From Nocardioidaceae bacterium (GTDB lineage Bacteria > Actinomycetota > Actinomycetes > Propionibacteriales > Nocardioidaceae): 64,000 nucleotides of DNA. Numbering within the stretch: the stretch's first letter is position 1; each line of letters begins with the position of its first letter. The stretch lies in contig JAUJOD010000004.1 of the NCBI GenBank assembly GCA_030447865.1, positions 176,074 through 240,073 of the forward strand, in the 5' to 3' direction. A program made the translations under genes and the position numbers. Under the pieces are notes generated by a model, which worked only from the letters and a program-made list of their open reading frames with translations, did no database searches and was not told the DNA's origin. Below, one piece after another: positions 1 to 64,000 of this stretch.

Positions 1-569
1 ATCGACTGGTGGGTCTCTTCTGTCCACACCGTCTTGCCGCGCGCCTTGGCGTCACGGATCGTGTGAATGGTCAGCAGCGGAGTCTTGGTCTGCACGTAGT
101 GCACCTCGGCGGGATCGTCGATGCCCGCCTGCTGCATCGCGTCCTTCACCGCGGCGGCGACCTTCGACACCATCGCCACCCGGCCGATGTCCTCGGGATA
201 GAGCGGCTCGCTCATCGCGAACCCGACAGTGAGCCGGGGCTCGTCGGTCTGCTCGGTCGATTCGGCGCCGGTGGTGGCGAAGATCGTGGCATGCGGGCTG
301 ATCACCCCGTCGGTGCCGCCGGACCAGACGATCGGCACCTGCTTGACGTCGGCGGCGGAGCGGCTTCCCGTCTCAGCCAAGACCTCCCGAAAGGCCCGGT
401 CGGCGATGATGCGGGTGTAGTCGTTGACTCCTCCGTTGCCTTCGGTCTTGCCGATGACGGCGATGACACGGTCGGCCTCGATGACACCGGCCTCGATGAG
501 GTCGGCGAGCCCGCTGGCGTCCGACACATGCTTGATCGGGACCTTGCGAACCTCAATCGGTTCTGGCAT
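1..569 (-). CDS. Ring-opening amidohydrolase (barbiturase / cyanuric acid hydrolase family), C-terminus outside window
   Basis: This family opens six-membered cyclic amides such as barbiturate (to ureidomalonate) or cyanuric acid (to carboxybiuret). About 189 N-terminal residues are visible; the rest lies beyond base 1. The first domain shows [14 protein letters not shown] with Lys41 and [11 protein letters not shown] with Ser83, matching the family's catalytic Lys/Ser dyad in the first of three related domains. The ATG at 569 follows GGAG. It lies 22 bp downstream of the carbamate kinase gene on the same strand, so the two are probably cotranscribed. Sequence alone does not separate barbiturase from cyanuric acid hydrolase; the uracil-type permease and FdrA complex nearby favour a pyrimidine ring substrate. 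Confidence 0.88.
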
Positions 570-591
570 GGGCTGCTCCTTTACGCGTCGG

Positions 592-1530
592 CTAGCTTCG
601 CGGTACGACGATCGTGCCGGTCTCGCCCCGGACTCCGGGCACGATGTTGGTCAGACTGGTGATGACGCCAGGCTTGCCCGATGCCTCGACGAACCGGCAG
701 ATCGCCTCGACTTTCGGGCCCATCGAACCACGGGCGAAATGGCCCTCCTCGGCGTACTTACGCATCGTGTCAACCGTTACCTCAGCGATCGGCTCTGCGT
801 CGGGCTTGCCGTAGCGGAGGATGGCGGCGTCGACGTCGGTCGCGATGAGGAGCCGGTCAGCGGCCACACAGCGGGCCAGCAGCGCCGCCCCGAGGTCCTT
901 GTCGATGACTGCCTCGACGCCGTGCAGGGTGCCGTCGTCGCCGCGCACGACCGGGATGCCCCCACCGCCGTTGGCGACCACCAGGTAGCCGCAGTCCGCC
1001 AGGGTGGCGACCACGCCCGCGTCCAGGATCTCCAGCGGCTGCGGAGATGCGACGAGCCGCCGCCACCCCTTCGCACCGCGCTCCTCGAACGTCTGGCCAT
1101 GCTGCATGAGCACCTCGGCGTCGGCTCGGGAGAGGTATCGCCCGATGGGCTTGGTGGGCTCGTCGAAGGCGGAGTCGTGGCGGTCAACCAGGGTGCGGGT
1201 GACGACAGCCGCCGCCTGCCGCTGCACGCCGCGAGAGACCAGCGCCCGTTCCAGGGCGTTGAGCAAGATGAACCCCAGCGTGCCCTGGGTCTGCGCACCG
1301 CACCAGTCCAACGGCACCGGCGGCACAACGTTGGCGGAGATCTCGTTCTTCACCAGGAGGTTGCCCACCTGCGGACCGTTGCCGTGGGTCAGTACGACGT
1401 CGGCTCCCTCGGCCACCAGATCAGCGACACTTGCCATCGCCACCTCAGCCGCGGCGATCTGGTCCTCCGGGCGGGCGCTGCCGTCGGGTCCGGTCATGGC
1501 GTTGCCGCCGAGCGCGACCAGGACCCGCAC
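592..1530 (-). CDS. arcC: Carbamate kinase
   Basis: The enzyme interconverts carbamoyl phosphate plus ADP with ATP plus carbamate, which decays to ammonia and CO2. The roughly 312-residue product has ALGGNAM near the N-terminus, then [28 protein letters not shown] and GSMGPKVEA, the usual amino acid kinase-fold signatures of ArcC, at the usual length. I chose the GTG at 1530 because GGAGG sits five bases upstream; GTG codons at 1536 and 1551 are alternatives. No arginine deiminase or ornithine carbamoyltransferase gene is nearby. Its neighbours are a ring-opening amidohydrolase and, 24 kb away, an FdrA-type transcarbamoylase, as for the kinase of E. coli allantoin catabolism, so a catabolic ATP-yielding role is likely. 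Confidence 0.93.
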
Positions 1531-1625
1531 CGACACCTCCAGAGACTGCACTCCCGCCGGGGCGGTCCCGGCGGCGATCTGCGCCCGACCATATCTCGGG
1601 GCGCAATGGCTGGAAGACTGGTGCC

Positions 1626-2327
1626 GTGCCGCTGGTGATATTCGACTGCGACGGAGTGCTGGTGGACAGCGAGCGCCTGGTGGTCGACATCGACGTACTC
1701 GCCGTCCGCGAGCTCGGCTGGGAGATCACCCGCGAGGAGGTCATCGAGCTGTTCGTCGGCAAGAGCGAGGCCGACATGCGACGCGAGATCGAGGAGCACA
1801 TCGGCCACGCGCTCTCCGCGGACTGGGACGCCGCCTGGCACGCGGAGTACCGGCGTGTTCTCGACGAGGAGCTGCAGCCGGTGCCGGGTGTCATCGACGC
1901 CGTCCGCGCAATTGCCGCTGACGGTGTCGCCTCCTGCGTGGCCTCCAGCGGGTCACACGAGAAGATGAGCCGCACGCTGGCCAAGGTCGGTCTCTGGGAC
2001 TTCTTCGCGGGACGCATCTTCAGCGCCGCCGACGTCGCGCACGGCAAACCGGCTCCCGACCTGTTCCTGCACGCCGCCGAGCGGATGGGATTCCGCGCCG
2101 CCGACTGCGTGGTGGTCGAGGACAGCAGGTACGGCGTCTCAGCGGCCACGGCCGCTGGCATGGCGGTCGTCGGGTACGCCGGCGGGATCACCCCGCGTCA
2201 TCACCTCGACGCTGCAGACCGCGTGATCACTGACATGTCGGAGCTCCCGGGTGTTGTCTCCCACCTGCTGGGCGAGCCGCCACTCAGCTCAGGTCGGACA
2301 GATCCCGGTCGAGGTCCAGCCGACTGA
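1626..2327 (+). CDS. HAD-superfamily subfamily IA phosphatase / phosphoglucomutase-like hydrolase
   Basis: A 233-residue haloacid dehalogenase-fold protein. Motif I is FDCDGVLVDSE at the N-terminus, with Asp7 as the nucleophile and Asp9 as acid/base. Motif II is the Ser of CVASSGS, motif III the Lys of GKPAPDLF, and motif IV VVEDSRYGV. A helical cap follows motif I. It resembles YieH- or beta-phosphoglucomutase-like enzymes that act on small phosphorylated metabolites; the substrate cannot be read from sequence. The GTG start at 1626 places motif I at residue 5, as is normal. It is divergent from the carbamate kinase gene, and its last 44 bases overlap the convergent HEAT-repeat gene. Confidence 0.85.
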   Translation: MPLVIFDCDGVLVDSERLVVDIDVLAVRELGWEITREEVIELFVGKSEADMRREIEEHIGHALSADWDAAWHAEYRRVLDEELQPVPGVIDAVRAIAADGVASCVASSGSHEKMSRTLAKVGLWDFFAGRIFSAADVAHGKPAPDLFLHAAERMGFRAADCVVVEDSRYGVSAATAAGMAVVGYAGGITPRHHLDAADRVITDMSELPGVVSHLLGEPPLSSGRTDPGRGPAD

Positions 2328-2853
2328 CGAGCTCGGTCAGGGCCCGAGCAGCTGCCCGTCGTACTGCCGGCTGGTTGTCATCGAGGGCCGCGTCGACCGC
2401 CACCACGTGCTCGGTGTCCCCGACCTTGCCGAGGCAGCGGAGCGCCGCCGCGCGGACTCGGGGCAGCTTATGCTCGGTCAGCGGCAGGGCACCCGGTCCG
2501 GCCTCGCCGATCTCGCGCTTGGCAGCGACCTTCAGACACATTTCGGCCGGTCGCCAGTGTTCGTCGTGGAGGCCATTCACCACGACACGTGCGGCGGAGT
2601 CGGCCCAGACATAGAGCAGTCCGCGGGCACCCCACGTGCGCGGCCAGTAGTCGTACCAGCTCGGGTCGAAGGCGGCCCGACGGCAGTTGGAGCCCAGGTA
2701 GCCGAGCATCTCGACGTAGCCGTGCGGGTCGGCACCTGCCAGCAGGTCGGCACACCATCCGGCGGCGGTCTCGGGACCGACCAGTCGGCCAAGCTCGGTG
2801 ACCAGTACCGAGGGCGGCGCCGAGGGATCGGAGGGCTGCGGCAGTTCGTCCAT
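2284..2853 (-). CDS. HEAT-repeat protein of unknown function
   Basis: A 189-residue cytosolic protein with no catalytic motif that I recognise. The C-terminal half has helical HEAT-like repeats, seen in PRVRAAALRCLGKVGD and QPAVRRAAARALTELVSR. The N-terminal half is rich in Trp and Tyr (SWYDYWPRTWGARG). HEAT repeats usually mediate protein contacts, so a scaffold or adaptor role is possible but unproven. The ATG at 2853 has only a weak ribosome binding site; an open frame continues upstream to 2949. The 3' end overlaps the HAD gene tail to tail. Confidence 0.7.
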   Translation of the reverse strand: MDELPQPSDPSAPPSVLVTELGRLVGPETAAGWCADLLAGADPHGYVEMLGYLGSNCRRAAFDPSWYDYWPRTWGARGLLYVWADSAARVVVNGLHDEHWRPAEMCLKVAAKREIGEAGPGALPLTEHKLPRVRAAALRCLGKVGDTEHVVAVDAALDDNQPAVRRAAARALTELVSRLDLDRDLSDLS

Positions 2854-2975
2854 CGCGGACGACGCTAAGGCATCAACCAACCGACACGGCCATAGATAGG
2901 GCGTTGTCCCAATGTAGGCGGCTACCTCAGAGAGCCAGGCTCGACTCATCAGCCCAAACCGATTGAGGAGTCATC

Positions 2976-3170
2976 ATGCACGACCTATCGACAAGTTTGC
3001 CGTTCCTTGAAGCTGAGATCGCGTATCGGCGGGAGCGCATGCTCGCGCACGTTGAGGGTCGGCCTGCGATTCGCGCCGTCCGTCCGCATCGCTCCCGCCG
3101 GCTTCGTACGAAGGCCAACGCAGGTCGACGCTCATGGTTCACGGCCACCCGTCAGCGGCGCACGGCTTGA
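2976..3170 (+). CDS. Small basic protein, 64 aa, unknown
   Basis: I do not recognise a family. The ATG follows a clear GAGGAG five bases upstream, which is the main reason to call it. The first 25 residues are mildly acidic and helical (FLEAEIAYRRERMLAH); the rest is strongly basic, with Arg/Lys clusters such as RPHRSRRLRTKANAGRR, suggesting nucleic acid or membrane-surface binding. It lies just upstream of the large LuxR-type regulator and may be cotranscribed with it. If that regulator began at the earlier in-frame ATG at 3134, the two genes would overlap by 37 bases. Confidence 0.5.
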   Translation: MHDLSTSLPFLEAEIAYRRERMLAHVEGRPAIRAVRPHRSRRLRTKANAGRRSWFTATRQRRTA

Positions 3171-3226
3171 CCACACCGAGGGACGACACTCGACGCGTCG
3201 TCGGCGGCACCAGCCATGATGGGGAC

Positions 3227-6200
3227 GTGCCTGTTCTTACGCCACCTCGGCGGGCGCTGATCGGACGCAGCAATGAGCTGGCGGAGCTGCAGCGGCTGGT
3301 CGGCCTCCCGCAGGGGGAGCCCGGCGGGACCGTCTTGGTCGCCGGCGACGCGGGGGTGGGCAAGAGCCGGCTGATCGCCGAGCTCGGCCTGCGGCTGCAG
3401 GACGACGGGTGGCGCGTGCTGGTTGGGCACTGCCTCGACTTCGGCGACAGCGCCCTGCCTTACCTCCCGTTCACCGAAATCTTCGGGCGGTCGCTGACCG
3501 ACTTCCCGGAGCTGACCGATGCCGTCATCCGGGCTCACCCCGCCGTACGACGGCTCATGCCGGGCCAGCGGTTCGCCGCCGAAGACGCGGCGCTGCTCCC
3601 CAACGAGCCAATCGACCGCGCGGAGCTGTTCGACGCCGTACACGCCAGCCTCGAACTGCTCGCCGTCGACGCCCCGCTGCTCGTTATGGTCGAGGACCTG
3701 CACTGGGCCGACCGCTCGACCCGTGAGCTGCTGAGCTTCCTCTTCTCCCGAAGTCTGACCTCTGCCGCCGTGGTCATCGCGACGTACCGCAGCGACGACC
3801 TGCACCGTCGGCACCCGCTGCGCACATCGCTCGCCGAATGGGCTCGATTGCCAGGCGTAACCCGGATGCAGCTCGAACCGCTCGATGATGCCGCCGTGAG
3901 GTCGCTTGTGCGGACCCTGCAGACCCAACCCCTCCCTGCGGTCGACATCCACGAGATCGTGCGCCGAGCGGAAGGGAACGCGTTCTTCACTGAGGAGCTT
4001 GTGGTCGCCACCACGCAGAACCAACAGGCACTGCCCGCCGACCTGGCCGACCTGCTGCTCCTTCGCCTCGACCAGCTTGCCGAGCCGAGCCGTCTGGTGG
4101 TGCGCGCTGCTGCGGTGGCCGGCCGCCGGGTCTCCCACGACCTGCTGGCCCGAGTAGTCGCGCTCGACCACGTCGACCTCGACGCAGCTATCAGAGGCGC
4201 CGTCGACGCGAACATCTTGCTGGCCTCCCGAAGCGACGGGTACGCCTTTCGGCACGCTTTGCTGGCCGAGGCGATCTACGACGACCTCTTGCCGGGCGAG
4301 CGGGTTCGACTGCACCGGGCCTACGTCAGCACGCTCAGCGCCGACGGCGTGCCGAGCACGGCCGCTGAGATCGCCCGGCACGCTCGGGCCGCCCACGACC
4401 CTGACACGGCGGTGCGGGCGAGTATCGAGGCTGGTGACGAAGCGATGGCGGTAGGCGGGCCCGACGAGGCAGCCCACCACTATGAGGTCGCGCTCGCCCT
4501 GCTGGCCGAGCCGCGCGAGCGCGCGCGCGGCGATCCGGCTGAACTCGCCATGCTGACCATCAAGGCGGCCGAGGCCGTCGCCGCCGCCGGCCACCCGTAC
4601 CGATCGGTGCAGCTTCTCCAGGATCAACTCAGCGTCCTCGGTGAGGCGCTCGACGACGGCGACAAAGCACGCCTCCTGCTCGCTTTGGCGGCGGCCACGC
4701 TGGTCATCGACACCGACATCGACGCGGCGGAGCTTGCCGAGCAGGCGCTGGCCCTGGTGCCCACAGAACCGACCACCCAACTGCGAGCCTCCTTGCTCGG
4801 TGTGTGTGCCCGCGCACTCGCCTACCGAGGTCGTGACGAGGAGGCGATGCAGGCAGCCAACGCGGCGCTGACACTTGGGCAGGAGCTGCGCTCCGCCGCG
4901 GTCATCGCCGACGCCACGACCACGATGGCGCGGCTGGACGAACGAGCGGGCCAGCCCGACGCTTCCCGCCAGGCACTGGCCGATATCGTCGAGCAGGCCA
5001 GGGTCGCCGGCGACGCCGCAGGTGAGCTGCGGGGGTTGCACAACCTCGGCGGTGTCCACTTCGAGGCCGGCGAGATACCGCAGGCACTCGAGGCTTACGA
5101 GAAAGCCACGGTTCGGGCCGGTGAGCTCGGCCGCCCATGGGCGCCCTACGGCGTCGACGCGCGGGTGATGGCCGGTCTCACCCGCTACTTGACCGGAGAC
5201 TGGGACGCTGCCCTCAGCATCGTCGATGTCAAGAGCGAGGTTCCACCTGCGCCAGCCGAGGCGGCCCTGGCGGTCGTCGGCTTTGCGGTGGCAGCCGGCC
5301 GAGGCGACCGCCAGGCGCTGGCCGTGCTGCCGCGGGTAGAGCGCTGGTGGCAGCGCGACGGCATGCTGGCGATGATCAGCGGCTGCGCTCTCATCGACCT
5401 GTTCGGCGACGCCGGCGACGTGGAGTCGGCGCGGTCAGCCCACGACAGGGTGCTCCGCACCGTGAGTGAGCTGTGGCGGTCAGGGTGGTTCCTCGGTCGG
5501 ATCCGGCTGCACGCTCTGCTGCTGGGACAGCTCGCCTCATCGGCTAGCGAGGTGGGTGCGGCTGACCGGACGCTCCTCGTCGCCCACGGTGATGACCTGG
5601 CATCAGCAGCGGCTGAGACGCTGACAAGGGGGTTACGCCGACTGCCGGCCGTGGGGCCGGAAGCCCGAGCGTGGACCGCGCGAGCGAAAGCGGAGCACCT
5701 GCGCCTTCGGTGGTTGGCAGCTGGCGACACGCCCGACCAGCAGGAACTTTGCCGGGCCTGGGACGAGGCGGTTGACGCGTTCGAGCGGCTGGGGCACCGG
5801 TTCGAGACGGCGCGGTCGCAGGCCAGGCTGGCCGCTGTGCTCCAGGCCGTCGGCCGCGCCGGAGATGCGAACGCGGTGGCTGAGCGGGCTCGCGCAACCG
5901 CCCGCAGCCTCCAAGCCGCTCCGCTGCTCGCGGAGCTGCGTTCGCTCGGGACGCCAGCCAGGCGTCGTACGGGAGGGCCAGGACGTGACGAGCAGTTGAC
6001 CGCGCGCGAACTGGAGGTTGTCACGCTGGTCGCCGAGGGCAGGTCCAACGGTCAGATCGCGCGGCAGCTGTTCATCAGCACCAAGACCGTCAGCGTGCAT
6101 GTGTCGAACATCTTGGCCAAGCTGGGGGTGGCCAGCCGAACCGAGGCAGCCGCGGTGCTGCGACGACGTGGCCTGCTCCCCGACCGTCAGTCGACCAAGT

Positions 6201-6241
6201 CGACCTCGGCGAACGCCGCGCCGCCGGACAGGCGGGCATAA
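3227..6241 (+). CDS. Large ATP-binding LuxR-family (LAL-type) transcriptional regulator
   Basis: About 1004 residues. The N-terminus reads LIGRSNELAELQRL, then Walker A GDAGVGKSR near residue 41 and Walker B LLVMVEDLHWAD near residue 152, the AAA-type ATPase of LAL regulators. The middle is a long helical TPR-like region. The C-terminus (about residues 924-985) is a LuxR helix-turn-helix with LTARELEVVTLVAEG and STKTVSVHVSNILAKLGV. Such proteins sense a small molecule through the ATPase/TPR part and activate nearby genes. The GTG at 3227 gives the usual short N-terminus; an in-frame ATG at 3134 is possible. It converges on hyuB with a 55-base overlap, so the hyu operon is a plausible target. 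Confidence 0.9.
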   Translation: MPVLTPPRRALIGRSNELAELQRLVGLPQGEPGGTVLVAGDAGVGKSRLIAELGLRLQDDGWRVLVGHCLDFGDSALPYLPFTEIFGRSLTDFPELTDAVIRAHPAVRRLMPGQRFAAEDAALLPNEPIDRAELFDAVHASLELLAVDAPLLVMVEDLHWADRSTRELLSFLFSRSLTSAAVVIATYRSDDLHRRHPLRTSLAEWARLPGVTRMQLEPLDDAAVRSLVRTLQTQPLPAVDIHEIVRRAEGNAFFTEELVVATTQNQQALPADLADLLLLRLDQLAEPSRLVVRAAAVAGRRVSHDLLARVVALDHVDLDAAIRGAVDANILLASRSDGYAFRHALLAEAIYDDLLPGERVRLHRAYVSTLSADGVPSTAAEIARHARAAHDPDTAVRASIEAGDEAMAVGGPDEAAHHYEVALALLAEPRERARGDPAELAMLTIKAAEAVAAAGHPYRSVQLLQDQLSVLGEALDDGDKARLLLALAAATLVIDTDIDAAELAEQALALVPTEPTTQLRASLLGVCARALAYRGRDEEAMQAANAALTLGQELRSAAVIADATTTMARLDERAGQPDASRQALADIVEQARVAGDAAGELRGLHNLGGVHFEAGEIPQALEAYEKATVRAGELGRPWAPYGVDARVMAGLTRYLTGDWDAALSIVDVKSEVPPAPAEAALAVVGFAVAAGRGDRQALAVLPRVERWWQRDGMLAMISGCALIDLFGDAGDVESARSAHDRVLRTVSELWRSGWFLGRIRLHALLLGQLASSASEVGAADRTLLVAHGDDLASAAAETLTRGLRRLPAVGPEARAWTARAKAEHLRLRWLAAGDTPDQQELCRAWDEAVDAFERLGHRFETARSQARLAAVLQAVGRAGDANAVAERARATARSLQAAPLLAELRSLGTPARRRTGGPGRDEQLTARELEVVTLVAEGRSNGQIARQLFISTKTVSVHVSNILAKLGVASRTEAAAVLRRRGLLPDRQSTKSTSANAAPPDRRA

Positions 6242-8238
6242 CCCGGCCCGCGGTCGAAGAACGGCTGCAGCTTTCCTTCAGCCGCTCCTTGCTCCCGCCG
6301 TGCCCGCGCGTGATTCCGCAGTTCGTCGGACGCTGCTACGTCGACCTCGGGCCACGAGCCGGCCTCCCCTTCGGGCATCCGGTGCCGAGCCGTCAATTGG
6401 GGGCCGACACGCCGGGGAGCTTGGGCCGTGGCTGACGTGTCGGCGGGGGTGGGGGTGGCGGCGGGAAGGGTGGCGAAGAGGACGCCGTAGTCGTCGCGGG
6501 CGCCCTCGACGGAGACCTTGCCCCAGGCAACGTCGCGAGCCACGTCGTCGTACGGACGCTCCAGCGGGTCACCCCAGCCCCCGCCGCCCGTCGTGCGGAT
6601 GCGGATCACCTCACCGGCGCTGACCGGCTCGGCGTCGGCCAGCGCGTCGACGACCCGCTCTGCGGGGCCGCCCGGATCGATCGTCACCTCGAACGGCCGG
6701 CCCGCCTTGCCGCCGTTGACGCCCCAGCACGCCAGGATCGACCGGTCGGCGATCGACATGAAGTGGGCGTCTTTCAGCATCCGGATGTGCTTCTCGTAGC
6801 CGCAGCCGCCCCGGTGACGCCCGGCGCCGCCGGAGTCTTTGGCCAGGCCCAGCCGCTCGACAATGAACGGGAAGCGCCCCTCGCTGAACTCGGTCGGCAG
6901 GTTTCTCGAGTCGGGTACGACGTGGATGGTGTCCTCACCGTCGGCGTAGTAGCGCCCGCCCGAGCCGCCACCCAGCACCTCCCGCATCAGATACGGCTTC
7001 CCGTCGAGGTCGTCGCCGTAGACTCCGGTGTAGCGGATGGTCTCCTGGTCCGCCGGCATCCGCCCCTCGACCGCCTTGGCCAGCACCCCGGCCAGCACCC
7101 CCAGCAGCCGCAGGATCACGAACGTCCGGGCGTTGGTCGGCGCGGGGAAGATCGGGGTCAGCAGCGTGCCGGGGGGCGGGAAGCGCATCTCGATGAGTGG
7201 TACGACGCCCTCGTTGACGTCGAGCTCGGCCATCCGCTCGGGGTTGTCGGCCAGGTTCCGCAGGATCGGCGCCAGCCACTTCTTCAAGAAGTTGCCGTCG
7301 GCGTAGTCGCCGCAGTGGTTGATCGGTCCCTTGGCCTGCGGGCTGGTCCCGGTGAAGTCGAGAATGAGCCGGCCGCCGTCGTCGGGCACCTTGGTCAACG
7401 TGATGCGCTGGGTGTGCAGCCGCGGCTCGTCGACACCGTCGTGCTCGGCGTAGTCCTCCCACACATAGCTGCCGTCGGGGATCTTGGCGACGATTTCGCG
7501 GCGGAAGGTCTGCGTGGTGTTGTCGAGGATCGCGTCGAAGCATGCCTCGACCTGCTCAACGCCGTACCGCTCGAACAGCTCTGTCATCCGCCGCGCGCCC
7601 ATCAGGCACGCGGAGCACTCCGCGTCGAGATCAGCCGCGAGCGACTCCGGCATCCGCGAGTTGCGGGTCATGATCTTCAGCGCCTGCTCGCACGGCACGC
7701 CGGCGTCCCAGAGCCGAATCGGGGGCACCATCAGCCCCTCTTGGAACACCGAGGTGGCGTCAGACGGCATCGAGCCTGGTACGGCGCCGCCGATGTCGTC
7801 GTGGTGCCCGAACGCCTGCACAAACGCGACGACCTCCGGACCCCTTCCAGAATCGTGGAAGACCGGCGCCGTGACGCACAGGTCGGGCAGGTGCCCGATG
7901 CCCCCCTCGGACAGGTACACGTCGTTGTGGAAGAACACGTCGCCCGGCCGCATGGTCTCCAGCGGGTAGTCGCGCACCACCGGGTGGACGAGTGCGGAGT
8001 ACGACCTGCCGGTCAGCTTGCGCAGGCGCCGGTCGTGGATGCCGGCGCGGTAGTCGTGCGCGTCGCGGATCATCGGCGACCGCGACGTACGCCCGATCGC
8101 TGTCTCGACCTCCATCTCGACCGACGCGAGGTAGCCGTCAACGATCTCGACCAGGATCTGGTCAGCCAGCTGCCCCCCCACCGACTTGTCAGAATCCACT
8201 CGACCTATGGGTCGACTACGTTCTGACAACTCACTCAT
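6187..8238 (-). CDS. hyuB: Hydantoinase B / oxoprolinase beta-type subunit
   Basis: A subunit of about 683 residues of the HyuA/HyuB ATP-dependent amidohydrolase family (N-methylhydantoinase, 5-oxoprolinase and acetone or acetophenone carboxylase relatives). Family signatures include PGDVFFHNDVYLSEGGIGHLPD-type metal-site sequence, FVQAFGHHDDIGG, GGGSGGRYY and TTGGGGWGDPLERP. The ATG at 8238 overlaps the hyuA stop in ATGAGTGA, indicating translational coupling; an in-frame ATG lies at 8253. The first 20 codons are mostly made by a copy of the 44-bp palindromic repeat (SERSRPIGRVDSDKS), which looks like an insertion that extended the N-terminus. The substrate is unknown; a cyclic ureide or imide fits the neighbourhood. 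Confidence 0.93.
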   Translation of the reverse strand: MSELSERSRPIGRVDSDKSVGGQLADQILVEIVDGYLASVEMEVETAIGRTSRSPMIRDAHDYRAGIHDRRLRKLTGRSYSALVHPVVRDYPLETMRPGDVFFHNDVYLSEGGIGHLPDLCVTAPVFHDSGRGPEVVAFVQAFGHHDDIGGAVPGSMPSDATSVFQEGLMVPPIRLWDAGVPCEQALKIMTRNSRMPESLAADLDAECSACLMGARRMTELFERYGVEQVEACFDAILDNTTQTFRREIVAKIPDGSYVWEDYAEHDGVDEPRLHTQRITLTKVPDDGGRLILDFTGTSPQAKGPINHCGDYADGNFLKKWLAPILRNLADNPERMAELDVNEGVVPLIEMRFPPPGTLLTPIFPAPTNARTFVILRLLGVLAGVLAKAVEGRMPADQETIRYTGVYGDDLDGKPYLMREVLGGGSGGRYYADGEDTIHVVPDSRNLPTEFSEGRFPFIVERLGLAKDSGGAGRHRGGCGYEKHIRMLKDAHFMSIADRSILACWGVNGGKAGRPFEVTIDPGGPAERVVDALADAEPVSAGEVIRIRTTGGGGWGDPLERPYDDVARDVAWGKVSVEGARDDYGVLFATLPAATPTPADTSATAQAPRRVGPQLTARHRMPEGEAGSWPEVDVAASDELRNHARARREQGAAEGKLQPFFDRGPGYARLSGGAAFAEVDLVD
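8186..8229. repeat. 44-bp palindromic repeat, copy 1 (inside 5' end of hyuB)
   Basis: The outer arms are TTGTCAGAA and TTCTGACAA (9 bp, perfect). The inner stem is TCGACC with GGTCGA around a TATG loop. A symmetric 5-by-5 internal loop separates the stems. Similar copies lie at 29391, 53447 and 54552. This copy is read in frame as the N-terminus of HyuB. It is too short for a transposase and has no CRISPR-like spacing; it fits a REP- or MITE-like element or a dispersed protein site. Confidence 0.9.
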
Positions 8239-10333
8239 GAGGGGCCCCCGCATCAGTCGTACGGCGGATCAGCAGGTTGCCGAAGCGGTCCACCTGGGCG
8301 CAGAACCCGGGGTGGATCGGCACCGTGGACGAGAACTCCTCGACCACCGCGGGACCCACCACGACGTCCCCGCTTCCCAGCTTGGCCCGGTCGTAGATCG
8401 CGGCATCGACCCAGTCGTCGAAGAAGACCTGACGAGACCCGGTCACCGCCGCCTCGGCGCCGGAGCCGGCCGGGACCACCGACACCTCCGGCTTGCGGAT
8501 CGGGCCGATGCCGGTGACGCGGAGGTTGACCCACTCGACCTCCTGGCGGGAGTCGGCGCGGAGGTCGTAGCCGTACAAGGCACGGTGCGCACCATGAAAG
8601 GCGTCCGCGACCTCGTCGAAGGTAGCGGCACTGAGCGGACCGTCGGGCAGTGCGACCCTGACCTCGTAGGCCTGACCGAAGTAGCGCAGATCAGCCGTGC
8701 GCTCGAAGCGACGCACGTCCGGTGGAAACCCCTCGCGGGTCAGGGCGGCGTCCGCTTCGCGGGTCAGGTCGTCGACGATCAGCCGGACGGTGGACACATC
8801 CAGGCGCGAGTGCCGGGTCACCGCCGTACGCACGTAGTCGTTGCGGACGTCGACGGTGAGCAGCCCGTACGCCGACACGTTGCCCGGGTTGAGCGGCACC
8901 ACGACCCCGCGCAGCCCCAGGATGTCGATGAGGCGGCAGGCGACGAGCGAACCGGAGCCGCCGAACGTCACCAGGTGGAAGTCGCGGACGTCGAGCCCCC
9001 GCTTGACGGTCACCTGTCTGAGGGCGTTGGCCTGGTTCCACGCTGAGATCTCGACAATTCCGGTCGCCGCCGCCGCCTCCGAGAGCGCCAGTTTGCCGGC
9101 GATGTCCTGCAGCCCGGCCCGGGCCAGCTCGACGTCGAGCGGCACCTCGCCACCCAACAGATGCGGCGGGAGGCGCCCGAGCACGACGTGGGCGTCGGTG
9201 ATCGTCGGCTGGTCGCCGCCCTTGCCGTAGCACAGCGGGCCTGGGTCGGCGCCCGCGGATTGTGGGCCGACCTTCAACGTGCCCTCGGGGCTCAGCCAGG
9301 CCATCGACCCACCGCCGGCCCCGACCGTGACCACGTCGATCATGGGGATCTTGCTGGGATACGCGCCGACGGTTCCCTCGGTGGTCAGCGCCGGCCGGCC
9401 GTCGATGACAACGGCCACGTCGGTCGACGTACCCCCTCCGTCGCAGGTGACGACAGCATCGAAACCAGCGGCCTTTGCTACCACCGCCGCACCCAAGGCA
9501 CCGGCGGCCGGTCCGGACAGCACCGTGGTGATCGGTTGGTGCACCACCTCCTCGGCCGAGAGCACTCCCCCGTTGGACTTCATCACGTAGAAGGGCACCC
9601 GGCGCGGCTCAGCCGACGCGGTCGTGGTGTAGGTGTCGAGGCGGCGGGTGATGCCGGCGATGTAGGCGCGGATGTTGGGCTTGACTGCCGCGTCGACGAG
9701 CGTGGTGACCGAGCGCTCGTACTCGCGGTACTCGCGCAACACGTCTGAGGAGATCGACACGACGGCGTCGGGGTGAATGCTGGCGAGCACATCGCGCATG
9801 GCCCGCTCGTGCGTCGGGTTGGCGTAGGAGTGCAGGAAGCAGACGCCGATCGTCGCGATGCCGGCCGCTTTGAAGAACTGCGCAGCGGCTTCGGCTGAGG
9901 GTACGTCGAACGGCCGGATCTGCGAGCCGTCGACGGCGAGGCGGCCACCCACGGTGCGCACCCGGTCAGCGGGGACGATTCGGGGCGGCTTGACCCAGAA
10001 GTAGGAGTTCCCGTAGCCGTCGGGCACCGACTGTCGGGCGATCTCCAGGATGTGCTCATAGCCCTCGGTGGTGATGAAGCCCAGGTTCTCCACCTTGGCC
10101 TCGAGCAGCTGGTTGGTTGCGACTGTCGTGCCGTGGCTCACCGCGGACAGCGACTCACCACTCAGCCCGAGCTGGGCAAGCACCTTGTCGATGCCGGCCA
10201 TGAAGCCGACCGCCGGGTCGGAGGGGGTGGACGGCGTCTTGGTCGTAGCGAGCTGTCCGCTGAGCTCATCGACTGCCACCACATCGGTGAAGGTGCCGCC
10301 AGTGTCGATGCCAATCCGGATCGGTCGCGTCAC
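8231..10333 (-). CDS. hyuA: Hydantoinase A / oxoprolinase alpha-type subunit
   Basis: A 700-residue ATP-binding subunit of the actin/hsp70-like sugar kinase fold. The N-terminus has IRIGIDTGGTFTDVV, the phosphate-binding signature of HyuA, followed by SHGTTVATNQLLE and later CDGGGTSTDVAVV and TVGAGGGSMAW, all typical. It would phosphorylate the substrate carbonyl or assist the HyuB-catalysed ring opening at the expense of ATP. The GTG start at 10333 overlaps the stop of the upstream amidohydrolase gene (GTGA), and its stop overlaps the hyuB start, so the operon is tightly coupled. The length matches HyuA proteins. Whether the target is a hydantoin, oxoproline or another cyclic amide cannot be told from sequence. 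Confidence 0.93.
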   Translation of the reverse strand: MTRPIRIGIDTGGTFTDVVAVDELSGQLATTKTPSTPSDPAVGFMAGIDKVLAQLGLSGESLSAVSHGTTVATNQLLEAKVENLGFITTEGYEHILEIARQSVPDGYGNSYFWVKPPRIVPADRVRTVGGRLAVDGSQIRPFDVPSAEAAAQFFKAAGIATIGVCFLHSYANPTHERAMRDVLASIHPDAVVSISSDVLREYREYERSVTTLVDAAVKPNIRAYIAGITRRLDTYTTTASAEPRRVPFYVMKSNGGVLSAEEVVHQPITTVLSGPAAGALGAAVVAKAAGFDAVVTCDGGGTSTDVAVVIDGRPALTTEGTVGAYPSKIPMIDVVTVGAGGGSMAWLSPEGTLKVGPQSAGADPGPLCYGKGGDQPTITDAHVVLGRLPPHLLGGEVPLDVELARAGLQDIAGKLALSEAAAATGIVEISAWNQANALRQVTVKRGLDVRDFHLVTFGGSGSLVACRLIDILGLRGVVVPLNPGNVSAYGLLTVDVRNDYVRTAVTRHSRLDVSTVRLIVDDLTREADAALTREGFPPDVRRFERTADLRYFGQAYEVRVALPDGPLSAATFDEVADAFHGAHRALYGYDLRADSRQEVEWVNLRVTGIGPIRKPEVSVVPAGSGAEAAVTGSRQVFFDDWVDAAIYDRAKLGSGDVVVGPAVVEEFSSTVPIHPGFCAQVDRFGNLLIRRTTDAGAPHE

Positions 10334-11280
10334 CGACTGCCCTCGTCGCTGGGCCGCTCGCTGGGCAGTGGCGCGCCGGAGCGCTGGTAATGAAACGGTG
10401 TCTCACCCGCCGAACTCAGCGTGTCGAGGTGGTTCTTGATCAGGGCGAGGTTGCGGTCGGCCAGGTGGTCGAAACCCTGCGGGACGCTGCTGCCTGGCGT
10501 CAGGGAGCGCAGCGCCTCGTCGGGGTCGAGCCGGGCCACCACCCACTGCTCGAAGGTCGAGCCCCTGGCGAGCACCTCCGCGATCGGCGACACGATCATC
10601 GAGTTGCCGAAGTACAACGTGCCGTCGGGGTCGGTGCCGGTGGCGTTTGAGCCGATGACGAAGACGTGGTTGTCGTAGGCGCGGGCGCGGTTGGTGAGCT
10701 CCCAGATGTCAGCACTGCGCAACAGCGCCGAAGGGCGAGTGATGATCTCCGCACCCTTCAACGCGGTGATGCGGGCGAGTTCGGGGAAGTCGCCGTCGAA
10801 GCAGATCATCATGCCGATCCGGCCCAGGTCGGTGTCGACAACGCACACGTCGTCGCCGGGGGTCACCCATCCGCCGCCGCTCACGATCTCGGTGCAGAAC
10901 GGGTGCGTCTTGTTGTAGATGCCGAGCTGGGACCCGTCAGGGCCGGCCAGCACGGAGCAGTTGAACACCACTCCGCGTTCCGGCCCGCGCGCGTACGCGC
11001 CGTACACGAGGTGGACCCCCAGCTCGGCAGCGACGTCCTGCAACGGCTGGGTCTGCTCACCGGGGATCGGGTCGATCACGTCCCACAGCTCGCGCACTCC
11101 CACGCCCGGGGAGAACCCGGTCGTGCAGGTCTCGGGCAACACGATCAGTTCGGGCTCGGAGGTGGCTGCGCATTCGCGCACCAGGTCGACGCAGTGGGTG
11201 ACGTTCGCCGCGATCGTCTCTTTCGTCAGCGGCGCCGGCGAGGGCTGCACCTGAAGTGCCGCGGCAGTGAAGGCGCGCAT
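10330..11280 (-). CDS. Carbon-nitrogen hydrolase (nitrilase superfamily amidohydrolase)
   Basis: A 316-residue nitrilase-fold enzyme with the full catalytic set: Glu50 in VLPETC, Lys124 in NKTHPF, and Cys160 in MMICFDGDFPE. Members hydrolyse amides, N-carbamoyl groups or nitriles and release ammonia. It lies between the coxG-like gene and hyuA on the same strand, overlapping hyuA by 4 bases, and starts at an ATG preceded by GAGGAG. In this context it could deamidate an omega-amidate such as malonamate, or hydrolyse an N-carbamoyl acid formed by ring opening; this is inference from neighbours. The C-terminal 25 residues (QRSGAPLPSERPSDEGSR) look disordered. Confidence 0.9.
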   Translation of the reverse strand: MRAFTAAALQVQPSPAPLTKETIAANVTHCVDLVRECAATSEPELIVLPETCTTGFSPGVGVRELWDVIDPIPGEQTQPLQDVAAELGVHLVYGAYARGPERGVVFNCSVLAGPDGSQLGIYNKTHPFCTEIVSGGGWVTPGDDVCVVDTDLGRIGMMICFDGDFPELARITALKGAEIITRPSALLRSADIWELTNRARAYDNHVFVIGSNATGTDPDGTLYFGNSMIVSPIAEVLARGSTFEQWVVARLDPDEALRSLTPGSSVPQGFDHLADRNLALIKNHLDTLSSAGETPFHYQRSGAPLPSERPSDEGSR

Positions 11281-11303
11281 TGCGGTCTCCTCAAGGCTTC
11301 GAT

Positions 11304-12011
11304 CTAGGTACGGCGTCGCCGGCCGGAGAGCCAGCCACCGACCAGTGCACCGGCCAAGGCAGTGGCAGCCCCGACGAGGGCACCTTGCAGGAAGCCCCCG
11401 CTTCCGCCGGAGGGCGTCAGCGCCTGGGCCGCGCCTGCGCCTGGTGCCTCGAAGACCTGCGGTGCTGCGCCCGTTGAGGTGTCGGAGCCGGTGAAGGGCA
11501 CGCCGGCGAGCTGCCCGTCGCTCTGCTGGGCCGCGGCAGGGCTCGACTCCGGCGCCTTTCCCGTCAGTACGTCGTCAACGGCCGAGAAGAACTCTCCGGC
11601 GGTCTTCTTGGCGACGCCGGTCAGCATGCGCTGGCCGACACCGCCGATCATGCCGCCGACGATCGCGTCAGCGTCGTACGTCAGAGTCGTGGTGCCGTCG
11701 CCGGCGCCGTCCGACCCCGCCTCGCTGAGCGTCACCCAGACGTCGGCGCTGACCGTGCCTGGGCCACCGGACCCGGCCGCCTTGAGCAGGAACTTGTCCG
11801 GCGGCTGCTGGTCGGTCAGCCGGACCTCGCCGGTGTAGACGCCCTTGATGGACGCGACACCGGCGGTGATCGTCATGCGGTACGCGTCGGTTTCGATCGC
11901 CTCCAGCCGCTGGCAACCGGGGATCGTGCGCACCAGGACCGCCGGGTCGTTGAGGGCAGTCCACACCTGCTCGCGGGGAGCGTGCAGCGTGGCTGATCCG
12001 GAGACCTTCAT
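11304..12011 (-). CDS. CoxG-like SRPBCC protein with C-terminal membrane anchor
   Basis: A 235-residue protein. Residues 1-150 are an SRPBCC/CoxG domain starting MKVSGSATLHAPREQVW, with the characteristic IPGCQRLE. A linker rich in Ser, Ala and Gln follows, then a C-terminal hydrophobic helix (FLQGALVGAATALAGALVGG) ending in RRRR, which should anchor it to the inner face of the membrane. CoxG proteins accompany molybdenum hydroxylases of the CO dehydrogenase family and are thought to aid recruitment or maturation. No hydroxylase is adjacent; the three-subunit enzyme lies 6 kb away. It is the first gene of the minus-strand operon leading to hyuB. Confidence 0.85.
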   Translation of the reverse strand: MKVSGSATLHAPREQVWTALNDPAVLVRTIPGCQRLEAIETDAYRMTITAGVASIKGVYTGEVRLTDQQPPDKFLLKAAGSGGPGTVSADVWVTLSEAGSDGAGDGTTTLTYDADAIVGGMIGGVGQRMLTGVAKKTAGEFFSAVDDVLTGKAPESSPAAAQQSDGQLAGVPFTGSDTSTGAAPQVFEAPGAGAAQALTPSGGSGGFLQGALVGAATALAGALVGGWLSGRRRRT

Positions 12012-12018
12012 GTCACCC

Positions 12019-12042
12019 CCCAGTGTGGCACCCAGTGTGGCA
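12019..12042. repeat. 12-bp direct repeat, two copies, in the coxG-like leader
   Basis: CCCAGTGTGGCA occurs twice back to back, ending 7 bases upstream of the ATG of the CoxG-like gene. On the coding strand the distal unit merges into a G-run that serves as the ribosome binding site. It could be an operator with two half-sites or a simple duplication; only position supports a role. Confidence 0.45.
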
Positions 12043-12133
12043 TCGCTGACCGACGTGTGTGCAGCCTACGAAGGCGTACGACGCTCGCCCTATGGCGACT
12101 GTCGCCCAAGGGGCGCTAATCCGTTGGCAAGTC

Positions 12134-12150
12134 CACCGCCTCGGGCGGTG
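12134..12150. other. Small perfect hairpin in divergent intergenic region
   Basis: CACCGCC and GGCGGTG form a 7-bp stem with a TCG loop between the divergent CoxG-like and GNAT genes. No T-run follows on either side, so a terminator is unlikely. It may be an operator or chance in GC-rich DNA. Confidence 0.3.
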
Positions 12151-12171
12151 AAGGCTCGGGTGGAAATCGCG

Positions 12172-12201
12172 TTGTCGAGCGCTCGCTGGCGCGCTTAGGC
12201 T
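12172..12201 (+). promoter_or_regulatory. Candidate promoter of the GNAT gene, leaderless
   Basis: A -35-like TTGTCG (12172-12177) is followed after 18 bases by a -10-like TAGGCT (12196-12201). The GTG start codon lies eight bases further on, so the transcript would begin at or within a few bases of the start codon. Leaderless genes with a TANNNT -10 are common in Actinomycetota. There is no ribosome binding site, which supports this reading. Confidence 0.5.
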
Positions 12202-12209
12202 CGCGCGTC

Positions 12210-13208
12210 GTGAAGGTCCAACCGCTCGACGTACACGACGACGACACGCTGCGCCGTTACTGGCAGGTGCTGCGAGACGCTGACGCGTTCGGACGCCCCT
12301 ACGCGGCTTTCGGCCCGTACGACGACCTGGCCTTGCAGTTGCGCGACGACAATCCCACGCGTGAGGTGGTGGGGTTCGTCGCGCTGGATGGCGACGAGGT
12401 GCTGGGTGGCAGCAACCTGGTGTGTCCGCAGCTCGACAACACGCACCTCGCCTATGCCGAGGCGTTGGTTCACCCGGACTACCGCAACCGAGGCGTCGGG
12501 ACCGCGATCCTGGACCGGCTTCTGGATGCCATGCGGGAGCGGGAGCGTACGACCCTAATCGTCGAGGCATCAAAGCCGCTTGACGACGACTCGTCGCCCG
12601 GTTGGTCGTTCCTCCTCAACCGCGGGTTCACGCCGGGGATTCTCGACCTGCACCGTGTGCTGGAGCTGCCGGTAGCGTCAGCACGCCTCGACGAGCTCGC
12701 AGCGGCCGCAGCGCCCCATCACCGTGACTACCGGTTAGTCACCTGGCAGGATCGCACCCCCGACGAGTGGGTGCAGGGAGTGTGCGAGCTCCAAATCGCT
12801 TTCAACAGCGAAGCGCCGTCCGGCGAGCTCGAGCTCGAGCCGGAGGTGTGGAACGACGAGCGGCTGCGCAACAAGGAGGAGCGGCTTGCTGCGATGGGCC
12901 GCACGGAGACCACCACTGTCGCTGTGGCACCGGCGGGGAAAGTAGTCGCGTTGACCGAGCTGATGGTTACTCAGCACGGTCGAGGTGCTGTCTTCCAGGG
13001 CGGAACGCTCGTCCTCCCCGGTTACCGCGGCCATCGGCTCGGCATTGCGGTCAAGGTGGCCAACCTCCGGCGGTTCCAAGAGACCTTCCCTGCTGCCCAC
13101 TTGGTGCATTCGTGGAACGCCGAGGAGAACGGGCCGATGGTGGAGATCAACAACGCCCTCGGATTCCGCCCCGTCGAGTACCTCGCCGAGATGCAGCGCA
13201 AGCTCTGA
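12210..13208 (+). CDS. Double-domain GNAT N-acetyltransferase
   Basis: A 332-residue protein with two acetyl-CoA-binding folds in tandem. The first (about residues 1-150) contains EALVHPDYRNRGVGTAILDRLL, with the pyrophosphate-binding loop YRNRGVG. The second (about 165-330) has a degenerate loop LPGYRGHRLGIAVK and ends HSWNAEENGPMVEINNALGF, a sequence common in two-domain actinobacterial GNATs of the mycothiol synthase type. The acyl acceptor is unknown. It has its own probable leaderless promoter and is divergent from the coxG-like operon; nothing ties it to the catabolic genes. Confidence 0.88.
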   Translation: MKVQPLDVHDDDTLRRYWQVLRDADAFGRPYAAFGPYDDLALQLRDDNPTREVVGFVALDGDEVLGGSNLVCPQLDNTHLAYAEALVHPDYRNRGVGTAILDRLLDAMRERERTTLIVEASKPLDDDSSPGWSFLLNRGFTPGILDLHRVLELPVASARLDELAAAAAPHHRDYRLVTWQDRTPDEWVQGVCELQIAFNSEAPSGELELEPEVWNDERLRNKEERLAAMGRTETTTVAVAPAGKVVALTELMVTQHGRGAVFQGGTLVLPGYRGHRLGIAVKVANLRRFQETFPAAHLVHSWNAEENGPMVEINNALGFRPVEYLAEMQRKL

Positions 13209-13292
13209 CTGGCCCGCTCGAGTTCAGCCCGCAGTCGAGAATGCTGAGACGACCCGTCCTGCGGTCCGGTCGTGTCCGGTCGGTGCTGGTGT

Positions 13293-13341
13293 GGCTCTCG
13301 GGCCTTCGCTGCGCTCTTTGACGGCCCGTCGAGTCCCCACC
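13293..13341. repeat. Dispersed repeat of about 48 bp, copy 1
   Basis: This stretch lies between the convergent GNAT and HNH genes. It shares CCTTCGCTGCGCTCTTT and TCGAGTCCCCACC, with near-identical flanks, with the reverse complement of 45267-45314. I count a one-base indel and about four mismatches. No reading frame or transposase is associated. The remaining part of the 171-base gap shows nothing else that I can name. Confidence 0.8.
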
Positions 13342-13379
13342 AGCCCCTCCCTTGGAACCTTCAGGGCGGCGCAGCGCAG

Positions 13380-14870
13380 TTAGCCAGCAGGTCCCACCAC
13401 CCGCACGCGGCCGCAGCCGGTGCCCTGGCGGCGCAACGTACTAGGCGGCGTCGGTGTCGCGTCGGCTGCGCTGGTGGTCGAGTTGGGCGTGGAGGTGTTG
13501 GTGGTGGCTGAGCCAGCCGGGGGCAGGTTCAGGGGGTTGTCGAGTTCGCCGGGTGGGCCGGTGCCGTACCCGGTGGCCGGTGGCGGCAGGGAGTAGTACT
13601 GGTGCCCGGTCGGGGTGGTCCAGGTCAGCACGGTGTCGGCATCACCGGTCACACTCCAGCCGGGATGCGACTTGGCCAGGTGGGACCGTTCACATACCCC
13701 TTGCAGGGTGTCCGGGCGGGTGAGTCCGCCGTCGGCGAAGGCATGTTTGTGGTCGAGGTCCCGGATCCGGGCGTCGCACACCGGCAGGCGGCAGTGCCGG
13801 TCCCGGCAGATCACGGCGTGTCGGGTGGCGGTGTCGGGCCGGTACTTGGTGGGGTCGGTGACCATGACCGCCCCGGTGATCGGGTCGCACAGCAACCGGG
13901 TCAACGTCACATCACCGGCGGCGATGATGCGCCGGGCCACTCCGGGGGTGATGGTGCCGTACCCGTCCAGGAGCCCGTTGCGGGAGTCCAACCCGAGCAG
14001 GGACGTCAGTGAGATGACCACCTGCACCGAGACCGGCTTACCCGCCCGGGCGGGGTGCCCGTGCTGGTCGGGGCGGGTGGTGTCCAGGTCAGCTCCGGTG
14101 AGGGTCTTGGTGACGAGGTCGGCGCGGAGCTGGTCCAAGGTGGCGGGGTCACCTGCTGCCCGGCAGGTCCGGGCCAGCTGATCGACCCGGTTCCAGGCCC
14201 GGATCGCGTCCTCGGCCGGTAGCACCGCACCCAGCAGGGCGACCCCGTCGTCCATCGGTTTGCAGAACACCCGCCGCTGAGCCGCGGCGCGTTGAGCCAG
14301 CAGGTCGGCGTGCTCATCGGCCTCGGCGACCCGGGCCCGGGCGGCGGCGATGGCTTTGCCGGCGGGTTGTTCGACTGCGTCGGCGGTGACCGCCTCATCA
14401 ATCAACCGGCGGGCGTGGTCGGGTAGCCGGCGGGTCGCCGCAGCGACCATCGACGCCACGAACCCCGACACCTGCCCGAGTTCGAGGGCCTCACCGAGGT
14501 CACGGTGCACGCTGTGCAGGTCGTTGGCCAGTCTGAGTTGTTTGTGGGCGGCGGTGGGGGAGATGTTCAACGCCAACGCGACCTCCTCGGCGGCGAACTT
14601 GCCCGCCTCGGCGTCGAGGTTGGCGCGCATCCGCAGCACCGCGGCCCGCTGGCTCGGTGTCTTGGTCGCCAACGCCGCCTGCATGTCGGCGCACATCGTG
14701 GTGTCGGCGTCGGTGCGGGCGGCCTGGAACCGGCGCATCGTGTCCAACCGCTGCGACTCCACCCACGCCGCGACCCGGTCCCAGGCCACCAGCTGCTCGA
14801 TCAGATCAACCGCCGCGGCGTCGGCGTCCAGCACCGGGGCGGCTTCCTGCACCGCCACCAAATCAGCCAC
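13380..14870 (-). CDS. DUF222 / HNH endonuclease domain protein (13E12-like)
   Basis: About 496 residues. Most of the protein is the helical DUF222 domain, including LVAWDRVAAWVESQRLD and TPSQRAAVLRMRANLDA. Near the C-terminus is an HNH core, CRLPVCDARIRDLDHKHAFAD followed by LQGVCERSHLAKSHPGW, that can bind a metal and cut DNA. A low-complexity Ser/Thr/Pro tail ends the protein. Such genes occur in many copies in actinobacteria (mycobacterial REP13E12 includes one) and behave as accessory, partly mobile genes. The start is uncertain: the frame is open to 15059, but the conserved region begins near the GTG at 14870, and starting there avoids overlap with the next gene. Confidence 0.85.
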   Translation of the reverse strand: MADLVAVQEAAPVLDADAAAVDLIEQLVAWDRVAAWVESQRLDTMRRFQAARTDADTTMCADMQAALATKTPSQRAAVLRMRANLDAEAGKFAAEEVALALNISPTAAHKQLRLANDLHSVHRDLGEALELGQVSGFVASMVAAATRRLPDHARRLIDEAVTADAVEQPAGKAIAAARARVAEADEHADLLAQRAAAQRRVFCKPMDDGVALLGAVLPAEDAIRAWNRVDQLARTCRAAGDPATLDQLRADLVTKTLTGADLDTTRPDQHGHPARAGKPVSVQVVISLTSLLGLDSRNGLLDGYGTITPGVARRIIAAGDVTLTRLLCDPITGAVMVTDPTKYRPDTATRHAVICRDRHCRLPVCDARIRDLDHKHAFADGGLTRPDTLQGVCERSHLAKSHPGWSVTGDADTVLTWTTPTGHQYYSLPPPATGYGTGPPGELDNPLNLPPAGSATTNTSTPNSTTSAADATPTPPSTLRRQGTGCGRVRVVGPAG

Positions 14871-15004
14871 CAGGCACCGACAGTCTCCGGTGGCGGCCTG
14901 TCCCGAAGGCGTCGGCAAAGTCAACCGGAAGTGCCACGCCTGCGACGGGCGGACCGAGTTCGCTCCACGCCGTGGTTTGAACCTTCGTCGAACGACTCGG
15001 AAGG

Positions 15005-15325
15005 GTGCTTGCGGACCGGCGGGAGGACGTCGTAGAGACAGCGCGAGGCGGGAAGGCACACAATGTCCGTGTCTTCGGCAGCGTTGCCAGCGGCGACGAC
15101 ACCGATGATTCGGACATCGACCTGCTTATCGATTTGGAGCCGGGTGTCGGCCCGTTCGCGTTGACCGAGCTGGAGCTGGAGCTCAAGAGCCAACGATTCC
15201 CGTCCGGGCAGCTCTCGTGGGTTAGGTTGCATGGCAGCACCGACGCTGCAAGAGTTCCCTTCCTGGAAGCTCGGCGCGGGGCCAGTGGTAAGACGAAGGA
15301 GTACCCGAGCGGTTGGTCATCCTGA
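15005..15325 (+). CDS. MntA-like minimal nucleotidyltransferase, orphan and probably degenerate
   Basis: A 106-residue reading frame. HNVRVFGSVASGDDTDDSDID followed by LLIDLEPG is the GS...DxD signature of minimal nucleotidyltransferases such as the MntA antitoxin, which AMPylates a HEPN toxin. After LTELELELK the family's next strand, with the third acidic residue (usually a VDVV-type sequence), is missing; the remaining 45 residues look unrelated. No HEPN gene follows; the next gene is a GGDEF protein overlapping by 13 bases. The GTG start has GGAAGG directly abutting it. I read this as a decayed toxin-antitoxin remnant, though a divergent functional form cannot be excluded. Confidence 0.55.
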   Translation: MLADRREDVVETARGGKAHNVRVFGSVASGDDTDDSDIDLLIDLEPGVGPFALTELELELKSQRFPSGQLSWVRLHGSTDAARVPFLEARRGASGKTKEYPSGWSS

Positions 15326-16776
15326 CGGATTCTCATACCACCACGAGCCGTGGCGAGCCCGGCTCCAGCGAACTGGTGACTGCCCTGGAGATCGCCGGTG
15401 ACGCGCGCGAGGCATGTCAGATCGCTGTAGACCATCTGGTCGACAACGGTTTCACGATGCCGTCGATCTATCTGTACCGCGGGGGCCGGCTCCGCTGCTA
15501 TGCCGTGCGCGGCTACTGGCAGGTGTACGACGGCATGCCGCCGGCGGCGGGAGTGATCGGGCGGTGCTTCAGCACGGGGACCACCGTGGAGGTCCGCGAA
15601 GTACACCAGTCCAAGGACTACTTGGCAGCGGTCCCCGGCGTACGGGAAGAGATCTGTGTTCCGCTGCGCATCGACGGAGAGGTCGTCGGTGCGCTGAATC
15701 TCGAGAGCCTGACCGCGCTCCCCGGCGACACCGCAGAGCAGTTGCTTGCGGTCGCGGCCACGTTGTCTGACCGCCTTCGGGATCTCGGCGGTGTTCCTCG
15801 CGAGTCTGGTTACCAGCGGCTTGTCGTTCACGCCCAGCTGTTCGCCGGGGCCGAGAGTGAGACGGAGCTCCAGCAGCTCGTGGTCACCGCTGCTCGGGAT
15901 GTGGCGCAGTTGGACACGGCGGTGCTGGTGCTACGGACGGGTGGCCAACTGGGCGTGCGGCTCGCGGTAGGCGCGCTGGAAGCGTCACTCGGCCAGCTGG
16001 ACCAGCAGGATCTCAAGCTGTTTCAGTCGTGGGTGCCAGCGGGCACCTCGTCGTACTCGGTCAACGATGCGTCCGGCCAAGTCTTCGTCGGCCATGAGCA
16101 GGTCAGGGAGGCGGGGGCCCAGACCGTGGTGGTCGTGCCGGTGGCGTCCTCGACAGAGGATCTCGGGCTGTTGATCGTCGCTGACACCGCAGCTGTGCTG
16201 CCCGAGCCGTCCACGGTGGAACTGTTGGAACTGCTGGCTGCGCTGACCGCCACGTCGCTGCGCACCGTCCGGGCGGTTGAGGAGTTGCGCCGACGTGCGT
16301 CGCGCGATCCGCTCACCGGCCTCGGACACGCCGGTGCCTTCCGTAGCGCGATGGACGAAGCGATGCACGCCGCTGACCGGGCAGGGCTGGCCGTAGCCGT
16401 GATGGACGTCGACAGGTTCAAGTCAGTCAACGACGACCGCGGTCACCAAGCCGGCGACGAGGTCCTGCAAGCGCTGGCCAAGAAGCTAACGGACGTCCTC
16501 CCGGAACCTGACTGCGTCTATCGCATCGGCGGTGACGAGTTTGCCGCCATCTTCCATGTCACCGAGGCCACAGACCCCGACGGCTTCGCCCAACTCCTCC
16601 TCGAGGCGGCGCGCATTGATGACGGCCGCAGCGTGTCGGTCGGCGTCGCCGTGGTAGCCGACGCAGAGTCGACGACCGATGTCGTCAGGCGGGCCGATCA
16701 GGCGTTGTACCAGGCAAAACGGGCCGGAAGGAACACCTACCGGGTATCCCGACCACCCGCCGCGGTCGGGCAGTGA
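15313..16776 (+). CDS. GAF-GAF-GGDEF diguanylate cyclase
   Basis: A 487-residue cytosolic signalling protein. Residues 20-170 form a GAF domain (AGVIGRCFSTGTTVEV, EEICVPLRIDGEVVGALNLES), a second GAF-like segment follows (about 175-310), and residues 325-480 are a GGDEF domain with DPLTGLGHAGAFRSA, DVDRFKSVNDDRGHQAGDEVL and an intact GGDEF near residue 405. It should make cyclic di-GMP from two GTP when the GAF domains bind their ligand. No RxxD inhibitory site precedes GGDEF. The likely start is TTG at 15313 with GAAGGAG eleven bases upstream. A BldD gene with its c-di-GMP-binding signature lies 37 kb away. Confidence 0.9.
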   Translation: MVILTDSHTTTSRGEPGSSELVTALEIAGDAREACQIAVDHLVDNGFTMPSIYLYRGGRLRCYAVRGYWQVYDGMPPAAGVIGRCFSTGTTVEVREVHQSKDYLAAVPGVREEICVPLRIDGEVVGALNLESLTALPGDTAEQLLAVAATLSDRLRDLGGVPRESGYQRLVVHAQLFAGAESETELQQLVVTAARDVAQLDTAVLVLRTGGQLGVRLAVGALEASLGQLDQQDLKLFQSWVPAGTSSYSVNDASGQVFVGHEQVREAGAQTVVVVPVASSTEDLGLLIVADTAAVLPEPSTVELLELLAALTATSLRTVRAVEELRRRASRDPLTGLGHAGAFRSAMDEAMHAADRAGLAVAVMDVDRFKSVNDDRGHQAGDEVLQALAKKLTDVLPEPDCVYRIGGDEFAAIFHVTEATDPDGFAQLLLEAARIDDGRSVSVGVAVVADAESTTDVVRRADQALYQAKRAGRNTYRVSRPPAAVGQ

Positions 16777-16848
16777 CCGAACCGCCCACCGAGGGCCATA
16801 GAGCTTGCGGCACTGCAGTGTCAACAGCGCCGTACTGGGTGATCCGCC

Positions 16849-17439
16849 CTAGTAGCCCAGCAGAATCGGGGTCAGGTCTTCCTCGTCGAAGGCGGTGTGC
16901 CCTCCCTTTGTGCCATCGAACCGACTCCTCGCCCGAAGCTCGACGTGTTGGGCGTGCAGGGCTCGGCGCGGGATGGTCACCGCGGCGCTGCGGGGAGTAG
17001 GTCGGCTTGCCTGGAAGGTCCGGTCGGGATGGGCGCTCGAAATGTGATGCAGCCGGAAGATCAGGCCGCCGCCTTTGCCACAGTCGAAGAGACCGACGAT
17101 CTCGCGGTCGCCCACGTCTCCATCAGTGACCTTGTCGAACTCCCACAGCAGAACAGCCGAGTACGGCTCAACGTTGTCCCCGGTGTTCTGGAGAAAGTCG
17201 TGGAACAAACCGTTCTGGAGATAACTGCAGCGCCATTTCTCAGCGGTGCGGATGCGCAGCGTCGCCGTCCCGTCGCCGTTCAGCTCGAACCGCTCATAGA
17301 CGATGTCAAGCCGGTTGCCCACGTCGTCGGAGTCAGCAGCCGACACTGCCCGTTCCGCTCCCGACGCCGGTGCGGCTGCTGTTACCCCTGCCGCGCCAAC
17401 GGTCGCGGCTGTCACGAGCGCGACTATCGATCGCTTCAT
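16849..17439 (-). CDS. Secreted protein of unknown function
   Basis: A 196-residue protein with a clear Sec signal peptide: MKRS, a hydrophobic core IVALVTAATVGAAGVTAAAP and probable cleavage after ASG. The mature part is hydrophilic and contains a beta-rich segment with FELNGDGTATLRIRTAEKW and an FDCGKGGG stretch; it has only two Cys, which could form one disulfide. I recognise no family. The ATG at 17439 is preceded by GGGAG five bases upstream, which decides the start over an upstream extension. It stands alone between convergent and divergent neighbours. Confidence 0.75.
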   Translation of the reverse strand: MKRSIVALVTAATVGAAGVTAAAPASGAERAVSAADSDDVGNRLDIVYERFELNGDGTATLRIRTAEKWRCSYLQNGLFHDFLQNTGDNVEPYSAVLLWEFDKVTDGDVGDREIVGLFDCGKGGGLIFRLHHISSAHPDRTFQASRPTPRSAAVTIPRRALHAQHVELRARSRFDGTKGGHTAFDEEDLTPILLGY

Positions 17440-17493
17440 CAAGGCTCCCTTGCTATCCCTGCGCGACCACACGGTGGAGGCGGTCGTCCAAGG

Positions 17494-17521
17494 TGTATAC
17501 GCAGGCAACGCTGGCAGCGTT
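17494..17521 (-). promoter_or_regulatory. Candidate promoter with operator-like palindrome for the secreted protein gene
   Basis: On the minus strand a -10-like TATACA (17499 down to 17494) follows a perfect palindrome, AACGCTG-G-CAGCGTT (17507-17521), which would occupy the -35 to spacer region. A repressor site is plausible. No good -35 hexamer is visible, so this is tentative. Confidence 0.3.
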
Positions 17522-17600
17522 CAGCGCGTAGCGGAGGATCTATCCAGTCTGGCGCCCCGGGCGGCCAGTGGCTGTACGGCGACCCGATGGGCCAACCTCG

Positions 17601-17606
17601 TAGGCT
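17601..17606 (+). promoter_or_regulatory. Candidate -10 (TAGGCT), leaderless start of the coiled-coil gene
   Basis: TAGGCT lies six bases upstream of the ATG at 17613, with no ribosome binding site between. The same hexamer and spacing class precede the GNAT gene, suggesting a leaderless transcript. No clear -35 is seen. Confidence 0.4.
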
Positions 17607-17612
17607 GACCCG

Positions 17613-18251
17613 ATGCCGCTGTCGATTCCTGGTCCTTCCGCATTGATCGGTGTCGCCGGAAAGGGAGTCGACTCGCTCGAGCGGGCCATCGCGCTGGTGC
17701 CGCGCCTGACCGTCATCGTCACTGAGGTCGAGGCGATCCTGACCCGAGTGCAGGCCGCGGTAGCCGGCATTGAGCTCACCCAAGAGCGCGCGCAGGATGT
17801 CCTCGAACGCACGGAAACCGTGGTCGAAGAGGCGGCCAGGCTGACCGGCCAAGCGAGCGCGCTCATCGACCGGATGACACCACTGACAGACCAGCTCGCC
17901 CCGTTGGCCCAGGAGTTCGAGCCGACGCTTCGACAGCTCGAGCCGATGCTTCGACGCATCGCGGAGACCACTGACCCCGAGGAAGTGGCGGCCGTGGTGA
18001 GCGGGATTGACATGCTGCCCGAGGTGGTTGGCAAGTTCAGAGACGACATACTGCCGGTTCTCGACACTATGGGTACCGTGGCGCCCGACCTCCGCGATCT
18101 GCTCGACGTGTCGAGGGAGCTCAACGGGATGCTCGCCGGCCTACCGGGGTTGGGGCGCGTCAGGCGCAAGGTCGAGGAGCAGCAAGATCGCGAGGACGCT
18201 TACCGCGCTGACGAGGAACCGCCCTCCGCGCCTGACCGGGGCCAGACCTAG
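17613..18251 (+). CDS. Coiled-coil protein of unknown function
   Basis: A 212-residue cytosolic protein dominated by heptad-like helices (LTVIVTEVEAILTRVQAAVAG, LTPLTDQLAPLAQEFEPTLR) and ending in a charged tail. No signal peptide, membrane segment or catalytic motif is visible. Similar actinobacterial proteins are sometimes mislabelled as RuBisCO large subunit; nothing here supports that. It may be a structural or scaffold protein. It has a probable leaderless promoter and converges on the molybdenum hydroxylase genes, separated by a strong inverted repeat. Confidence 0.72.
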   Translation: MPLSIPGPSALIGVAGKGVDSLERAIALVPRLTVIVTEVEAILTRVQAAVAGIELTQERAQDVLERTETVVEEAARLTGQASALIDRMTPLTDQLAPLAQEFEPTLRQLEPMLRRIAETTDPEEVAAVVSGIDMLPEVVGKFRDDILPVLDTMGTVAPDLRDLLDVSRELNGMLAGLPGLGRVRRKVEEQQDREDAYRADEEPPSAPDRGQT

Positions 18252-18252
18252 A

Positions 18253-18294
18253 GATCCGACGCCTAGTCCGCTATGGCGTGCTGAGCGTCGGATC
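18253..18294. terminator. Inverted repeat between convergent genes, possible bidirectional terminator
   Basis: GATCCGACGC (18253-18262) and GCGTCGGATC (18285-18294) are a perfect 10-bp inverted repeat around a 22-base loop. It begins just after the stop of the coiled-coil gene and ends 22 bases before the end of the convergent molybdenum hydroxylase gene. Only a short CTTT follows on the plus strand, so termination would not be classically U-rich. Confidence 0.5.
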
Positions 18295-18316
18295 CTTTCG
18301 CGAAGGGTGCTGGGTG

Positions 18317-20710
18317 TTAGGGGGCTCGGCGTGAGGGTGCTGGGTGCTCCGCGCGCAGCGCGAAGAGCTCGCTCGGCGAGATCGGCATCGCAGTGATGGG
18401 GAACCCTTCGGCGTCCTCGATGGCGGACGCGATCGCCGCCGATCCTGGGATCACGCCGGCCTCACCCGCGCCCTTGACGCCGAGTGGGTTCAGCGGCGAG
18501 GGCGTTTGGAGGTGGTCGATCTCGATGGAGGGCACCTCGCTGGCGTAAGGCATCAAGAAGTCCATGAACGACGCGTTGACGAGCTGGCCGGACGCGTCGT
18601 ACTCCATCCGTTCGTACAGCGCGCCGCCCACGCCCTGCGCCACTCCCCCGTGCACCTGGCCCTCCACGATCATCGGGTTGATCACCGTGCCACAGTCGTG
18701 CACCACGCAGTACCGCAAAATCTTGATCTCAGCGGTCTCCGGATCGGTTTCCACGATCACCGCGTGCATGCCGTTGGCGAACGTCGACTGGGTCGGCGAG
18801 TAGTAGTCGGTGCCCTCGAGCCCCGGCTCGTCGCCAGGGTCGACCGGCGGCTTGGTCGGATCGGCGCGGCCAGCGAACTGCGTCGCTCGACGCGCCGCGT
18901 CGTCGAACGCGTAGCGCAACGGGTTCGACAGTACGGCGACTGTGCTGAGGTCGATCTGAGCGCTCGGGCTGCCCTTCACCTGCACCCGCCCGTCGACGAT
19001 CTCCAGGTCGTCCACCGATGCCTCCAGGGCGTCGGCCGCGATCCGCAGCGCCTTGGCTCGCACCTTGCGGGCGGTGAGCGCGACCGCGCTCCCCGACATG
19101 ACCGCCGTACGTGAGGCGAACGTGCCGACGGCGTACTTGAACCGCCGGGTGTCGCCCGTGGTCACCCGGACCCGATCGACCGGCACGCCCAGCTCGTCGC
19201 CGACGATCTGAGCGAGCATCGTCTGGTGCCCCTGTCCTTGGGTGGTGAGCCCGGTCGAGACGACGACGGTGCCGTCGGTCTCGACCCGAACGTGCCCACC
19301 CTCGTACGGCCCGACGCCAGTCCCCTCGACGTAGCAGGCCAGGCCGATGCCGACCCGACGGCCCTCGCGGCGGGCGGCGTCGCGCTGGGCGACGAACTCG
19401 TCCCACCCGACCAGCGACTTGAGCATGGCCATCGACGCGGGGAAGTCGCCGGAGTCGTAGATCAGCGGTCGACCGTCTTGGAAGATCAACCCGTGGTCGT
19501 ACGGCATCTCGTCGGGCTGGATGAAGTTCCGCTCCCGTACCACCGCCCGGTCGAGGTCGAGGTCACGGGCGATGTAGTCCATCACCCGCTCCATCACGAA
19601 GCACCCCTGCGGCCGCCCGGCGCCGCGGTACGGCGTCACGATCACCGTGTTGGTGTAGAGGCTGTGGAACTCGACCCGGTAGGCCCGCGGCTTGTAAGGG
19701 CCGAGCAGCTGGGTGGAGGTGATGATCGGCACGATCAGCCCGTACGGCGTGTACGCGCCGTGGTCGTGCCAGAACTCCACGGACAGCCCCAGCAGCACGC
19801 CGTCCTCGTCGTACCCGAACTCGACCTCGTGCAGCTGTCCGCGCTCGTGCGCCGAGGAGATGAAGTGCTCGCGTCGGTCCTCAACCCACTTGACTGGGGC
19901 GCCGAGCCGGATCGCCGCCCACGGCACCAGCACCTCCTCGGGCCACGGGTGCATGATTTTCACGCCGAACCCGCCACCGACGTCGGGGGTCACCACCTCG
20001 ACCCGGTCGACCGGCAGCGACAGCTTGGCGGCGATCGCCTGCCGGACGCTCGTCGACGTCTGCGTCGACGTGTTGACGAGCAGTGACTTGTCGTCGTCGT
20101 CCCACCGCGCGTGCACGCCCTTGCCCTCCATCGGCATCGAGGCGCTGCGCTCGATCGACAGCTGCAGGCGCGCCCGCAGGGCGGCCGCCGCGATGGTGGC
20201 GGCGGCGTCGCCGGTCTCCTGCATGTACGTAGCGGCGACGTTGCCAGGTACGTCCTCGTGCACCAGGTCGACTGCCTCGCGGGCGGCCTCGACGCCGACG
20301 ACCGGCGGCAGGAAGTCGTAGCTCACCTCGATCAGACCGGCGGCGTCCTCAGCGACGTACCGGTCGGTGGCCACCACCATCGCGATCGCCTCGCCCACGT
20401 GGTTGACCTCGCCGTTCGCCAATGGGTACGGCGTCCGCCCCTGCGTAAGCGTCGGGTGCGGGATCAGCAGGGGCAGCGGTTCGGCCATGCGGCCGTCGAG
20501 GTCGTCGTACGTGTAGATCGCCACCAGCCCGTCGACGTCGAGAGCCGCGGTGACGTCGATGTCGGTGATGCGGGCGTGCGCGTGCGGGCTGCGGACGAAC
20601 GCCACCGCAAGTGCGTCGTGGCCGAGGTCGTCGAGGTAGCGGCCCTGGCCGCTCACCAGGCGCGGGTCCTCCACTCGGGGGACCCGCTGCCCGAACAGCT
20701 TCGTCGTCAT
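18317..20710 (-). CDS. Molybdenum hydroxylase large (molybdopterin-binding) subunit, xanthine/CO dehydrogenase family
   Basis: A 797-residue subunit that would bind the molybdenum cofactor and hydroxylate the substrate. Seen in order: RVEDPRLVSGQGRYLDD, TPDVGGGFGVKIMHPWPEE, PYRGAGRPQGCFVMERV, TTQGQGHQTMLAQIVG, and GVKGAGEAGVIPG with the conserved catalytic-type Glu. The active-site loop is YRGAGR, as in form II (non-CO) members, not the AYxCSFR loop of true CO dehydrogenase. The ATG at 20710 overlaps the stop of the iron-sulfur subunit gene (ATGA). With a uracil-type permease upstream, oxidation of a pyrimidine or similar ring is the best guess; purines or aldehydes remain possible. Confidence 0.92.
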   Translation of the reverse strand: MTTKLFGQRVPRVEDPRLVSGQGRYLDDLGHDALAVAFVRSPHAHARITDIDVTAALDVDGLVAIYTYDDLDGRMAEPLPLLIPHPTLTQGRTPYPLANGEVNHVGEAIAMVVATDRYVAEDAAGLIEVSYDFLPPVVGVEAAREAVDLVHEDVPGNVAATYMQETGDAAATIAAAALRARLQLSIERSASMPMEGKGVHARWDDDDKSLLVNTSTQTSTSVRQAIAAKLSLPVDRVEVVTPDVGGGFGVKIMHPWPEEVLVPWAAIRLGAPVKWVEDRREHFISSAHERGQLHEVEFGYDEDGVLLGLSVEFWHDHGAYTPYGLIVPIITSTQLLGPYKPRAYRVEFHSLYTNTVIVTPYRGAGRPQGCFVMERVMDYIARDLDLDRAVVRERNFIQPDEMPYDHGLIFQDGRPLIYDSGDFPASMAMLKSLVGWDEFVAQRDAARREGRRVGIGLACYVEGTGVGPYEGGHVRVETDGTVVVSTGLTTQGQGHQTMLAQIVGDELGVPVDRVRVTTGDTRRFKYAVGTFASRTAVMSGSAVALTARKVRAKALRIAADALEASVDDLEIVDGRVQVKGSPSAQIDLSTVAVLSNPLRYAFDDAARRATQFAGRADPTKPPVDPGDEPGLEGTDYYSPTQSTFANGMHAVIVETDPETAEIKILRYCVVHDCGTVINPMIVEGQVHGGVAQGVGGALYERMEYDASGQLVNASFMDFLMPYASEVPSIEIDHLQTPSPLNPLGVKGAGEAGVIPGSAAIASAIEDAEGFPITAMPISPSELFALRAEHPAPSRRAP

Positions 20711-21225
20711 GCCGGCTGGCCTTGCTCGCCCTGGAGCTGGCTTTGCTCCCGCTGGATCTGCGCGGCTCGCAGCACCGCGGCCACGATGTTCTGGTAGCCG
20801 GTGCAGCGGCACAGGTTGCCGCCGATCGCCTCTCGGGCCTCGTCCTCGGTGGGGTCGGGGTTGGTCTCCAGGAAGGCGGTGATCGTGGTGATAAAGCCGG
20901 GAGTGCAGAAGCCGCACTGCAGCGCGTGACAGTCCCGAAATGCCTGCTGCACCGGGCCGAGCCCCCCGGTGGCTGTGGTGCAGCCTTCAGTGGTGGTGAT
21001 CTCGGCGCCGTCGGCTGAGACGGCGAACATCAGGCACGACCGCATCGGCTGGCCGTCCACCAGCACCGTGCACGCGCCGCAGACGCCGTGCTCGCACCCG
21101 ACATGGGTGCCGGTCAGCCGGGCGTCGTGGCGGATGGCGTCCGACAACAACCTGCGGGCCGGCACGCTGAGCCGTCGCGGGGTGCCATTCAGGGTGAGCG
21201 TGATGTCGTGCGGCGTCTCGGTCAC
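20707..21225 (-). CDS. Molybdenum hydroxylase small [2Fe-2S] subunit
   Basis: A 172-residue iron-sulfur subunit. Cys44, Cys49, Cys52 and Cys64 (HVGCEHGVCGACTVLVDG...C) form the plant-ferredoxin-type cluster site; Cys104, Cys107, Cys139 and Cys141 (QCGFCTPGF...NLCRCTGY) form the second. It passes electrons from the molybdenum site to FAD. The length and spacing match CoxS/XdhC-type subunits. The GTG start overlaps the FAD subunit stop and its stop overlaps the large-subunit start, each in 4 bases, so the three subunits are translationally coupled. Gene order is FAD, FeS, Mo. Confidence 0.95.
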   Translation of the reverse strand: MTETPHDITLTLNGTPRRLSVPARRLLSDAIRHDARLTGTHVGCEHGVCGACTVLVDGQPMRSCLMFAVSADGAEITTTEGCTTATGGLGPVQQAFRDCHALQCGFCTPGFITTITAFLETNPDPTEDEAREAIGGNLCRCTGYQNIVAAVLRAAQIQREQSQLQGEQGQPA

Positions 21226-22094
21226 GCCGCCTCCTTGGCGGCACCGTCGTCGAGCGCCTGCTGCAGCGCGCGCGCCGAGAGCACGCGAGCGAGGTGTTCG
21301 CGGTACTGCGCGCTGGCGTGGATGTCACCCTCCGGCTCGATCGCCGCGACGATGGCGTCCTGCGCTGCTTGCCAGTCGACCCGGTCGTACGGCGCCCCGG
21401 CGCACGTCTCGGTCACCTCGACAACCACCGGGGTCAGGCCGACGCTGATCAGGCTGACCCGGGCGGATTCGACTGCCCCGTCGACCAGTCGGACCAGCGC
21501 GCCGACCCCCACCATGGCGTAGTCGCCGTGCCGGCGGGCAAGCTCTATCCAGCTCGACCCGGTGCCGGCGGGCGGGGTGGGAAAGGTCGCCGTAACGGCC
21601 AGATCGTCGGACTGCAGCGCCGACTCCAGCGGCCCGACGAAGAAGTCAGCCGCCGCGATCGTGCGCTCCCCCGCCGTCTTCCCGACCACGCCGACCGACC
21701 CGTCGAGCAGCGCCAGCACTGCCGGCATCTCCGCGGCCGGGTCGGCGTGCACGAGGCTGCCAACCGTGGTGCCGCGGTTGCGGATCGTCGGGTGAGCGAC
21801 CTGGCTGAGCGCTCGGCGCAACAACGGGTTCGCGGCGTATGCCGCCTCGTGCTGCTCGAGCTGCCGGTGCCGGACTAGCGCGCCGATCCGCACCCGCCCG
21901 CCGTCAACTTCAATCTCGGAGAGGCCAGGCAGCCGGTTGATGTCGACGAGCGCTACCGGAGCGGCAAGGCGCATCGACATGATCGGCACGAGACTCTGCC
22001 CGCCGGCGAGCACCTTCCCGCCGGTTGCGGCAAGTGTCTCAACGGCCTCCGCGACAGACCCCGGTCGGTGGTAGTCGAAGGGTGCTGGCTTCAC
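21222..22094 (-). CDS. Molybdenum hydroxylase FAD-binding medium subunit
   Basis: A 290-residue CoxM-type flavoprotein. AGGQSLVPIM at residues 30-39 and TTVGSLVHADPAAEMP near 108-123 are the FAD-binding sequences; the C-terminal CO dehydrogenase flavoprotein domain ends in ALQQALDDG. It would hand electrons from the iron-sulfur subunit to an acceptor. The start is GTG at 22094, 24 bases after the permease stop and without a strong ribosome binding site. It is the first hydroxylase gene behind the permease. Confidence 0.94.
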   Translation of the reverse strand: MKPAPFDYHRPGSVAEAVETLAATGGKVLAGGQSLVPIMSMRLAAPVALVDINRLPGLSEIEVDGGRVRIGALVRHRQLEQHEAAYAANPLLRRALSQVAHPTIRNRGTTVGSLVHADPAAEMPAVLALLDGSVGVVGKTAGERTIAAADFFVGPLESALQSDDLAVTATFPTPPAGTGSSWIELARRHGDYAMVGVGALVRLVDGAVESARVSLISVGLTPVVVEVTETCAGAPYDRVDWQAAQDAIVAAIEPEGDIHASAQYREHLARVLSARALQQALDDGAAKEAA

Positions 22095-22118
22095 TGCGGG
22101 TCTGCGGCCTTCCCTGGT

Positions 22119-23669
22119 TCAGACGGAGCCGTGCCCTTCGCCGACGTCTCGCCGACGGCCATCATGTCCCACATCGTCACCGCGTGTCTGTCCGTCTCCG
22201 GTGTGCCCACCCTGGGAGCCGTACTGCTCATCGGCCTCCTCATGCACCCCAGGCTCCCCCACCGCGATCAAGGTGCCGGGATCGGGGTCACGCAAGTGTG
22301 TTGGAGCGACGGCCCGCGACAGGTGGTAGAACACCAAGACCACGATCGTGCCGAGCGCGATGCCACCGAGTCTGAAGTCGTCGGTGACCACGAGCTCGGT
22401 GTTACCGATGGCGATCACGATTCCCGCGCCGAGCGGGACGAGGTTGATCGGGTTCCCGAAGTCCACTCCGTTCTCGCGCCAGATCTTCGCGCCGAGCAGG
22501 CCGATCATGCCGTAGAGGATGACCGTGATGCCGCCCAGCACTCCGCCGGGGGTCGCCGACACGAGGGCCCCGAACTTCGGTGAGAATCCGAACAGGATCG
22601 CGACGAACGCCGCCACGTAGTATGCGGCCGTCGAGTAGACGCGGGTCGCGGCCATCACGCCGATGTTCTCGGCGTACGTCGTCGTCGGCGACCCGCCGAC
22701 AGAGGTGGCGATCACAGTGCCGACGCCGTCGCCGCCGATGGCCCGCCCCATCACCGGGTCGAGGTCTCTGTCGGTCATCTCCGCGACGGCCTTCACGTGC
22801 CCGGTGTTCTCGGCGATCAGCGCAATCACCGCTGGGAGGACGAGCAGGATGAAGGCGATGGAGAAGCTGGGAGCGTGCCAACCGACAGCGTCGAGGTTCC
22901 CCTCGAGGGTCTGGTTGCCGACCAAGTCACCGGGGGTGTGCGGCGGGAAGCCGACCCAGTTGGCCGCCTCGACGTTATCCCAGTTCACGCGGTAGTGCGT
23001 CGTGACCTTTTCGATGGCAGGGTCCAACGAGGTGATCTGGCCGAAGACGCCGTCGAAGATCCAGGAGAGGACGTACCCGAAGATGAGTCCGAGGAAGATG
23101 GCGATACGACCGATGAAACCTCTGGCCCCGACCGCGACCAGGATGACGAATGCCATCGTGAGTAGTGCCACCCACTGGTCCTGCGGCCAGTAGATGTCCG
23201 CGACGACGGGAGCCAGGTTGAATCCGATCAGCATGACGACCGCACCGGTGACCGCTGGCGGCAGTACGGCATGCAGCACCCGCGGTCCGGCGAAGTGGAT
23301 GAGCAGGCCGACGAGCGCGAGCACCACACCCGCCACCAGGATCGCCCCGGTGACGTCGTCGGGTCCACCACTTTGGCCGTAGATAGCGGTGGCACCGCCG
23401 ACGAAAGACGCGCTGGTGCCGAGGTAGCTCGGCACCTTGCCCTGCACGATCAGCAGGAAGCAGATGGTGGCGATGCCGCTCATCATGATGGCGAGCTGCG
23501 GACTCAGGCCCATGATGACGGGGAACACGAACGTCGCCCCGAACATCGCTACCACATGCTGCGCACCCAGCCCGGCCGTCCTCCCCCACGACAGTCGCTC
23601 GTCGGGTGCGACGGCCTCTCCCGGCGGTGGCGTCTTGCCCTCGTGTACGACTGTCCACCCAACTGCCAT
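22119..23669 (-). CDS. NCS2-family nucleobase permease, UraA/RutG (uracil) type
   Basis: A 516-residue inner-membrane symporter with about a dozen hydrophobic segments. It has LIAENTGHVKAVAEMTDRD, the substrate-site region with Glu and His as in UraA, and GGSPTTTYAENIGVMAATR. The TYxENIGVMA form is that of uracil transporters such as UraA and RutG; xanthine and urate members usually have a QN at that place. The C-terminal 60 residues are a charged His/Gly/Asp-rich tail (GGHTGDGQTRGDDVGHDGRRR), unusual for the family. The ATG follows GGGAG. It precedes the molybdenum hydroxylase genes on the same strand, which argues that the imported base is the hydroxylase substrate. Confidence 0.9.
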   Translation of the reverse strand: MAVGWTVVHEGKTPPPGEAVAPDERLSWGRTAGLGAQHVVAMFGATFVFPVIMGLSPQLAIMMSGIATICFLLIVQGKVPSYLGTSASFVGGATAIYGQSGGPDDVTGAILVAGVVLALVGLLIHFAGPRVLHAVLPPAVTGAVVMLIGFNLAPVVADIYWPQDQWVALLTMAFVILVAVGARGFIGRIAIFLGLIFGYVLSWIFDGVFGQITSLDPAIEKVTTHYRVNWDNVEAANWVGFPPHTPGDLVGNQTLEGNLDAVGWHAPSFSIAFILLVLPAVIALIAENTGHVKAVAEMTDRDLDPVMGRAIGGDGVGTVIATSVGGSPTTTYAENIGVMAATRVYSTAAYYVAAFVAILFGFSPKFGALVSATPGGVLGGITVILYGMIGLLGAKIWRENGVDFGNPINLVPLGAGIVIAIGNTELVVTDDFRLGGIALGTIVVLVFYHLSRAVAPTHLRDPDPGTLIAVGEPGVHEEADEQYGSQGGHTGDGQTRGDDVGHDGRRRDVGEGHGSV

Positions 23670-23690
23670 GCCGACTCCCAGTGGTCAAAA

Positions 23691-23717
23691 GGTGTGTGAC
23701 GGGCGTCACCGGACACC
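23691..23717. promoter_or_regulatory. Operator-like palindrome upstream of the permease
   Basis: GTGACG-GG-CGTCAC (23696-23709) is a perfect 6-2-6 palindrome flanked by GGTGT and ACACC. It lies 22-48 bases upstream of the permease ATG, where a regulator would control the permease-hydroxylase unit. PucR is an obvious candidate ligand, but nothing here proves it. Confidence 0.4.
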
Positions 23718-23824
23718 ACGATGCCGGAACGCTATTGGTTCACGCGCGCGGCGCGCAGCAGCAACTCTGCCGAACGAAGCCCCGCCTTGTCGACGAACCT
23801 TGCTAAACCGTCCAAGGACAACGG

Positions 23825-24076
23825 CTAGTTGGGGCGCGAGCCTCTCCGGCGGACGACGTACAGCACAATGAGCCCAGCCATCGCGAGAACTGCCACAACT
23901 GCGGACACGGTCCGGTCCCCTTCGTTGTCAGCCAGGAACATTCCCAGCACCGACGACAAGGCGCACGCGGCGAAGGAGGTAACCAATAACCACGTTGGCG
24001 GCCCCTTGGCTCCCGGTGATTTCGTGACGCCGATGAAGTCAAAGAACCGTCTGGTTCTACCGCGCCCTTCGGTCAA
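23825..24076 (-). CDS. Small two-helix membrane protein, 83 aa
   Basis: The protein has a basic N-terminus (RGRTRRFFDF), then two hydrophobic helices, WLLVTSFAACALSSVLGMFLA and VSAVVAVLAMAGLIVLYVV, and an RRRGSR end, predicting a hairpin with both ends in the cytoplasm. I recognise no family. The TTG at 24076 overlaps the pucR stop in TTGA, implying translational coupling. The 155 bases between its end and the permease hold the permease leader and the palindrome at 23691. A role beside the permease or the regulator is possible but inferred. Confidence 0.5.
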   Translation of the reverse strand: MTEGRGRTRRFFDFIGVTKSPGAKGPPTWLLVTSFAACALSSVLGMFLADNEGDRTVSAVVAVLAMAGLIVLYVVRRRGSRPN

Positions 24077-25764
24077 CGGTTCCTCATCTGCATGACCCGC
24101 AGCGCGAGCGAAAGGTCCAACTGGAGGTCGGGGTCAGCGGTGAAGGGTCCGACGATCCGCTCGAGCTTGCCGATCCGGTAGCGCAGCGTGTTGTAGTGAA
24201 AGTGCAGCCGGCGAGATGCCTCCGCCACGTTGAAGTTGGTGTCGAGCAGCACCCGCAGCGTCGCGCGCATGTCGGCAGCCTCGGGGTCGGTCTCGGAGGC
24301 GAGCTCACCCAGCACCTCGGTGACGAAGTTCCCGAGCTCGGCTGAGTCCTCGATCAAGCTGAGCAGCCGGAATGCCCCGAGGTCGTCGAAGTGGGCCACG
24401 GCAGATGGCCCCTGCAACTGGCGGCCAACGTGGACGGAGCGGCGCGCCTGCTCGTAACCGCCGGCGATCCCGGCCGGGTCGGAGATGACCCGGCTGACTC
24501 CCGTGGCGAAGGCGCGGCGTCCACCACCACCGTCGCCCGAGACCGCGCGCACCAGGGTCTCTACGGCAACGCGGGCCGCATTGCCGTCGGGTACGCCGAC
24601 GAGGGCCACGACCTCAGCGGCGAACCCCACTACGGGCGCCGCCTTGTCGAAGCGCCCCACCACCTGCACCCAGGCGTTGGCGAACCGGTCCTGGGCCGCC
24701 CGGGCGTCCCGGCGGGAGACGTCGGAGAGCTCCGCTGGGTCCAGCGCCGCCACGACAACGACCAGCGGGCGGGCGATGTCCCAGCCCAGTGAGTCGAAGT
24801 GCTCGACCACCGCAAGCGCCGAACCTGCCCGGTCGAGCAGCACGTCGCGGACGAAGTCGCCGCGGTACTTGGCTTCCACCGCCTGTACGGCGACCGCCTT
24901 GGTGATCGCAAGCGCGGCGACCGTTGCCGCTCGCTCCAGCACGTGCATGTCACCGTGTCGCAACGACTGACCGGCTCGTACGACGACAAGCCGCCCGTGG
25001 TCGGACTTGCCGGCCAAGACGGGAACCACGGCGAGAGCGGAGTCCGCCACCTGATGCACCCCGGGCGCGAAGCGCTCGGAGCGGAACCGGCCGGAGTCCA
25101 TGAACAGGTCTCGCTGGTCGAAGACCGCCTCGATCCCGTCGTCGCCGCGGAAGGTGAGCAGCCGGCCGTCCGGCGTGGTGACGAACGTGAGCCCACCGAT
25201 CAAGTCGTGCAGCTCGTTGACCAGCTCGTCGAGGCCGCCCCCGTCGAGCACCACGCCGACCAACGCCCGGTGCACGAGCTCACTGCGCTCGAGGATCGTC
25301 GACTGGCGGTTGAGCACGTCGCTCAGCACGGCATTCAGGAGGTCGTCGAAAGCCACCTCATCGGGCAGCAGCAAGACCGGCAGGTCGCGCCTGTCCGCCT
25401 CGGCGAGCATGTCTGCAGGCAGCTGATCGAGGTAGCGCCGCAGCTTGACCGCCAGCGCCGCCACTCCGACCTCGTCGAGGTCCGCCACCAACGCAGCGAG
25501 ACCCTGGGGAACCTCGCGCAACGGGTAACCGGTGGTCAGCAGCAGCTCATCCGGCTTGACCCACGGCATGATGTCGGGCACTTCCATGATGTTCACCCGG
25601 TCGACGACCCGGTCCAGGCCGGCGGAGCCAGCGACGACCTCCACCCCAGCGAACGCGGGCAGTGTCAACAGATCGGCCACCCGCACTGCGGAGTCGTCGG
25701 GCAGGGCAGCAGCATCTGACAACTCAGGGCGAGTTCTTGCCCCATCGTTGGCACAATTGCCCAT
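24073..25764 (-). CDS. PucR-family transcriptional regulator
   Basis: A 563-residue regulator. Residues about 26-150 are the PucR N-terminal (purine catabolism regulator-like) domain (VRVADLLTLPAFAGVEVVAG), the middle is a degenerate GGDEF-like CdaR domain, and the C-terminus is a PucR helix-turn-helix (LLDTNFNVAEASRRLHFHYN followed by TLRYRIGKLERIVG). PucR-type proteins control purine, allantoin and related nitrogen catabolism. The ATG at 25764 is chosen because a TAGCGT -10 lies seven bases upstream and conserved sequence starts soon after. It is divergent from the DUF2877-fdrA-DUF1116 operon and upstream of the permease-hydroxylase genes, so it probably regulates both. Confidence 0.9.
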   Translation of the reverse strand: MGNCANDGARTRPELSDAAALPDDSAVRVADLLTLPAFAGVEVVAGSAGLDRVVDRVNIMEVPDIMPWVKPDELLLTTGYPLREVPQGLAALVADLDEVGVAALAVKLRRYLDQLPADMLAEADRRDLPVLLLPDEVAFDDLLNAVLSDVLNRQSTILERSELVHRALVGVVLDGGGLDELVNELHDLIGGLTFVTTPDGRLLTFRGDDGIEAVFDQRDLFMDSGRFRSERFAPGVHQVADSALAVVPVLAGKSDHGRLVVVRAGQSLRHGDMHVLERAATVAALAITKAVAVQAVEAKYRGDFVRDVLLDRAGSALAVVEHFDSLGWDIARPLVVVVAALDPAELSDVSRRDARAAQDRFANAWVQVVGRFDKAAPVVGFAAEVVALVGVPDGNAARVAVETLVRAVSGDGGGGRRAFATGVSRVISDPAGIAGGYEQARRSVHVGRQLQGPSAVAHFDDLGAFRLLSLIEDSAELGNFVTEVLGELASETDPEAADMRATLRVLLDTNFNVAEASRRLHFHYNTLRYRIGKLERIVGPFTADPDLQLDLSLALRVMQMRNR

Positions 25765-25801
25765 GCCTGCGACGCTAGCGCACCGATTAGCGTCGCTGCC
25801 G
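25764..25801. promoter_or_regulatory. Symmetric back-to-back leaderless promoters between pucR and the carbamoyltransferase operon
   Basis: GCGACGCTA (25769-25777) and TAGCGTCGC (25788-25796) are a perfect 9-bp inverted repeat with a 10-base spacer. Each arm contains TAGCGT reading toward its own gene, and exactly seven bases later comes the start codon: GTG at 25801 on the plus strand, ATG at 25764 on the minus strand. The arms therefore look like the two -10 elements of divergent leaderless promoters, and the whole palindrome could also be a PucR operator. The -35 regions would fall inside the opposite coding sequence. Confidence 0.6.
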
Positions 25802-26511
25802 TGCCAGGTGTCCACCCGGTGTCCGCGATGGTTGCCAGCTCGCTGTGCGCCTCGATCCTCGACGGACCGCCACAACCCTTGTGGGTGATCCATCGCAGTA
25901 TGGCGGCGTGCCAGCTGGCTGATGCCGAGGGCATCGTCCGCGCCTGCGCCGTCACTGCGGCCGGCATTCGGCTCCCCCACGCCGTCGTGCTACCCACGCT
26001 GCCGGCTGGGCCGCGGCTGACCGCTGGCTCGGGCCGCCTGCGCTGGGACACCCACAGCTACCCGGTTGCGCGCTGGTGGAGACCGGCGCGGCCGCAGCTG
26101 CCCACGTTGCTGCCCCAGCTGCGCGGCCGCTCGCTCGACACCGTTGTGCACCGCTGGCTCGGCAGGGTGGGCGCCGGCCCCGGCCTCACGCCGTACGCCG
26201 ACGACGTGCTCTGCGGCATGCTGGTCGCCCTGCGCGCCGCCGGCCACTGGCACGCGGAGCGGTGGTCAGCCGCCGTGCGGGCTACCCCGCTCGAGCGGAG
26301 CACGACAGCAACCTCAGCGGCTCTGTTGCGGCTGGCGGCTGACGGCTGGTGCATCGGTCCGGTCGCGGACTACCTGACGGCGCTCGCCACCGGGTCGGGC
26401 GTGCACACAGCAGAACGGGAACTGCGGCAGGTCGGCCACTCCTCCGGGCGGGGTCTGCTAGCCGGCATCACCGCCGTCGTTGGCGACCGAGCGTTGGGCG
26501 CGGCAGCGTGA
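25801..26511 (+). CDS. DUF2877 protein (AllH/YlbF-like), oxamate carbamoyltransferase-type component
   Basis: A 236-residue protein with the DUF2877 signature GAGPGLTPYADDVLCGMLVAL near residues 122-142. In E. coli the related YlbF (AllH) is one of three proteins needed for oxamate carbamoyltransferase. The GTG start is read from a probable leaderless promoter. The stop overlaps the fdrA start in GTGA. In the family the Asp pair of the TPxxDD motif is conserved and is present here. Its individual role in the complex is unknown to me; operon position is the main guide. Confidence 0.82.
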   Translation: MPGVHPVSAMVASSLCASILDGPPQPLWVIHRSMAACQLADAEGIVRACAVTAAGIRLPHAVVLPTLPAGPRLTAGSGRLRWDTHSYPVARWWRPARPQLPTLLPQLRGRSLDTVVHRWLGRVGAGPGLTPYADDVLCGMLVALRAAGHWHAERWSAAVRATPLERSTTATSAALLRLAADGWCIGPVADYLTALATGSGVHTAERELRQVGHSSGRGLLAGITAVVGDRALGAAA

Positions 26512-27989
26512 GCCAGGTCATCGAGGTCCGCAAAGGCACCTACCACGACTCCGTCACGCTCATGCAGCTCAGCCAGGAGCTCAACGCCAGACCAGACGTG
26601 ACCACCGTTGTGGTGGCGATGGCCACCGAGCTGAACTTGTCGATGCTGGATGACATGGGCTTCGACCGACCGGCCGAGGCGACCCCCAACGACCTCGTCA
26701 TAGCCCTTGACGTCGCCGACGACGCGGCAGCCAAGGCGGCCCTCGACGCGCTCGGTGAACTGATGCAGCGTCAGCCGGCGCGGACCAGCGGGCTCGGCGA
26801 CCAAGAGCTTCCGTCGCCACCGACCGTGGCGACTGCAGCCCGCCGCGCCCAGTCGTCCCTGGCGCTGGTCAGCACACCGGGTCGGGTGGCTGCCCTGGAC
26901 GCCGCCGATGCGTTGGCGTCCGGACTCGACGTGATGATCTTCAGCGACAACGTGCCGGTCTCGCACGAGATAGCGCTGAAGGACATGGCCGCGACGATGG
27001 GGCGGCTGGTGATGGGTCCCGACTGCGGCACCGCGGTCGTCGACGGGATCGGGCTCGGCTTCGCCAACGTGGTGAGACCGGGACCGGTCGGCGTGGTCGC
27101 CGCCTCGGGTACCGGCGCCCAGCAGCTGCTCGCGCTGCTCGACGGGGCCGACGTCGGGGTGACCCACTGTCTCGGCGTGGGTGGGCGCGACCTGTCCAGC
27201 GACGTACGCGGACGGTCGACGCTGGCAGCGCTTGACCGGCTCGCCGCCGACGACACCGTCACCACGATCGTCGTGGTGTCCAAACCCCCGGCACCCGAGG
27301 TCGCTGACGTGGTCTCCCGGCACGCCGCGTCGCTGGGCAAACCGGTGATCCTCGGCTTCCTCGCCGCGGGGCGCCCGGATCTCACCGCAACCGCCGCCGA
27401 GGTGGTCGACGCGGTGGGCGCGAGGTGGGAAGACCCGCGTCGCTGGGGAGCCGGTCGCTCACCGACGACGCCAACCGATCCGGCTGCGAGCCGCTATCTG
27501 CGGGGACTGTTCGCGGGTGGCACCTTGTGCGATGAGGCCATGCTGATCGCAGCGGAGTCGCTCGGGACGCTGTCGTCCAACATCCCGCTGGCGGGTCACC
27601 GCCACCTCGATGCCGATCTCGCCTCGAACGGGCACACCTTCATCGACTTCGGCGACGACCAGCTCACCGTTGGGCGCCCGCACCCGATGATCGACCCGTC
27701 GCCGCGGCTGGAGCGGCTGGAGCGCGAGCTCGCCGACTCCGAGTGCGCCGTCGTCCTGCTCGATGTGGTGCTCGGGTACGCCGCGCACGCCGACCCCGCG
27801 ACCGACCTGGCCGCCGTGATCGCCGCCAGCGACACGCCGGTCGTTGTCTCCCTGATCGGAACCCGGGACGACCCGCAGGGGCTCGAACCCACGGCTGCCC
27901 GGCTGGTCGAGGCCGGAGCCGTCGTGCACGCCTCCAACGCCGCGGCGGCAAGAGAGGCCGTCAGCCTTGTCAGCGGTGGGCCGGCATGA
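26508..27989 (+). CDS. fdrA: FdrA-like acyl-CoA synthetase-fold protein (AllF-like), carbamoyltransferase component
   Basis: A 493-residue protein related to the alpha subunit of succinyl-CoA synthetase. VIEVRKGTYHDSVTLMQLS begins the FdrA N-terminus; GPVGVVAASGTGAQQLLALL and THCLGVGGRDLSSDVRG are the CoA-ligase-like nucleotide and phosphate region; RGLFAGGTLCDEAMLIA lies further on. E. coli FdrA (AllF) with YlbE and YlbF cleaves oxalurate with phosphate to oxamate and carbamoyl phosphate. Starts and stops overlap both neighbours by 4 bases (GTGA, ATGA), so equimolar synthesis is expected. With barbiturase and carbamate kinase in the same region, ureidomalonate is a plausible substrate; this is inference. 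Confidence 0.9.
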   Translation: MSQVIEVRKGTYHDSVTLMQLSQELNARPDVTTVVVAMATELNLSMLDDMGFDRPAEATPNDLVIALDVADDAAAKAALDALGELMQRQPARTSGLGDQELPSPPTVATAARRAQSSLALVSTPGRVAALDAADALASGLDVMIFSDNVPVSHEIALKDMAATMGRLVMGPDCGTAVVDGIGLGFANVVRPGPVGVVAASGTGAQQLLALLDGADVGVTHCLGVGGRDLSSDVRGRSTLAALDRLAADDTVTTIVVVSKPPAPEVADVVSRHAASLGKPVILGFLAAGRPDLTATAAEVVDAVGARWEDPRRWGAGRSPTTPTDPAASRYLRGLFAGGTLCDEAMLIAAESLGTLSSNIPLAGHRHLDADLASNGHTFIDFGDDQLTVGRPHPMIDPSPRLERLERELADSECAVVLLDVVLGYAAHADPATDLAAVIAASDTPVVVSLIGTRDDPQGLEPTAARLVEAGAVVHASNAAAAREAVSLVSGGPA

Positions 27990-29404
27990 CGGCGCCCACG
28001 AGTACCTCGGCCGTCGTCACCGCTGGTGCTGCTCTGTTCGCCGAGGAACTCACCCGGCAAGGCGTCGCGACAGTCGACGTCGATTGGCGGCCTCCGGTCA
28101 GCGGCACCGAAGATGCGCTCGCCACGGTGATGCTCGACCCTCGTCGGGTCACCGCGAACCAGGAGGCGCTGGCCCGGATGGTGTTGGCACGTGCCCAGCT
28201 GACCGACGTACGCCCCGCGGCGGAAGTCCTCGACCTGCAGCCGGGGCAGTTCCTGCACGCCGGGCCGCCGATCGAATGGGAGCGCGCGTCCGGGCCGCTG
28301 CGCGGGGCGCTGATCGGCGCGACGGTGTTCGAGGGGCTGGCCGACGACCCCGAGGCGGCCGAGCGGCTGCTTGCCCGCGGCTCACTGAGCTGGGAGCCCT
28401 GCCACTCGCGGGGAGCGGTCGGTCCGATGGCGGGCGTCGTCTCGCCGTCGATGTGGATGCTCGAGCTGTACGACGACGTGCACGACAGGTACTCCTGGTG
28501 CTCGCTCAACGAGGGTCTGGGGAAAGTGCTGCGCTACGGCGCGTACTCGGCCGAGGTCATCGACCGGCTGCGCTGGATGACCGACGTACTGGGGCCGGCC
28601 CTGCAGGCTGCGACGCGAGCCCGGGGGCCCATCGACGTACTGGCGATCATCGCGCAGATGATCCAGATGGGCGACGAGGGGCACAACCGCAACCGGGCCG
28701 GCACGTTGATGCTGCTCAAGGAGTGGCTGCCCGATCTGATCGCCGCCGACCTGCGACGGGCGGACCTTGCCGAGGTGGTCCGGTTCGTGTCCGGCAACGA
28801 CCACTTCTTCCTCAACGTGGCGATGCCCGCCTGCAAGCTCATCACGCGCGCGGCCAGCGGCATCCCCGGGTCCACCGTCGTCACCACAATGGCCCGCAAC
28901 GGCACCGACTTCGGCATCCAGGTGTCGGGCACCGGTGAAGAGTGGTACGTCGGTCCAGCCCAGCTCGCCGACGGGCTATACCTCGGCGGCTTCGGCCCCG
29001 ACGACGCCAACCCCGATATCGGCGACTCGGCGATTGCCGAAACCGCCGGCATCGGCGGCTTCGCGATGGCGACCGCCCCGGCCATCGTCCGGTTCGTCGG
29101 GGGAACCGTGCCCGACGCGTTGCGCACGACAGCCCGGATGTACGACCTGTGCGTCGGCGAGAACCCCTCCTGGGCCATCCCGGTGCTGGAGTTTCGCGGT
29201 ACGCCGACCGGTATCGACGTCACGTCGGTGCTCCGGACCGGTCAGCTCCCGCAGATTAACACCGGTATGGCCGGCCGGGTGGCCGGCACCGGACAGGTTG
29301 GGGCCGGTCTCGTCACACCCCCGATGGAGTGCTTCACCGCCGCGGGGCACGGCCTCGCCGCCGCCGTCCCCTCCCCACACCTTCCGGGAGTTGTCCGAAC
29401 GTAG
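27986..29404 (+). CDS. DUF1116 protein (AllG/YlbE-like), carbamoyltransferase component
   Basis: A 472-residue cytosolic protein of the DUF1116 family, the YlbE (AllG) partner of FdrA. Conserved segments include GALIGATVFEGLADDPEAAE, QMIQMGDEGHNRNRAGTLML, SGNDHFFLNVAMPACK and TTMARNGTDFGIQVSG. The Gly, Asn and His residues in GDEGHNRN and SGNDHFF look like active-site residues. The ATG overlaps the fdrA stop. The last codons and the TAG stop are supplied by a copy of the 44-bp palindromic repeat, so the original C-terminus may have been altered. It is the last gene of the operon. Confidence 0.88.
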   Translation: MTAPTSTSAVVTAGAALFAEELTRQGVATVDVDWRPPVSGTEDALATVMLDPRRVTANQEALARMVLARAQLTDVRPAAEVLDLQPGQFLHAGPPIEWERASGPLRGALIGATVFEGLADDPEAAERLLARGSLSWEPCHSRGAVGPMAGVVSPSMWMLELYDDVHDRYSWCSLNEGLGKVLRYGAYSAEVIDRLRWMTDVLGPALQAATRARGPIDVLAIIAQMIQMGDEGHNRNRAGTLMLLKEWLPDLIAADLRRADLAEVVRFVSGNDHFFLNVAMPACKLITRAASGIPGSTVVTTMARNGTDFGIQVSGTGEEWYVGPAQLADGLYLGGFGPDDANPDIGDSAIAETAGIGGFAMATAPAIVRFVGGTVPDALRTTARMYDLCVGENPSWAIPVLEFRGTPTGIDVTSVLRTGQLPQINTGMAGRVAGTGQVGAGLVTPPMECFTAAGHGLAAAVPSPHLPGVVRT

Positions 29405-29434
29405 TCGACCCATAGACCGACTGGAGTCTGACAA
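29391..29434. repeat. 44-bp palindromic repeat, copy 2 (end of DUF1116 gene)
   Basis: This copy is inverted relative to copy 1. It starts TTGTCCGAA, with one mismatch in the outer arm, and ends TCTGACAA. The central loop region reads CATA on this strand, flanked by GTCGACC. It differs from copy 1 at five of 44 positions when aligned in the same orientation. It contains the stop codon of the DUF1116 gene and fills most of the gap to the convergent PH-domain gene, so it might also terminate transcription. Confidence 0.88.
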
Positions 29435-29443
29435 GTCGCGTTG

Positions 29444-29902
29444 TTAGGGGGTGGGGCCGGGGCGGGTGCGATGGTCGAGGACGGCGGCCAGCTCGCGGAC
29501 CGACCGCGACGCCAGGTCCTTGTCGGCACTCTGAATGGCGATGACCGACGCGGTCGACCCGTCAGCCAGGTCCAACAGTGCCCACGGCCGATGCGGTCCC
29601 AACGAGACGCGCACCACCTCGGCCCACTCGTACCGGTGCAATCGGTAGCCGTTGACGACGGTGAGACCGGCGTCGTCGGCGCGCGCGCTCGTGCGATACA
29701 CGCCGTACAAGCCGGCGAGGACGACGGCGAAGAAGGCAACCAAGGTGACCCGCTGGGGGAAGGAGAAACTGGCCCGCACCTCCTCGGACAGCAGCAGCCA
29801 CAGTCCTGCCATGGCGGCCACCAGCGTTGCCGCCGCCAGGGCAGCAGCGATGCGCGCACCTTTCGGCCGGTAGAGCCGGGGAAGGTCAACCGGTGCAGGC
29901 AT
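29444..29902 (-). CDS. PH-domain membrane protein
   Basis: A 152-residue protein with two hydrophobic helices (AALAAATLVAAMAGLWLLL and VTLVAFFAVVLAGLYGVY) followed by a bacterial PH-like domain (GLTVVNGYRLHRYEWAEVV, then WALLDLADGSTASVIAIQ). The domain should lie in the cytoplasm. Such proteins follow hisG in many actinobacterial riboflavin/histidine clusters; their function is unknown. It starts 9 bases after hisG ends and is the last gene of the operon. Confidence 0.82.
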   Translation of the reverse strand: MPAPVDLPRLYRPKGARIAAALAAATLVAAMAGLWLLLSEEVRASFSFPQRVTLVAFFAVVLAGLYGVYRTSARADDAGLTVVNGYRLHRYEWAEVVRVSLGPHRPWALLDLADGSTASVIAIQSADKDLASRSVRELAAVLDHRTRPGPTP

Positions 29903-29911
29903 GGGACCGCC

Positions 29912-30757
29912 TCAGAGCCGGCAGGCGTGGATGTTCGTCACCAAGATGCCGCGGGCCCCGAGGTCGTACAGCTCGTCCATCACCCGGTGGGCGTCGTCGT
30001 GCGGCACCATCGCGCGCACCGCCACCCAGCCCTCGCGGTGCAGCGGCGACACCGTGGGCGACTCGATCCCCGGCGTGAGGACGCACGCGGTCTCCACCTG
30101 TTCGACGCGGATGTCGTAGTCCATCATCACGTACGCCCGCGCGACCAAGACGCCCTGCAGGCGCCGGATGAAGACAGCAAACCCCGCGTTGTCAGGTGCC
30201 CCGTTGCGGGTGACCAGGACCGCCTCCGACGTCAGCAGGGGGTCCCCGAAGGTCTCCAGCCCAGCCTGTCGCAGCGTGTTACCCGTCGAGACCACGTCGG
30301 CGATGGCGTCGGCGACACCCAGCCGCACCGCCGTCTCCACCGCTCCGTCGAGGCGGGTCACCTGTGCGCTGATTGCTTGGGCTTTGAAGTAGTCCTCGAC
30401 GATCGCGGAGTACGCCGTGGCGACCCGTCGCCCGTCGAGCTCCTCCGGAGACGAGAACCGGCCGACGGGTGCCGCGAGCCAGAACACCGACTGGCCGAAC
30501 CCGAGCGTCAACCGCTCGGTCACCGGGGCGCGCGAGTCAAGCACCAGGTCGCGCCCGGTGAGGCCGACGTCGAGCGTGCCCTCGCCGACGTACACCGCGA
30601 TGTCCCGAGGCCGCAGGTAGAAGAACTCGACACCGTTTGCGGGGTCGGCGCTCACCAGGTCGCGCTCATCCCGGCGCTGTCGGTAGCCGGCTTCGCGGAG
30701 TATCTCAGCGGCCGGGCCGGCGAGAGAGCCCTTGTTGGGTACGGCGACTCTCAGCAT
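29912..30757 (-). CDS. hisG: ATP phosphoribosyltransferase (long form)
   Basis: This is the first enzyme of histidine synthesis, joining ATP and PRPP to phosphoribosyl-ATP. The 281 residues match the long, self-regulated HisG. LRVAVPNKGSLAGPAAEIL starts the catalytic domain; DVGLTGRDLVLD and the PRPP-site region ADAIADVVSTGNTLRQAGL follow. The C-terminal 75 residues (ESPTVSPLHREGWVAVRAMV) are the ACT-like domain for histidine feedback. It lies 40 bases downstream of hisE on the same strand, without a HisZ partner, as expected for the long form. Confidence 0.96.
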   Translation of the reverse strand: MLRVAVPNKGSLAGPAAEILREAGYRQRRDERDLVSADPANGVEFFYLRPRDIAVYVGEGTLDVGLTGRDLVLDSRAPVTERLTLGFGQSVFWLAAPVGRFSSPEELDGRRVATAYSAIVEDYFKAQAISAQVTRLDGAVETAVRLGVADAIADVVSTGNTLRQAGLETFGDPLLTSEAVLVTRNGAPDNAGFAVFIRRLQGVLVARAYVMMDYDIRVEQVETACVLTPGIESPTVSPLHREGWVAVRAMVPHDDAHRVMDELYDLGARGILVTNIHACRL

Positions 30758-30797
30758 GACCGGGACCTCTTCCCCGCGGTTGTCACAGCGGGCCGCG

Positions 30798-31061
30798 TCA
30801 CAGGTGTGCGTACACGTCGTCGAGGCTGAGTCCGCAGGCCAGCATCATGACCTGGGCGTGGTACAGCAACTGGCTCAGCTCCTGCGCGGCGCGCTCCTTC
30901 GACTCGTGCTCGGCGGCCATCCACGCCTCTGCGGCCTCCTCGACGAGTTTCTTGCCGATCCCGTGCACCCCGGTTTCGAGGGCGGCGACCGTGGCGGAAC
31001 CGACTGAGCCCGCGGCGGCCTTGCCGCTGAGCTCGGCGAAGAGCTCGTCGAAGGTCTTCAT
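30798..31061 (-). CDS. hisE: Phosphoribosyl-ATP diphosphatase
   Basis: An 87-residue MazG-like helical enzyme that removes pyrophosphate from phosphoribosyl-ATP. [18 protein letters not shown] and [17 protein letters not shown] carry the Glu-rich metal-binding motifs. HisI is not fused and not in the window. The ATG at 31061 gives the normal length; an open frame upstream to 31196 overlaps ribH and is not used. It lies 10 bases downstream of ribH, at the end of the riboflavin operon. Confidence 0.95.
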
Positions 31062-31071
31062 CGCGCCCAGC

Positions 31072-31551
31072 CTATGCCTGGCGCACGTTCGCCAAAGTGA
31101 GGGCGGTCTTGAGAGCCGCGTGCGCGGTGTCGTATCCCTTGTCTTCGTCTGCTCCGTCGAGGCCGGCCCGGTCACGCGCCTGTTGCTCGTCATCACACGT
31201 CAACACCCCGAAGCCGACCGGGACACCGGTGTCGAGCGCGACCCTCGCGAGGCCGTCCGTGACCGCCGTACAGACGTAGTCGAAGTGCGGTGTACCACCG
31301 CGGACGACGACACCGAGCGCCACCACCGCATCGAAAGACTGCGTGGCCAACGCTTGGGCGACGATCGGCAGCTCAAAGCTGCCGGACACCCTGACGACGG
31401 TGACAAACTCGACGTGCGCGTCGGCAAGAGCCCGCCTGGCCCCTGAGATGAGGGCAGCCATCACGTCCTCGTGCCACTCCGCCGCGACGACCGCCACGCG
31501 CAGCTGGCTGGCATCAAGAGGTGTTACAGCCGCCCGGCCGGCTCCGCTCAT
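31072..31551 (-). CDS. ribH: 6,7-dimethyl-8-ribityllumazine synthase
   Basis: A 159-residue enzyme that condenses the ribityl-uracil intermediate with dihydroxybutanone phosphate in riboflavin synthesis. [38 protein letters not shown] (with the catalytic His) and [16 protein letters not shown] are family motifs. The length is normal. It starts one base after the ribBA stop (TGACATG), so the two are translationally coupled. It is under the FMN riboswitch with the other rib genes. Confidence 0.97.
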
Positions 31552-31552
31552 G

Positions 31553-32803
31553 TCAGCTGCCGTTCGTCAGCGGTTGTATGTAACCGCGGTCGAGGTCGAG
31601 GTGCTGCAGTTGATGACCCATCCGGTCACGCTTGGTCGCGAGGTAGTGCCGGTTGTCATCGTGCGGGTTGACCGGAACCGGGATCCGTTCGGACACGGAG
31701 ATGCCGTAGCCCTCGAGAGCGATGCACTTGGCCGGGTTGTTCGTGAGCAGCTTGACCGACCCGACACCGAGATCGTGCAGGATCTGCGCACCAGTTCCGT
31801 AGTCACGGGCGTCCGCGGGGAGCCATAGGTCGAGGTTGGCGTCGACCGTGTCGCGGCCGCTGTCTTGCAACGTGTAAGCCCGCAACTTGTCGAGCAGACC
31901 GATACCCCGGCCCTCGTGCCCTCGAAGGTAGACCAGAACGCCTCGCCCTTCGGCGCTGATTGTGTCGAGGGCTGACCTTAACTGGTGTCCGCAGTCGCAC
32001 CGCCGGGAGCCGAGCACATCGCCGGTGAGACACTCAGAGTGCAGCCGTAGCAGCACGTCGCGCTCGCCGCTGATGTCACCAGCGACAAGCGCGATGTGCT
32101 GAGACTCGTCGACGTCGCGATAGCCCAGCGCCTGGAACGTGCCGAACTCCGTGGGCAGCCGGGCCTCGGCGACGCGCTGGACCTGTCGCTCGTACCGCCG
32201 CCGGTATCGGATGAGCTCAGCGATCGAGATCAGTGTCAGCCCGTGTTCATCACTGAACTCCCGCAGCTGCGCGCCTCGCGTCATCGTGCCGTCGTCGTTG
32301 ACGACCTCAGCTATCACGCCGGCTGGTGGATGACCGGCCAACCGGGCCAGATCGACCGCCGCCTCGGTGTGCCCCCGGCGCACGAGCACTCCCCCGTCTT
32401 GGTAGCGCAACGGGAAGACATGGCCGGGCTGGGCGATCTCGGCCGGCTGCGTCTCCTCGTCGACGAGCGTGCGGATGGTGTGAGCCCGGTCGGCTGCGGA
32501 GATCCCGGTGCTGATCCCGTCGCGGGCGTCGACAGAGACGGTGTACGCCGTGCGCATCCGCTCGCGGTTGTGCGCCGTCATGAGCGGTATCCCGAGCCGG
32601 TCCAGCGCCGCACCCTCCATCGGCACGCACACCACTCCGCTCGAGTGTCGGATCGTGAACGCCACCAGCTCCGGAGTCGCCATGCTGGCCCCGAAGACGA
32701 TGTCCCCTTCGTTCTCCCGATCCTCGTCGTCGACGACGATCACTGCCCGGCCGGCCCGGATGTCGTCGACCGCCCGCTCCACGACGTCTAGGTCCTGGGT
32801 CAT
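31553..32803 (-). CDS. ribBA: Bifunctional 3,4-dihydroxy-2-butanone-4-phosphate synthase / GTP cyclohydrolase II
   Basis: A 416-residue fusion. Residues 1-205 are RibB, with [14 protein letters not shown] (acidic metal site) and [10 protein letters not shown]. Residues 210-400 are RibA, with [20 protein letters not shown] supplying the three zinc Cys, and [12 protein letters not shown]. It makes both branches' starting compounds for riboflavin: dihydroxybutanone phosphate from ribulose 5-phosphate and the pyrimidine intermediate from GTP. The ATG at 32803 overlaps the ribM stop by one base (TGATG) and follows a GGGGG ribosome binding site. Ribulose 5-phosphate is also the partner of Rpe, encoded upstream. 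Confidence 0.97.
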
Positions 32804-33510
32804 CAAACCCCCGCCATCTCTGTCGTCGGGTCCGCGAGCGGCTCGTCCCTGGCGATCCGCCGCCAGGTGACGAAGCCGTAGAGCACCAGCACGCCGTAAA
32901 TCGCGTAGAGCAGGGCCGATGGGTAGAGCTCGAAGTAGATCAGTTCCGGCACCCCAACGATGTCGACGGCGATCCAGCACAGCCAGAAGTCAACCCAGCC
33001 CCGGGCCATGGCGTACGTCGCGAGGACCGACCCGACGAAGATCCAGGCGTCGGCAAGGAAGTACCAGGTGGGGGCTGGCCAGACCGCGCCGATGGCACGG
33101 AACACCAAGAACAGCACCAGGACACCCGCCACAGACGCGGCTAGATAGCCGAGCCGCTCGCGACCGGTCGCCCACCGCGGCACCACAGCTGCCTTCTCAC
33201 CAGGCCCTCTGGAGGCGCGGGTCTGCCGCCACCTGTGCCAGCCGTAGACGCTGACCGCGATGAAGAAGATCTGCCGCCCGGCCTGGCCGAGTAGCGGGAT
33301 CGTTTGTCCGTTGTCTCCAGTAGCGGTTGCGATGAAAACGGTGAAGAGCAAGACGTTGCCGACGATTCCGACCGGCCAGGCCCACACCCGTCGGCGCAAG
33401 CCGCCGATCGCGGAGGCAAAACCGAAGGCGTTTCCGATAATCTCGCGCCAGCTGATCTCGTGCCCGCTGATGGTGAGGTGGGCTTCGTAGAGGGTCTCAA
33501 AGATGCTCAC
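32803..33510 (-). CDS. ribM: Riboflavin transporter, PnuC/PnuX (RibM) family
   Basis: A 235-residue membrane protein with about seven hydrophobic helices and the PnuC-type sequences [35 protein letters not shown] and [19 protein letters not shown]. In this family, members inside FMN-riboswitch-controlled rib operons (RibM, PnuX) import riboflavin rather than nicotinamide riboside. Position between ribE and ribBA, overlapping each (4 bases and 1 base), supports RibM. A nicotinamide riboside transporter remains the alternative by sequence family alone. Confidence 0.85.
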
Positions 33511-34163
33511 GCCTGCTCCTTGGGATCGTTGGTGAGGTGTGCATGTTGGTGGCCGCCTATTCCGGCTGGAGCTTCAAGCAACCGCTCGACATACTTAGCG
33601 ATCACATCGACTTCAAGGTTGACCAGATCACCAGGCTGTTTGCGACCGAGGGTGGTGACGGCCAGGGTGGTGGGGATGAGGCCGACGCTGAACGTCGGAT
33701 CGGTGCCGTCCTTCAGGCCGCTCACGGTGAGCGACACACCGTCGACGGTGATCGAGCCTTTAAGCGCGACATAACGGGCTAGCTCTACCGGCAGAGCGAT
33801 CGTCACGATGTCCCAGTGCTCACTGGGTTGGCGGGTGACGATCGTGCCGGTGCCGTCGACGTGACCTTGCACGATGTGGCCCCCCAGCCGAGCGTCGGCC
33901 GTCACGGCGCGTTCGAGGTTGACGTGGCTGCCTGGTGCGAGCGCTCCCAGCGAGGTCTTGTCGAGGCTCTCCTGCATGACGTCCACAGTGAACGAGTCGT
34001 CCCCCAGCTCGACCACCGTCAGGCAGCAGCCGTTGACCGCGATTGAGTCGCCGTGGGCAGTATCGCTCACCGCAGTGGGGCCCCACACGGTGAGCCGCAC
34101 TGCGTCCCCCCTCGGTTCGAGCGCGACGACTCGACCGAGTTCCTCGACAATCCCCGTAAACAT
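33507..34163 (-). CDS. ribE: Riboflavin synthase alpha chain
   Basis: A 218-residue enzyme that dismutates two lumazines to riboflavin. It has the typical tandem lumazine-binding halves, each starting with a GxV(E/D)GTG-type sequence: MFTGIVEELGRVV at the N-terminus and QGHVDGTGTIVTR near residue 97. GDSIAVNGCCLTVV and GSITVDGVSLTV are the paired substrate-binding loops. The ATG at 34163 overlaps the ribD stop by one base (TGATG); its stop overlaps the ribM start in 4 bases. The C-terminal tail is slightly longer than usual. Confidence 0.96.
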   Translation of the reverse strand: MFTGIVEELGRVVALEPRGDAVRLTVWGPTAVSDTAHGDSIAVNGCCLTVVELGDDSFTVDVMQESLDKTSLGALAPGSHVNLERAVTADARLGGHIVQGHVDGTGTIVTRQPSEHWDIVTIALPVELARYVALKGSITVDGVSLTVSGLKDGTDPTFSVGLIPTTLAVTTLGRKQPGDLVNLEVDVIAKYVERLLEAPAGIGGHQHAHLTNDPKEQA

Positions 34164-35185
34164 CAGTTGATCCTTTTCAAGCCAAGTCGGACGTCGGCTC
34201 CGAGCCGAGCGACTTCGCACATCTCAAAGCGCATGGCGTTGTCCACGGTGGTGATTCCGAGGTCGGCGATGGCGGCACGGCCAGCTCCGAGCAACGCCGG
34301 TGCCACATAGGCGACCACCTCGTCGACCAGACCGGCGGCCAGGAACGCGGCCGCGAGCGTGGGGCCGCCTTCGAGCCAGACGTGTTGGCAGCCACGCCCG
34401 TACAAAGTGGCGAGCGCGTCGCCAAGGTCATGAGTGGTGAGGAGGACCGCTGGGGCGACGTCGTCGAGTACGTTCGCGTGGGGAGGGATCGGTCGCAACC
34501 CCATCACGGCGCGGAGAGGCTGGCGGTCGGCGGGCGCTGGGACGCCGTCTGCGTTGCGGACGGTCAGCTGCGGGTTGTCAGCGAGGACGGTCCCCGTGCC
34601 GACGAGGACCGCGTGGCACTGCTGCCGGCGGTCATGAACGTCTGCCCTCGCCTCTGGTCCGGTAAGCCACATCGACGACCCGTCCGCGGCGGCAGACCGA
34701 CCGTCGAGCGTTGTGGCGAACTTCCAGGTAACGAACGGCCGCTTGCGGGTGGCCGCGACGGACCAGGCGGGGTTTGTAGCGCCCGCCTCGTCAGCGAGGA
34801 CTCCCCCTTCCACATCGATCCCGGCAGAGCGAAGCGCGGCGGCTCCGCCGCGAGCGCGTGGCGTGTCGTCGGCCTGCGCGTACACGACTCGGCGGACTCC
34901 CGCCTCGATCAGCTCTAGGACGCAGGGGCCGGTGCGACCGGTGTGGTTACAGGGTTCAAGGGTCACCACGGCCGTGCAACCCCGAGCCGCGGGTCCCGCT
35001 TGACTGAGCGCGTCAACCTCGGCGTGGGCGCTGCCGATGCCGCGGTGATAGCCCTCGGCCAGAGTGAGTTCAGCTGGCCCGAGCAGTACCGCACCGACAC
35101 GGGGGTTGGGACCAAGGGGCACGCCGGGGGTGCGGGACAGGCCGATGGCGCGACGCATCGCCGCTGTCTCGCCCTGGCTGGCCAT
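34163..35185 (-). CDS. ribD: Bifunctional riboflavin deaminase/reductase
   Basis: A 340-residue fusion. The N-terminal deaminase has HAEVDAL and PCNHTGRTGPC, the zinc and catalytic residues of a CDA-fold enzyme. The C-terminal reductase begins near residue 145 with RPFVTWKFATTLDGRSAA and contains GTGTVLADNPQLTVR. It deaminates and reduces the pyrimidine intermediate of riboflavin synthesis. The ATG at 35185 has GAGAGG six bases upstream. It is the first gene behind the FMN riboswitch and heads the rib-his operon. Confidence 0.96.
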   Translation of the reverse strand: MASQGETAAMRRAIGLSRTPGVPLGPNPRVGAVLLGPAELTLAEGYHRGIGSAHAEVDALSQAGPAARGCTAVVTLEPCNHTGRTGPCVLELIEAGVRRVVYAQADDTPRARGGAAALRSAGIDVEGGVLADEAGATNPAWSVAATRKRPFVTWKFATTLDGRSAAADGSSMWLTGPEARADVHDRRQQCHAVLVGTGTVLADNPQLTVRNADGVPAPADRQPLRAVMGLRPIPPHANVLDDVAPAVLLTTHDLGDALATLYGRGCQHVWLEGGPTLAAAFLAAGLVDEVVAYVAPALLGAGRAAIADLGITTVDNAMRFEMCEVARLGADVRLGLKRIN

Positions 35186-35333
35186 GTGTCGGCCTCTCGT
35201 CCGGCTCGCGGACCACGGGGCCGTCGGCGACGTACGTTAGATGCCGCCTCAGCATTCTGCTCGGCAGCGGTTTGGGGCTGTCACCCCTGACCGTCGACAG
35301 CGAGGGGCTGCGAGGCGACGACCACGACGCCGG
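35186..35333 (-). promoter_or_regulatory. Expression platform of the FMN riboswitch, with competing hairpins
   Basis: Between the aptamer and ribD, two hairpins cross each other and cannot form together: CCCCT (35307-35303) with AGGGG (35288-35284), and GCTGTC (35301-35296) with GACAGC (35282-35277). A later GC-rich hairpin with AGCA/TGCT lies near 35247-35258. No U-run is seen, so control may be at translation of ribD or Rho-dependent rather than by intrinsic termination. Confidence 0.5.
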
Positions 35334-35453
35334 CGTGCATCCTCCCATCCGGACTTTCACCGTCGGTGCCGGAGTTTCACCGGCTCAACCGACCGCTGGC
35401 AGCGGCCGGGTCGCGGACTGTTACCGCCGGTTCGGAATTACACCGACCCCGGA
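35334..35453 (-). ncRNA. FMN riboswitch (RFN element)
   Basis: On the minus strand the conserved RFN boxes occur in order: GGTCGGTGTAATTCCGAACC, CCGGCGGTAACAGTCCGCGA, then a variable stem (GGCCGCTGCCAGCGGTC), GCCGGTGAAACTCCGGCACC, and CGACGGTGAAAGTCCGGATG followed by GGAGGATGCAC. These match the FMN aptamer closely. Binding of FMN should shut off ribD-ribE-ribM-ribBA-ribH and probably the downstream hisE-hisG. Its 5' end is flanked by a small perfect hairpin, CGAGTG-TTGT-CACTCG, at 35459-35474. Confidence 0.97.
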
Positions 35454-35763
35454 GCACGCGAGTGTTGTCACTCGTCGCCAGCCATTCTGCCAGACGCTTG
35501 AGGTGGGAACATCGTGACGCGGGACACTGCCGCACGAGCGGGAGAAGCCGCCGCAGGCTTCGGCCGGCCGCCCGGCCGTTAGGCAGCCGAGCCGCAGGCA
35601 GCCCGACGATTTGGCGCGTTAAACATGTCGATTCGGCCGTTAGGCATGCATAGCGCGCCAACCGTAGCCAGCTGGGACTCCCGCTGCGTTGGGTGCCGCC
35701 CGGCACCGTTGGCGTCCTGGCGGCCCGGCACCCCTGGCGGCAGGCCCGCACACCAGCCGGGCT
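35454..35763. other. Gene-free interval between rpe and the FMN riboswitch
   Basis: No convincing gene. The stretch should hold the end of the rpe transcript and the rib promoter. It contains the hairpin at 35459-35474; the direct repeat CGGCCGTTAGGCA at 35573-35585 and 35634-35646; and an 8-bp inverted repeat TTGGCGCG (35611-35618) with CGCGCCAA (35654-35661) enclosing the second copy. GCCGCCCGGCACC-like stretches recur near 35695 and 35725. I see no convincing -35/-10 pair. Confidence 0.5.
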
Positions 35764-36432
35764 TCAGTGCCGTCGAGCAGCCGCGTCCGCCAGCTTCCGC
35801 AAGGTGGCGACCATGGCGCCGGGGTCGTCGGCGCCGAAGACCGCCGAGCCGGCCACGAACACGTCGGCTCCCGCGTCGGCACACCGCTCGATGGTGTCCG
35901 CTGACACTCCCCCGTCGACCTGCAGCCATACGTCGGCCCCTGACGCGCCGATCAGGTCACGGGCACGGCGAATCTTCGGCAGGCACACGTCGAGGAACCG
36001 CTGGCCGCCGAAGCCGGGCTCGACCGTCATGATCAGGAGCATGTCGAGCTCGGGCAACAGGTCGGCGTACGGCTCGACCGAGGTGGCCGGCTTGAGCGCC
36101 ATCCCAGCCCTGGCGCCCTGCACGCGGAGCTCGCGGGCCAGCCGCACCGGTGCAGCGCACGCCTCGACGTGGAACGTCACGCTGGCGGCACCTGCCTCGA
36201 CGTACGCCGGGGCCCAGCGGTCGGGGTCGTCGATCATCAGGTGGCAGTCCAGCGGGCGGGACGCCACGCCGACCAACGCCTCGACGACCGGCAGCCCGAC
36301 AGTCAGGTTGGGCACGAAGTGGTTGTCCATGACGTCGACGTGCAGCCAGTCCGCCCCCTCGACCGACCGCACGGCGGCCGCAAGGTTGGCGAAGTCGGCC
36401 GACAGCAGGCTCGGGGCGATCTGGACATCCAT
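35764..36432 (-). CDS. rpe: Ribulose-phosphate 3-epimerase
   Basis: A 222-residue TIM-barrel enzyme that interconverts ribulose 5-phosphate and xylulose 5-phosphate. Visible are [31 protein letters not shown] (catalytic Asp, metal His), [16 protein letters not shown] and WLQVDGGV, all family signatures with the catalytic acids in place. Length is normal. It sits 12 bases downstream of rsmB on the same strand and just upstream of the riboflavin operon, which uses ribulose 5-phosphate. Confidence 0.97.
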
Positions 36433-36444
36433 TGCCCGGTGAGC

Positions 36445-37845
36445 CTAGTCGCCTGCTGCCGAGCCGGCGACGCGACGCAGCAACGAGACGAACATCGCGT
36501 CGGTGCCGTGCCGGTGCGGCCACAGCTGCACCGAAGGCCCCGGCCCGAGGTCGGGTACGTCGGGCAGCAGGGCCCGAGCGTCCTCCTCACGTACGTCGGT
36601 GCGCTGGGCCAGCACCGTGCCGACGACGCCGCGGGTCTCGGCCCGGTGCGGCGAACAGGTGGCGTAGGCGACCACCCCTCCTGGGCGCACGGCGCTCAGC
36701 GCGCTGCTCAACAGCGCCGTCTGCAGCGGAACGAGACCGTCCAAGTCGTCGGGTCGGTGCCGCCACCGCGACTCCGGGCGCCGCCGCAACGCGCCGAGGC
36801 CGCTGCAGGGGGCGTCAACGAGCACGCGGTCGAAGGTTTCCGGCGCCCACGCCGGCTGGGTGCCGTCAGCGGCCACGACTGGCGGGGTCGCCGAGTAGGC
36901 GCGCAGCGTCTGCCGCACCAGCTTGGCGCGGTGCAACTGCCGGTCGGCGGCCACCACCACCGCATCGCGCTCGGCGGCCAGGCCAGTCAGCAACGCCGCC
37001 TTGCCGCCGGGTCCGGCGCACATGTCGAGCCAACGGCGATCCCGGCCGGCCACCTCCGCCCGCGCGAGCACCAGCGCCGTAAGCTGCGAGCCCTCGTCCT
37101 GCACGCCGGCCCGCGCGCTGCGCACCTGCGGGATACCACCGGGGTCTCCGCTGTCGAGCTGCACGGCGTACGGCGACCACCGCCCCCGCCGCCCGTCGTA
37201 CCCCAGCAGCTCCTCGACCGTGCAGAGCCCGGGCCGCACGACCAGCGAAACCGCAGGAGCGACGTTGTCGGCGGCCAACGCCGCCTCGGTCTCCGCGACC
37301 GTCTGCAGCGTGTCGAGGAATGCCTGCACGACCCAGCGCGGATGGGAGTGCCGAACCGCCAGGTGGCCCGCCGGGTCGGCTGCCCGGTCGGGCGCCACCT
37401 GGCTGACCCAGTCGACGAAGGGCTGCTCACCCACCCGGCGCAGGACGGCGTTGACCAGTCGCACCGGCCGCTCTCCGACAGCGGACCGCACCAGCTCAAC
37501 GGTCGTCGTCACCGCGGCGTGCGGCGAGACCCGCATGCTCAGCAGCTGGTGGCAGCCCAATCTCAGCGCGGTCAGCACGGCGGGTTGCAGAGCCTGCACG
37601 CCGCCGCTGACGCACGCGTCGAGGACGGCGTCGTAGCCGCTCTGCATCCGCGTGGTGCCGTTGGCCAGCTCGGTGGCGAACGCGGCGTCTCGCCCGGTCA
37701 CTTCCCGCTCCGTCAGCAGCCGCGGCAGGACGAGGTTGAGGTAGGCGTCTTGGCTGTCCACGGTGCGCAGTGCGTCGTACGCCACCTGCCGAGCCGGGTC
37801 GAGGACGGCGCGCGCTCTCGCCCGCCGCGCCACCGGTGACGTCAC
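36445..37845 (-). CDS. rsmB: 16S rRNA (cytosine-967) methyltransferase
   Basis: A 466-residue two-domain protein. Residues 15-160 are a NusB-like RNA-binding domain ([29 protein letters not shown]). Residues 230-466 are an SAM-dependent m5C methyltransferase with [22 protein letters not shown] (one catalytic Cys) and [10 protein letters not shown] (the second). The start overlaps the fmt stop by 4 bases (ATGA). It belongs to the def-fmt-rsmB translation-related operon common in bacteria. Confidence 0.95.
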
Positions 37846-38768
37846 GTGCCCAGCGCTGCGGCGCTGCTGCGCACGCCGCGAGCCCAGTCAGCAGCCGGCA
37901 TCCGCGGCTTGCCCTGCGGCTGCACGTCGCCCAGCTCAACGGGATGCGTGCCGGTGCCGACACGGACGGCGGTCCTGCTGGTCGCCAGCTCACCGGGCGC
38001 CAGCGGCGCCTCGGCCGGGCGCAGGGACACGGGGCCGAGCTTGAGCCGCGCACCGTCGACCACGGTCCAGGCTCCGGGCGCGGGCGTGCAGCCCCGGATG
38101 AGCCGGTCGACGGCGAAGGCAGGTTCACTCCACCGCACCTGCGCCTCCTCGACGCTGAGCTTCGGCGCGAACGAGACGCCGTCGGCTGGCTGCGGGCGTG
38201 CTTCCAGCGAGCCGTCCTCGATCCCGTCGAGCGTGGCGACGAGCAGCCCGGCGCCGTGCTCGGCCAGCCGGCCCAGCAGGGTGCCCGCGGTGTCGTCCGG
38301 CCGGATCGTCTCGGTGCAGAGGCCGTACGTCGGCCCAGCGTCCAGCTCCTTGACGATCCGGAAGGTGGTGGCCCCGGTCACCTCGTCGCCCGCGATAACC
38401 GCGCGCTGGACGGGAGCTGCGCCTCGCCACGCAGGCAACACCGAGAAGTGCAGGTTGACCCACCCGTGCGGCGGGATGTCGAGCGCCGACTGCGGCAGCA
38501 CGGCGCCGTACGCCACCACAGGGCAGCAGTCGGGGTTGAGCCCACGGAGCTCTGCCTGGAACTCGGGGTCCTTCGGGGACGCCGGTTTGAGCACCGGCAG
38601 CCCGTGCTCGGCCGCCACGTCGGCCACCGCAGAGGTGGACATCGTGCGGCCACGGCCACGGGGTGCGTCGGGCCGGGTGAGAGCGCCGACCACCTCATGT
38701 CGGCTGACCAGCAGCGCACGCAGGGCGGGCACGGCGGCTGCTGGAGTGCCGGCGAAGACCACTCGCAC
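37842..38768 (-). CDS. fmt: Methionyl-tRNA formyltransferase
   Basis: A 308-residue enzyme that formylates initiator Met-tRNA with 10-formyl-tetrahydrofolate. The N-terminus is [39 protein letters not shown] includes the folate-site sequence and [11 protein letters not shown] the conserved Asp. The C-terminal OB-like domain ends [13 protein letters not shown]. The GTG at 38768, two bases after the def stop, gives the standard N-terminus; an open frame continues upstream and is not used. Confidence 0.96.
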
Positions 38769-38770
38769 GG

Positions 38771-39316
38771 CTAGCGAGCACGCCCCAGCAGCGGGTGTGG
38801 TGACGCCTTGACCACAGGTGCTGACAGCCCGCTCCACTCAGCCTCGCGGATCGCCCGCATCGCCGCCTTGCGGGTCGCTGCGTCGAGGCGGTCGACAAAG
38901 AGGACGCCGTCGAGGTGGTCGGTCTCGTGCTGCAGGCACCGGGCGAGGGTGTCGGTGCCTTCGATCACCACCGGCTCGCCGTACATGTCGAAGCCGCGAG
39001 CCACGGTGCCGTACGCCCGGGTGCAGTCGAAGGTGAGTCCGGGGATGGACAGGCACCCCTCGTCGCCGGTTTGGGTCTCGTCGGTGAGCGTCAGGTGGGG
39101 GTTGACGAGGTGACCGACGACGCCGTCGACGGCATAGGTGAACACCCGCAGACCCACACCGATCTGCGGCGCCGCGAGGCCGGCGCCGGGGGCGGCGGTC
39201 ATGGTGTCGGTGAGGTCGGCGACGAGCGTGCGCAGCTCACGGTCGAAGTCAACGACGGGCTCCGCCGGTGTGCGCAGCACCGGATCGCCGAACAACCGGA
39301 TGTCACGCACCGACAA
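38771..39316 (-). CDS. def: Peptide deformylase
   Basis: A 181-residue metalloprotease that removes the N-formyl group from nascent proteins. The three motifs are present: [20 protein letters not shown] with the metal Cys, and [11 protein letters not shown] with both metal His and catalytic Glu. It is coupled to fmt two bases downstream, so formylation and deformylation are coexpressed. Length is usual for actinobacteria. Confidence 0.97.
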
Positions 39317-39369
39317 CGTCGAGCTCCTGGTATGAGGCGGTAGCTGCAGTCAGCCAGTCTAGTGGCGCC

Positions 39370-41400
39370 CTACACGAGCTCTGCGGGGTCGATGTGCACC
39401 CGAACCGGCGACAGCTTACGGCTGCTGCGAGTGGCCTGTAGGTGTTGCAGTGCTCGGGTGAGCGCTCTACCGCGGTCACTTGGTGTGCGTACGACGAGGC
39501 GGACCGTCTCGCGGCCGATGTCGACCGGTCCCAACACCTCCGCCCGCGGTGGCAGCGTCAACTGCCCGAGCGCCTCGGCTACCACCTCAGCGGGCGCGGT
39601 GATCGTCGCCACCCGGGCGGCGGGTGGCAGGTGAGCCGACCGCCGGTCGGCCAGCTCACGGGTGGCGAAGCCAGCCGGGTCCCACCGGACCAACGCCTGC
39701 AGCGCTGGCGCTGACGGTTCCCCGACCGCGATGACCCGACCACCGTCACTCCCAGGTCGTACGAGCGCCGCCACGTTGAGCCAGCGCCGCAGTGCCTCCT
39801 CCGCCGCGCCGAAGTCGGGGCGGGTCAGCGTCAACCAGGTGTCGAGGAGGACCGCGGCGGCATAGCCGTCGGGGGACGCTCGCGGCTCGGCACCGGGGGT
39901 GGCCACCACGATGGCGGGCTGCGGGTCGACCGTGTCGAGCACGCGGTCGCCGCCTGAGGTCAGCACGGTCGTCTGGGGAAAGCTGCGGCCCCACTCCTGC
40001 GCCGTACGCAACGAACCAACCACCGGAGCACGAAGAGCAGCGCCACCACAATGTCGACACGCCCAGCCGGTCGCGGCCTGCGTGCACCACCGGCACTGCG
40101 GCGGGCCGCTGGCGGTGACGGTGGCCAGCGGGCCGGAGCAGCGCGCGCAACGGGCCGGCTGCCGGCACGCCGCACACGCCAACGCCGGCTGGTAGCCGTA
40201 GCGCGGCGCGTGCACCAGCACCGGCCCCGTCTCCAGGGCCGTCCTGACGACCTCGAACACCCGCCGAGGCATCCGGGCGACCTCCGCAGCCGAATCACGC
40301 TCGAGCTCGCGGTCGGACTCGCCGGCGATGTGCACCTGCGGTGCGGTCGCTCGAGCCTGCTCGCGAGGCGCCGACAACGCCACCGCCCAACCGGACTCGA
40401 CGAGGAGCTGGCTCTCGACCGACCGGCTGCGCCCGCTAAGCAGGACCGCTGTCTGCTGCAGATGAGCGCGGGAGGTGAGCACCTCTCGCGCGTGCGGGTA
40501 CGGCGCGTGCAGCTCAGCGAACAGGTCGTCACCGTCGTCCCACATCGCGACCAGCCCTAGGTCGTGCACCGGTGCGAACGCTGCGGCCCGGGTGCCGACG
40601 ACGATCTGGACGTGGCCCCGCAGCAGCGCGAGGAACGCGCGGTAACGCGCTGCCGGCCCTAGGTCGGCGGTCAGCACGACGTAGGCTCCCGGACCGAGCA
40701 GCGCCATCAGGGCCGCATCGACCCGGGCCACGTCTCGGGCGTCGGGGAGGCACACGATGCTGCCGCGCCCGGCGGCCCGGGTCGCCGCCGCCGCGGCGGC
40801 CAGGTGAGCGGGCCAGTCTTCGCCGGCTGTCGCGGTCCACACCGCGCGGGGCGACTGGCCCGACGCAAGCCGGTGGACGAAGGCTGGGCCGCCGGTGGTG
40901 GCCACCCAGGGCTCGGTCAGCGTTTCCAGGGGTACGTCGAGCGGAGCCGGGGGAGCTGCCGGCATCTCCGCCTCGACTCGGGCGTGCCGGGGCGGGACGG
41001 CGAGCCGGAGCACGTCGGCCAAGGTGCCGGCGTACCGGTCGGCGACGACCCGGGCAAGGGCAGCCACCTGAGGCGAGAGCACCGGCTCGGCCGAGACCAC
41101 CCGGCGTAACGCGGTCAGCGGTCCGGCGTGCTCCGTGCGCTCGACCCGGTCGAGGAGGAACCCGTCGACGTCGCGGCCACTGAACCGGGCCTTGACGCGG
41201 CACCCGGGCACCGCCTGCTCCGCCATGGTTTCAGGCACCAGGTAGTCGAACGGCCGGTCGAGGTGAGCCAACGGCAGGTCGACGGCGACCCTCGCCACCG
41301 GCAGCTTCGCGGCCGGTGCTGACACCGGCTTTGGGCGCTTGGTGCGGACCTGGCGCTTGAGCAGCGCAAGCTGCTCGGTGTGGGCGGCAGGTCCAGTCAT
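39370..41400 (-). CDS. priA: Primosomal protein N' (PriA), actinobacterial form without Walker A
   Basis: About 676 residues. The N-terminal DNA-binding domain has VARVAVDLPLAHLDRPFDYL and GCRVKARFSGRDVDG. The helicase P-loop GxGKT is absent; the equivalent site reads SGQSPRAVWTATAGEDWPAH, and the DEAD/DEGH-type motif II is WDDGDD. Eight Cys in CxxC pairs (CAACRQPARCARC, CRWCTQ, CRHCGG) form the zinc-binding region. Actinobacterial PriA proteins lack the ATPase motifs, so it may act in replication restart as a non-helicase. The ATG at 41400 is preferred; the frame is open to 41430. Confidence 0.92.
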   Translation of the reverse strand: MTGPAAHTEQLALLKRQVRTKRPKPVSAPAAKLPVARVAVDLPLAHLDRPFDYLVPETMAEQAVPGCRVKARFSGRDVDGFLLDRVERTEHAGPLTALRRVVSAEPVLSPQVAALARVVADRYAGTLADVLRLAVPPRHARVEAEMPAAPPAPLDVPLETLTEPWVATTGGPAFVHRLASGQSPRAVWTATAGEDWPAHLAAAAAATRAAGRGSIVCLPDARDVARVDAALMALLGPGAYVVLTADLGPAARYRAFLALLRGHVQIVVGTRAAAFAPVHDLGLVAMWDDGDDLFAELHAPYPHAREVLTSRAHLQQTAVLLSGRSRSVESQLLVESGWAVALSAPREQARATAPQVHIAGESDRELERDSAAEVARMPRRVFEVVRTALETGPVLVHAPRYGYQPALACAACRQPARCARCSGPLATVTASGPPQCRWCTQAATGWACRHCGGAALRAPVVGSLRTAQEWGRSFPQTTVLTSGGDRVLDTVDPQPAIVVATPGAEPRASPDGYAAAVLLDTWLTLTRPDFGAAEEALRRWLNVAALVRPGSDGGRVIAVGEPSAPALQALVRWDPAGFATRELADRRSAHLPPAARVATITAPAEVVAEALGQLTLPPRAEVLGPVDIGRETVRLVVRTPSDRGRALTRALQHLQATRSSRKLSPVRVHIDPAELV

Positions 41401-41454
41401 AAGCTCGACAGTAACGACGGCTGCCGACATTTCGGCTTCGGCCGACGCTTTGGT

Positions 41455-42735
41455 TCAGCGCACCACATACCGAAGCGACGACGGCCTGGCTGACCCGTAG
41501 TCAGTGACCACCGCGAGCTCCACCTCATGTGTCCCCGGAGTCGTGTCCATCGGCCAACGCGCCGTCGACACCGGAACGACAACCTCCTTGCCGTTCGTGC
41601 GGACCTTGAACGAAATGGCGTACGGGTGCACCGAGGAGAGTGTGACGGCTGGCTCAGCGGCATCACCGGACAGCCCCAGCGTCACCGCCGACAGCGCGGG
41701 ATAGGCAACGGCTGCGCTGTGCAGGAGCCGATCGGCGCTGATCCAACGCGTCTGTTGAAACACCGGCGAGAACGGCGGCGCGGCCCACAGATAGCCGGTC
41801 GTCGAGGCGGAGGCGAAATGGGTCCACCACTCTGCCGTGCTGGCTTCGTCCATGTCATCGACTAGCCCGACCATCGTGGCGGGCGGGTCGCCGCGGTGAT
41901 GAGCGGCCTGCAGGTCGAGCAGGGCCATCGGCGCCCCGTCGGTGTCCACCCAGTAGGCGCCGTTCTGGCCGTCCAATACCACCCACTTGTCGAGGTCGTC
42001 GATCCAGGCCTCCGATACGACATGGCCTCGTCCCCAGCCAATGTGGTGGTTGGCCTGTCGCAGCTGCACCCGACGCGCCGGAATCCGGATGGCGTTCAGG
42101 GCTTGGCTGAGCACGATTGAGTACTCCACGCAGGCGAACCGCTCTCCGGCGCCCACGCGCTCCAAGACGTCGACGGCATCGGGGTGCTCCACGTGATCGT
42201 TCGCGTGCTCCCACCGGCGCCGCGTCCACTCGAGGAGGCCACGTGCGGTGTCCCAGGCGGAAGGCTGCGCGGCCGGCAGCTGCTGCCTGAGTAGCGGTTC
42301 ACGGTTATCGGTGATGCGGTCAAGCTTTAGCGGGAGAGACGGCGCCGGGTCCGGCCACGACAAGAGCTCGAGCGGTGGTGGCGGTACAGCCTCGCGCATC
42401 CGTTCTCGCAGGCGCGGCCACCTAGGGTCAGCGCCAAAGTGCTCCTCAAGCTGGCCCTCGAAAAGCTCCGGTTGCGAGAACCCGGCAGCCACCGCCTCCT
42501 CGAGAAGGCCAAGGCCGCCGGCGCGACCTGACCGTTGGGCCGCTATGGCACACGCCGGCGCCCACAGATGAGGCCACATCTCGGTGTCTTCGCGGAGGTC
42601 CTCCACCAACGCGAGCAGGCCGTCGTCATCAAACTGCCTGGCCGACTCCTCGGCGCGCAACCGCAACGCGGCGAGTGCTCGGGAAGGCGCTGCCGTGCTG
42701 TATGGGGTGCCATCCGCTTCGTCCACGGTTCCCAT
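41455..42735 (-). CDS. Transglutaminase-like domain protein
   Basis: A 426-residue protein with no signal peptide. In the middle (about residues 198-262) it has a transglutaminase/protease-like triad: Cys in GERFACVEYSIVLSQALNA, His in GRGHVVSEAWIDDLDKWVV and Asp in LDGQNGAYWVD. The N-terminal part is helical, and the C-terminal 120 residues look like a beta-sandwich (GTHEVELAVVTDYG). The substrate is unknown; a cysteine protease or amidase role is likely from the fold. It lies between metK and priA on the same strand. Confidence 0.75.
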   Translation of the reverse strand: MGTVDEADGTPYSTAAPSRALAALRLRAEESARQFDDDGLLALVEDLREDTEMWPHLWAPACAIAAQRSGRAGGLGLLEEAVAAGFSQPELFEGQLEEHFGADPRWPRLRERMREAVPPPPLELLSWPDPAPSLPLKLDRITDNREPLLRQQLPAAQPSAWDTARGLLEWTRRRWEHANDHVEHPDAVDVLERVGAGERFACVEYSIVLSQALNAIRIPARRVQLRQANHHIGWGRGHVVSEAWIDDLDKWVVLDGQNGAYWVDTDGAPMALLDLQAAHHRGDPPATMVGLVDDMDEASTAEWWTHFASASTTGYLWAAPPFSPVFQQTRWISADRLLHSAAVAYPALSAVTLGLSGDAAEPAVTLSSVHPYAISFKVRTNGKEVVVPVSTARWPMDTTPGTHEVELAVVTDYGSARPSSLRYVVR

Positions 42736-42753
42736 TCTCAGGGGCCGAGGCAG

Positions 42754-43944
42754 CTAGTCGGAGACGGCGGCTTGAAGGGCGTCAACCCGGTCGGTGCGTT
42801 CCCAGGTGAACTCCGGCAGCTCGCGGCCGAAGTGCCCGTACGCCGCGGTCTGTGCGTAGATCGGTCGCAACAAGTCGAGGTCGCGGATGATCGCCGCCGG
42901 CCGCAGGTCGAACACCTTGAGCACAGCAGCCCGGATGGCATCGACGGGGACCTTCTCGGTGCCGAAGCACTCGACGTAGAACCCGACGGGGTGCGCCTTG
43001 CCGATCGCGTAGGCGATCTGCACCTCGCACCGTCGAGCCAACCCGGCCGCGACGACGTTCTTGGCCACCCACCGCATCGCGTACGCCCCCGAGCGGTCGA
43101 CCTTGGACGGGTCCTTGCCGCTGAAGGCGCCGCCACCGTGGCGGGCCATGCCGCCGTACGTGTCGATGATGATCTTGCGGCCGGTCAGGCCCGCGTCGCC
43201 CATCGGCCCACCGATCTCGAACCGCCCGGTGGGGTTGACGAATAGCCGGTAGTCGCTCGAGCCGATCTCGAACCCGGCGAGCACCTCGTCGACGACGTGC
43301 TTCTTGACCTCGGGGACGAGCTGCCGTTCCAGGTCGACGTCGCCCGCGTGCTGGCTCGACACCACAACCGTCTCGACGCTCACCGGCCGCTCACCGTCGT
43401 ACCTGATCGTCACCTGGGTCTTGCCGTCGGGCCGCAGGTAGGGCAGCGTCTCGTCCTTGCGCACCTGCGACAGCCGTTGGGCGAGCTTGTGGGCGATCGT
43501 GATCGGCATCGGCATCAGTTGCGGCGTCTCGTCGCACGCGTAGCCGAACATCAGGCCCTGGTCGCCGGCCCCCTGTCGGTCCAAGGGATCGGTGGACCCG
43601 GTGCGTTCCTCGACAGCGTCGTCGACGCCTCGGGCGATGTCGGGGGACTGCTCGTTGATGCAGACCTGCACCCCACACGACTGGCCGTCGAAGCCCTTGC
43701 TCGCCGAGTCGTACCCGATGTCCAGCACTCGGCGTCGGACAATCTCGTCGATCGGTGCGTACGCATCCGTGGTGACCTCGCCTGCCACCACCACGAGTCC
43801 CGTGGTCACCAGCGTCTCAACGGCAACCCGGCTGCTGGGGTCGTCGGCCAGCAGCGCGTCGAGGATGGCGTCGCTGATCTGGTCCGCGATCTTGTCGGGG
43901 TGGCCCTCGGTGACCGACTCGGACGTGAACAAACGACCTGACAA
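42754..43944 (-). CDS. metK: S-adenosylmethionine synthetase
   Basis: A 396-residue enzyme that makes SAM from methionine and [23 protein letters not shown] opens the protein; [14 protein letters not shown] and [20 protein letters not shown] are the family signatures. I prefer the TTG at 43944, which has AGGAG six bases upstream and gives the normal N-terminus; an in-frame ATG at 43962 lacks a ribosome binding site. No SAM riboswitch is visible in the 32 bases before it. It lies downstream of coaBC on the same strand. Confidence 0.96.
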
Positions 43945-43976
43945 CGCACTCTCCTGTCCCATTGGCACTGAGTATC

Positions 43977-45233
43977 TCAGGACTCAGCGTCCCAACACTG
44001 CAGAACACAGTCCCAGACCACGTGTGCGAGGGCCGCCTTGGGGATCCGGTCGACGCGTACCTCGCCGCCGCCGCGGCGCAGAATCACCGCCTCGTTGTCG
44101 TCGGCGCCGAAGACGGCGCTGCCCGACACGTCGTTCACCACCAGCAGGTCGCAGCCCTTGCGGGCCAACTTCTCCCTGGCGTGCTCCAGCACGGTGGCCT
44201 CGTCGTCACCGGTCTCGGCGGCGAAGCCAACCAGCACGCACCGACGGGAGCCACCCGCCGTACCGGACGGGGACCTGAGCTCGGCCAGGATGTCGGGGTT
44301 CTCGGTCAGCTCAACGGTGGTCCGCTGCCCTTCGGTGCGCTTCTTGATCTTGTGCTGCGACCGGCTGAGTGGCCGGAAGTCCGCTGGCGCCGCGGCCATC
44401 ACCACGGCATCGGCACTTCGTGCTGCGGCGTGTACGGCGTCGCGCAGCTCTGTCGTCGACTCCACGCGCACGACCTTCACCCCGGCGGGATCGGGCAACG
44501 TCACGTTAGCGGAGATCAGCGTCACGTCGGCGCCCCGCGCGGCGGCGGTGCGAGCGAGGGCATAGCCCTGCTTGCCCGACGACCGGTTGCCGAGGTAGCG
44601 CACCGGGTCGAGGAACTCACGAGTGCCGCCAGCGGACACGACGACGCTGCGTCCAGCAAGGTCTGTGCGCTGGGCTGCGGTGCCGCGGCGCAACACCTCA
44701 ATGGCTGCGGCGAAGATCTCAGCTGGCTCCGGCAGCCGCCCAGGTCCGGAGTCGGCTCCCGTGAGCCGGCCCGAGGCAGGCTCGAGCACGACAGCTCCGC
44801 GGGCCCGCAACGTGGCGACGTTGTCGCGGGTCGCCGGGTGCTCCCACATCTCGGTGTGCATCGCCGGTGCGAAGACCACCGGGCACCGTGCAGTCAACAG
44901 CGTCGCGGTCAGCAGGTCGTCGCTGAGCCCGTGCGCGGCCTTGGCCATGACATTGGCGGTGGCGGGAGCCACGACGACAAGATCGGCCCGCTGCCCCAGC
45001 CTGACGTGCTGCACGGACGGGACATCGGTGAAGACGCCGCTGGCGACCGGCTTCCCGGACAGGGCCTCCCAGGTGGGCGCGCCGACGAACCGCAGCGCCG
45101 CTTCAGTGGGTACGACGGTGACGTCATGCCCCGACTCCGAAAACTGCCGGAGCAGCTCGCAGGCCTTGTACGCCGCGATTCCACCGCTGACGCCAAGAAC
45201 GACGTGCGGCGGCTCGGACTCGCTAGCGGTCAC
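43977..45233 (-). CDS. coaBC: Bifunctional phosphopantothenoylcysteine decarboxylase / phosphopantothenate-cysteine ligase
   Basis: About 418 residues in two parts for coenzyme A synthesis. CoaC (residues 1-175) has [49 protein letters not shown] and SGPGRLPEP. CoaB (about 185-418) has [40 protein letters not shown], a KIKKR stretch and [11 protein letters not shown]. Start GTG at 45233 gives the usual length; TTG at 45242 is possible. It is downstream of rpoZ, separated by a repeat-bearing gap. Confidence 0.95.
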
Positions 45234-45266
45234 GGATGGCAACTACCACGGAAGGCGGGCAGGGCC

Positions 45267-45314
45267 GGTGGGGACTCGAAGCGCCGTAAAGAGCGCAGCG
45301 AAGGCGCGAGAGCC
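45267..45314. repeat. Dispersed repeat of about 48 bp, copy 2
   Basis: In the 126-base gap between rpoZ and coaBC. Its reverse complement matches 13293-13341 with about four mismatches and one indel, sharing CCTTCGCTGCGCTCTTT and TCGAGTCCCCACC. The gap also contains GGACCGGACCGACGACCGACC, a short GGACC/GACC run, but no promoter that I can identify. Confidence 0.8.
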
Positions 45315-45359
45315 CTGCCGGACCGGACCGACGACCGACCACTCATCATGCCGGCTCGG

Positions 45360-45641
45360 TCAGGGCTGGTCGGTCTCGTCGGGCTCGATGTCCTCGCAGG
45401 TCAGCGTGTTGCTGTTGATTTCGCGCAGCGCGATCGACAGCGGCTTCTCCTGCACGTGGGTGCCGACGAGTGGACCGACGTACTCGAGCAACCCCTCACC
45501 GAGCTGCGAGTAGTAGGCGTTGATCTGCCGAGCGCGCTTGGCGGCATACAGGACCAGCTTGTACTTGGAGTCGGTCTTTTCGAGCAGCTCGTCGATGGGA
45601 GGGTTGGTGATCCCCTCTGCTACGGGCAGGGTGCCTGACAC
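45360..45641 (-). CDS. rpoZ: RNA polymerase omega subunit
   Basis: A 93-residue protein with [19 protein letters not shown] and [13 protein letters not shown], the conserved omega sequence that clamps the beta-prime C-terminus and helps RNA polymerase assembly. The GTG start at 45641 has GAGG eight bases upstream. It lies 13 bases downstream of gmk on the same strand, the usual actinobacterial gmk-rpoZ-coaBC order. Confidence 0.95.
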
Positions 45642-45654
45642 GCGGAAGCCTCAT

Positions 45655-46266
45655 TCAAGGGTTGGGGGCGGGATCACGGCGCGGATCCCCGGCGGAACTC
45701 ATCAACCTTACCAACTCCTCCGCGGCAGCACGCACATCCGTGTTGATGACCGTTGCGTCGAACTCCGCTTCAGCTGCCAGCTCCTGTACGGCGGTCTCCA
45801 GCCGCCGCGCCTGATCCTCGGGCGACTCGGTGCCGCGGCCGACCAGGCGCCGTACCAACTCCTCCCACGACGGCGGCGCGAGGAACACAAAGAACGCGTC
45901 AGGCATCGCCTCCCGCACCTGGCGGGCTCCTTGCAAGTCGATCTCGAGCAGCGCCTGCCTGCCGTCGGAAAGCGCCTCCTCGACGGGTCGTCGGGGGGTG
46001 CCGGAGCGGTGGGAGGAGTGCACGACGGCCCACTCGAGCAGTTCCCCTCGCTCGATCATGGCGTCGAACCGCGCGTCGTCGATGAACCGATAGTGAACGC
46101 CGTCGACTTCACCGGGACGCGGCGACCTTGTGGTCACCGACACCGAGATCCAGACCTCCGGATGAGCGGCTCGGATCTGCGCCGACACTGCCCCCTTACC
46201 GACAGCCGTAGGACCGGCCAGGACCGTCAGCCGGCTAGGGGACGCCGCCTCAGGAGCGGGAGTCAA
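45655..46266 (-). CDS. gmk: Guanylate kinase
   Basis: A 203-residue kinase that converts GMP to GDP. The P-loop is [30 protein letters not shown] is the GMP-binding region, followed by [15 protein letters not shown] and [20 protein letters not shown]. The motifs are intact and length is normal. It overlaps the mihF gene by 17 bases, so the two are coupled. Confidence 0.96.
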
Positions 46267-46570
46267 ACTCGCGCTCGAGAGCCGCTATCTGGTTGACTCC
46301 GAGCCCGCGCACCCGCCGGGTGGGCGAGATGCCGACGCGGTCCATCAGGTTGCGCGCCCTGACCTTTCCCAGCCCAGGCATCGACTGCAGCAAGTCGACG
46401 ACCCGCATCTTGCCGACCACGTCGTCCTTCTGTCCTACCTGGAGCACCTCGGTCAGCGAGGCGCCGGAATGCTTGAGGCGGTTCTTCACTGCGGCGCGCT
46501 CACGGCGTACGGCGGCGGCCTTCTCGAGCGCCGCCCGACGCTGCTCGGCGGTCAACTCTGGCACTGGCAC
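46250..46570 (-). CDS. mihF: Actinobacterial integration host factor (mIHF)
   Basis: A 106-residue nucleoid-associated DNA-binding protein. The N-terminus is a long basic helix ([19 protein letters not shown]); the C-terminus has a helix-hairpin-helix-like [19 protein letters not shown] and [14 protein letters not shown]. It is unrelated to proteobacterial IHF and essential in mycobacteria and important in Streptomyces. Gene order pyrF-mihF-gmk-rpoZ is typical of the phylum and supports the call. Confidence 0.95.
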
Positions 46571-46615
46571 GGCGCTCAGCCTAACGGCTGAACCCCACCC
46601 TTCATAGGGGATGAA

Positions 46616-47218
46616 TCAGGGCAGACCGGGCACGTCCATCGTGATCCCGCACTCGCTCTCGGCGTCGTCGGTGATGGCCTTCATGGCGGTCAGCGCCTTC
46701 ACCGCCGCCCCGTAGTCGACGTTGCCAAAGGACTGGGCGGACTCGAACAGCCTCTGCAGCGTGTCCCAGTCGTCCCTGACGGCGTCCGGAGCGAGCTGGT
46801 GCAGTCGGTCGAGCTGGGTGAGTTCCGACCCGTCCGCGGTGGAGAAGGCTGACATCAGGTTCCCGTTGTGCGTCACGTCCTTCAATTCGGCGCAGTACGC
46901 CGCCCTGGTGTCCTCGCCGTCGTCCTTCAACAGCTGCCACGCGACGAGCCCACCAATGATGAGCACCGCAGCAGCTAGCAGGCCAAGGTAGAGCGGCTTG
47001 CGGTTGCGCCCCGGCTTGACCTCCTGCTCCGACAAGGTCTGCTGTGGATAAGCCGGTTGCTGCCACTGCGGCGGTTGCTGGCCCCGCGGTGGCTGAGGGG
47101 GACCGGGCTGCCATCCCGACGGAGGCGGACCGGGCTGCCATCCCGACGGAGGCGGACCGGGCTGCCATCCCGACGGCGGCTGCTCGGGGGGCGGCCCGGA
47201 GCTGGACACGAAAGTCAC
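46616..47218 (-). CDS. Proline-rich single-pass membrane protein of unknown function
   Basis: A 200-residue protein. Residues 1-60 are cytoplasmic, Pro/Gly/Gln-rich, with three tandem GPPPSGWQP units; residues about 76-97 are a membrane helix (PLYLGLLAAAVLIIGGLVAW); the rest is an extracytoplasmic helical domain (AYCAELKDVTHNG, with a second Cys in ESECGITM). N-terminal Pro-rich tails of this kind are common in actinobacterial membrane proteins and may bind partners. I recognise no enzyme. The GTG at 47218 is chosen; the frame upstream runs inside pyrF. It lies between pyrF and mihF. Confidence 0.75.
   Translation of the reverse strand: MTFVSSSGPPPEQPPSGWQPGPPPSGWQPGPPPSGWQPGPPQPPRGQQPPQWQQPAYPQQTLSEQEVKPGRNRKPLYLGLLAAAVLIIGGLVAWQLLKDDGEDTRAAYCAELKDVTHNGNLMSAFSTADGSELTQLDRLHQLAPDAVRDDWDTLQRLFESAQSFGNVDYGAAVKALTAMKAITDDAESECGITMDVPGLP
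47100..47180. repeat. Tandem repeat, three 27-bp units, within the Pro-rich protein gene
   Basis: Three head-to-tail units starting GGACCGGGCTGCCATCCCGA at 47100, 47127 and 47154. Units 1 and 2 are identical and unit 3 differs by one base. Each encodes GPPPSGWQP on the minus strand. Near identity at DNA level suggests recent duplication by slippage and likely length variation among strains. Confidence 0.92.
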
Positions 47219-47282
47219 CTCACCTGGACGTTTGACGGTTGCTGCTGCCCTCAATGTAGGCCATCCGCCAAACCCGGTCGGC

Positions 47283-48110
47283 TCAGCGAAGAGCAGCGAC
47301 GACTGCCTCGGTCGCACGCCCGGCCGCCGCGCGGAGGCGGTGGGCGTCCGGGCCGGCTGCCAACACCTCGCGCGAGGACGACGGCACCACGTTGCCGAGC
47401 ACTTTCGCGAAGTTGCGGCGCAGGTCGTCGGCGGTGCCGCCTTGGGCCCCGAAACCGGGGGCCAGCAGCGGACCGTTGATATCGAGGTCCTCGAGCACCT
47501 CGCGCAGGTTCGCGGCGACGACCGCGCCCACCGACCCCATCGGTTCACGATCTGCGTTGGCGGCGCGCACGGCTTGCAGGATGTCGCCGGCCACGGTTGC
47601 AGCAGCGGAGCGGGCCGCCTGCACCGAGCGTCCTTCCGGATTCGAGGTGAGAGCGAGGACGAAAACGCCGGCGTCGGAGCCGTGCGCCTTGTCGAGCATT
47701 GGCTGCAGGCTCCCGAAGCCGAGGAACGGGCTCACGGTGACCGCGTCGACGGCCAGCGGCGACGACGGGTCGAGGTACGCGTCGGCGTACGCCTGCATCG
47801 TGGAACCGATGTCGCCACGCTTGGCATCGAGCAGTACCAGACAACCGCGCGACCGAGCCTCGGCGACCGTCCGCTCGAGCACGCCGATGCCTGCTGCCCC
47901 ATGTCGTTCGAAGAACGCCGACTGCGGCTTCAGCACCGCCACGCGATCGGCCAGTGCCTCCACGCAGGTAAGGGCCAACCGCTCGAGGCCGGCGGCGTTG
48001 TCGGTCAAACCCCACTGGGCGAGCAGGGACGGGTGCGGGTCGATGCCGACGCAGAGCGGACCCCGCTGGTCCATCGCGGCCCGCAGCCGACCTCCGAAGG
48101 GATCTCCCAT
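47283..48110 (-). CDS. pyrF: Orotidine 5'-phosphate decarboxylase, type 2
   Basis: A 275-residue TIM-barrel enzyme for the last step of UMP synthesis. CVGIDPHPSLLAQWGL, VAVLKPQSAFFERHG and LVLLDAKRGDIGSTMQAYAD show the catalytic Lys/Asp set in the longer type 2 form. The ATG at 48110 gives the standard N-terminus; an upstream open frame overlaps pyrD. It lies 10 bases downstream of pyrD and ends the pyr operon. Confidence 0.96.
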   Translation of the reverse strand: MGDPFGGRLRAAMDQRGPLCVGIDPHPSLLAQWGLTDNAAGLERLALTCVEALADRVAVLKPQSAFFERHGAAGIGVLERTVAEARSRGCLVLLDAKRGDIGSTMQAYADAYLDPSSPLAVDAVTVSPFLGFGSLQPMLDKAHGSDAGVFVLALTSNPEGRSVQAARSAAATVAGDILQAVRAANADREPMGSVGAVVAANLREVLEDLDINGPLLAPGFGAQGGTADDLRRNFAKVLGNVVPSSSREVLAAGPDAHRLRAAAGRATEAVVAALR

Positions 48111-48120
48111 GGCTGTCCTC

Positions 48121-49083
48121 CTAGGTCGAGCCTCCGGGCGTCGACCGGTGGGCGAACCCCACCGCGTCGCTCGCTTTGGCGAAGCCACGCACGGCCAGCT
48201 CCGCGCGCAGTTCGTCGATCACCCGCCGGGGGGCGCTGGGGTCGTTGAAGATCACCGTGCCGACCTGTACGGCGCTGGCCCCGGCGAGCAGGAACTCCAG
48301 CGCGTCCGCGCCGGTCCGGATGCCGCCCACCCCGATGATGGGCACCCCCGGCAGCGCGGCGGCCACCTGCCACACCGCACGCACGGCGACCGGGCGGATC
48401 GCCGGACCGGACAGTCCGCCGGTGCCGCCGCCCAGCAGCGGACGCAAGGTGGTGAGGTCGATGTGCATGCCCAGCAGCGTGTTGATCAGCACCAGCCCGT
48501 CGGCGCCGGCCTCCATGACGGCTTCGGCCACCTCGACGATGCTGGTGACGTCGGGTGACAGTTTGGCGAAGACGGGGACTCCGCGCGGGGTGTCTCGGCG
48601 TACGGCGGCCACCGCGCGGGCCGCCTGGAAGGGGTCGCAGGCGAACACCGAGCCGCGGTTCTCGACGTTCGGGCAGGAGATGTTGACCTCAAGAGCGGCG
48701 ACCCCTGGAGTGTTGCCAACGCGGCGCGCGAGCTCGGCGTACTCACCAAGTGAGGAGCCGGCGATCGAGACGATCGGCCGGGCGTCGTGCTGGAGCAGCC
48801 ACGGGAGGTCGCGGGCGAGGAAAGCGGTGATCCCCGGGCCCTGCAGGCCGATCGAGTTGAGCATCCCCGAAGGCGTCTCGGCCATCCGGGGCGTCGGTCG
48901 CCCCGACCGTGGGTCGCGCATCACCGACTTGGTGACGACGGCCCCCAGCTCGGAGACGTCGAAGAACTGGTGCAGCTCCTGCCCGGCGGCCGCACAACCG
49001 CTCGCTGTCATCACTGGGTTGTCGAGGTGGGCGTCGGCCAGCACCGTGGTGAGGTCGACGTCGGCCGGGGTGAGCGCGGTCAT
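48121..49083 (-). CDS. pyrD: Dihydroorotate dehydrogenase, class 1B catalytic subunit
   Basis: A 320-residue flavoprotein that oxidises dihydroorotate to orotate. VNISCPNVEN carries the catalytic Cys of class 1 enzymes, and GVGGIRTGADALEFLLAGAS is the FMN-phosphate region. The adjacent pyrK gene overlaps by 4 bases (ATGA), which identifies the NAD-linked class 1B heterotetramer. GTGGLSGPAIRPVA is another family signature. It is the fifth gene of the pyr operon. Confidence 0.95.
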   Translation of the reverse strand: MTALTPADVDLTTVLADAHLDNPVMTASGCAAAGQELHQFFDVSELGAVVTKSVMRDPRSGRPTPRMAETPSGMLNSIGLQGPGITAFLARDLPWLLQHDARPIVSIAGSSLGEYAELARRVGNTPGVAALEVNISCPNVENRGSVFACDPFQAARAVAAVRRDTPRGVPVFAKLSPDVTSIVEVAEAVMEAGADGLVLINTLLGMHIDLTTLRPLLGGGTGGLSGPAIRPVAVRAVWQVAAALPGVPIIGVGGIRTGADALEFLLAGASAVQVGTVIFNDPSAPRRVIDELRAELAVRGFAKASDAVGFAHRSTPGGST

Positions 49084-49991
49084 GGCCGGGTGCTCGACAC
49101 GGGAGTGCCGTAGGTGCCAGCAGGGACGGTGCCGATCGCGTCCCAGCGCACCTTGTCACCGGCGAAGACAGGGCCTTCGACGCAGGAGCGGACCATCCGG
49201 GTGATGTTGTCGTCGCCGACCACGGGCAGCACGCAGGTCATGCAGACTCCCACCCCGCATGCCATGGCTTCTTCCACCGCGGTTTGGCTCCAGGCGCCGT
49301 GCTGGGTGGCGACACTGGTCACCGCCCTCAGCATGCCCATCGGACCGCAGGAGTAGACGACGTCGATGTCATGGCGAGCGAGCAGAGTGGGCAACGGGTC
49401 GGTCACGACGCCCTTGATGCCCACTGATCCGTCGACCGTGGTCACGGTGACCGACGAGGCGGCCCGCTTCGCCTCCAGGGCGCCGAACAGCCGGGCCTCG
49501 GTCGAGGCACCCAGCACCATGTGCGCGGTGCAGCTCCGCTCCCGCAGCTTCTCGGCAAGCCCGAACAGCGGCGCCGAGCCATAGCCGCCGCCCACCAGTG
49601 CACAGGCGACGGGTTGCTTGGGCAGTGCGAACGGGCGGCCCAGCGGCCCGACGACGTTCACCCGGTCGTGGCGGTGCCGGCTGGCCAGCCATGAGGTGCC
49701 AGGCCCGTGCGCCGCGACGATGACCTCGACGGTGCCGCCGTAGATGCCCGCCGGTTTCACCCGGTAGATCGAGAACGCCCGTCGCAGCAGGTTGGCTGAG
49801 GTGTGGTCGCCCACCGACAGCGCCACGAAGTTGCCGGGGCGGGTGCGTTCGGCGATGCCGTCGGCGACGATCGTCAGGTGGAAGTAGTCCCCGACGCGCT
49901 TCACCGAGAACACCTCGCCGTCGACCTGCAGCGGCCCCCGGGCGGCTTGAGCGGTCGTACGCCGTCGGCTGACCGCAGTGCCCCGCGTCAC
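49080..49991 (-). CDS. pyrK: Dihydroorotate dehydrogenase electron transfer subunit
   Basis: A 303-residue ferredoxin-reductase-like protein that passes electrons from PyrD to NAD. The FAD domain has LLRRAFSIYRV, the NAD domain GGGYGSAPLFGLAEKL and VYSCGPMGML, and the C-terminal [2Fe-2S] site is CGVGVCMTCVLPVV followed by a fourth Cys in RSCVEGPVF. The GTG start overlaps the pyrC stop (GTGA). The direct junction with pyrC leaves no room for carA and carB, which commonly lie here in related operons. Confidence 0.94.
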   Translation of the reverse strand: MTRGTAVSRRRTTAQAARGPLQVDGEVFSVKRVGDYFHLTIVADGIAERTRPGNFVALSVGDHTSANLLRRAFSIYRVKPAGIYGGTVEVIVAAHGPGTSWLASRHRHDRVNVVGPLGRPFALPKQPVACALVGGGYGSAPLFGLAEKLRERSCTAHMVLGASTEARLFGALEAKRAASSVTVTTVDGSVGIKGVVTDPLPTLLARHDIDVVYSCGPMGMLRAVTSVATQHGAWSQTAVEEAMACGVGVCMTCVLPVVGDDNITRMVRSCVEGPVFAGDKVRWDAIGTVPAGTYGTPVSSTRP

Positions 49992-51268
49992 TGCAGCTTC
50001 CCGTCGAGCACCGTCGCCCGGCCGTGCAAGAAGGTCGCCACCACCGCGCCCGGCAGCTCCATACCCCGAAACGGGGTGTTGCGCGAGAGCGACGCCGAGT
50101 CAGCCGGCTCCACTGCCCGGGTGGCCGCCGGGTCGACAAGCACGACGTTGGCGGGCGAACCGGTCTCCAGCGCCTGGCCCTGGTCGCTGATTCGACCGAT
50201 CCGGGCCGGGCGCACCGACATCCGGTCCGCCACCTCGCCCCAGGTCAGCCGCCCGGTGTCGACCATCGTCGTCTGGAAGACGCTGAGCGCCGTCTCAAGA
50301 CCGAGCATGCCCATCGCGGCGGCCGCCCACTCGCACTCCTTGTCTTCGGTCGGGTGCGGCGCGTGGTCGGTCGCGACACAGTCGAGGGTGCCGTCGGCGA
50401 GGCCGGCTCGCAGCGCCTCGACGTCGTCGGCCGTGCGCAATGGAGGGTTCACCTTGTAGATGGGGTCGTAGCTTGCGACCAGCTCGTCGGTGAGGAGCAG
50501 ATGGTGCGGGGTCACCTCCGCGGTGACGTTCCACCCCTTGCTCTTGGCCCACCGGATCAGCTCGACCGAGCCAGCAGTCGACACGTGGCAGATGTGGAGC
50601 CGCGACCCCACATGGCCCGCCAGCAGGCAGTCGCGCGCGATGATGGCCTCCTCGGCCACCGCCGGCCAGCCCTGCATGCCGAGCACCCCCGACATCGTGC
50701 CCTCGTTCATCTGGGCGTCCTCGGTCAGCCGCGGCTCCTGGGCGTGTTGGGCAACCACGCCGTCAAACGCCTTCACGTACTCCAGCGCCCTGCGCATCAG
50801 CACCGCGTCGGACACGCACACCCCGTCGTCGGAGAACACCCGCACCCGCGCCGCGGAGTCAGCCATGGCACCGAGCTCGGCGAGACGCTGCCCCGCCAGC
50901 CCGGCCGTTACGGCGCCGACCGGTCGCACGTCGCAGTACCCGGCCGTCTGCCCGAGGTGCCACACCTGCTCCACGACCCCGGCCGTATCGGCAACCGGCT
51001 CGGTGTTGGCCATGGCGTGCACGGCGGTGAAACCACCCCGGGCGGCTGCCCGTGACCCTGACTCGATCGTCTCGGCGTCCTCGCGGCCCGGCTCGCGCAG
51101 GTGGGTGTGCAGGTCGACAAGGCCAGGCAGCGCGACGAGTCCGCTAGCGTCGATACGGACCGCGTCCGGTGGGGCGTCGGCGGGATCGCCGAGGTGGCCG
51201 TCGGCAAGCAGCAGGTCGGCGCTGCGCGACCCGAGCAGCGACGCTCCGGTGATGAGGTACGTCGTCAC
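49988..51268 (-). CDS. pyrC: Dihydroorotase
   Basis: A 426-residue amidohydrolase-fold enzyme that closes carbamoyl aspartate to dihydroorotate. [20 protein letters not shown] has the two metal His, [18 protein letters not shown] another metal His, and [14 protein letters not shown] the catalytic Asp. It is the class I bacterial type. It overlaps pyrB by 4 bases (upstream) and pyrK by 4 bases (downstream). Confidence 0.96.
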
Positions 51269-52218
51269 GCCGTCGGCTCCCCTGCTGCGTGCTCGGTGGT
51301 GTCCGCCCCGCTGAGCAGCAGGTAGAGCACCGCCATCCGAACCGCCACCCCGTTCGTCACCTGCTCGACGATGACCGAACGGTGCGAGTCGGCAACGTTC
51401 GCCGCGATCTCCATGCCGCGGTTCATCGGCCCTGGATGCATGACGATCGCGTGGTCGGGCAGCCGCGCGAACCGTCGGTCGTCGAGACCGTATCGGCGGC
51501 TGTACTCCCTCGCGCTGGGGAAGAACGCCGCGTTCATCCGCTCCCGCTGCACCCGCAGCATCATCACGACGTCGGTCTTCTCCAAGGCGCTGTCGAGGTC
51601 GTACGACGTCGCGACGGGCCAGCTGGAGACCCCGACGGGCAAGAGCGTGGGAGGGGCGACCAACGTCACCTCAGCTCCCAACGTCGACAGCAGAAGGGCG
51701 TTCGACCTCGCCACCCGGCTGTGCAGCACGTCGCCGACAATCGCCACCCGGCGCCCGTCGAGATCGCCGAGATGGCGACGCATGGTGAACGCGTCCAGCA
51801 GCGCCTGTGTCGGGTGCTCGTGAGTGCCGTCGCCGGCGTTGATCACGCTTGACCGCACCCAACCGCTGCTCGCCAGGCGATGTGGCGCGCCGGAGGAGCC
51901 GTGCCGGATCACCACCGCGTCGGCGCCCATGGCCTCCAAGGTCAAGGCGGTGTCCTTGAGGCTTTCTCCCTTGGAGACACTCGACCCCTTGGCCGAGAAG
52001 TTGATCACGTCCGCACTGAGCCGCTTGGCGGCCGCCTCGAAGGAGATCCGGGTCCGGGTGGAGTCCTCGAAGAACAGGTTGACCACCGTGCGGCCGCGCA
52101 GGGTGGGGAGCTTCTTGATCGGCCGGTCGGCAAGCGACCGCAGCTCCGCCGCCGTGTCGAGGACGCGCAAGGCGTCACTTTTGGTCAGGTCGGCGGTTGA
52201 CAGCAGGTGCGACTTCAT
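51265..52218 (-). CDS. pyrB: Aspartate carbamoyltransferase catalytic chain
   Basis: A 317-residue enzyme joining carbamoyl phosphate and aspartate. [19 protein letters not shown] is the carbamoyl-phosphate site, followed by [25 protein letters not shown] and [12 protein letters not shown]. No pyrI regulatory chain is present, as usual in actinobacteria; control is likely through PyrR. It overlaps pyrR and pyrC by 4 bases each. Confidence 0.97.
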
Positions 52219-52793
52219 GACTCATCCCCTGCCGCGGAGATCGCCACGGAGTCGACGCCGTCGTACTCCTGGAGCCTTACCTGGACGGTCTCGGTGAGCG
52301 CCGTCGGCAGGTTCTTGCCGACGAAGTCGGCCCGGATCGGCAGTTGACGGTGCCCTCGGTCAACGAGCACGGCCAGCTGCACCGCCCGTGGGCGGCCCAC
52401 GTCGTTGAGGGCATCGAGGGCTGCCCGGATCGTCCGGCCACTGAACAGTACGTCGTCGACGAGCACGACGACCGCGTCGTCGACGCCCCGGGGCGGGATC
52501 TCGGTGCGGGCGAGCGCTCTGGCGGGCTGCAGCCGCAGGTCATCGCGATACATCGTGATGTCGAGCGCGCCAGCGGGGACTTCGACGCCTTCAACCGATG
52601 TCATCGTCGCCGCTACTCGGGTAGCGAGCGGGACACCGCGAGTCGGGATGCCGAGGACGAGAACATCGCCGGGTCCCTTGTTGCGTTCGAGGATCTCGTG
52701 TGCGATGCGGGTGAGCGCACGGGAGATGTCGGAGCGATCGAGCACCACGCGGGTGGACATTGCTGGAGCTGCGCTTCGCTGAGCAGCCGTCAC
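52215..52793 (-). CDS. pyrR: PyrR: pyr operon RNA-binding regulator / uracil phosphoribosyltransferase
   Basis: A 192-residue PRTase-fold protein. [20 protein letters not shown] is the PRPP-binding signature and [15 protein letters not shown] the N-terminal family segment. With UMP bound, PyrR grips a conserved RNA loop in its own leader and represses the operon. The start is probably GTG at 52793, eight bases after AAGGGG; ATG at 52760 is an alternative without a ribosome binding site. The PyrR-binding loop seen just upstream supports autoregulation. Confidence 0.95.
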
Positions 52794-52807
52794 CGGCCAG
52801 ACCCCTT

Positions 52808-52828
52808 CCCCGCCTCACCGGACGGTTC
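52808..52828 (-). promoter_or_regulatory. PyrR-binding loop overlapping the pyrR ribosome binding region
   Basis: On the minus strand, TCCGGTGAGGC (52822-52812) matches the PyrR-binding consensus UCCNGNGAGGC and is flanked by CCG and CGG, which can pair. The ribosome binding run GGGGAAGGGG begins immediately downstream and leads to the GTG at 52793. PyrR bound here would block ribosome entry, the translational repression known for mycobacterial PyrR. A weak promoter lies upstream (TGACA-like at 52881-52876, TAGCGT at 52856-52851, 19-base spacer), giving a leader of about 50 bases. Confidence 0.7.
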
Positions 52829-52888
52829 GTTAAAGGATGTCGCTGGCGCCACGCTACCGCAGTGAACCCATGATCTGTCATATTTGGG

Positions 52889-52901
52889 TAACATTGCGTG
52901 A
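52889..52901. promoter_or_regulatory. BldD-box-like site on the bldD promoter
   Basis: TAACATTGCGTGA fits the Streptomyces BldD consensus TNACNCWGNGTNA at nine of ten defined positions. Its first six bases, TAACAT, are also the best -10 for bldD, whose ATG is 28 bases downstream of TAACAT after an AGGGA ribosome binding site. Autorepression by BldD would be expected. The box also lies about 35 bases upstream of the candidate pyrR promoter -10. Confidence 0.5.
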
Positions 52902-52922
52902 AGACGCGAAGGGACCGCACCG

Positions 52923-53426
52923 ATGACCCAGCAAACCCAGCAGTACACCAAGGCCTTGGGATCCCGCTTGCGGGCGATCCGGCAGCAGCAGGGATTGTCC
53001 CTGCAAGGTGTCGAGGAGAAGTCCAACGGACGGTGGAAGGCTGTCGTCGTCGGCTCATACGAGCGCGGCGATCGGGCGGTGACGGTCCAGAAGCTCTCCG
53101 AGCTTGCAGCGTTCTACGGCGTGCCGATGAGCGAGCTGATCCCTGGCGGCGGGCAGTTCGGTGCGGCCCGCGAGCTCAGCTCGAAGCTTGTCGTCGATCT
53201 CGAGCGGCTGCACGAACTCGACACGGAGGAGGCGGCGCCGTTGTCTCGGTTCGTCGCCACGGTGCAAGCCCAGCGCGGCGACTACAACGGCAAGATGCTG
53301 TCGATTCGCCAAGACGACCTTCGGACGCTGGCGGTGATCTACGCCGAGGCGCCCAGCCAGGTGGTCGACCGCATGCAGCTGTGGGGGATCCTGCGTCAGC
53401 CCGACCGGGCCGCAGCCACCGCCTAG
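52923..53426 (+). CDS. bldD: BldD developmental/c-di-GMP-responsive transcription regulator
   Basis: A 167-residue protein. Residues 8-75 are an XRE helix-turn-helix with LRAIRQQQGLSLQGVEEKS and GRWKAVVVGSYERGDRAVTV, nearly identical to Streptomyces BldD as I recall it. The C-terminal domain has QRGDYNGKMLSIRQDD, the RGD-x8-RQDD signature that binds tetrameric c-di-GMP and drives dimerisation. BldD represses sporulation and other developmental genes in Streptomyces; in a non-sporulating relative its regulon is unknown. It is the only plus-strand gene in the housekeeping half, between pyrR and nusB. Confidence 0.96.
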   Translation: MTQQTQQYTKALGSRLRAIRQQQGLSLQGVEEKSNGRWKAVVVGSYERGDRAVTVQKLSELAAFYGVPMSELIPGGGQFGAARELSSKLVVDLERLHELDTEEAAPLSRFVATVQAQRGDYNGKMLSIRQDDLRTLAVIYAEAPSQVVDRMQLWGILRQPDRAAATA

Positions 53427-53446
53427 CCGCCCCACCCCACCAACAC

Positions 53447-53490
53447 TTGTCAGAATCCACTCGGTCCATAGGCCGACTACGTTCTGACAA
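53447..53490. repeat. 44-bp palindromic repeat, copy 3 (between bldD and nusB)
   Basis: The outer arms TTGTCAGAA and TTCTGACAA are identical to copy 1. The inner stem is TCGGTC with GGCCGA around CATA, differing from copy 1 at five positions, several of them paired changes that keep the stem. It occupies the middle of the 81-base gap between the convergent bldD and nusB genes. Confidence 0.9.
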
Positions 53491-53507
53491 CTCTTAGCGT
53501 GGCGGTC

Positions 53508-53918
53508 TCACCCTGGGAGCGCGTTCGCCGCTGCTGCGAGGCTCGCGAGCACCCCGTTGATGAACCCCGGCGAGTCGTCGGTCGACAGCTCGCTCGCCAA
53601 CGCCACCGCCTCGCTGAGCGCTACCGCGGCGGGCACCTCATCGACGTACCTCAGCTCATAGACCGCGATGCGCAACAGGTTGCGGTCGACTCCCGGCATC
53701 CGGCCCAAGGGCCAGCCGGTGGAGTGCGCGGCGATGGCCTCGTCGATCTCGCTGAGCTGCCCGGCGACGCCGTGCACCAGCCGCACCGTGTAGTCGTTGA
53801 GGGGCTGCTCGGGTTTGGCCTGCCGGTCCGCCAGCGTGGCACCCAGCGGCAGGCCCTGCAGCTCCGACTCGAAGAGGATGTCGAGGGCCCGCTTGCGCGC
53901 CTTGGTGCGAGCGCCCAT
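53508..53918 (-). CDS. nusB: Transcription antitermination factor NusB
   Basis: A 136-residue all-helical RNA-binding protein. ARTKARKRALDILFESELQG starts the family domain; MPGVDRNLLRIAVYELRY and VALASELSTDDSPGFINGVL are the conserved helices. It acts with NusE on ribosomal RNA transcription. The ATG overlaps the efp stop by one base (TGATG). Confidence 0.95.
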   Translation of the reverse strand: MGARTKARKRALDILFESELQGLPLGATLADRQAKPEQPLNDYTVRLVHGVAGQLSEIDEAIAAHSTGWPLGRMPGVDRNLLRIAVYELRYVDEVPAAVALSEAVALASELSTDDSPGFINGVLASLAAAANALPG

Positions 53919-54481
53919 CAGCTCGACACGCGGCCGAGGTAACTGCCGTCGCGGGTGTCGACCTTGACCTTCTCACCAGATGTGATGAACAGCGGTACGG
54001 CGATCTCGTACCCCGTCTCGAGGCGGGCCCGCTTGGTGCCGCCGGTGGACCGGTCACCTTGCAGGCCGGGCTCGGTGTACTCGATGAGCAGCTCGACCGA
54101 CGCGGGGAGCTCGAGGTACAGCGGGAGCCCGTCGTGCATCGCCACCACGGCGTCTTGGTTCTCGAGCAGGAAGTTCTCGGCGGGTCCGACCGTGTCGGGC
54201 GCGAGGTGGAGCTGGTCGTAGGTCTCGGTGTCCATGAAGACGTAGGACTCACCGTCGTTGTAGAGGTAGGTCATCGTGCGCTTGTCGACGTTGGCGGTGT
54301 CGACCTTGACGTCGGCGTTGAACGTCTTGTCGACCACCTTCCCCGACAGCACACTCTTCAGCTTCGTGCGCACCACCGCACCGCCCTTGCCGGGCTTGTG
54401 GTGCTGGAACCAGATCACCGACCACAGCTGGCCGTCGAGGTTGAGCACCATGCCGTTCTTGAGGTCGTTGGTGGTAGCCAT
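53918..54481 (-). CDS. efp: Translation elongation factor P
   Basis: A 187-residue three-domain factor that rescues ribosomes stalled at Pro-Pro. [19 protein letters not shown] starts domain I; the tip loop [13 protein letters not shown] has Lys32 at the position modified in other bacteria. The end, [17 protein letters not shown], is standard. No EpmA/EpmB-type genes are in the window. The ATG at 54481 is preferred; the open frame upstream runs through the palindromic repeat and is not coding. Confidence 0.96.
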
Positions 54482-54551
54482 AGGGCTCCAAGTCTGCCCC
54501 GTGTGGCGTACGTCGACCGCACCGGGGGCTGCCCCTGCCCCCTCCCCCGAC

Positions 54552-54595
54552 TTGTCAGTCTGCATTCGACCTATGGGTCGTCTACGTTCTGACAA
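54552..54595. repeat. 44-bp palindromic repeat, copy 4 (upstream of efp)
   Basis: The arms are TTGTCAG and CTGACAA; the inner stem is TTCGACC with GGTCGTC around TATG. It differs from copy 1 at five positions. It sits directly after the glycosyltransferase stop (54597) and 71 bases before the efp start, so it could influence efp transcription or act as a terminator for the upstream gene. Confidence 0.88.
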
Positions 54596-54596
54596 G

Positions 54597-55724
54597 TCAT
54601 AGGGGCAACTCGCGGGGGGCGGGGACGTCACGGTGCGGCAAGAGCGACGAATACAGCTCAGCCACCGCGTCGACCATCGCTGGATAGGTGTGCCGGTTGG
54701 CGTGCTGGCGGCCCGCTTGGGCGAGTTCCGCGCGCGCGGACTGGTCCGCGAGGAGGGAGGTGAGCACTGTGGCGAGGTCGTCAGCCGAGCCCGGTGGCAC
54801 CAGCACTCCCGCCCTGCCCTCGGCGAGCCGGTCGGGTATCCCGCCCACCTGGCTGCCGACCACAGGGGTGCCTGCTTGCTGGGCCTCGTGGATCACCAGC
54901 GGCGCGCCGTCACTAAGCGACGGTACGGCGAGCACGTCCAGGCCGGCCAAGATCTGGTGGACGTCGTGGCGGTGACCGAGGAAGTGCACAGCCGACGCAA
55001 TGCCCAGCGCCTCGGCCTGCCGCTGCAGCGCCGGTAGCTGTGGACCTTGCCCGACGACGACCAGTTCCGCCGCACCGAGCTTGCTGCGGATGAGTCCGAT
55101 TGACTCCAGCAGAACGCCAACGCCCTTCTCGGGCTGGAGGCGGCCGACGTACCCCACCAGTGGACCCGCTGGCAACCAGGCGGGCCGCCGATCAGGCGGA
55201 TTACCCACCGCTGACTGCCGCCCGACCGGCAGCACTACATGCAGTCGGTCGGAGCGGACGCCGTAGTGCTCGTGCAGCGAGGCGGCGATGGCGTGCGACA
55301 CCGCGATCACGTGTGCCGCGCGCCGGTACACCAGCCGGCTCGCCCAGCGCGCGGTCAGCCCCCGCCACGGCGCCTCGGTGTGTTCCGTCACCACCAGCGG
55401 AACCCGCTGACCCGTGACGGCGGCAGCGGCCGCCACCTCGCTGGCGTAGATGTGCGCATGCATCAGATCGAACCTGCCGCTTCGCACCAGCCGGCGCAGT
55501 CGACGTGCGTAGGTCGCACTGAAGCGTCGCTTGATCACGCGGTCGCCGACCTCGTGGCACGGCACACCGATCTCGCGCACGGGTTGCGGTGGTCCGCCCG
55601 CTGTGGAGCAGGCGAGCTCGACGTCCCAGCCACCGTCGCGTAGGCCGAGGGCAAGGTCGACGGCATGCTGCTCGGCGCCACCGCCAAACAGCGCGTCGAC
55701 GACAATGAGCACCCGACCCGGCAT
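54597..55724 (-). CDS. GT4-family glycosyltransferase
   Basis: A 375-residue GT-B enzyme. The N-terminal fold begins [20 protein letters not shown]; the donor-binding C-terminal half has [26 protein letters not shown] and [20 protein letters not shown], where the E-x7-E-type motif of GT4 is partly altered ([11 protein letters not shown]). It probably adds a sugar to a lipid or cell-surface acceptor; the substrate is unknown. The ATG at 55724 follows GGAAGG seven bases upstream; ATG at 55739 is in frame. In related genomes I would expect an Xaa-Pro peptidase gene between aroQ and efp instead. Confidence 0.85.
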
Positions 55725-55743
55725 CCCCCCGCCTTCCATCGAG

Positions 55744-56175
55744 CTACCCCGCCATCGCCGCGAGCGCTAGCAGGCCAAGACGGTAGGAGTCGAGGCCGAA
55801 GCCGGCGATGGTGCCGCTGGCTACCCCGGAAATGACGCTGGTACGCCGAAACTCCTCCCGTGCGGCCGGGTTGGACAGGTGCACCTCGACGAGCGGTGCC
55901 CGCAGCGCCGCGCAGGCGTCCCGCAGCGCGTAGGAGTAGTGGGTGAAAGCAGCTGGGTTCAGCAGCACCGGCGTTTGCGAGTCCGCGGCGGCGTGCAGCC
56001 ACGAGATCAGCTCCGCCTCGTCGTCGCTCTGCCGCACCTCGACCTGGAGACCGAGCTCCTCGCCCCACTGCGCGCAGCGGTTCGCGAGCTCGTCGTGCGA
56101 CGCGGAGCCGTAGATCTCCGGTTCACGAGATCCCAGCCGGCCGAGGTTGGGCCCGTTGAGCACCAGCGCACGCAC
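55744..56175 (-). CDS. aroQ: 3-dehydroquinate dehydratase, type II
   Basis: A 143-residue enzyme for the third step of the shikimate pathway. LVLNGPNLGRLGSREPEIYG contains the flexible-lid Arg and the catalytic Tyr; NPAAFTHYSYALRDA and VEVHLSNPAAREEFRR (catalytic His) complete the site. It starts at GTG 56175, 10 bases after aroB. The enzyme is a dodecamer in other species. Confidence 0.96.
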   Translation of the reverse strand: MRALVLNGPNLGRLGSREPEIYGSASHDELANRCAQWGEELGLQVEVRQSDDEAELISWLHAAADSQTPVLLNPAAFTHYSYALRDACAALRAPLVEVHLSNPAAREEFRRTSVISGVASGTIAGFGLDSYRLGLLALAAMAG

Positions 56176-56185
56176 GGCGCCGAGC

Positions 56186-57298
56186 CTATCGCGGCGAGTT
56201 CGGGGTGCAGAGGCTTGCGTACGCCGACTCCAGCAGCGCTGGCTCTGGCCCCGCCAGGATCGCGGGTCGCCCGACCGCCTCGAGTATCACCAGCCGCAGC
56301 TGGTCGCCTCTGGCCTTCTTGTCAACGCGCATCGCGTAGTACAGCGGGGCCCACCTTCCAGGTCGGTACGTCGTCGGGAGCCCCACGCTTGCCAGCACCT
56401 CGCGGTGCCGGCTGGCCGTCGCCGCGTCGAGCCGACCGGTCAGCCGGGCCAGCTCCGCGACGTACACCATGCCGATCGATACGGCGTCGCCGTGCCGAAA
56501 CGCGTAGCCCTCGACCCGCTCGATGGCATGCCCGAACGTGTGCCCGTAGTTCAGCGCCTCGCGGCCCACAGCCGCGCCCGTCGACGTCGTCTCCCGCAGA
56601 TCTGTGCTCACCACGTCGGCCTTCACCCGGATCGCGCGTTCGATCAGCTCTCGGCTCGCGGGAGTTGCGGGGTCGGTGGCCGCGCCGGCATCGGCTGCCA
56701 CGATGCGCAAGATCTCGGGGTCGGCGATGAACCCGCACTTGATGACCTCGGCGAGGCCGCTCACCAGCTCCGGTCGTGGCAGCGTCTGCAGCAGGTCGAG
56801 GTCGCACAGCACCGCCGCCGGTTCGTGGATGGCGCCGACCAGGTTCTTACCCTCAGCGGTGTTGATGCCGGTCTTGCCACCGACCGCTGCATCCACCATG
56901 CCGAGCAGGGTGGTCGGGACGTGCACGACAGCCACCCCCCGCAGGAATGTCGCGGCGACGAAGCCCGCCAGGTCTGTGGTCGCTCCCCCGCCGACGCTCA
57001 CGACCGCGTCGGAACGGGTGAGACCGTGCTGGCCGAGGCGTTGCCAGCAGTGGGCGGCAGTGCTGGCCGTCTTTGCCGCCTCGGCGTTCGGGACCTCGAG
57101 GAGCGTCACCTCAAGACCGAGCGAGGCAAGGTGGTCCCGGATCGCCCCGGCCGTCGGGGCAAGCGCCGCCGGGTGGATGACGCCGACGCGGCGCACGCCA
57201 GCACCGAGCTGGTCGGCAACGTCGCGGCGCACACCGGGGCCGACGATCACGTCGTACGGCGACTCCGTCCGCACCGTGATCCGGGTGGGCTCACTCAT
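56186..57298 (-). CDS. aroB: 3-dehydroquinate synthase
   Basis: A 370-residue NAD- and metal-dependent enzyme that cyclises DAHP. VSVGGGATTDLAGFVAATFL is the nucleotide-binding region; TTLLGMVDAAVGGKTGIN, GLAEVIKCGFI and REALNYGHTFGHAIE carry the catalytic and metal residues. The ATG at 57298 overlaps the aroK stop in ATGAGTGA, indicating coupling. Length is normal. Confidence 0.96.
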   Translation of the reverse strand: MSEPTRITVRTESPYDVIVGPGVRRDVADQLGAGVRRVGVIHPAALAPTAGAIRDHLASLGLEVTLLEVPNAEAAKTASTAAHCWQRLGQHGLTRSDAVVSVGGGATTDLAGFVAATFLRGVAVVHVPTTLLGMVDAAVGGKTGINTAEGKNLVGAIHEPAAVLCDLDLLQTLPRPELVSGLAEVIKCGFIADPEILRIVAADAGAATDPATPASRELIERAIRVKADVVSTDLRETTSTGAAVGREALNYGHTFGHAIERVEGYAFRHGDAVSIGMVYVAELARLTGRLDAATASRHREVLASVGLPTTYRPGRWAPLYYAMRVDKKARGDQLRLVILEAVGRPAILAGPEPALLESAYASLCTPNSPR

Positions 57299-57857
57299 CG
57301 GCCAGCGCACTCTCGATCAGCCGCTCGACCTCGTCGGCGACAGCCGCCACCCCGAGCCCGTCGGTCGCCACCGTGAACAGCGCCACCTGCTCGTAGAACC
57401 CCCGCCGCCCGTCGAGCAGCGCCTTGAGCTGGCCGCGCACGTTCCCCAGCAGAAGCGGCCGGGAGGCTCCCAGCCCGACGCGGGCGGCAGCAGCGGCCAA
57501 CCCGACCTCGAGGAAGACGACCCGGTGACCGGCGAGCGCTGCGCGGGTCTCCGGGGCCACGACAGCACCACCGCCCAACGAGACAATCCCGTCACAGGCG
57601 GTCAGCGCCTCAGCGACTGCCTGCCGCTCGAGCGCGCGGAAGGCCGCTTCTCCGTCGTCGATGAAGATGTCGGCGACCGGCTTGCCGGCGCGGGCCTCCA
57701 CTGCCGCGTCGGTGTCACATACGTGCACGCTCCAGCGGTCAGCGAGCACCTGTCCTACCGCTGTTTTCCCCGCGCCGGGCGGGCCGACGAGCACAACGCG
57801 CGGAGGTCCGGCTGAGCCGTGGGTCTTGGTGGCCGCCGGTGGGAGGCTCGAGCTCAC
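57291..57857 (-). CDS. aroK: Shikimate kinase
   Basis: A 188-residue P-loop kinase. [20 protein letters not shown] is Walker [15 protein letters not shown] has the shikimate/metal Asp; FRALERQAV and SLGGGAVV bind shikimate; RPLLLG is the adenine-loop region. It starts at GTG 57857, overlapping the aroC stop in GTGA, and has a 20-residue N-terminal extension rich in Ser, Pro and Ala. The open frame further upstream lies inside aroC. Confidence 0.95.
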
Positions 57858-59032
57858 CGGTGCCTCAGCGCTGCCAGGTAGCCCTGACAGTTGCGGTGCG
57901 TCTCCTCGACCGAGTCGCCACCGAACTTCTCCAGCGCCGCGTCGGCTAGTACCAGCGCGACCATCGCTTCCGCGACCACAGCAGCGGCCGGCACCGCGCA
58001 TACGTCGGAGCGTTGGTGATGAGCGACCGCTGCCTCGCCGGTGGCCACGTCGACGGTACGCAGCGCCCTTGGGATCGTCGAGATCGGCTTCATCGCCGCC
58101 CGCACGCGCAGCAGCTCACCCGTCGACATGCCGCCTTCGGTGCCGCCGGAGCGACCCGACGTACGGCGGATGCCGTCCGGCCCAGGCTCCATCTCGTCAT
58201 GGGCGAGCGACCCGGGCCCGCGTGCTACGGCGAACCCGTCGCCCACCTCGACGCCCTTGATTGCCTGGATGCCCATCAGCGCAGCGGCGAGCCGGGAGTC
58301 GAGCCGCCGGTCCCAGTGCACGTGTGACCCCAGCCCAGGCGGGACCCCGTGCGCAACGACCTCGACCACGCCGCCCAGCGTGTCGCCCTCGCGGTGCGCC
58401 TGGTCGATCGCGGCGACCATCGCGGCGCTGGCGTCGGCGTCGAGGCAGCGCACCGGGTCGGCATCCAGCCGCCCGACGTCGTCAGGCGAGGGGACCGCTG
58501 ACGCCGGAGCGGCTGCCCCGCCGATCGCGACGACGTGCGAGACGAGGTGCGCCCCGATCGCCTGGTCGAGGAACGCCGCCGCGAACACGCCGAGGCCGAC
58601 CCGGGCCGCAGTCTCCCGGGCGCTCGCCCGCTCCAAGACCGGGCGCGCCTCGTCGAAGCCGTACTTCTGCATTCCGACGAGGTCGGCGTGGCCGGGTCGC
58701 GGTCGGGTCAGCGGCGCGTTGCGGGCCAGCTGCTCCACGGCGGCCGGATCGACGGGGTCAGCGGACATCACCTGCTCCCACTTGGGCCACTCGGTGTTCC
58801 CGATGGTCAGCGCGACCGGACTGCCGATGGTGCGGCCATGGCGCACCCCCGCGACGATGGCGACCTCGTCCTGCTCGAACGTCATCCGGGCGCCGCGTCC
58901 GTAACCGAGTCGACGGCGCGCCAGCGCCGTGCCCACCTCTGCGGTGGTTACCGAGATACCGGCGGGCAGTCCCTCGAGCACAGCTACCAGTGCGGGGCCG
59001 TGCGACTCACCCGCCGTCAGCCACCGAAGCAT
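57854..59032 (-). CDS. aroC: Chorismate synthase
   Basis: A 392-residue FMN-dependent enzyme for the last shikimate step. [20 protein letters not shown] is the first signature with its His; [20 protein letters not shown] and [11 protein letters not shown] the second; [20 protein letters not shown] and [20 protein letters not shown] lie toward the C-terminus. It is coupled to aroK by overlap. Confidence 0.97.
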
Positions 59033-59061
59033 GGGCGTCAGTGTGTCACGCGCTCAGCAAC

Positions 59062-59856
59062 TCACCAGGCGGTGTACCAGCCGGACAGCGCAGTCCCCCA
59101 CAGCAGCCCGACGAGCGCCCCCAGCAGCATGAACGGGCCGAACGGGTAACGCTTGCGGTCGACGAGCTTCGCCAGCGCAAGCACGCCCCCACCGATCGCG
59201 CCCAGCAGGAACCCGGCATACATCCCGGAGACTAGCTGGGCCCACCCGAGGTAACCCAGCGCCAGCCCCAGCAGGCCGGCGAGGCGTACGTCGCCGTACC
59301 CCAGGCCCGCTGGGTAGACGAGCCACAGCACGAAGTAGAAGCCGCCCATTGCCAGCCACCCCAACACCGCCCGCACCAGCGACGCGCTGTTGTCGTCGAG
59401 CAGCGCCGCGAGACCCAGCAGAGCGACCAGCACTGCGTACGACGGGGCGATGATCCGCGTCGGCAGCAGCCGGGTCCGCGCGTCGACGTACCCGAGAACG
59501 ACGCCCACGGCGCCGACGTACACCCACGCGCCGATCACCGGCGAGGCTCCCAGTCGCCAACCCACCAAACCACCGACAACGGCACCCACCGCAGCCAGCC
59601 TTGCCGCCAGCAAGCGAGCGCCCGCGAGGTCGCTGTAACGGATCTTTCCCGGCGTTGACTGCGCCGGCTGTGTCAGGGCGCCGTCGGTGCCTGTGGCAGT
59701 AGCGCCCGCCGGCTGGTTGCCGATCGGCTCGTCGGCCGACTCGACCATCGGGTCGTCCGCCGGCTCCGGAAGCCGCCGGATCAGTGCCGGCCCGAGCGCG
59801 CAGAGGCCGGCGGTCACAGCGGCACAGGCCAAAAGCGCCAGCAGGTCCGTCGACAC
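59062..59856 (-). CDS. Prepilin peptidase (A24 family)
   Basis: A 264-residue membrane protein with about seven hydrophobic helices. The two catalytic Asp are seen in VLGYVDARTRLLP and GLGYGDVRLAGLLG. It lacks the N-terminal zinc CxxC domain of PilD, having a Ser/Pro-rich insert instead (residues 30-70), as in short actinobacterial forms. It would cut leader peptides of type IV pilin-like proteins for Tad/Flp pili. It lies between aroE and aroC, a position seen in other actinobacteria. Confidence 0.9.
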   Translation of the reverse strand: MSTDLLALLACAAVTAGLCALGPALIRRLPEPADDPMVESADEPIGNQPAGATATGTDGALTQPAQSTPGKIRYSDLAGARLLAARLAAVGAVVGGLVGWRLGASPVIGAWVYVGAVGVVLGYVDARTRLLPTRIIAPSYAVLVALLGLAALLDDNSASLVRAVLGWLAMGGFYFVLWLVYPAGLGYGDVRLAGLLGLALGYLGWAQLVSGMYAGFLLGAIGGGVLALAKLVDRKRYPFGPFMLLGALVGLLWGTALSGWYTAW

Positions 59857-59920
59857 AACCCGTCAGCGTAGTTGCGCCTCACCCCGTCGCGAGAGCGGAG
59901 CATCGGGTGCCTGTGGATCG

Positions 59921-60778
59921 TCAAGGACGGCGTACGGCGGCCAGACCTGCCGCGCGCATGTCCTCGAGCGGTGCCGCCGAGGCGCCGGTCATCAGCTCGA
60001 CCTGCCGGGCGGCCTGGTGCAGCAGCAGGTCGAACCCATGGATCACCGTGCTGTTGGCCGCCTCGGCCGCCGCCACCAACGGCGTGCGCCAGGGCGCGTA
60101 GATGACGTCGAAGGCCACCGGCGCCAGACTCGCCAGTCGGGCCGCTGCTAGTGGTTGCGCGTGGGCGGGGACTGTCGAGATCACCACGTCGGCCGCCGCC
60201 AACACTTCCGGCGACGCTGCCGACTCCAGCGCCTGCAGGCTGCAGAGGCGCACCGCGACACCCAGCCGCCGGCCGAGGTCTGCCATGCCGGCGGCTCGCT
60301 CAACCGAGCGGGCGACCACGGTGACCGTGTGCGCGCCGAGGTCGCGAACCGCCGCGAGTGCTGACCCGGCGGTTGCACCGGCGCCAACCACAACGGCCGA
60401 GCCGACGGCGTCGACCCCGTGCGCCTGCAGAGACCGCACGAAGCCGCTGACGTCGGTGTTGTATCCGCGCCGGGTGCCATCGGCTTCTAGGAGCACCGTG
60501 TTGACGGCCGCAACCTCGCGAGCGACCGGCTCGACCACGTCGCACAGGTCCACCGCAGGGCGCTTCAGCGGCATCGTCACCGACAGCCCACGCCACTGCG
60601 GTCCCAGTGACCCCACAAACCCGGCCAGCCGGTCCTGCGTGACCTCGACAGCGCAGTATTCCCACGGCAGACCGAGCGAGCGGTACGCCGCCTGATGCAA
60701 GGCCGGCGACAACGAGTGCGCGACCGGGTTTCCAATCACCGCACAGCGTCGCGAGGAAGGAACCGCCTCAGCACTCAT
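59921..60778 (-). CDS. aroE: Shikimate dehydrogenase
   Basis: A 285-residue NADP-dependent enzyme. CAVIGNPVAHSLSPALHQAA binds shikimate, LSVTMPLKR has the catalytic Lys, AVNTVLL and GYNTDVSGF complete the site, and VVVGAGATAGSALAAV is the dinucleotide-binding loop. It starts 11 bases inside the mltG end and is the first shikimate gene after mltG. Confidence 0.95.
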   Translation of the reverse strand: MSAEAVPSSRRCAVIGNPVAHSLSPALHQAAYRSLGLPWEYCAVEVTQDRLAGFVGSLGPQWRGLSVTMPLKRPAVDLCDVVEPVAREVAAVNTVLLEADGTRRGYNTDVSGFVRSLQAHGVDAVGSAVVVGAGATAGSALAAVRDLGAHTVTVVARSVERAAGMADLGRRLGVAVRLCSLQALESAASPEVLAAADVVISTVPAHAQPLAAARLASLAPVAFDVIYAPWRTPLVAAAEAANSTVIHGFDLLLHQAARQVELMTGASAAPLEDMRAAGLAAVRRP

Positions 60779-61889
60779 CCGAGGTCAGGCAGTACTGGCG
60801 GTACTGCGCCACGTTGTCCAGGTGGTCGTCGTAGGACGTGGCGAACTCGGTCTTGCCCGTGGCCAGGTTGACGGTGACGAAGTACAGGTAGTCGGCGTCG
60901 GCCGGGTTCAGCGCGGCGTCGAGCGCGTCGGCGCCGGGAGAGGCGATGGGGGTCGGCGGCAGCCCCGGGAACTTGTAGGAGTTGTAGGGCGAGTCGATCT
61001 CACGCAGCTCGTCGGGGGTATAGACCACACCGCGGCTCCCCTCGAAGTAGTGCAGCGTGGAGTCAAGCTGCAGCGGCATACCCTTCCGGAGTCGGTTGTA
61101 AATCACCGCCGCGACCTTCGGCATGTCCTCGCTCCGTCGCGCCTCCGCCTGCACCAGGCTGGCGATCGTCACGACGTCCTCGGGAGCGCGTCCTAGTTGT
61201 CGCGCCGCCCCCTCGAGACCGGCGTTGTCGGCGTAGGAGGTGAACTGGTGGACCATCTGCGCCAGCAGGTCCACTGCCGTCATTCCCGGTTCGAGGTTGT
61301 ACGTCGAGGGGAACAGGTAGCCCTCGCCCTCGCCGTCGGCGTACGGCGGGAGCTTCGTCGCCTCGACCCGCTGGTAGGCCTTCTCGACCTCCGCCGGTGT
61401 GAACTTCGTCTTGGCGGCGACGGTCTTGAGCACCTCCTCGGCCCGGAAACCCTCGGGGATCGTCACCGGGGTCAGCAGTTTCAGGCCCGGGTCGACAAGT
61501 ACGGCGAGCGCCTGCTCTGGTTCCATGTTGGCGCGCAGCCGGTAGGAGCCGGGCTGGATGCCCAGCGACCGCTTGTCAGCCGTTGCGATCCCGATGAAGT
61601 CGGAGTAGTCGGAGATGATCCCCCGATCGCACAGCATCGCCCCGATGTCGGCCGAGGTGTCCCCCTCGTCGACCTGCACGATCATCGCCTTGGTGTCGCC
61701 CCGAGGCAGGGAGCACTGCTTTTCCGGCGGGTCCGACAGCGCTTGCTCGATCAGGTCGATACTGGAGTTGTAGGCGAAGACGCCGACCGCCGCGAACAGC
61801 ACGAGCAGCACCAGCGAGATCAGGCAACCGGCACCGCGCCGGCCGCGGGTCTGCTGATCGCCCGGCTGGTCGTAACCCAGGTCGCTCAC
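60768..61889 (-). CDS. mltG: Endolytic murein transglycosylase MltG
   Basis: A 373-residue membrane protein. A cytoplasmic N-terminus is followed by a membrane helix (LISLVLLVLFAAVGVFAYNS, about residues 24-43), a LysM-like segment and the YceG domain. SLVQAEARRSEDMPKVAAVI contains the catalytic Glu and YNRLRKGMPLQLDSTLHYF the product-site residues. It cuts nascent peptidoglycan glycan strands. The GTG start overlaps the ruvX stop (GTGA). Confidence 0.95.
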   Translation of the reverse strand: MSDLGYDQPGDQQTRGRRGAGCLISLVLLVLFAAVGVFAYNSSIDLIEQALSDPPEKQCSLPRGDTKAMIVQVDEGDTSADIGAMLCDRGIISDYSDFIGIATADKRSLGIQPGSYRLRANMEPEQALAVLVDPGLKLLTPVTIPEGFRAEEVLKTVAAKTKFTPAEVEKAYQRVEATKLPPYADGEGEGYLFPSTYNLEPGMTAVDLLAQMVHQFTSYADNAGLEGAARQLGRAPEDVVTIASLVQAEARRSEDMPKVAAVIYNRLRKGMPLQLDSTLHYFEGSRGVVYTPDELREIDSPYNSYKFPGLPPTPIASPGADALDAALNPADADYLYFVTVNLATGKTEFATSYDDHLDNVAQYRQYCLTSDEC

Positions 61890-62392
61890 TGCGCTTGACC
61901 CACTTCCTGTCCTGGTGGCTGCCCCGTCGACCGCTCGGTGTCGAGAGCGTGCTGCAAGATCACCACCGCAGCCGCCTGGTCGACGACGGCTCTGCGCCGA
62001 GCGCCCTTCGTGCCACGATCGCGCAACACGCGTTCAGCACTCACCGTAGTAAACCGCTCGTCGACAAGCCGCACCGGCACGCTCAGCCGGCTGCGCGCGA
62101 AGGCAGCCGACAGCTCGGTCGCAAAGGCCACGACCTTCTGCGCCGCGGGGCCTGGGCGACCGGACAGCGACGTGGGGTGCCCGACCACCACCTCGATCGC
62201 CTCGTGCTCGGTTGCCAGGGTGACGATGCGATCAAGGTCGCCCGGCCCCCGCTGCAGCGTCTCGACTGGCGTGGCCAGTACGCCGGCGGGGTCGCACCTG
62301 GCGATCCCGATCCGCACGTCGCCGAGGTCAACTCCCAGCCGCACGCCATGCCGCAGGCCGGAGCGGTCCGCGGCGTCGTCAGCCACCTTCAC
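61886..62392 (-). CDS. ruvX: Putative Holliday junction resolvase / pre-16S rRNA nuclease (YqgF)
   Basis: A 168-residue RNase H-fold protein. RLGVDLGDVRIGIARCDP carries the first catalytic Asp; VVVGHPTSLSGRPGPAA, RLVDERFTTVSAERVL (Glu) and VVDQAAAVVILQHALD (Asp) the others. In E. coli YqgF matures the 5' end of 16S rRNA. It is 5 bases downstream of alaS and coupled to mltG, the standard alaS-ruvX-mltG-aroE order. Confidence 0.94.
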   Translation of the reverse strand: MKVADDAADRSGLRHGVRLGVDLGDVRIGIARCDPAGVLATPVETLQRGPGDLDRIVTLATEHEAIEVVVGHPTSLSGRPGPAAQKVVAFATELSAAFARSRLSVPVRLVDERFTTVSAERVLRDRGTKGARRRAVVDQAAAVVILQHALDTERSTGQPPGQEVGQAQ

Positions 62393-62397
62393 CGCCG

Positions 62398-64000
62398 TCA
62401 GCTGCTCGTCACCCGTTGGCCGATCGCACGCTCGACCTGCAGCAGCGCCTGCTGCGCTGCCGCCGCATCGGTGCCGCCACCTTGGGCCACGTCGTCCTTG
62501 CCGCCTCCGCTCCCTCCGAGAGCGCCGGCGGCCAGCTTGACCAGGTGGCCCGCGCTCAGCCCCCAGTCGCGCGCGGCGTCGTTGAGCGCGACCACGACCG
62601 ACGGCTTGTCGCCCGTGGTGCCGACCACCGCGACGACGGCCGGGCTGCCAGGGTCGAGCCGGCCCCGGATGTCGAGGGCAAGTTTGCGTACGTCGGCCGA
62701 GCTGGCCCCGGCGACGACCTGGCCGACGAAGGCGACGCCGTACACGTCGCTGGCGCCGGCCGCGAACTCGGTGGCCCGCCCCAACAGCGCCTGCAGCCGC
62801 ACCCGCTCGATCTCCTTCTCGGCAGCGCGCAGCTGCTCGACGATGTCGTGCACGCGGCTCGGCAGCTCCTCCGGCCGCACCTTGAGCGTTCGGGTGAGCT
62901 GGGAGACCAGGACGTGCTCGCGGGCGAGGAACCGGTAGGCGTCGCCTCCGACCAGCGCCTCGACGCGGCGCACCCCTGCGCCGATCGACGCCTCACCCAG
63001 CAGCGTGATGACGCCCAGCTGCCCGGAGCGGCCGGCGTGCGTGCCGCCGCACAGCTCGCGGGCCCAATCCCCGACCGAGATGACGCGCACCCGGTCGCCG
63101 TACTTCTCACCGAACAACGCCATCGCCCCGGCAGCCCGCGCCTCTTGCTGGGTCATCACCTCCGCCTCGACACCCAGGTCGGCGAGCACCAGGTCGTTGA
63201 CGCGCGCCTCTACGTCGTGCAGCACCGACTCGGGCACTGCCGACGACGCGGCGAAGTCGAAGCGGAAGCGGCCCGGTGCGTTCTCGCTGCCCGCCTGTGT
63301 CGCCGTGTCGCCCAGCGCCTCGCGGAACGCCTTGTGCACCATGTGCGTGGCGGTGTGCGACCGGCTGATCGACCTGCGCCGTTCGACGTCGACGAGCGCG
63401 AGCGCCGGCTCGCCGGCCGCAATCTCGCCGGTGACAACCCGGGCCTTGTGGACGGTGACGCCGCCGATCGGCGACTGTACGTCGAGCACCTCAACGCGCG
63501 CGCCCGACGCCAGCTCGACAACGCCCTGGTCGGCCAGCTGGCCGCCGCCCTCGGCGTAGAACGGTGTCCGGTCGAGCACCAGCTCGAACGTCTCTCCCTC
63601 CCCCACTCGGCTCACCCGGCCGGCAGCGGTGATCAGACCGGTCACGGTCGCCTCGGAGGCGACTTCGTCGTAGCCGGTGAAGACCACGCCGGCGCCCATC
63701 TCGTCGGCTATCTCGCGGTAGGAGCGGGTATCGGTGTGCTGGCCCTTCTTGGCGCGGGCGTCGGCTTTCGCGCGCTCGCGTTGCTGGGTCATCAGTTGCC
63801 GGAATCCGACCTCATCGACGGTGAGACCCTGCTCGGCGGCCATCTCGAGCGTGAGGTCGATGGGGAAGCCGAACGTGTCGTGCAGCTGGAACGCCTTCTC
63901 GCCGGGCAACGTCGTCTGCCCCGACGAGGTGGTGGCAGCCGCCGCCAGGTCGAACATCACCGTTCCCGCCTTCAGGGTCTGCCGGAACGCCTCCTCCTCG
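62398..64000 (-). CDS. alaS: Alanyl-tRNA synthetase, C-terminal part (start outside window)
   Basis: About 534 residues from the tRNA-binding region to the stop. EEEAFRQTL at the window edge leads into the linker before the editing domain. The editing site has HTATHMVHKAF and ELCGGTHAGRSGQLG, giving the four zinc-type residues (two His, Cys, His). A coiled coil (LRAAEKEIERVRLQALLGRA) and a Gly-rich C-Ala domain (AGALGGSGGGKDDVAQGGG) follow. The aminoacylation domain and start codon lie beyond base 64000. The enzyme charges tRNA-Ala and edits Ser/Gly mischarging. Confidence 0.96.
   Translation of the reverse strand, partial: EEEAFRQTLKAGTVMFDLAAAATTSSGQTTLPGEKAFQLHDTFGFPIDLTLEMAAEQGLTVDEVGFRQLMTQQRERAKADARAKKGQHTDTRSYREIADEMGAGVVFTGYDEVASEATVTGLITAAGRVSRVGEGETFELVLDRTPFYAEGGGQLADQGVVELASGARVEVLDVQSPIGGVTVHKARVVTGEIAAGEPALALVDVERRRSISRSHTATHMVHKAFREALGDTATQAGSENAPGRFRFDFAASSAVPESVLHDVEARVNDLVLADLGVEAEVMTQQEARAAGAMALFGEKYGDRVRVISVGDWARELCGGTHAGRSGQLGVITLLGEASIGAGVRRVEALVGGDAYRFLAREHVLVSQLTRTLKVRPEELPSRVHDIVEQLRAAEKEIERVRLQALLGRATEFAAGASDVYGVAFVGQVVAGASSADVRKLALDIRGRLDPGSPAVVAVVGTTGDKPSVVVALNDAARDWGLSAGHLVKLAAGALGGSGGGKDDVAQGGGTDAAAAQQALLQVERAIGQRVTSS

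Follow-up and report, generated by a model that had tools for sequence, protein, structure and literature searches.

The window, by which we mean the whole 64,000-nucleotide stretch analyzed here, comes from a soil actinobacterium and carries a pucR / oxamate-carbamoyltransferase locus whose gene order, xdh-permease-pucR facing allH-allF-allG, is syntenic across the family. On the minus strand, the Pfam domain order PucR, GGDEF_2 and HTH_30 identifies a PucR-family regulator, which Pfam and synteny together place divergently from its presumed target, allHFG. Oxamate carbamoyltransferase is the allFGH product in Escherichia coli (PMC11326118). The genes that concern us are as follows.

22119..23669, minus strand: xanthine/uracil-type permease, gene 1 of the xdh operon (Pfam)
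24073..25764, minus strand: pucR, PucR-type regulator, predicted leaderless (Pfam PucR, GGDEF_2, HTH_30; in-frame ATG conserved)
25801..26511, plus strand: allH, oxamate carbamoyltransferase subunit, predicted leaderless, with GTG at the predicted transcript start (Pfam AllH; start distance conserved)
26463..27989, plus strand: allF, oxamate carbamoyltransferase subunit (Pfam Ligase_CoA, a CoA-ligase domain; synteny)
28019..29404, plus strand: allG, oxamate carbamoyltransferase subunit (Pfam AllG)

For comparison we used 80 loci from Nocardioidaceae, the window among them, in which pucR and allHFG are divergent; the relatives that the genome collection names comprise Nocardioidaceae MAGs, Mumia and Nocardioides. 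Rfam RNA families and tRNAs were not found at the pucR-allH interval. An FMN riboswitch lies elsewhere in the window (35331-35461, minus strand; Rfam RF00050, 95.3 bits).

The interval 25764-25801, bounded by the two start codons, holds three overlapping features.

25769..25796, no strand: perfect 9-10-9 palindrome made by the two -10 elements, its dyad not conserved (direct reading; 9/9 symmetry in 2 of 59 loci)
25772..25777, minus strand: predicted pucR -10 element TAGCGT, 7 nt upstream of ATG (direct reading; TANNNT in 59 of 80 loci)
25788..25793, plus strand: predicted allH -10 element TAGCGT, 7 nt upstream of GTG (direct reading; TANNNT in relatives 33 or 34 bp after box B, a conserved element described below)

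The palindrome consists of a left arm GCGACGCTA (25769-25777), a spacer GCGCACCGAT (25778-25787) and a right arm TAGCGTCGC (25788-25796). Reading along the plus strand, TAGCGT (25788-25793) is followed by CGCTGCC and then by the allH GTG at 25801; the minus strand reads TAGCGT (25777-25772), then CGCAGGC, then the pucR ATG (25764-25762). A first-pass annotation had described a perfect 9-10-9 inverted repeat with TAGCGT, seven bases and a start codon in each direction, and on direct reading this is exact. It had also placed the -35 regions within the opposing coding sequences, which is not where they fall: a 17-bp spacing puts them at 25765-25770 and 25795-25800, in the 7-bp gaps adjoining the opposing start codons, and neither hexamer resembles TTGACA. 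The predicted allH and pucR transcription starts are 37 bp apart.

A perfect dyad in such a position might be expected to serve as an operator, and the first-pass annotation had suggested that it may be a PucR site. A dimeric regulator, PucR or another, would then grip the two 9-bp arms and silence both promoters. The dyad is perfect over 9 bp, sits between two -10 elements and is retained in a congener (L023), and operators with a dyad over -10 regions are common. However, the window holds one perfect 9-10-9 palindrome while five shuffles of it gave 0, 0, 0, 1 and 1, and it holds 10 palindromes with spacers of 3-20 where the shuffles gave 7-25, which puts the palindrome as such at the level expected by chance. 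Across the 59 loci with paired -10 elements, 9/9 symmetry is confined to the window and L023; most of the others match at 4-6 of 9 positions. The arm-to-arm distance ranges from 9 to 12 bp. Arms in real pairs match each other no better than in permuted ones (2.24 vs 2.35 of 6 free positions), revealing no covariation. A genome search for TAGCGT-N10-ACGCTA gave no match, a result of little weight since the arms of this pattern are ordered wrongly for the site. The variable spacing and the independent variation of the arms favor two separate -10 elements over an operator bound by a dimer; the palindrome at 25769-25796 shows neither the conserved symmetry nor the fixed spacing of such an operator. 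We thus regard the operator reading as highly unlikely and the proposal of a PucR site in the palindrome as unsupported; the repeat is perfect because both -10 elements happen to read TAGCGT(CGC) in the window's genus. As a caution, a palindrome between divergent leaderless genes can be a pair of -10 elements and not an operator.

What the relatives do keep is the pair of -10 elements. Aligning the interval revealed TANNNT on both strands between the genes at 59 of the 80 divergent pucR-allHFG loci, with spacers between the paired elements of 9 bp (3 loci), 10 bp (15 loci), 11 bp (36 loci) and 12 bp (5 loci). The alignment anchors were scored with a small bonus for the left partner -10; the chance of finding that partner at any of the four spacers is ~1-2%, so the bonus does not account for 59 loci. 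At about 20 of the 79 loci scored, the pucR -10 has no clear match, and the face-to-face pair is thus not universal. Two promoters facing each other in the pucR-allH interval are therefore well supported as a prediction from sequence, and the earlier claim of two back-to-back -10 elements 10 bp apart stands, even though the palindrome that they form is kept only in the congener.

The first-pass annotation further predicted that both mRNAs start at or near the start codon. For allH this prediction is well supported: wherever the box and a long frame could be scored, the start codon lay 6-8 nt past a conserved TANNNT in 53 of 58 loci; of the remaining five, four reach their first suitable start after 32-55 nt and one was scored at 4 nt. 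The allH -10 is thus retained where the leader differs, which is how a promoter should behave. A single match to the motif carries no weight, because TAGCGT-N7-RTG is not enriched genome-wide (24 matches vs 22 for the reversed control). When 31 distances upstream of the candidate starts of 51 likely genes in the window were scanned, 7 of 10 TANNNT matches fell at 6-8 nt, two of the seven being those of allH and pucR themselves. This positional preference and the conservation in relatives are what goes beyond chance. Propionibacterium and the window's organism presumably belong to the same order. The -10-to-start spacing in the window agrees with the published actinobacterial leaderless signal (PMC3160421), and start-site mapping in Propionibacterium is likewise in agreement (PMC3848588).

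For pucR, the prediction holds in part. About 30 of 59 loci have an in-frame ATG 5-7 nt past the pucR -10, among them nearly all that encode a full-length PucR, and in the window's genus pucR is likely leaderless by this measure. In about 19 loci the frame is closed at once by an in-frame TGA after the ATG, so pucR is not leaderless from that codon there and must start some 30-40 nt further on. The hexamer ATGTGA is itself conserved 5-8 nt after the pucR -10 in about 24 loci (e.g., L071, L076, L087 and L120), with its TGA in the pucR frame in those about 19, where the message would open with a start-stop pair; ATGTGA may represent a minimal open frame or just belong to the DNA site. These short forms raise the alternative that pucR is not leaderless in the window either, and that it uses a downstream start (e.g., the GTG at codon 27) preceded by a 5' leader containing the conserved boxes described below. 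The short PucR of many relatives must begin downstream, and the PucR domain does not start until residue 31. Retention of an in-frame ATG 6-7 nt past the -10 in nearly all full-length relatives argues against a downstream start, which we consider rather unlikely.

Weighted column conservation yielded two further peaks, both early in the pucR gene: box A, which reads TATCAACNNTTG in relatives, and box B (ATCGTTGGCA). Box B contributed to the anchor score of the alignment and box A did not.

25717..25723, plus strand: box A, TGACAAC, candidate PucR half-site, about -84 to -78 of allH (column conservation)
25747..25753, plus strand: box B, GTTGGCA, candidate PucR half-site, about -54 to -48 of allH (column conservation, spacing scan)

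Box A reads TATCAAC in most relatives and TGACAAC in the window; box B lies within ATCGTTGGCA (25744-25753) and ends 34 bp upstream of the allH -10. In the window, and in those relatives that were read by eye, the CAAC of box A lies 27 bp upstream of the GTTG of box B. An anchor-free scan of the 80 regions found 63 NTTGGCA boxes, 59 of them with TANNNT 33 or 34 bp downstream, and none on the other strand. The distance from box B to the allH -10 is fixed while the -10-to--10 spacer varies, so box B keeps its place relative to the allH promoter, not the pucR promoter. Counted from the predicted allH start, the boxes span about -84 to -48; counted from that of pucR, they span about +12 to +48. 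One subgroup of loci (L084, L086, L090, L093, L096, L098, L100, L106-L108, L111, L116 and L121) keeps box A, as TTATCAAGTCTTGG, and the allH -10; a CTTGTCA-like sequence replaces box B in these loci, which have no clear pucR -10.

Because both boxes fall within pucR codons 1-16 in the window, their conservation could reflect coding constraint on the PucR N-terminus. In relatives with full-length pucR the boxes are indeed in frame (MxxxAND...) and at a fixed mutual distance. However, they persist in the about 19 ATG-TGA relatives, where they lie outside the pucR frame, which indicates selection on the DNA; their distance is tied to the allH -10 instead of the pucR -10; box B is retained in a locus that has lost pucR (L024, below); and the boxes recur upstream of the permease, beyond any pucR frame. 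We give coding constraint very little credence. The two-part element TGACAAC ... GTTGGCA (25717-25753) is a better candidate than the palindrome for the PucR site.

The same geometry recurs at the relatives' permease-xdh promoter. A CAAN4TG-type box was found upstream of this operon in 35 of 69 loci vs 0.24 in shuffles, a contrast that is optimistic because the pattern was picked after viewing matches from an earlier matrix search. TANNNT lies 68 or 69 bp downstream of the box in 35 of 35 such loci; the distance at allH is 68. Likewise, a GTTGGCA-like box (at least 5 of 7 positions) lies 33-35 bp upstream of TANNNT in 58 of 69 permease loci vs 2.6 in shuffles, with the proviso that these loci are mutually related and cannot be counted as independent. 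The earlier matrix search had been only mildly positive for the permease promoters, and the spacing tests were clearer. The boxes thus occur at several operons, at a fixed distance and upstream of the target's -35 position; the window's own permease promoter has no clear box pair. The position of the candidate PucR box is therefore conserved across a bacterial family at both presumed target operons.

We then considered whether the boxes belong to PucR. About 60 of the 80 loci with pucR have a correctly spaced box B, and the box at the allH promoter is kept in 1 of 16 loci without an adjacent pucR. Loss of the boxes may be partly co-deletion, given that pucR itself contains them near its start. 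Of the genomes with these 16 loci, none of 14 has a PucR match at E 1e-50, in a search without a built-in positive control; the same query protein matches the relatives far better than that threshold. One locus (L024, genome G002) amounts to a natural deletion experiment: pucR, its -10 and box A have disappeared from between permease and allH, and box B stays exactly 34 bp upstream of TAGCGT. This assembly is 88% complete, and a box B kept where no pucR was found also weighs against PucR as its binder. The boxes might instead bind a non-PucR regulator, such as a global nitrogen regulator, with PucR acting elsewhere. The genes of the locus serve nitrogen scavenging, and PucR binding here is a prediction. 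Against this, the boxes track pucR in the counts above and are present at both operons flanking it. In addition, a genome search for the A+B pair returned the site itself and one poor match; the pair is thus single-copy at this strictness, unlike the site of a global regulator. Another regulator is accordingly improbable.

Together, these data lead us to favor, with reasonable confidence, a reading in which two separate promoters face each other, allH and, in this genus, pucR are leaderless, the palindrome is no operator and PucR regulates from 25717-25753. Transcripts would begin at, or 1-2 bases from, the allH and pucR start codons. PucR would bind the two-part site TGACAAC ... GTTGGCA within the 5' end of its own gene and, being upstream of the -35 position, would recruit polymerase to an allH promoter that has no recognizable -35 element. 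Bound at about +12 to +48 of pucR, PucR would, together with the recruited polymerase, block pucR transcription. RNA polymerase covers about -55 to +20 of a promoter. The footprints at allH and pucR would thus overlap almost completely, which would preclude joint occupancy. The first-pass annotation had expected the promoters to be mutually exclusive, and such exclusion is what the 37 bp between predicted starts suggests. In E. coli, competition between divergent polymerases matters only once one direction is activated (PMC12825309), so the claim is better read as one-way interference upon induction. More tentatively, the locus may work as a homeostatic switch, in which a site in the first codons of a leaderless pucR lets PucR recruit polymerase to allHFG, the recruited polymerase shuts off pucR by sitting on its overlapping promoter, and the geometry is reused at the relatives' permease-xdh promoter. 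What began as a palindrome becomes a testable layout, in which a candidate PucR box accompanies a pair of leaderless promoters that overlap. In the literature searched, we found no operator for purine or oxamate catabolism in Nocardioidaceae; as far as that literature goes, the components are each known, and what is new for this family is the way they are combined, along with the candidate operator.

Leaderless genes in Actinobacteria have TANNNT about 12 bp before the start codon (PMC3160421, PMC3898074, PMC3848588). As here, their -10 elements lie 6-8 nt before ATG or GTG and GTG starts are common; the difference is that two such promoters face each other, with -10 elements 10 bp apart. The bidirectional promoters of Warman et al. 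(PMC12825309) share with this interval divergent transcription, close symmetrical -10 elements and competition once one side is activated. Those promoters use one shared -10 and start 10-23 bp apart, whereas here the -10 elements are separate and the predicted starts 37 bp apart, which places the interval outside the published definition. Among PucR-type regulators, GabR of Corynebacterium glutamicum is likewise encoded divergently from its target, and its two-part site spans -87 to -23 of the target start (PMC7652997), compared with about -84 to -48 of allH here; GabR differs in that it lacks a GGDEF-like domain, the gabT leader is 36 nt and the sites lie between the genes. PucR of Bacillus subtilis, in the account of Beier 2002 given by PMC10242094, regulates purine catabolism, activating from upstream of the -35 and repressing from downstream of the start, with another gene set and another promoter layout. 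Its box is non-palindromic, as is the candidate site here. The positions of the boxes relative to the allH and pucR starts thus fit what these sources describe for GabR and B. subtilis PucR.
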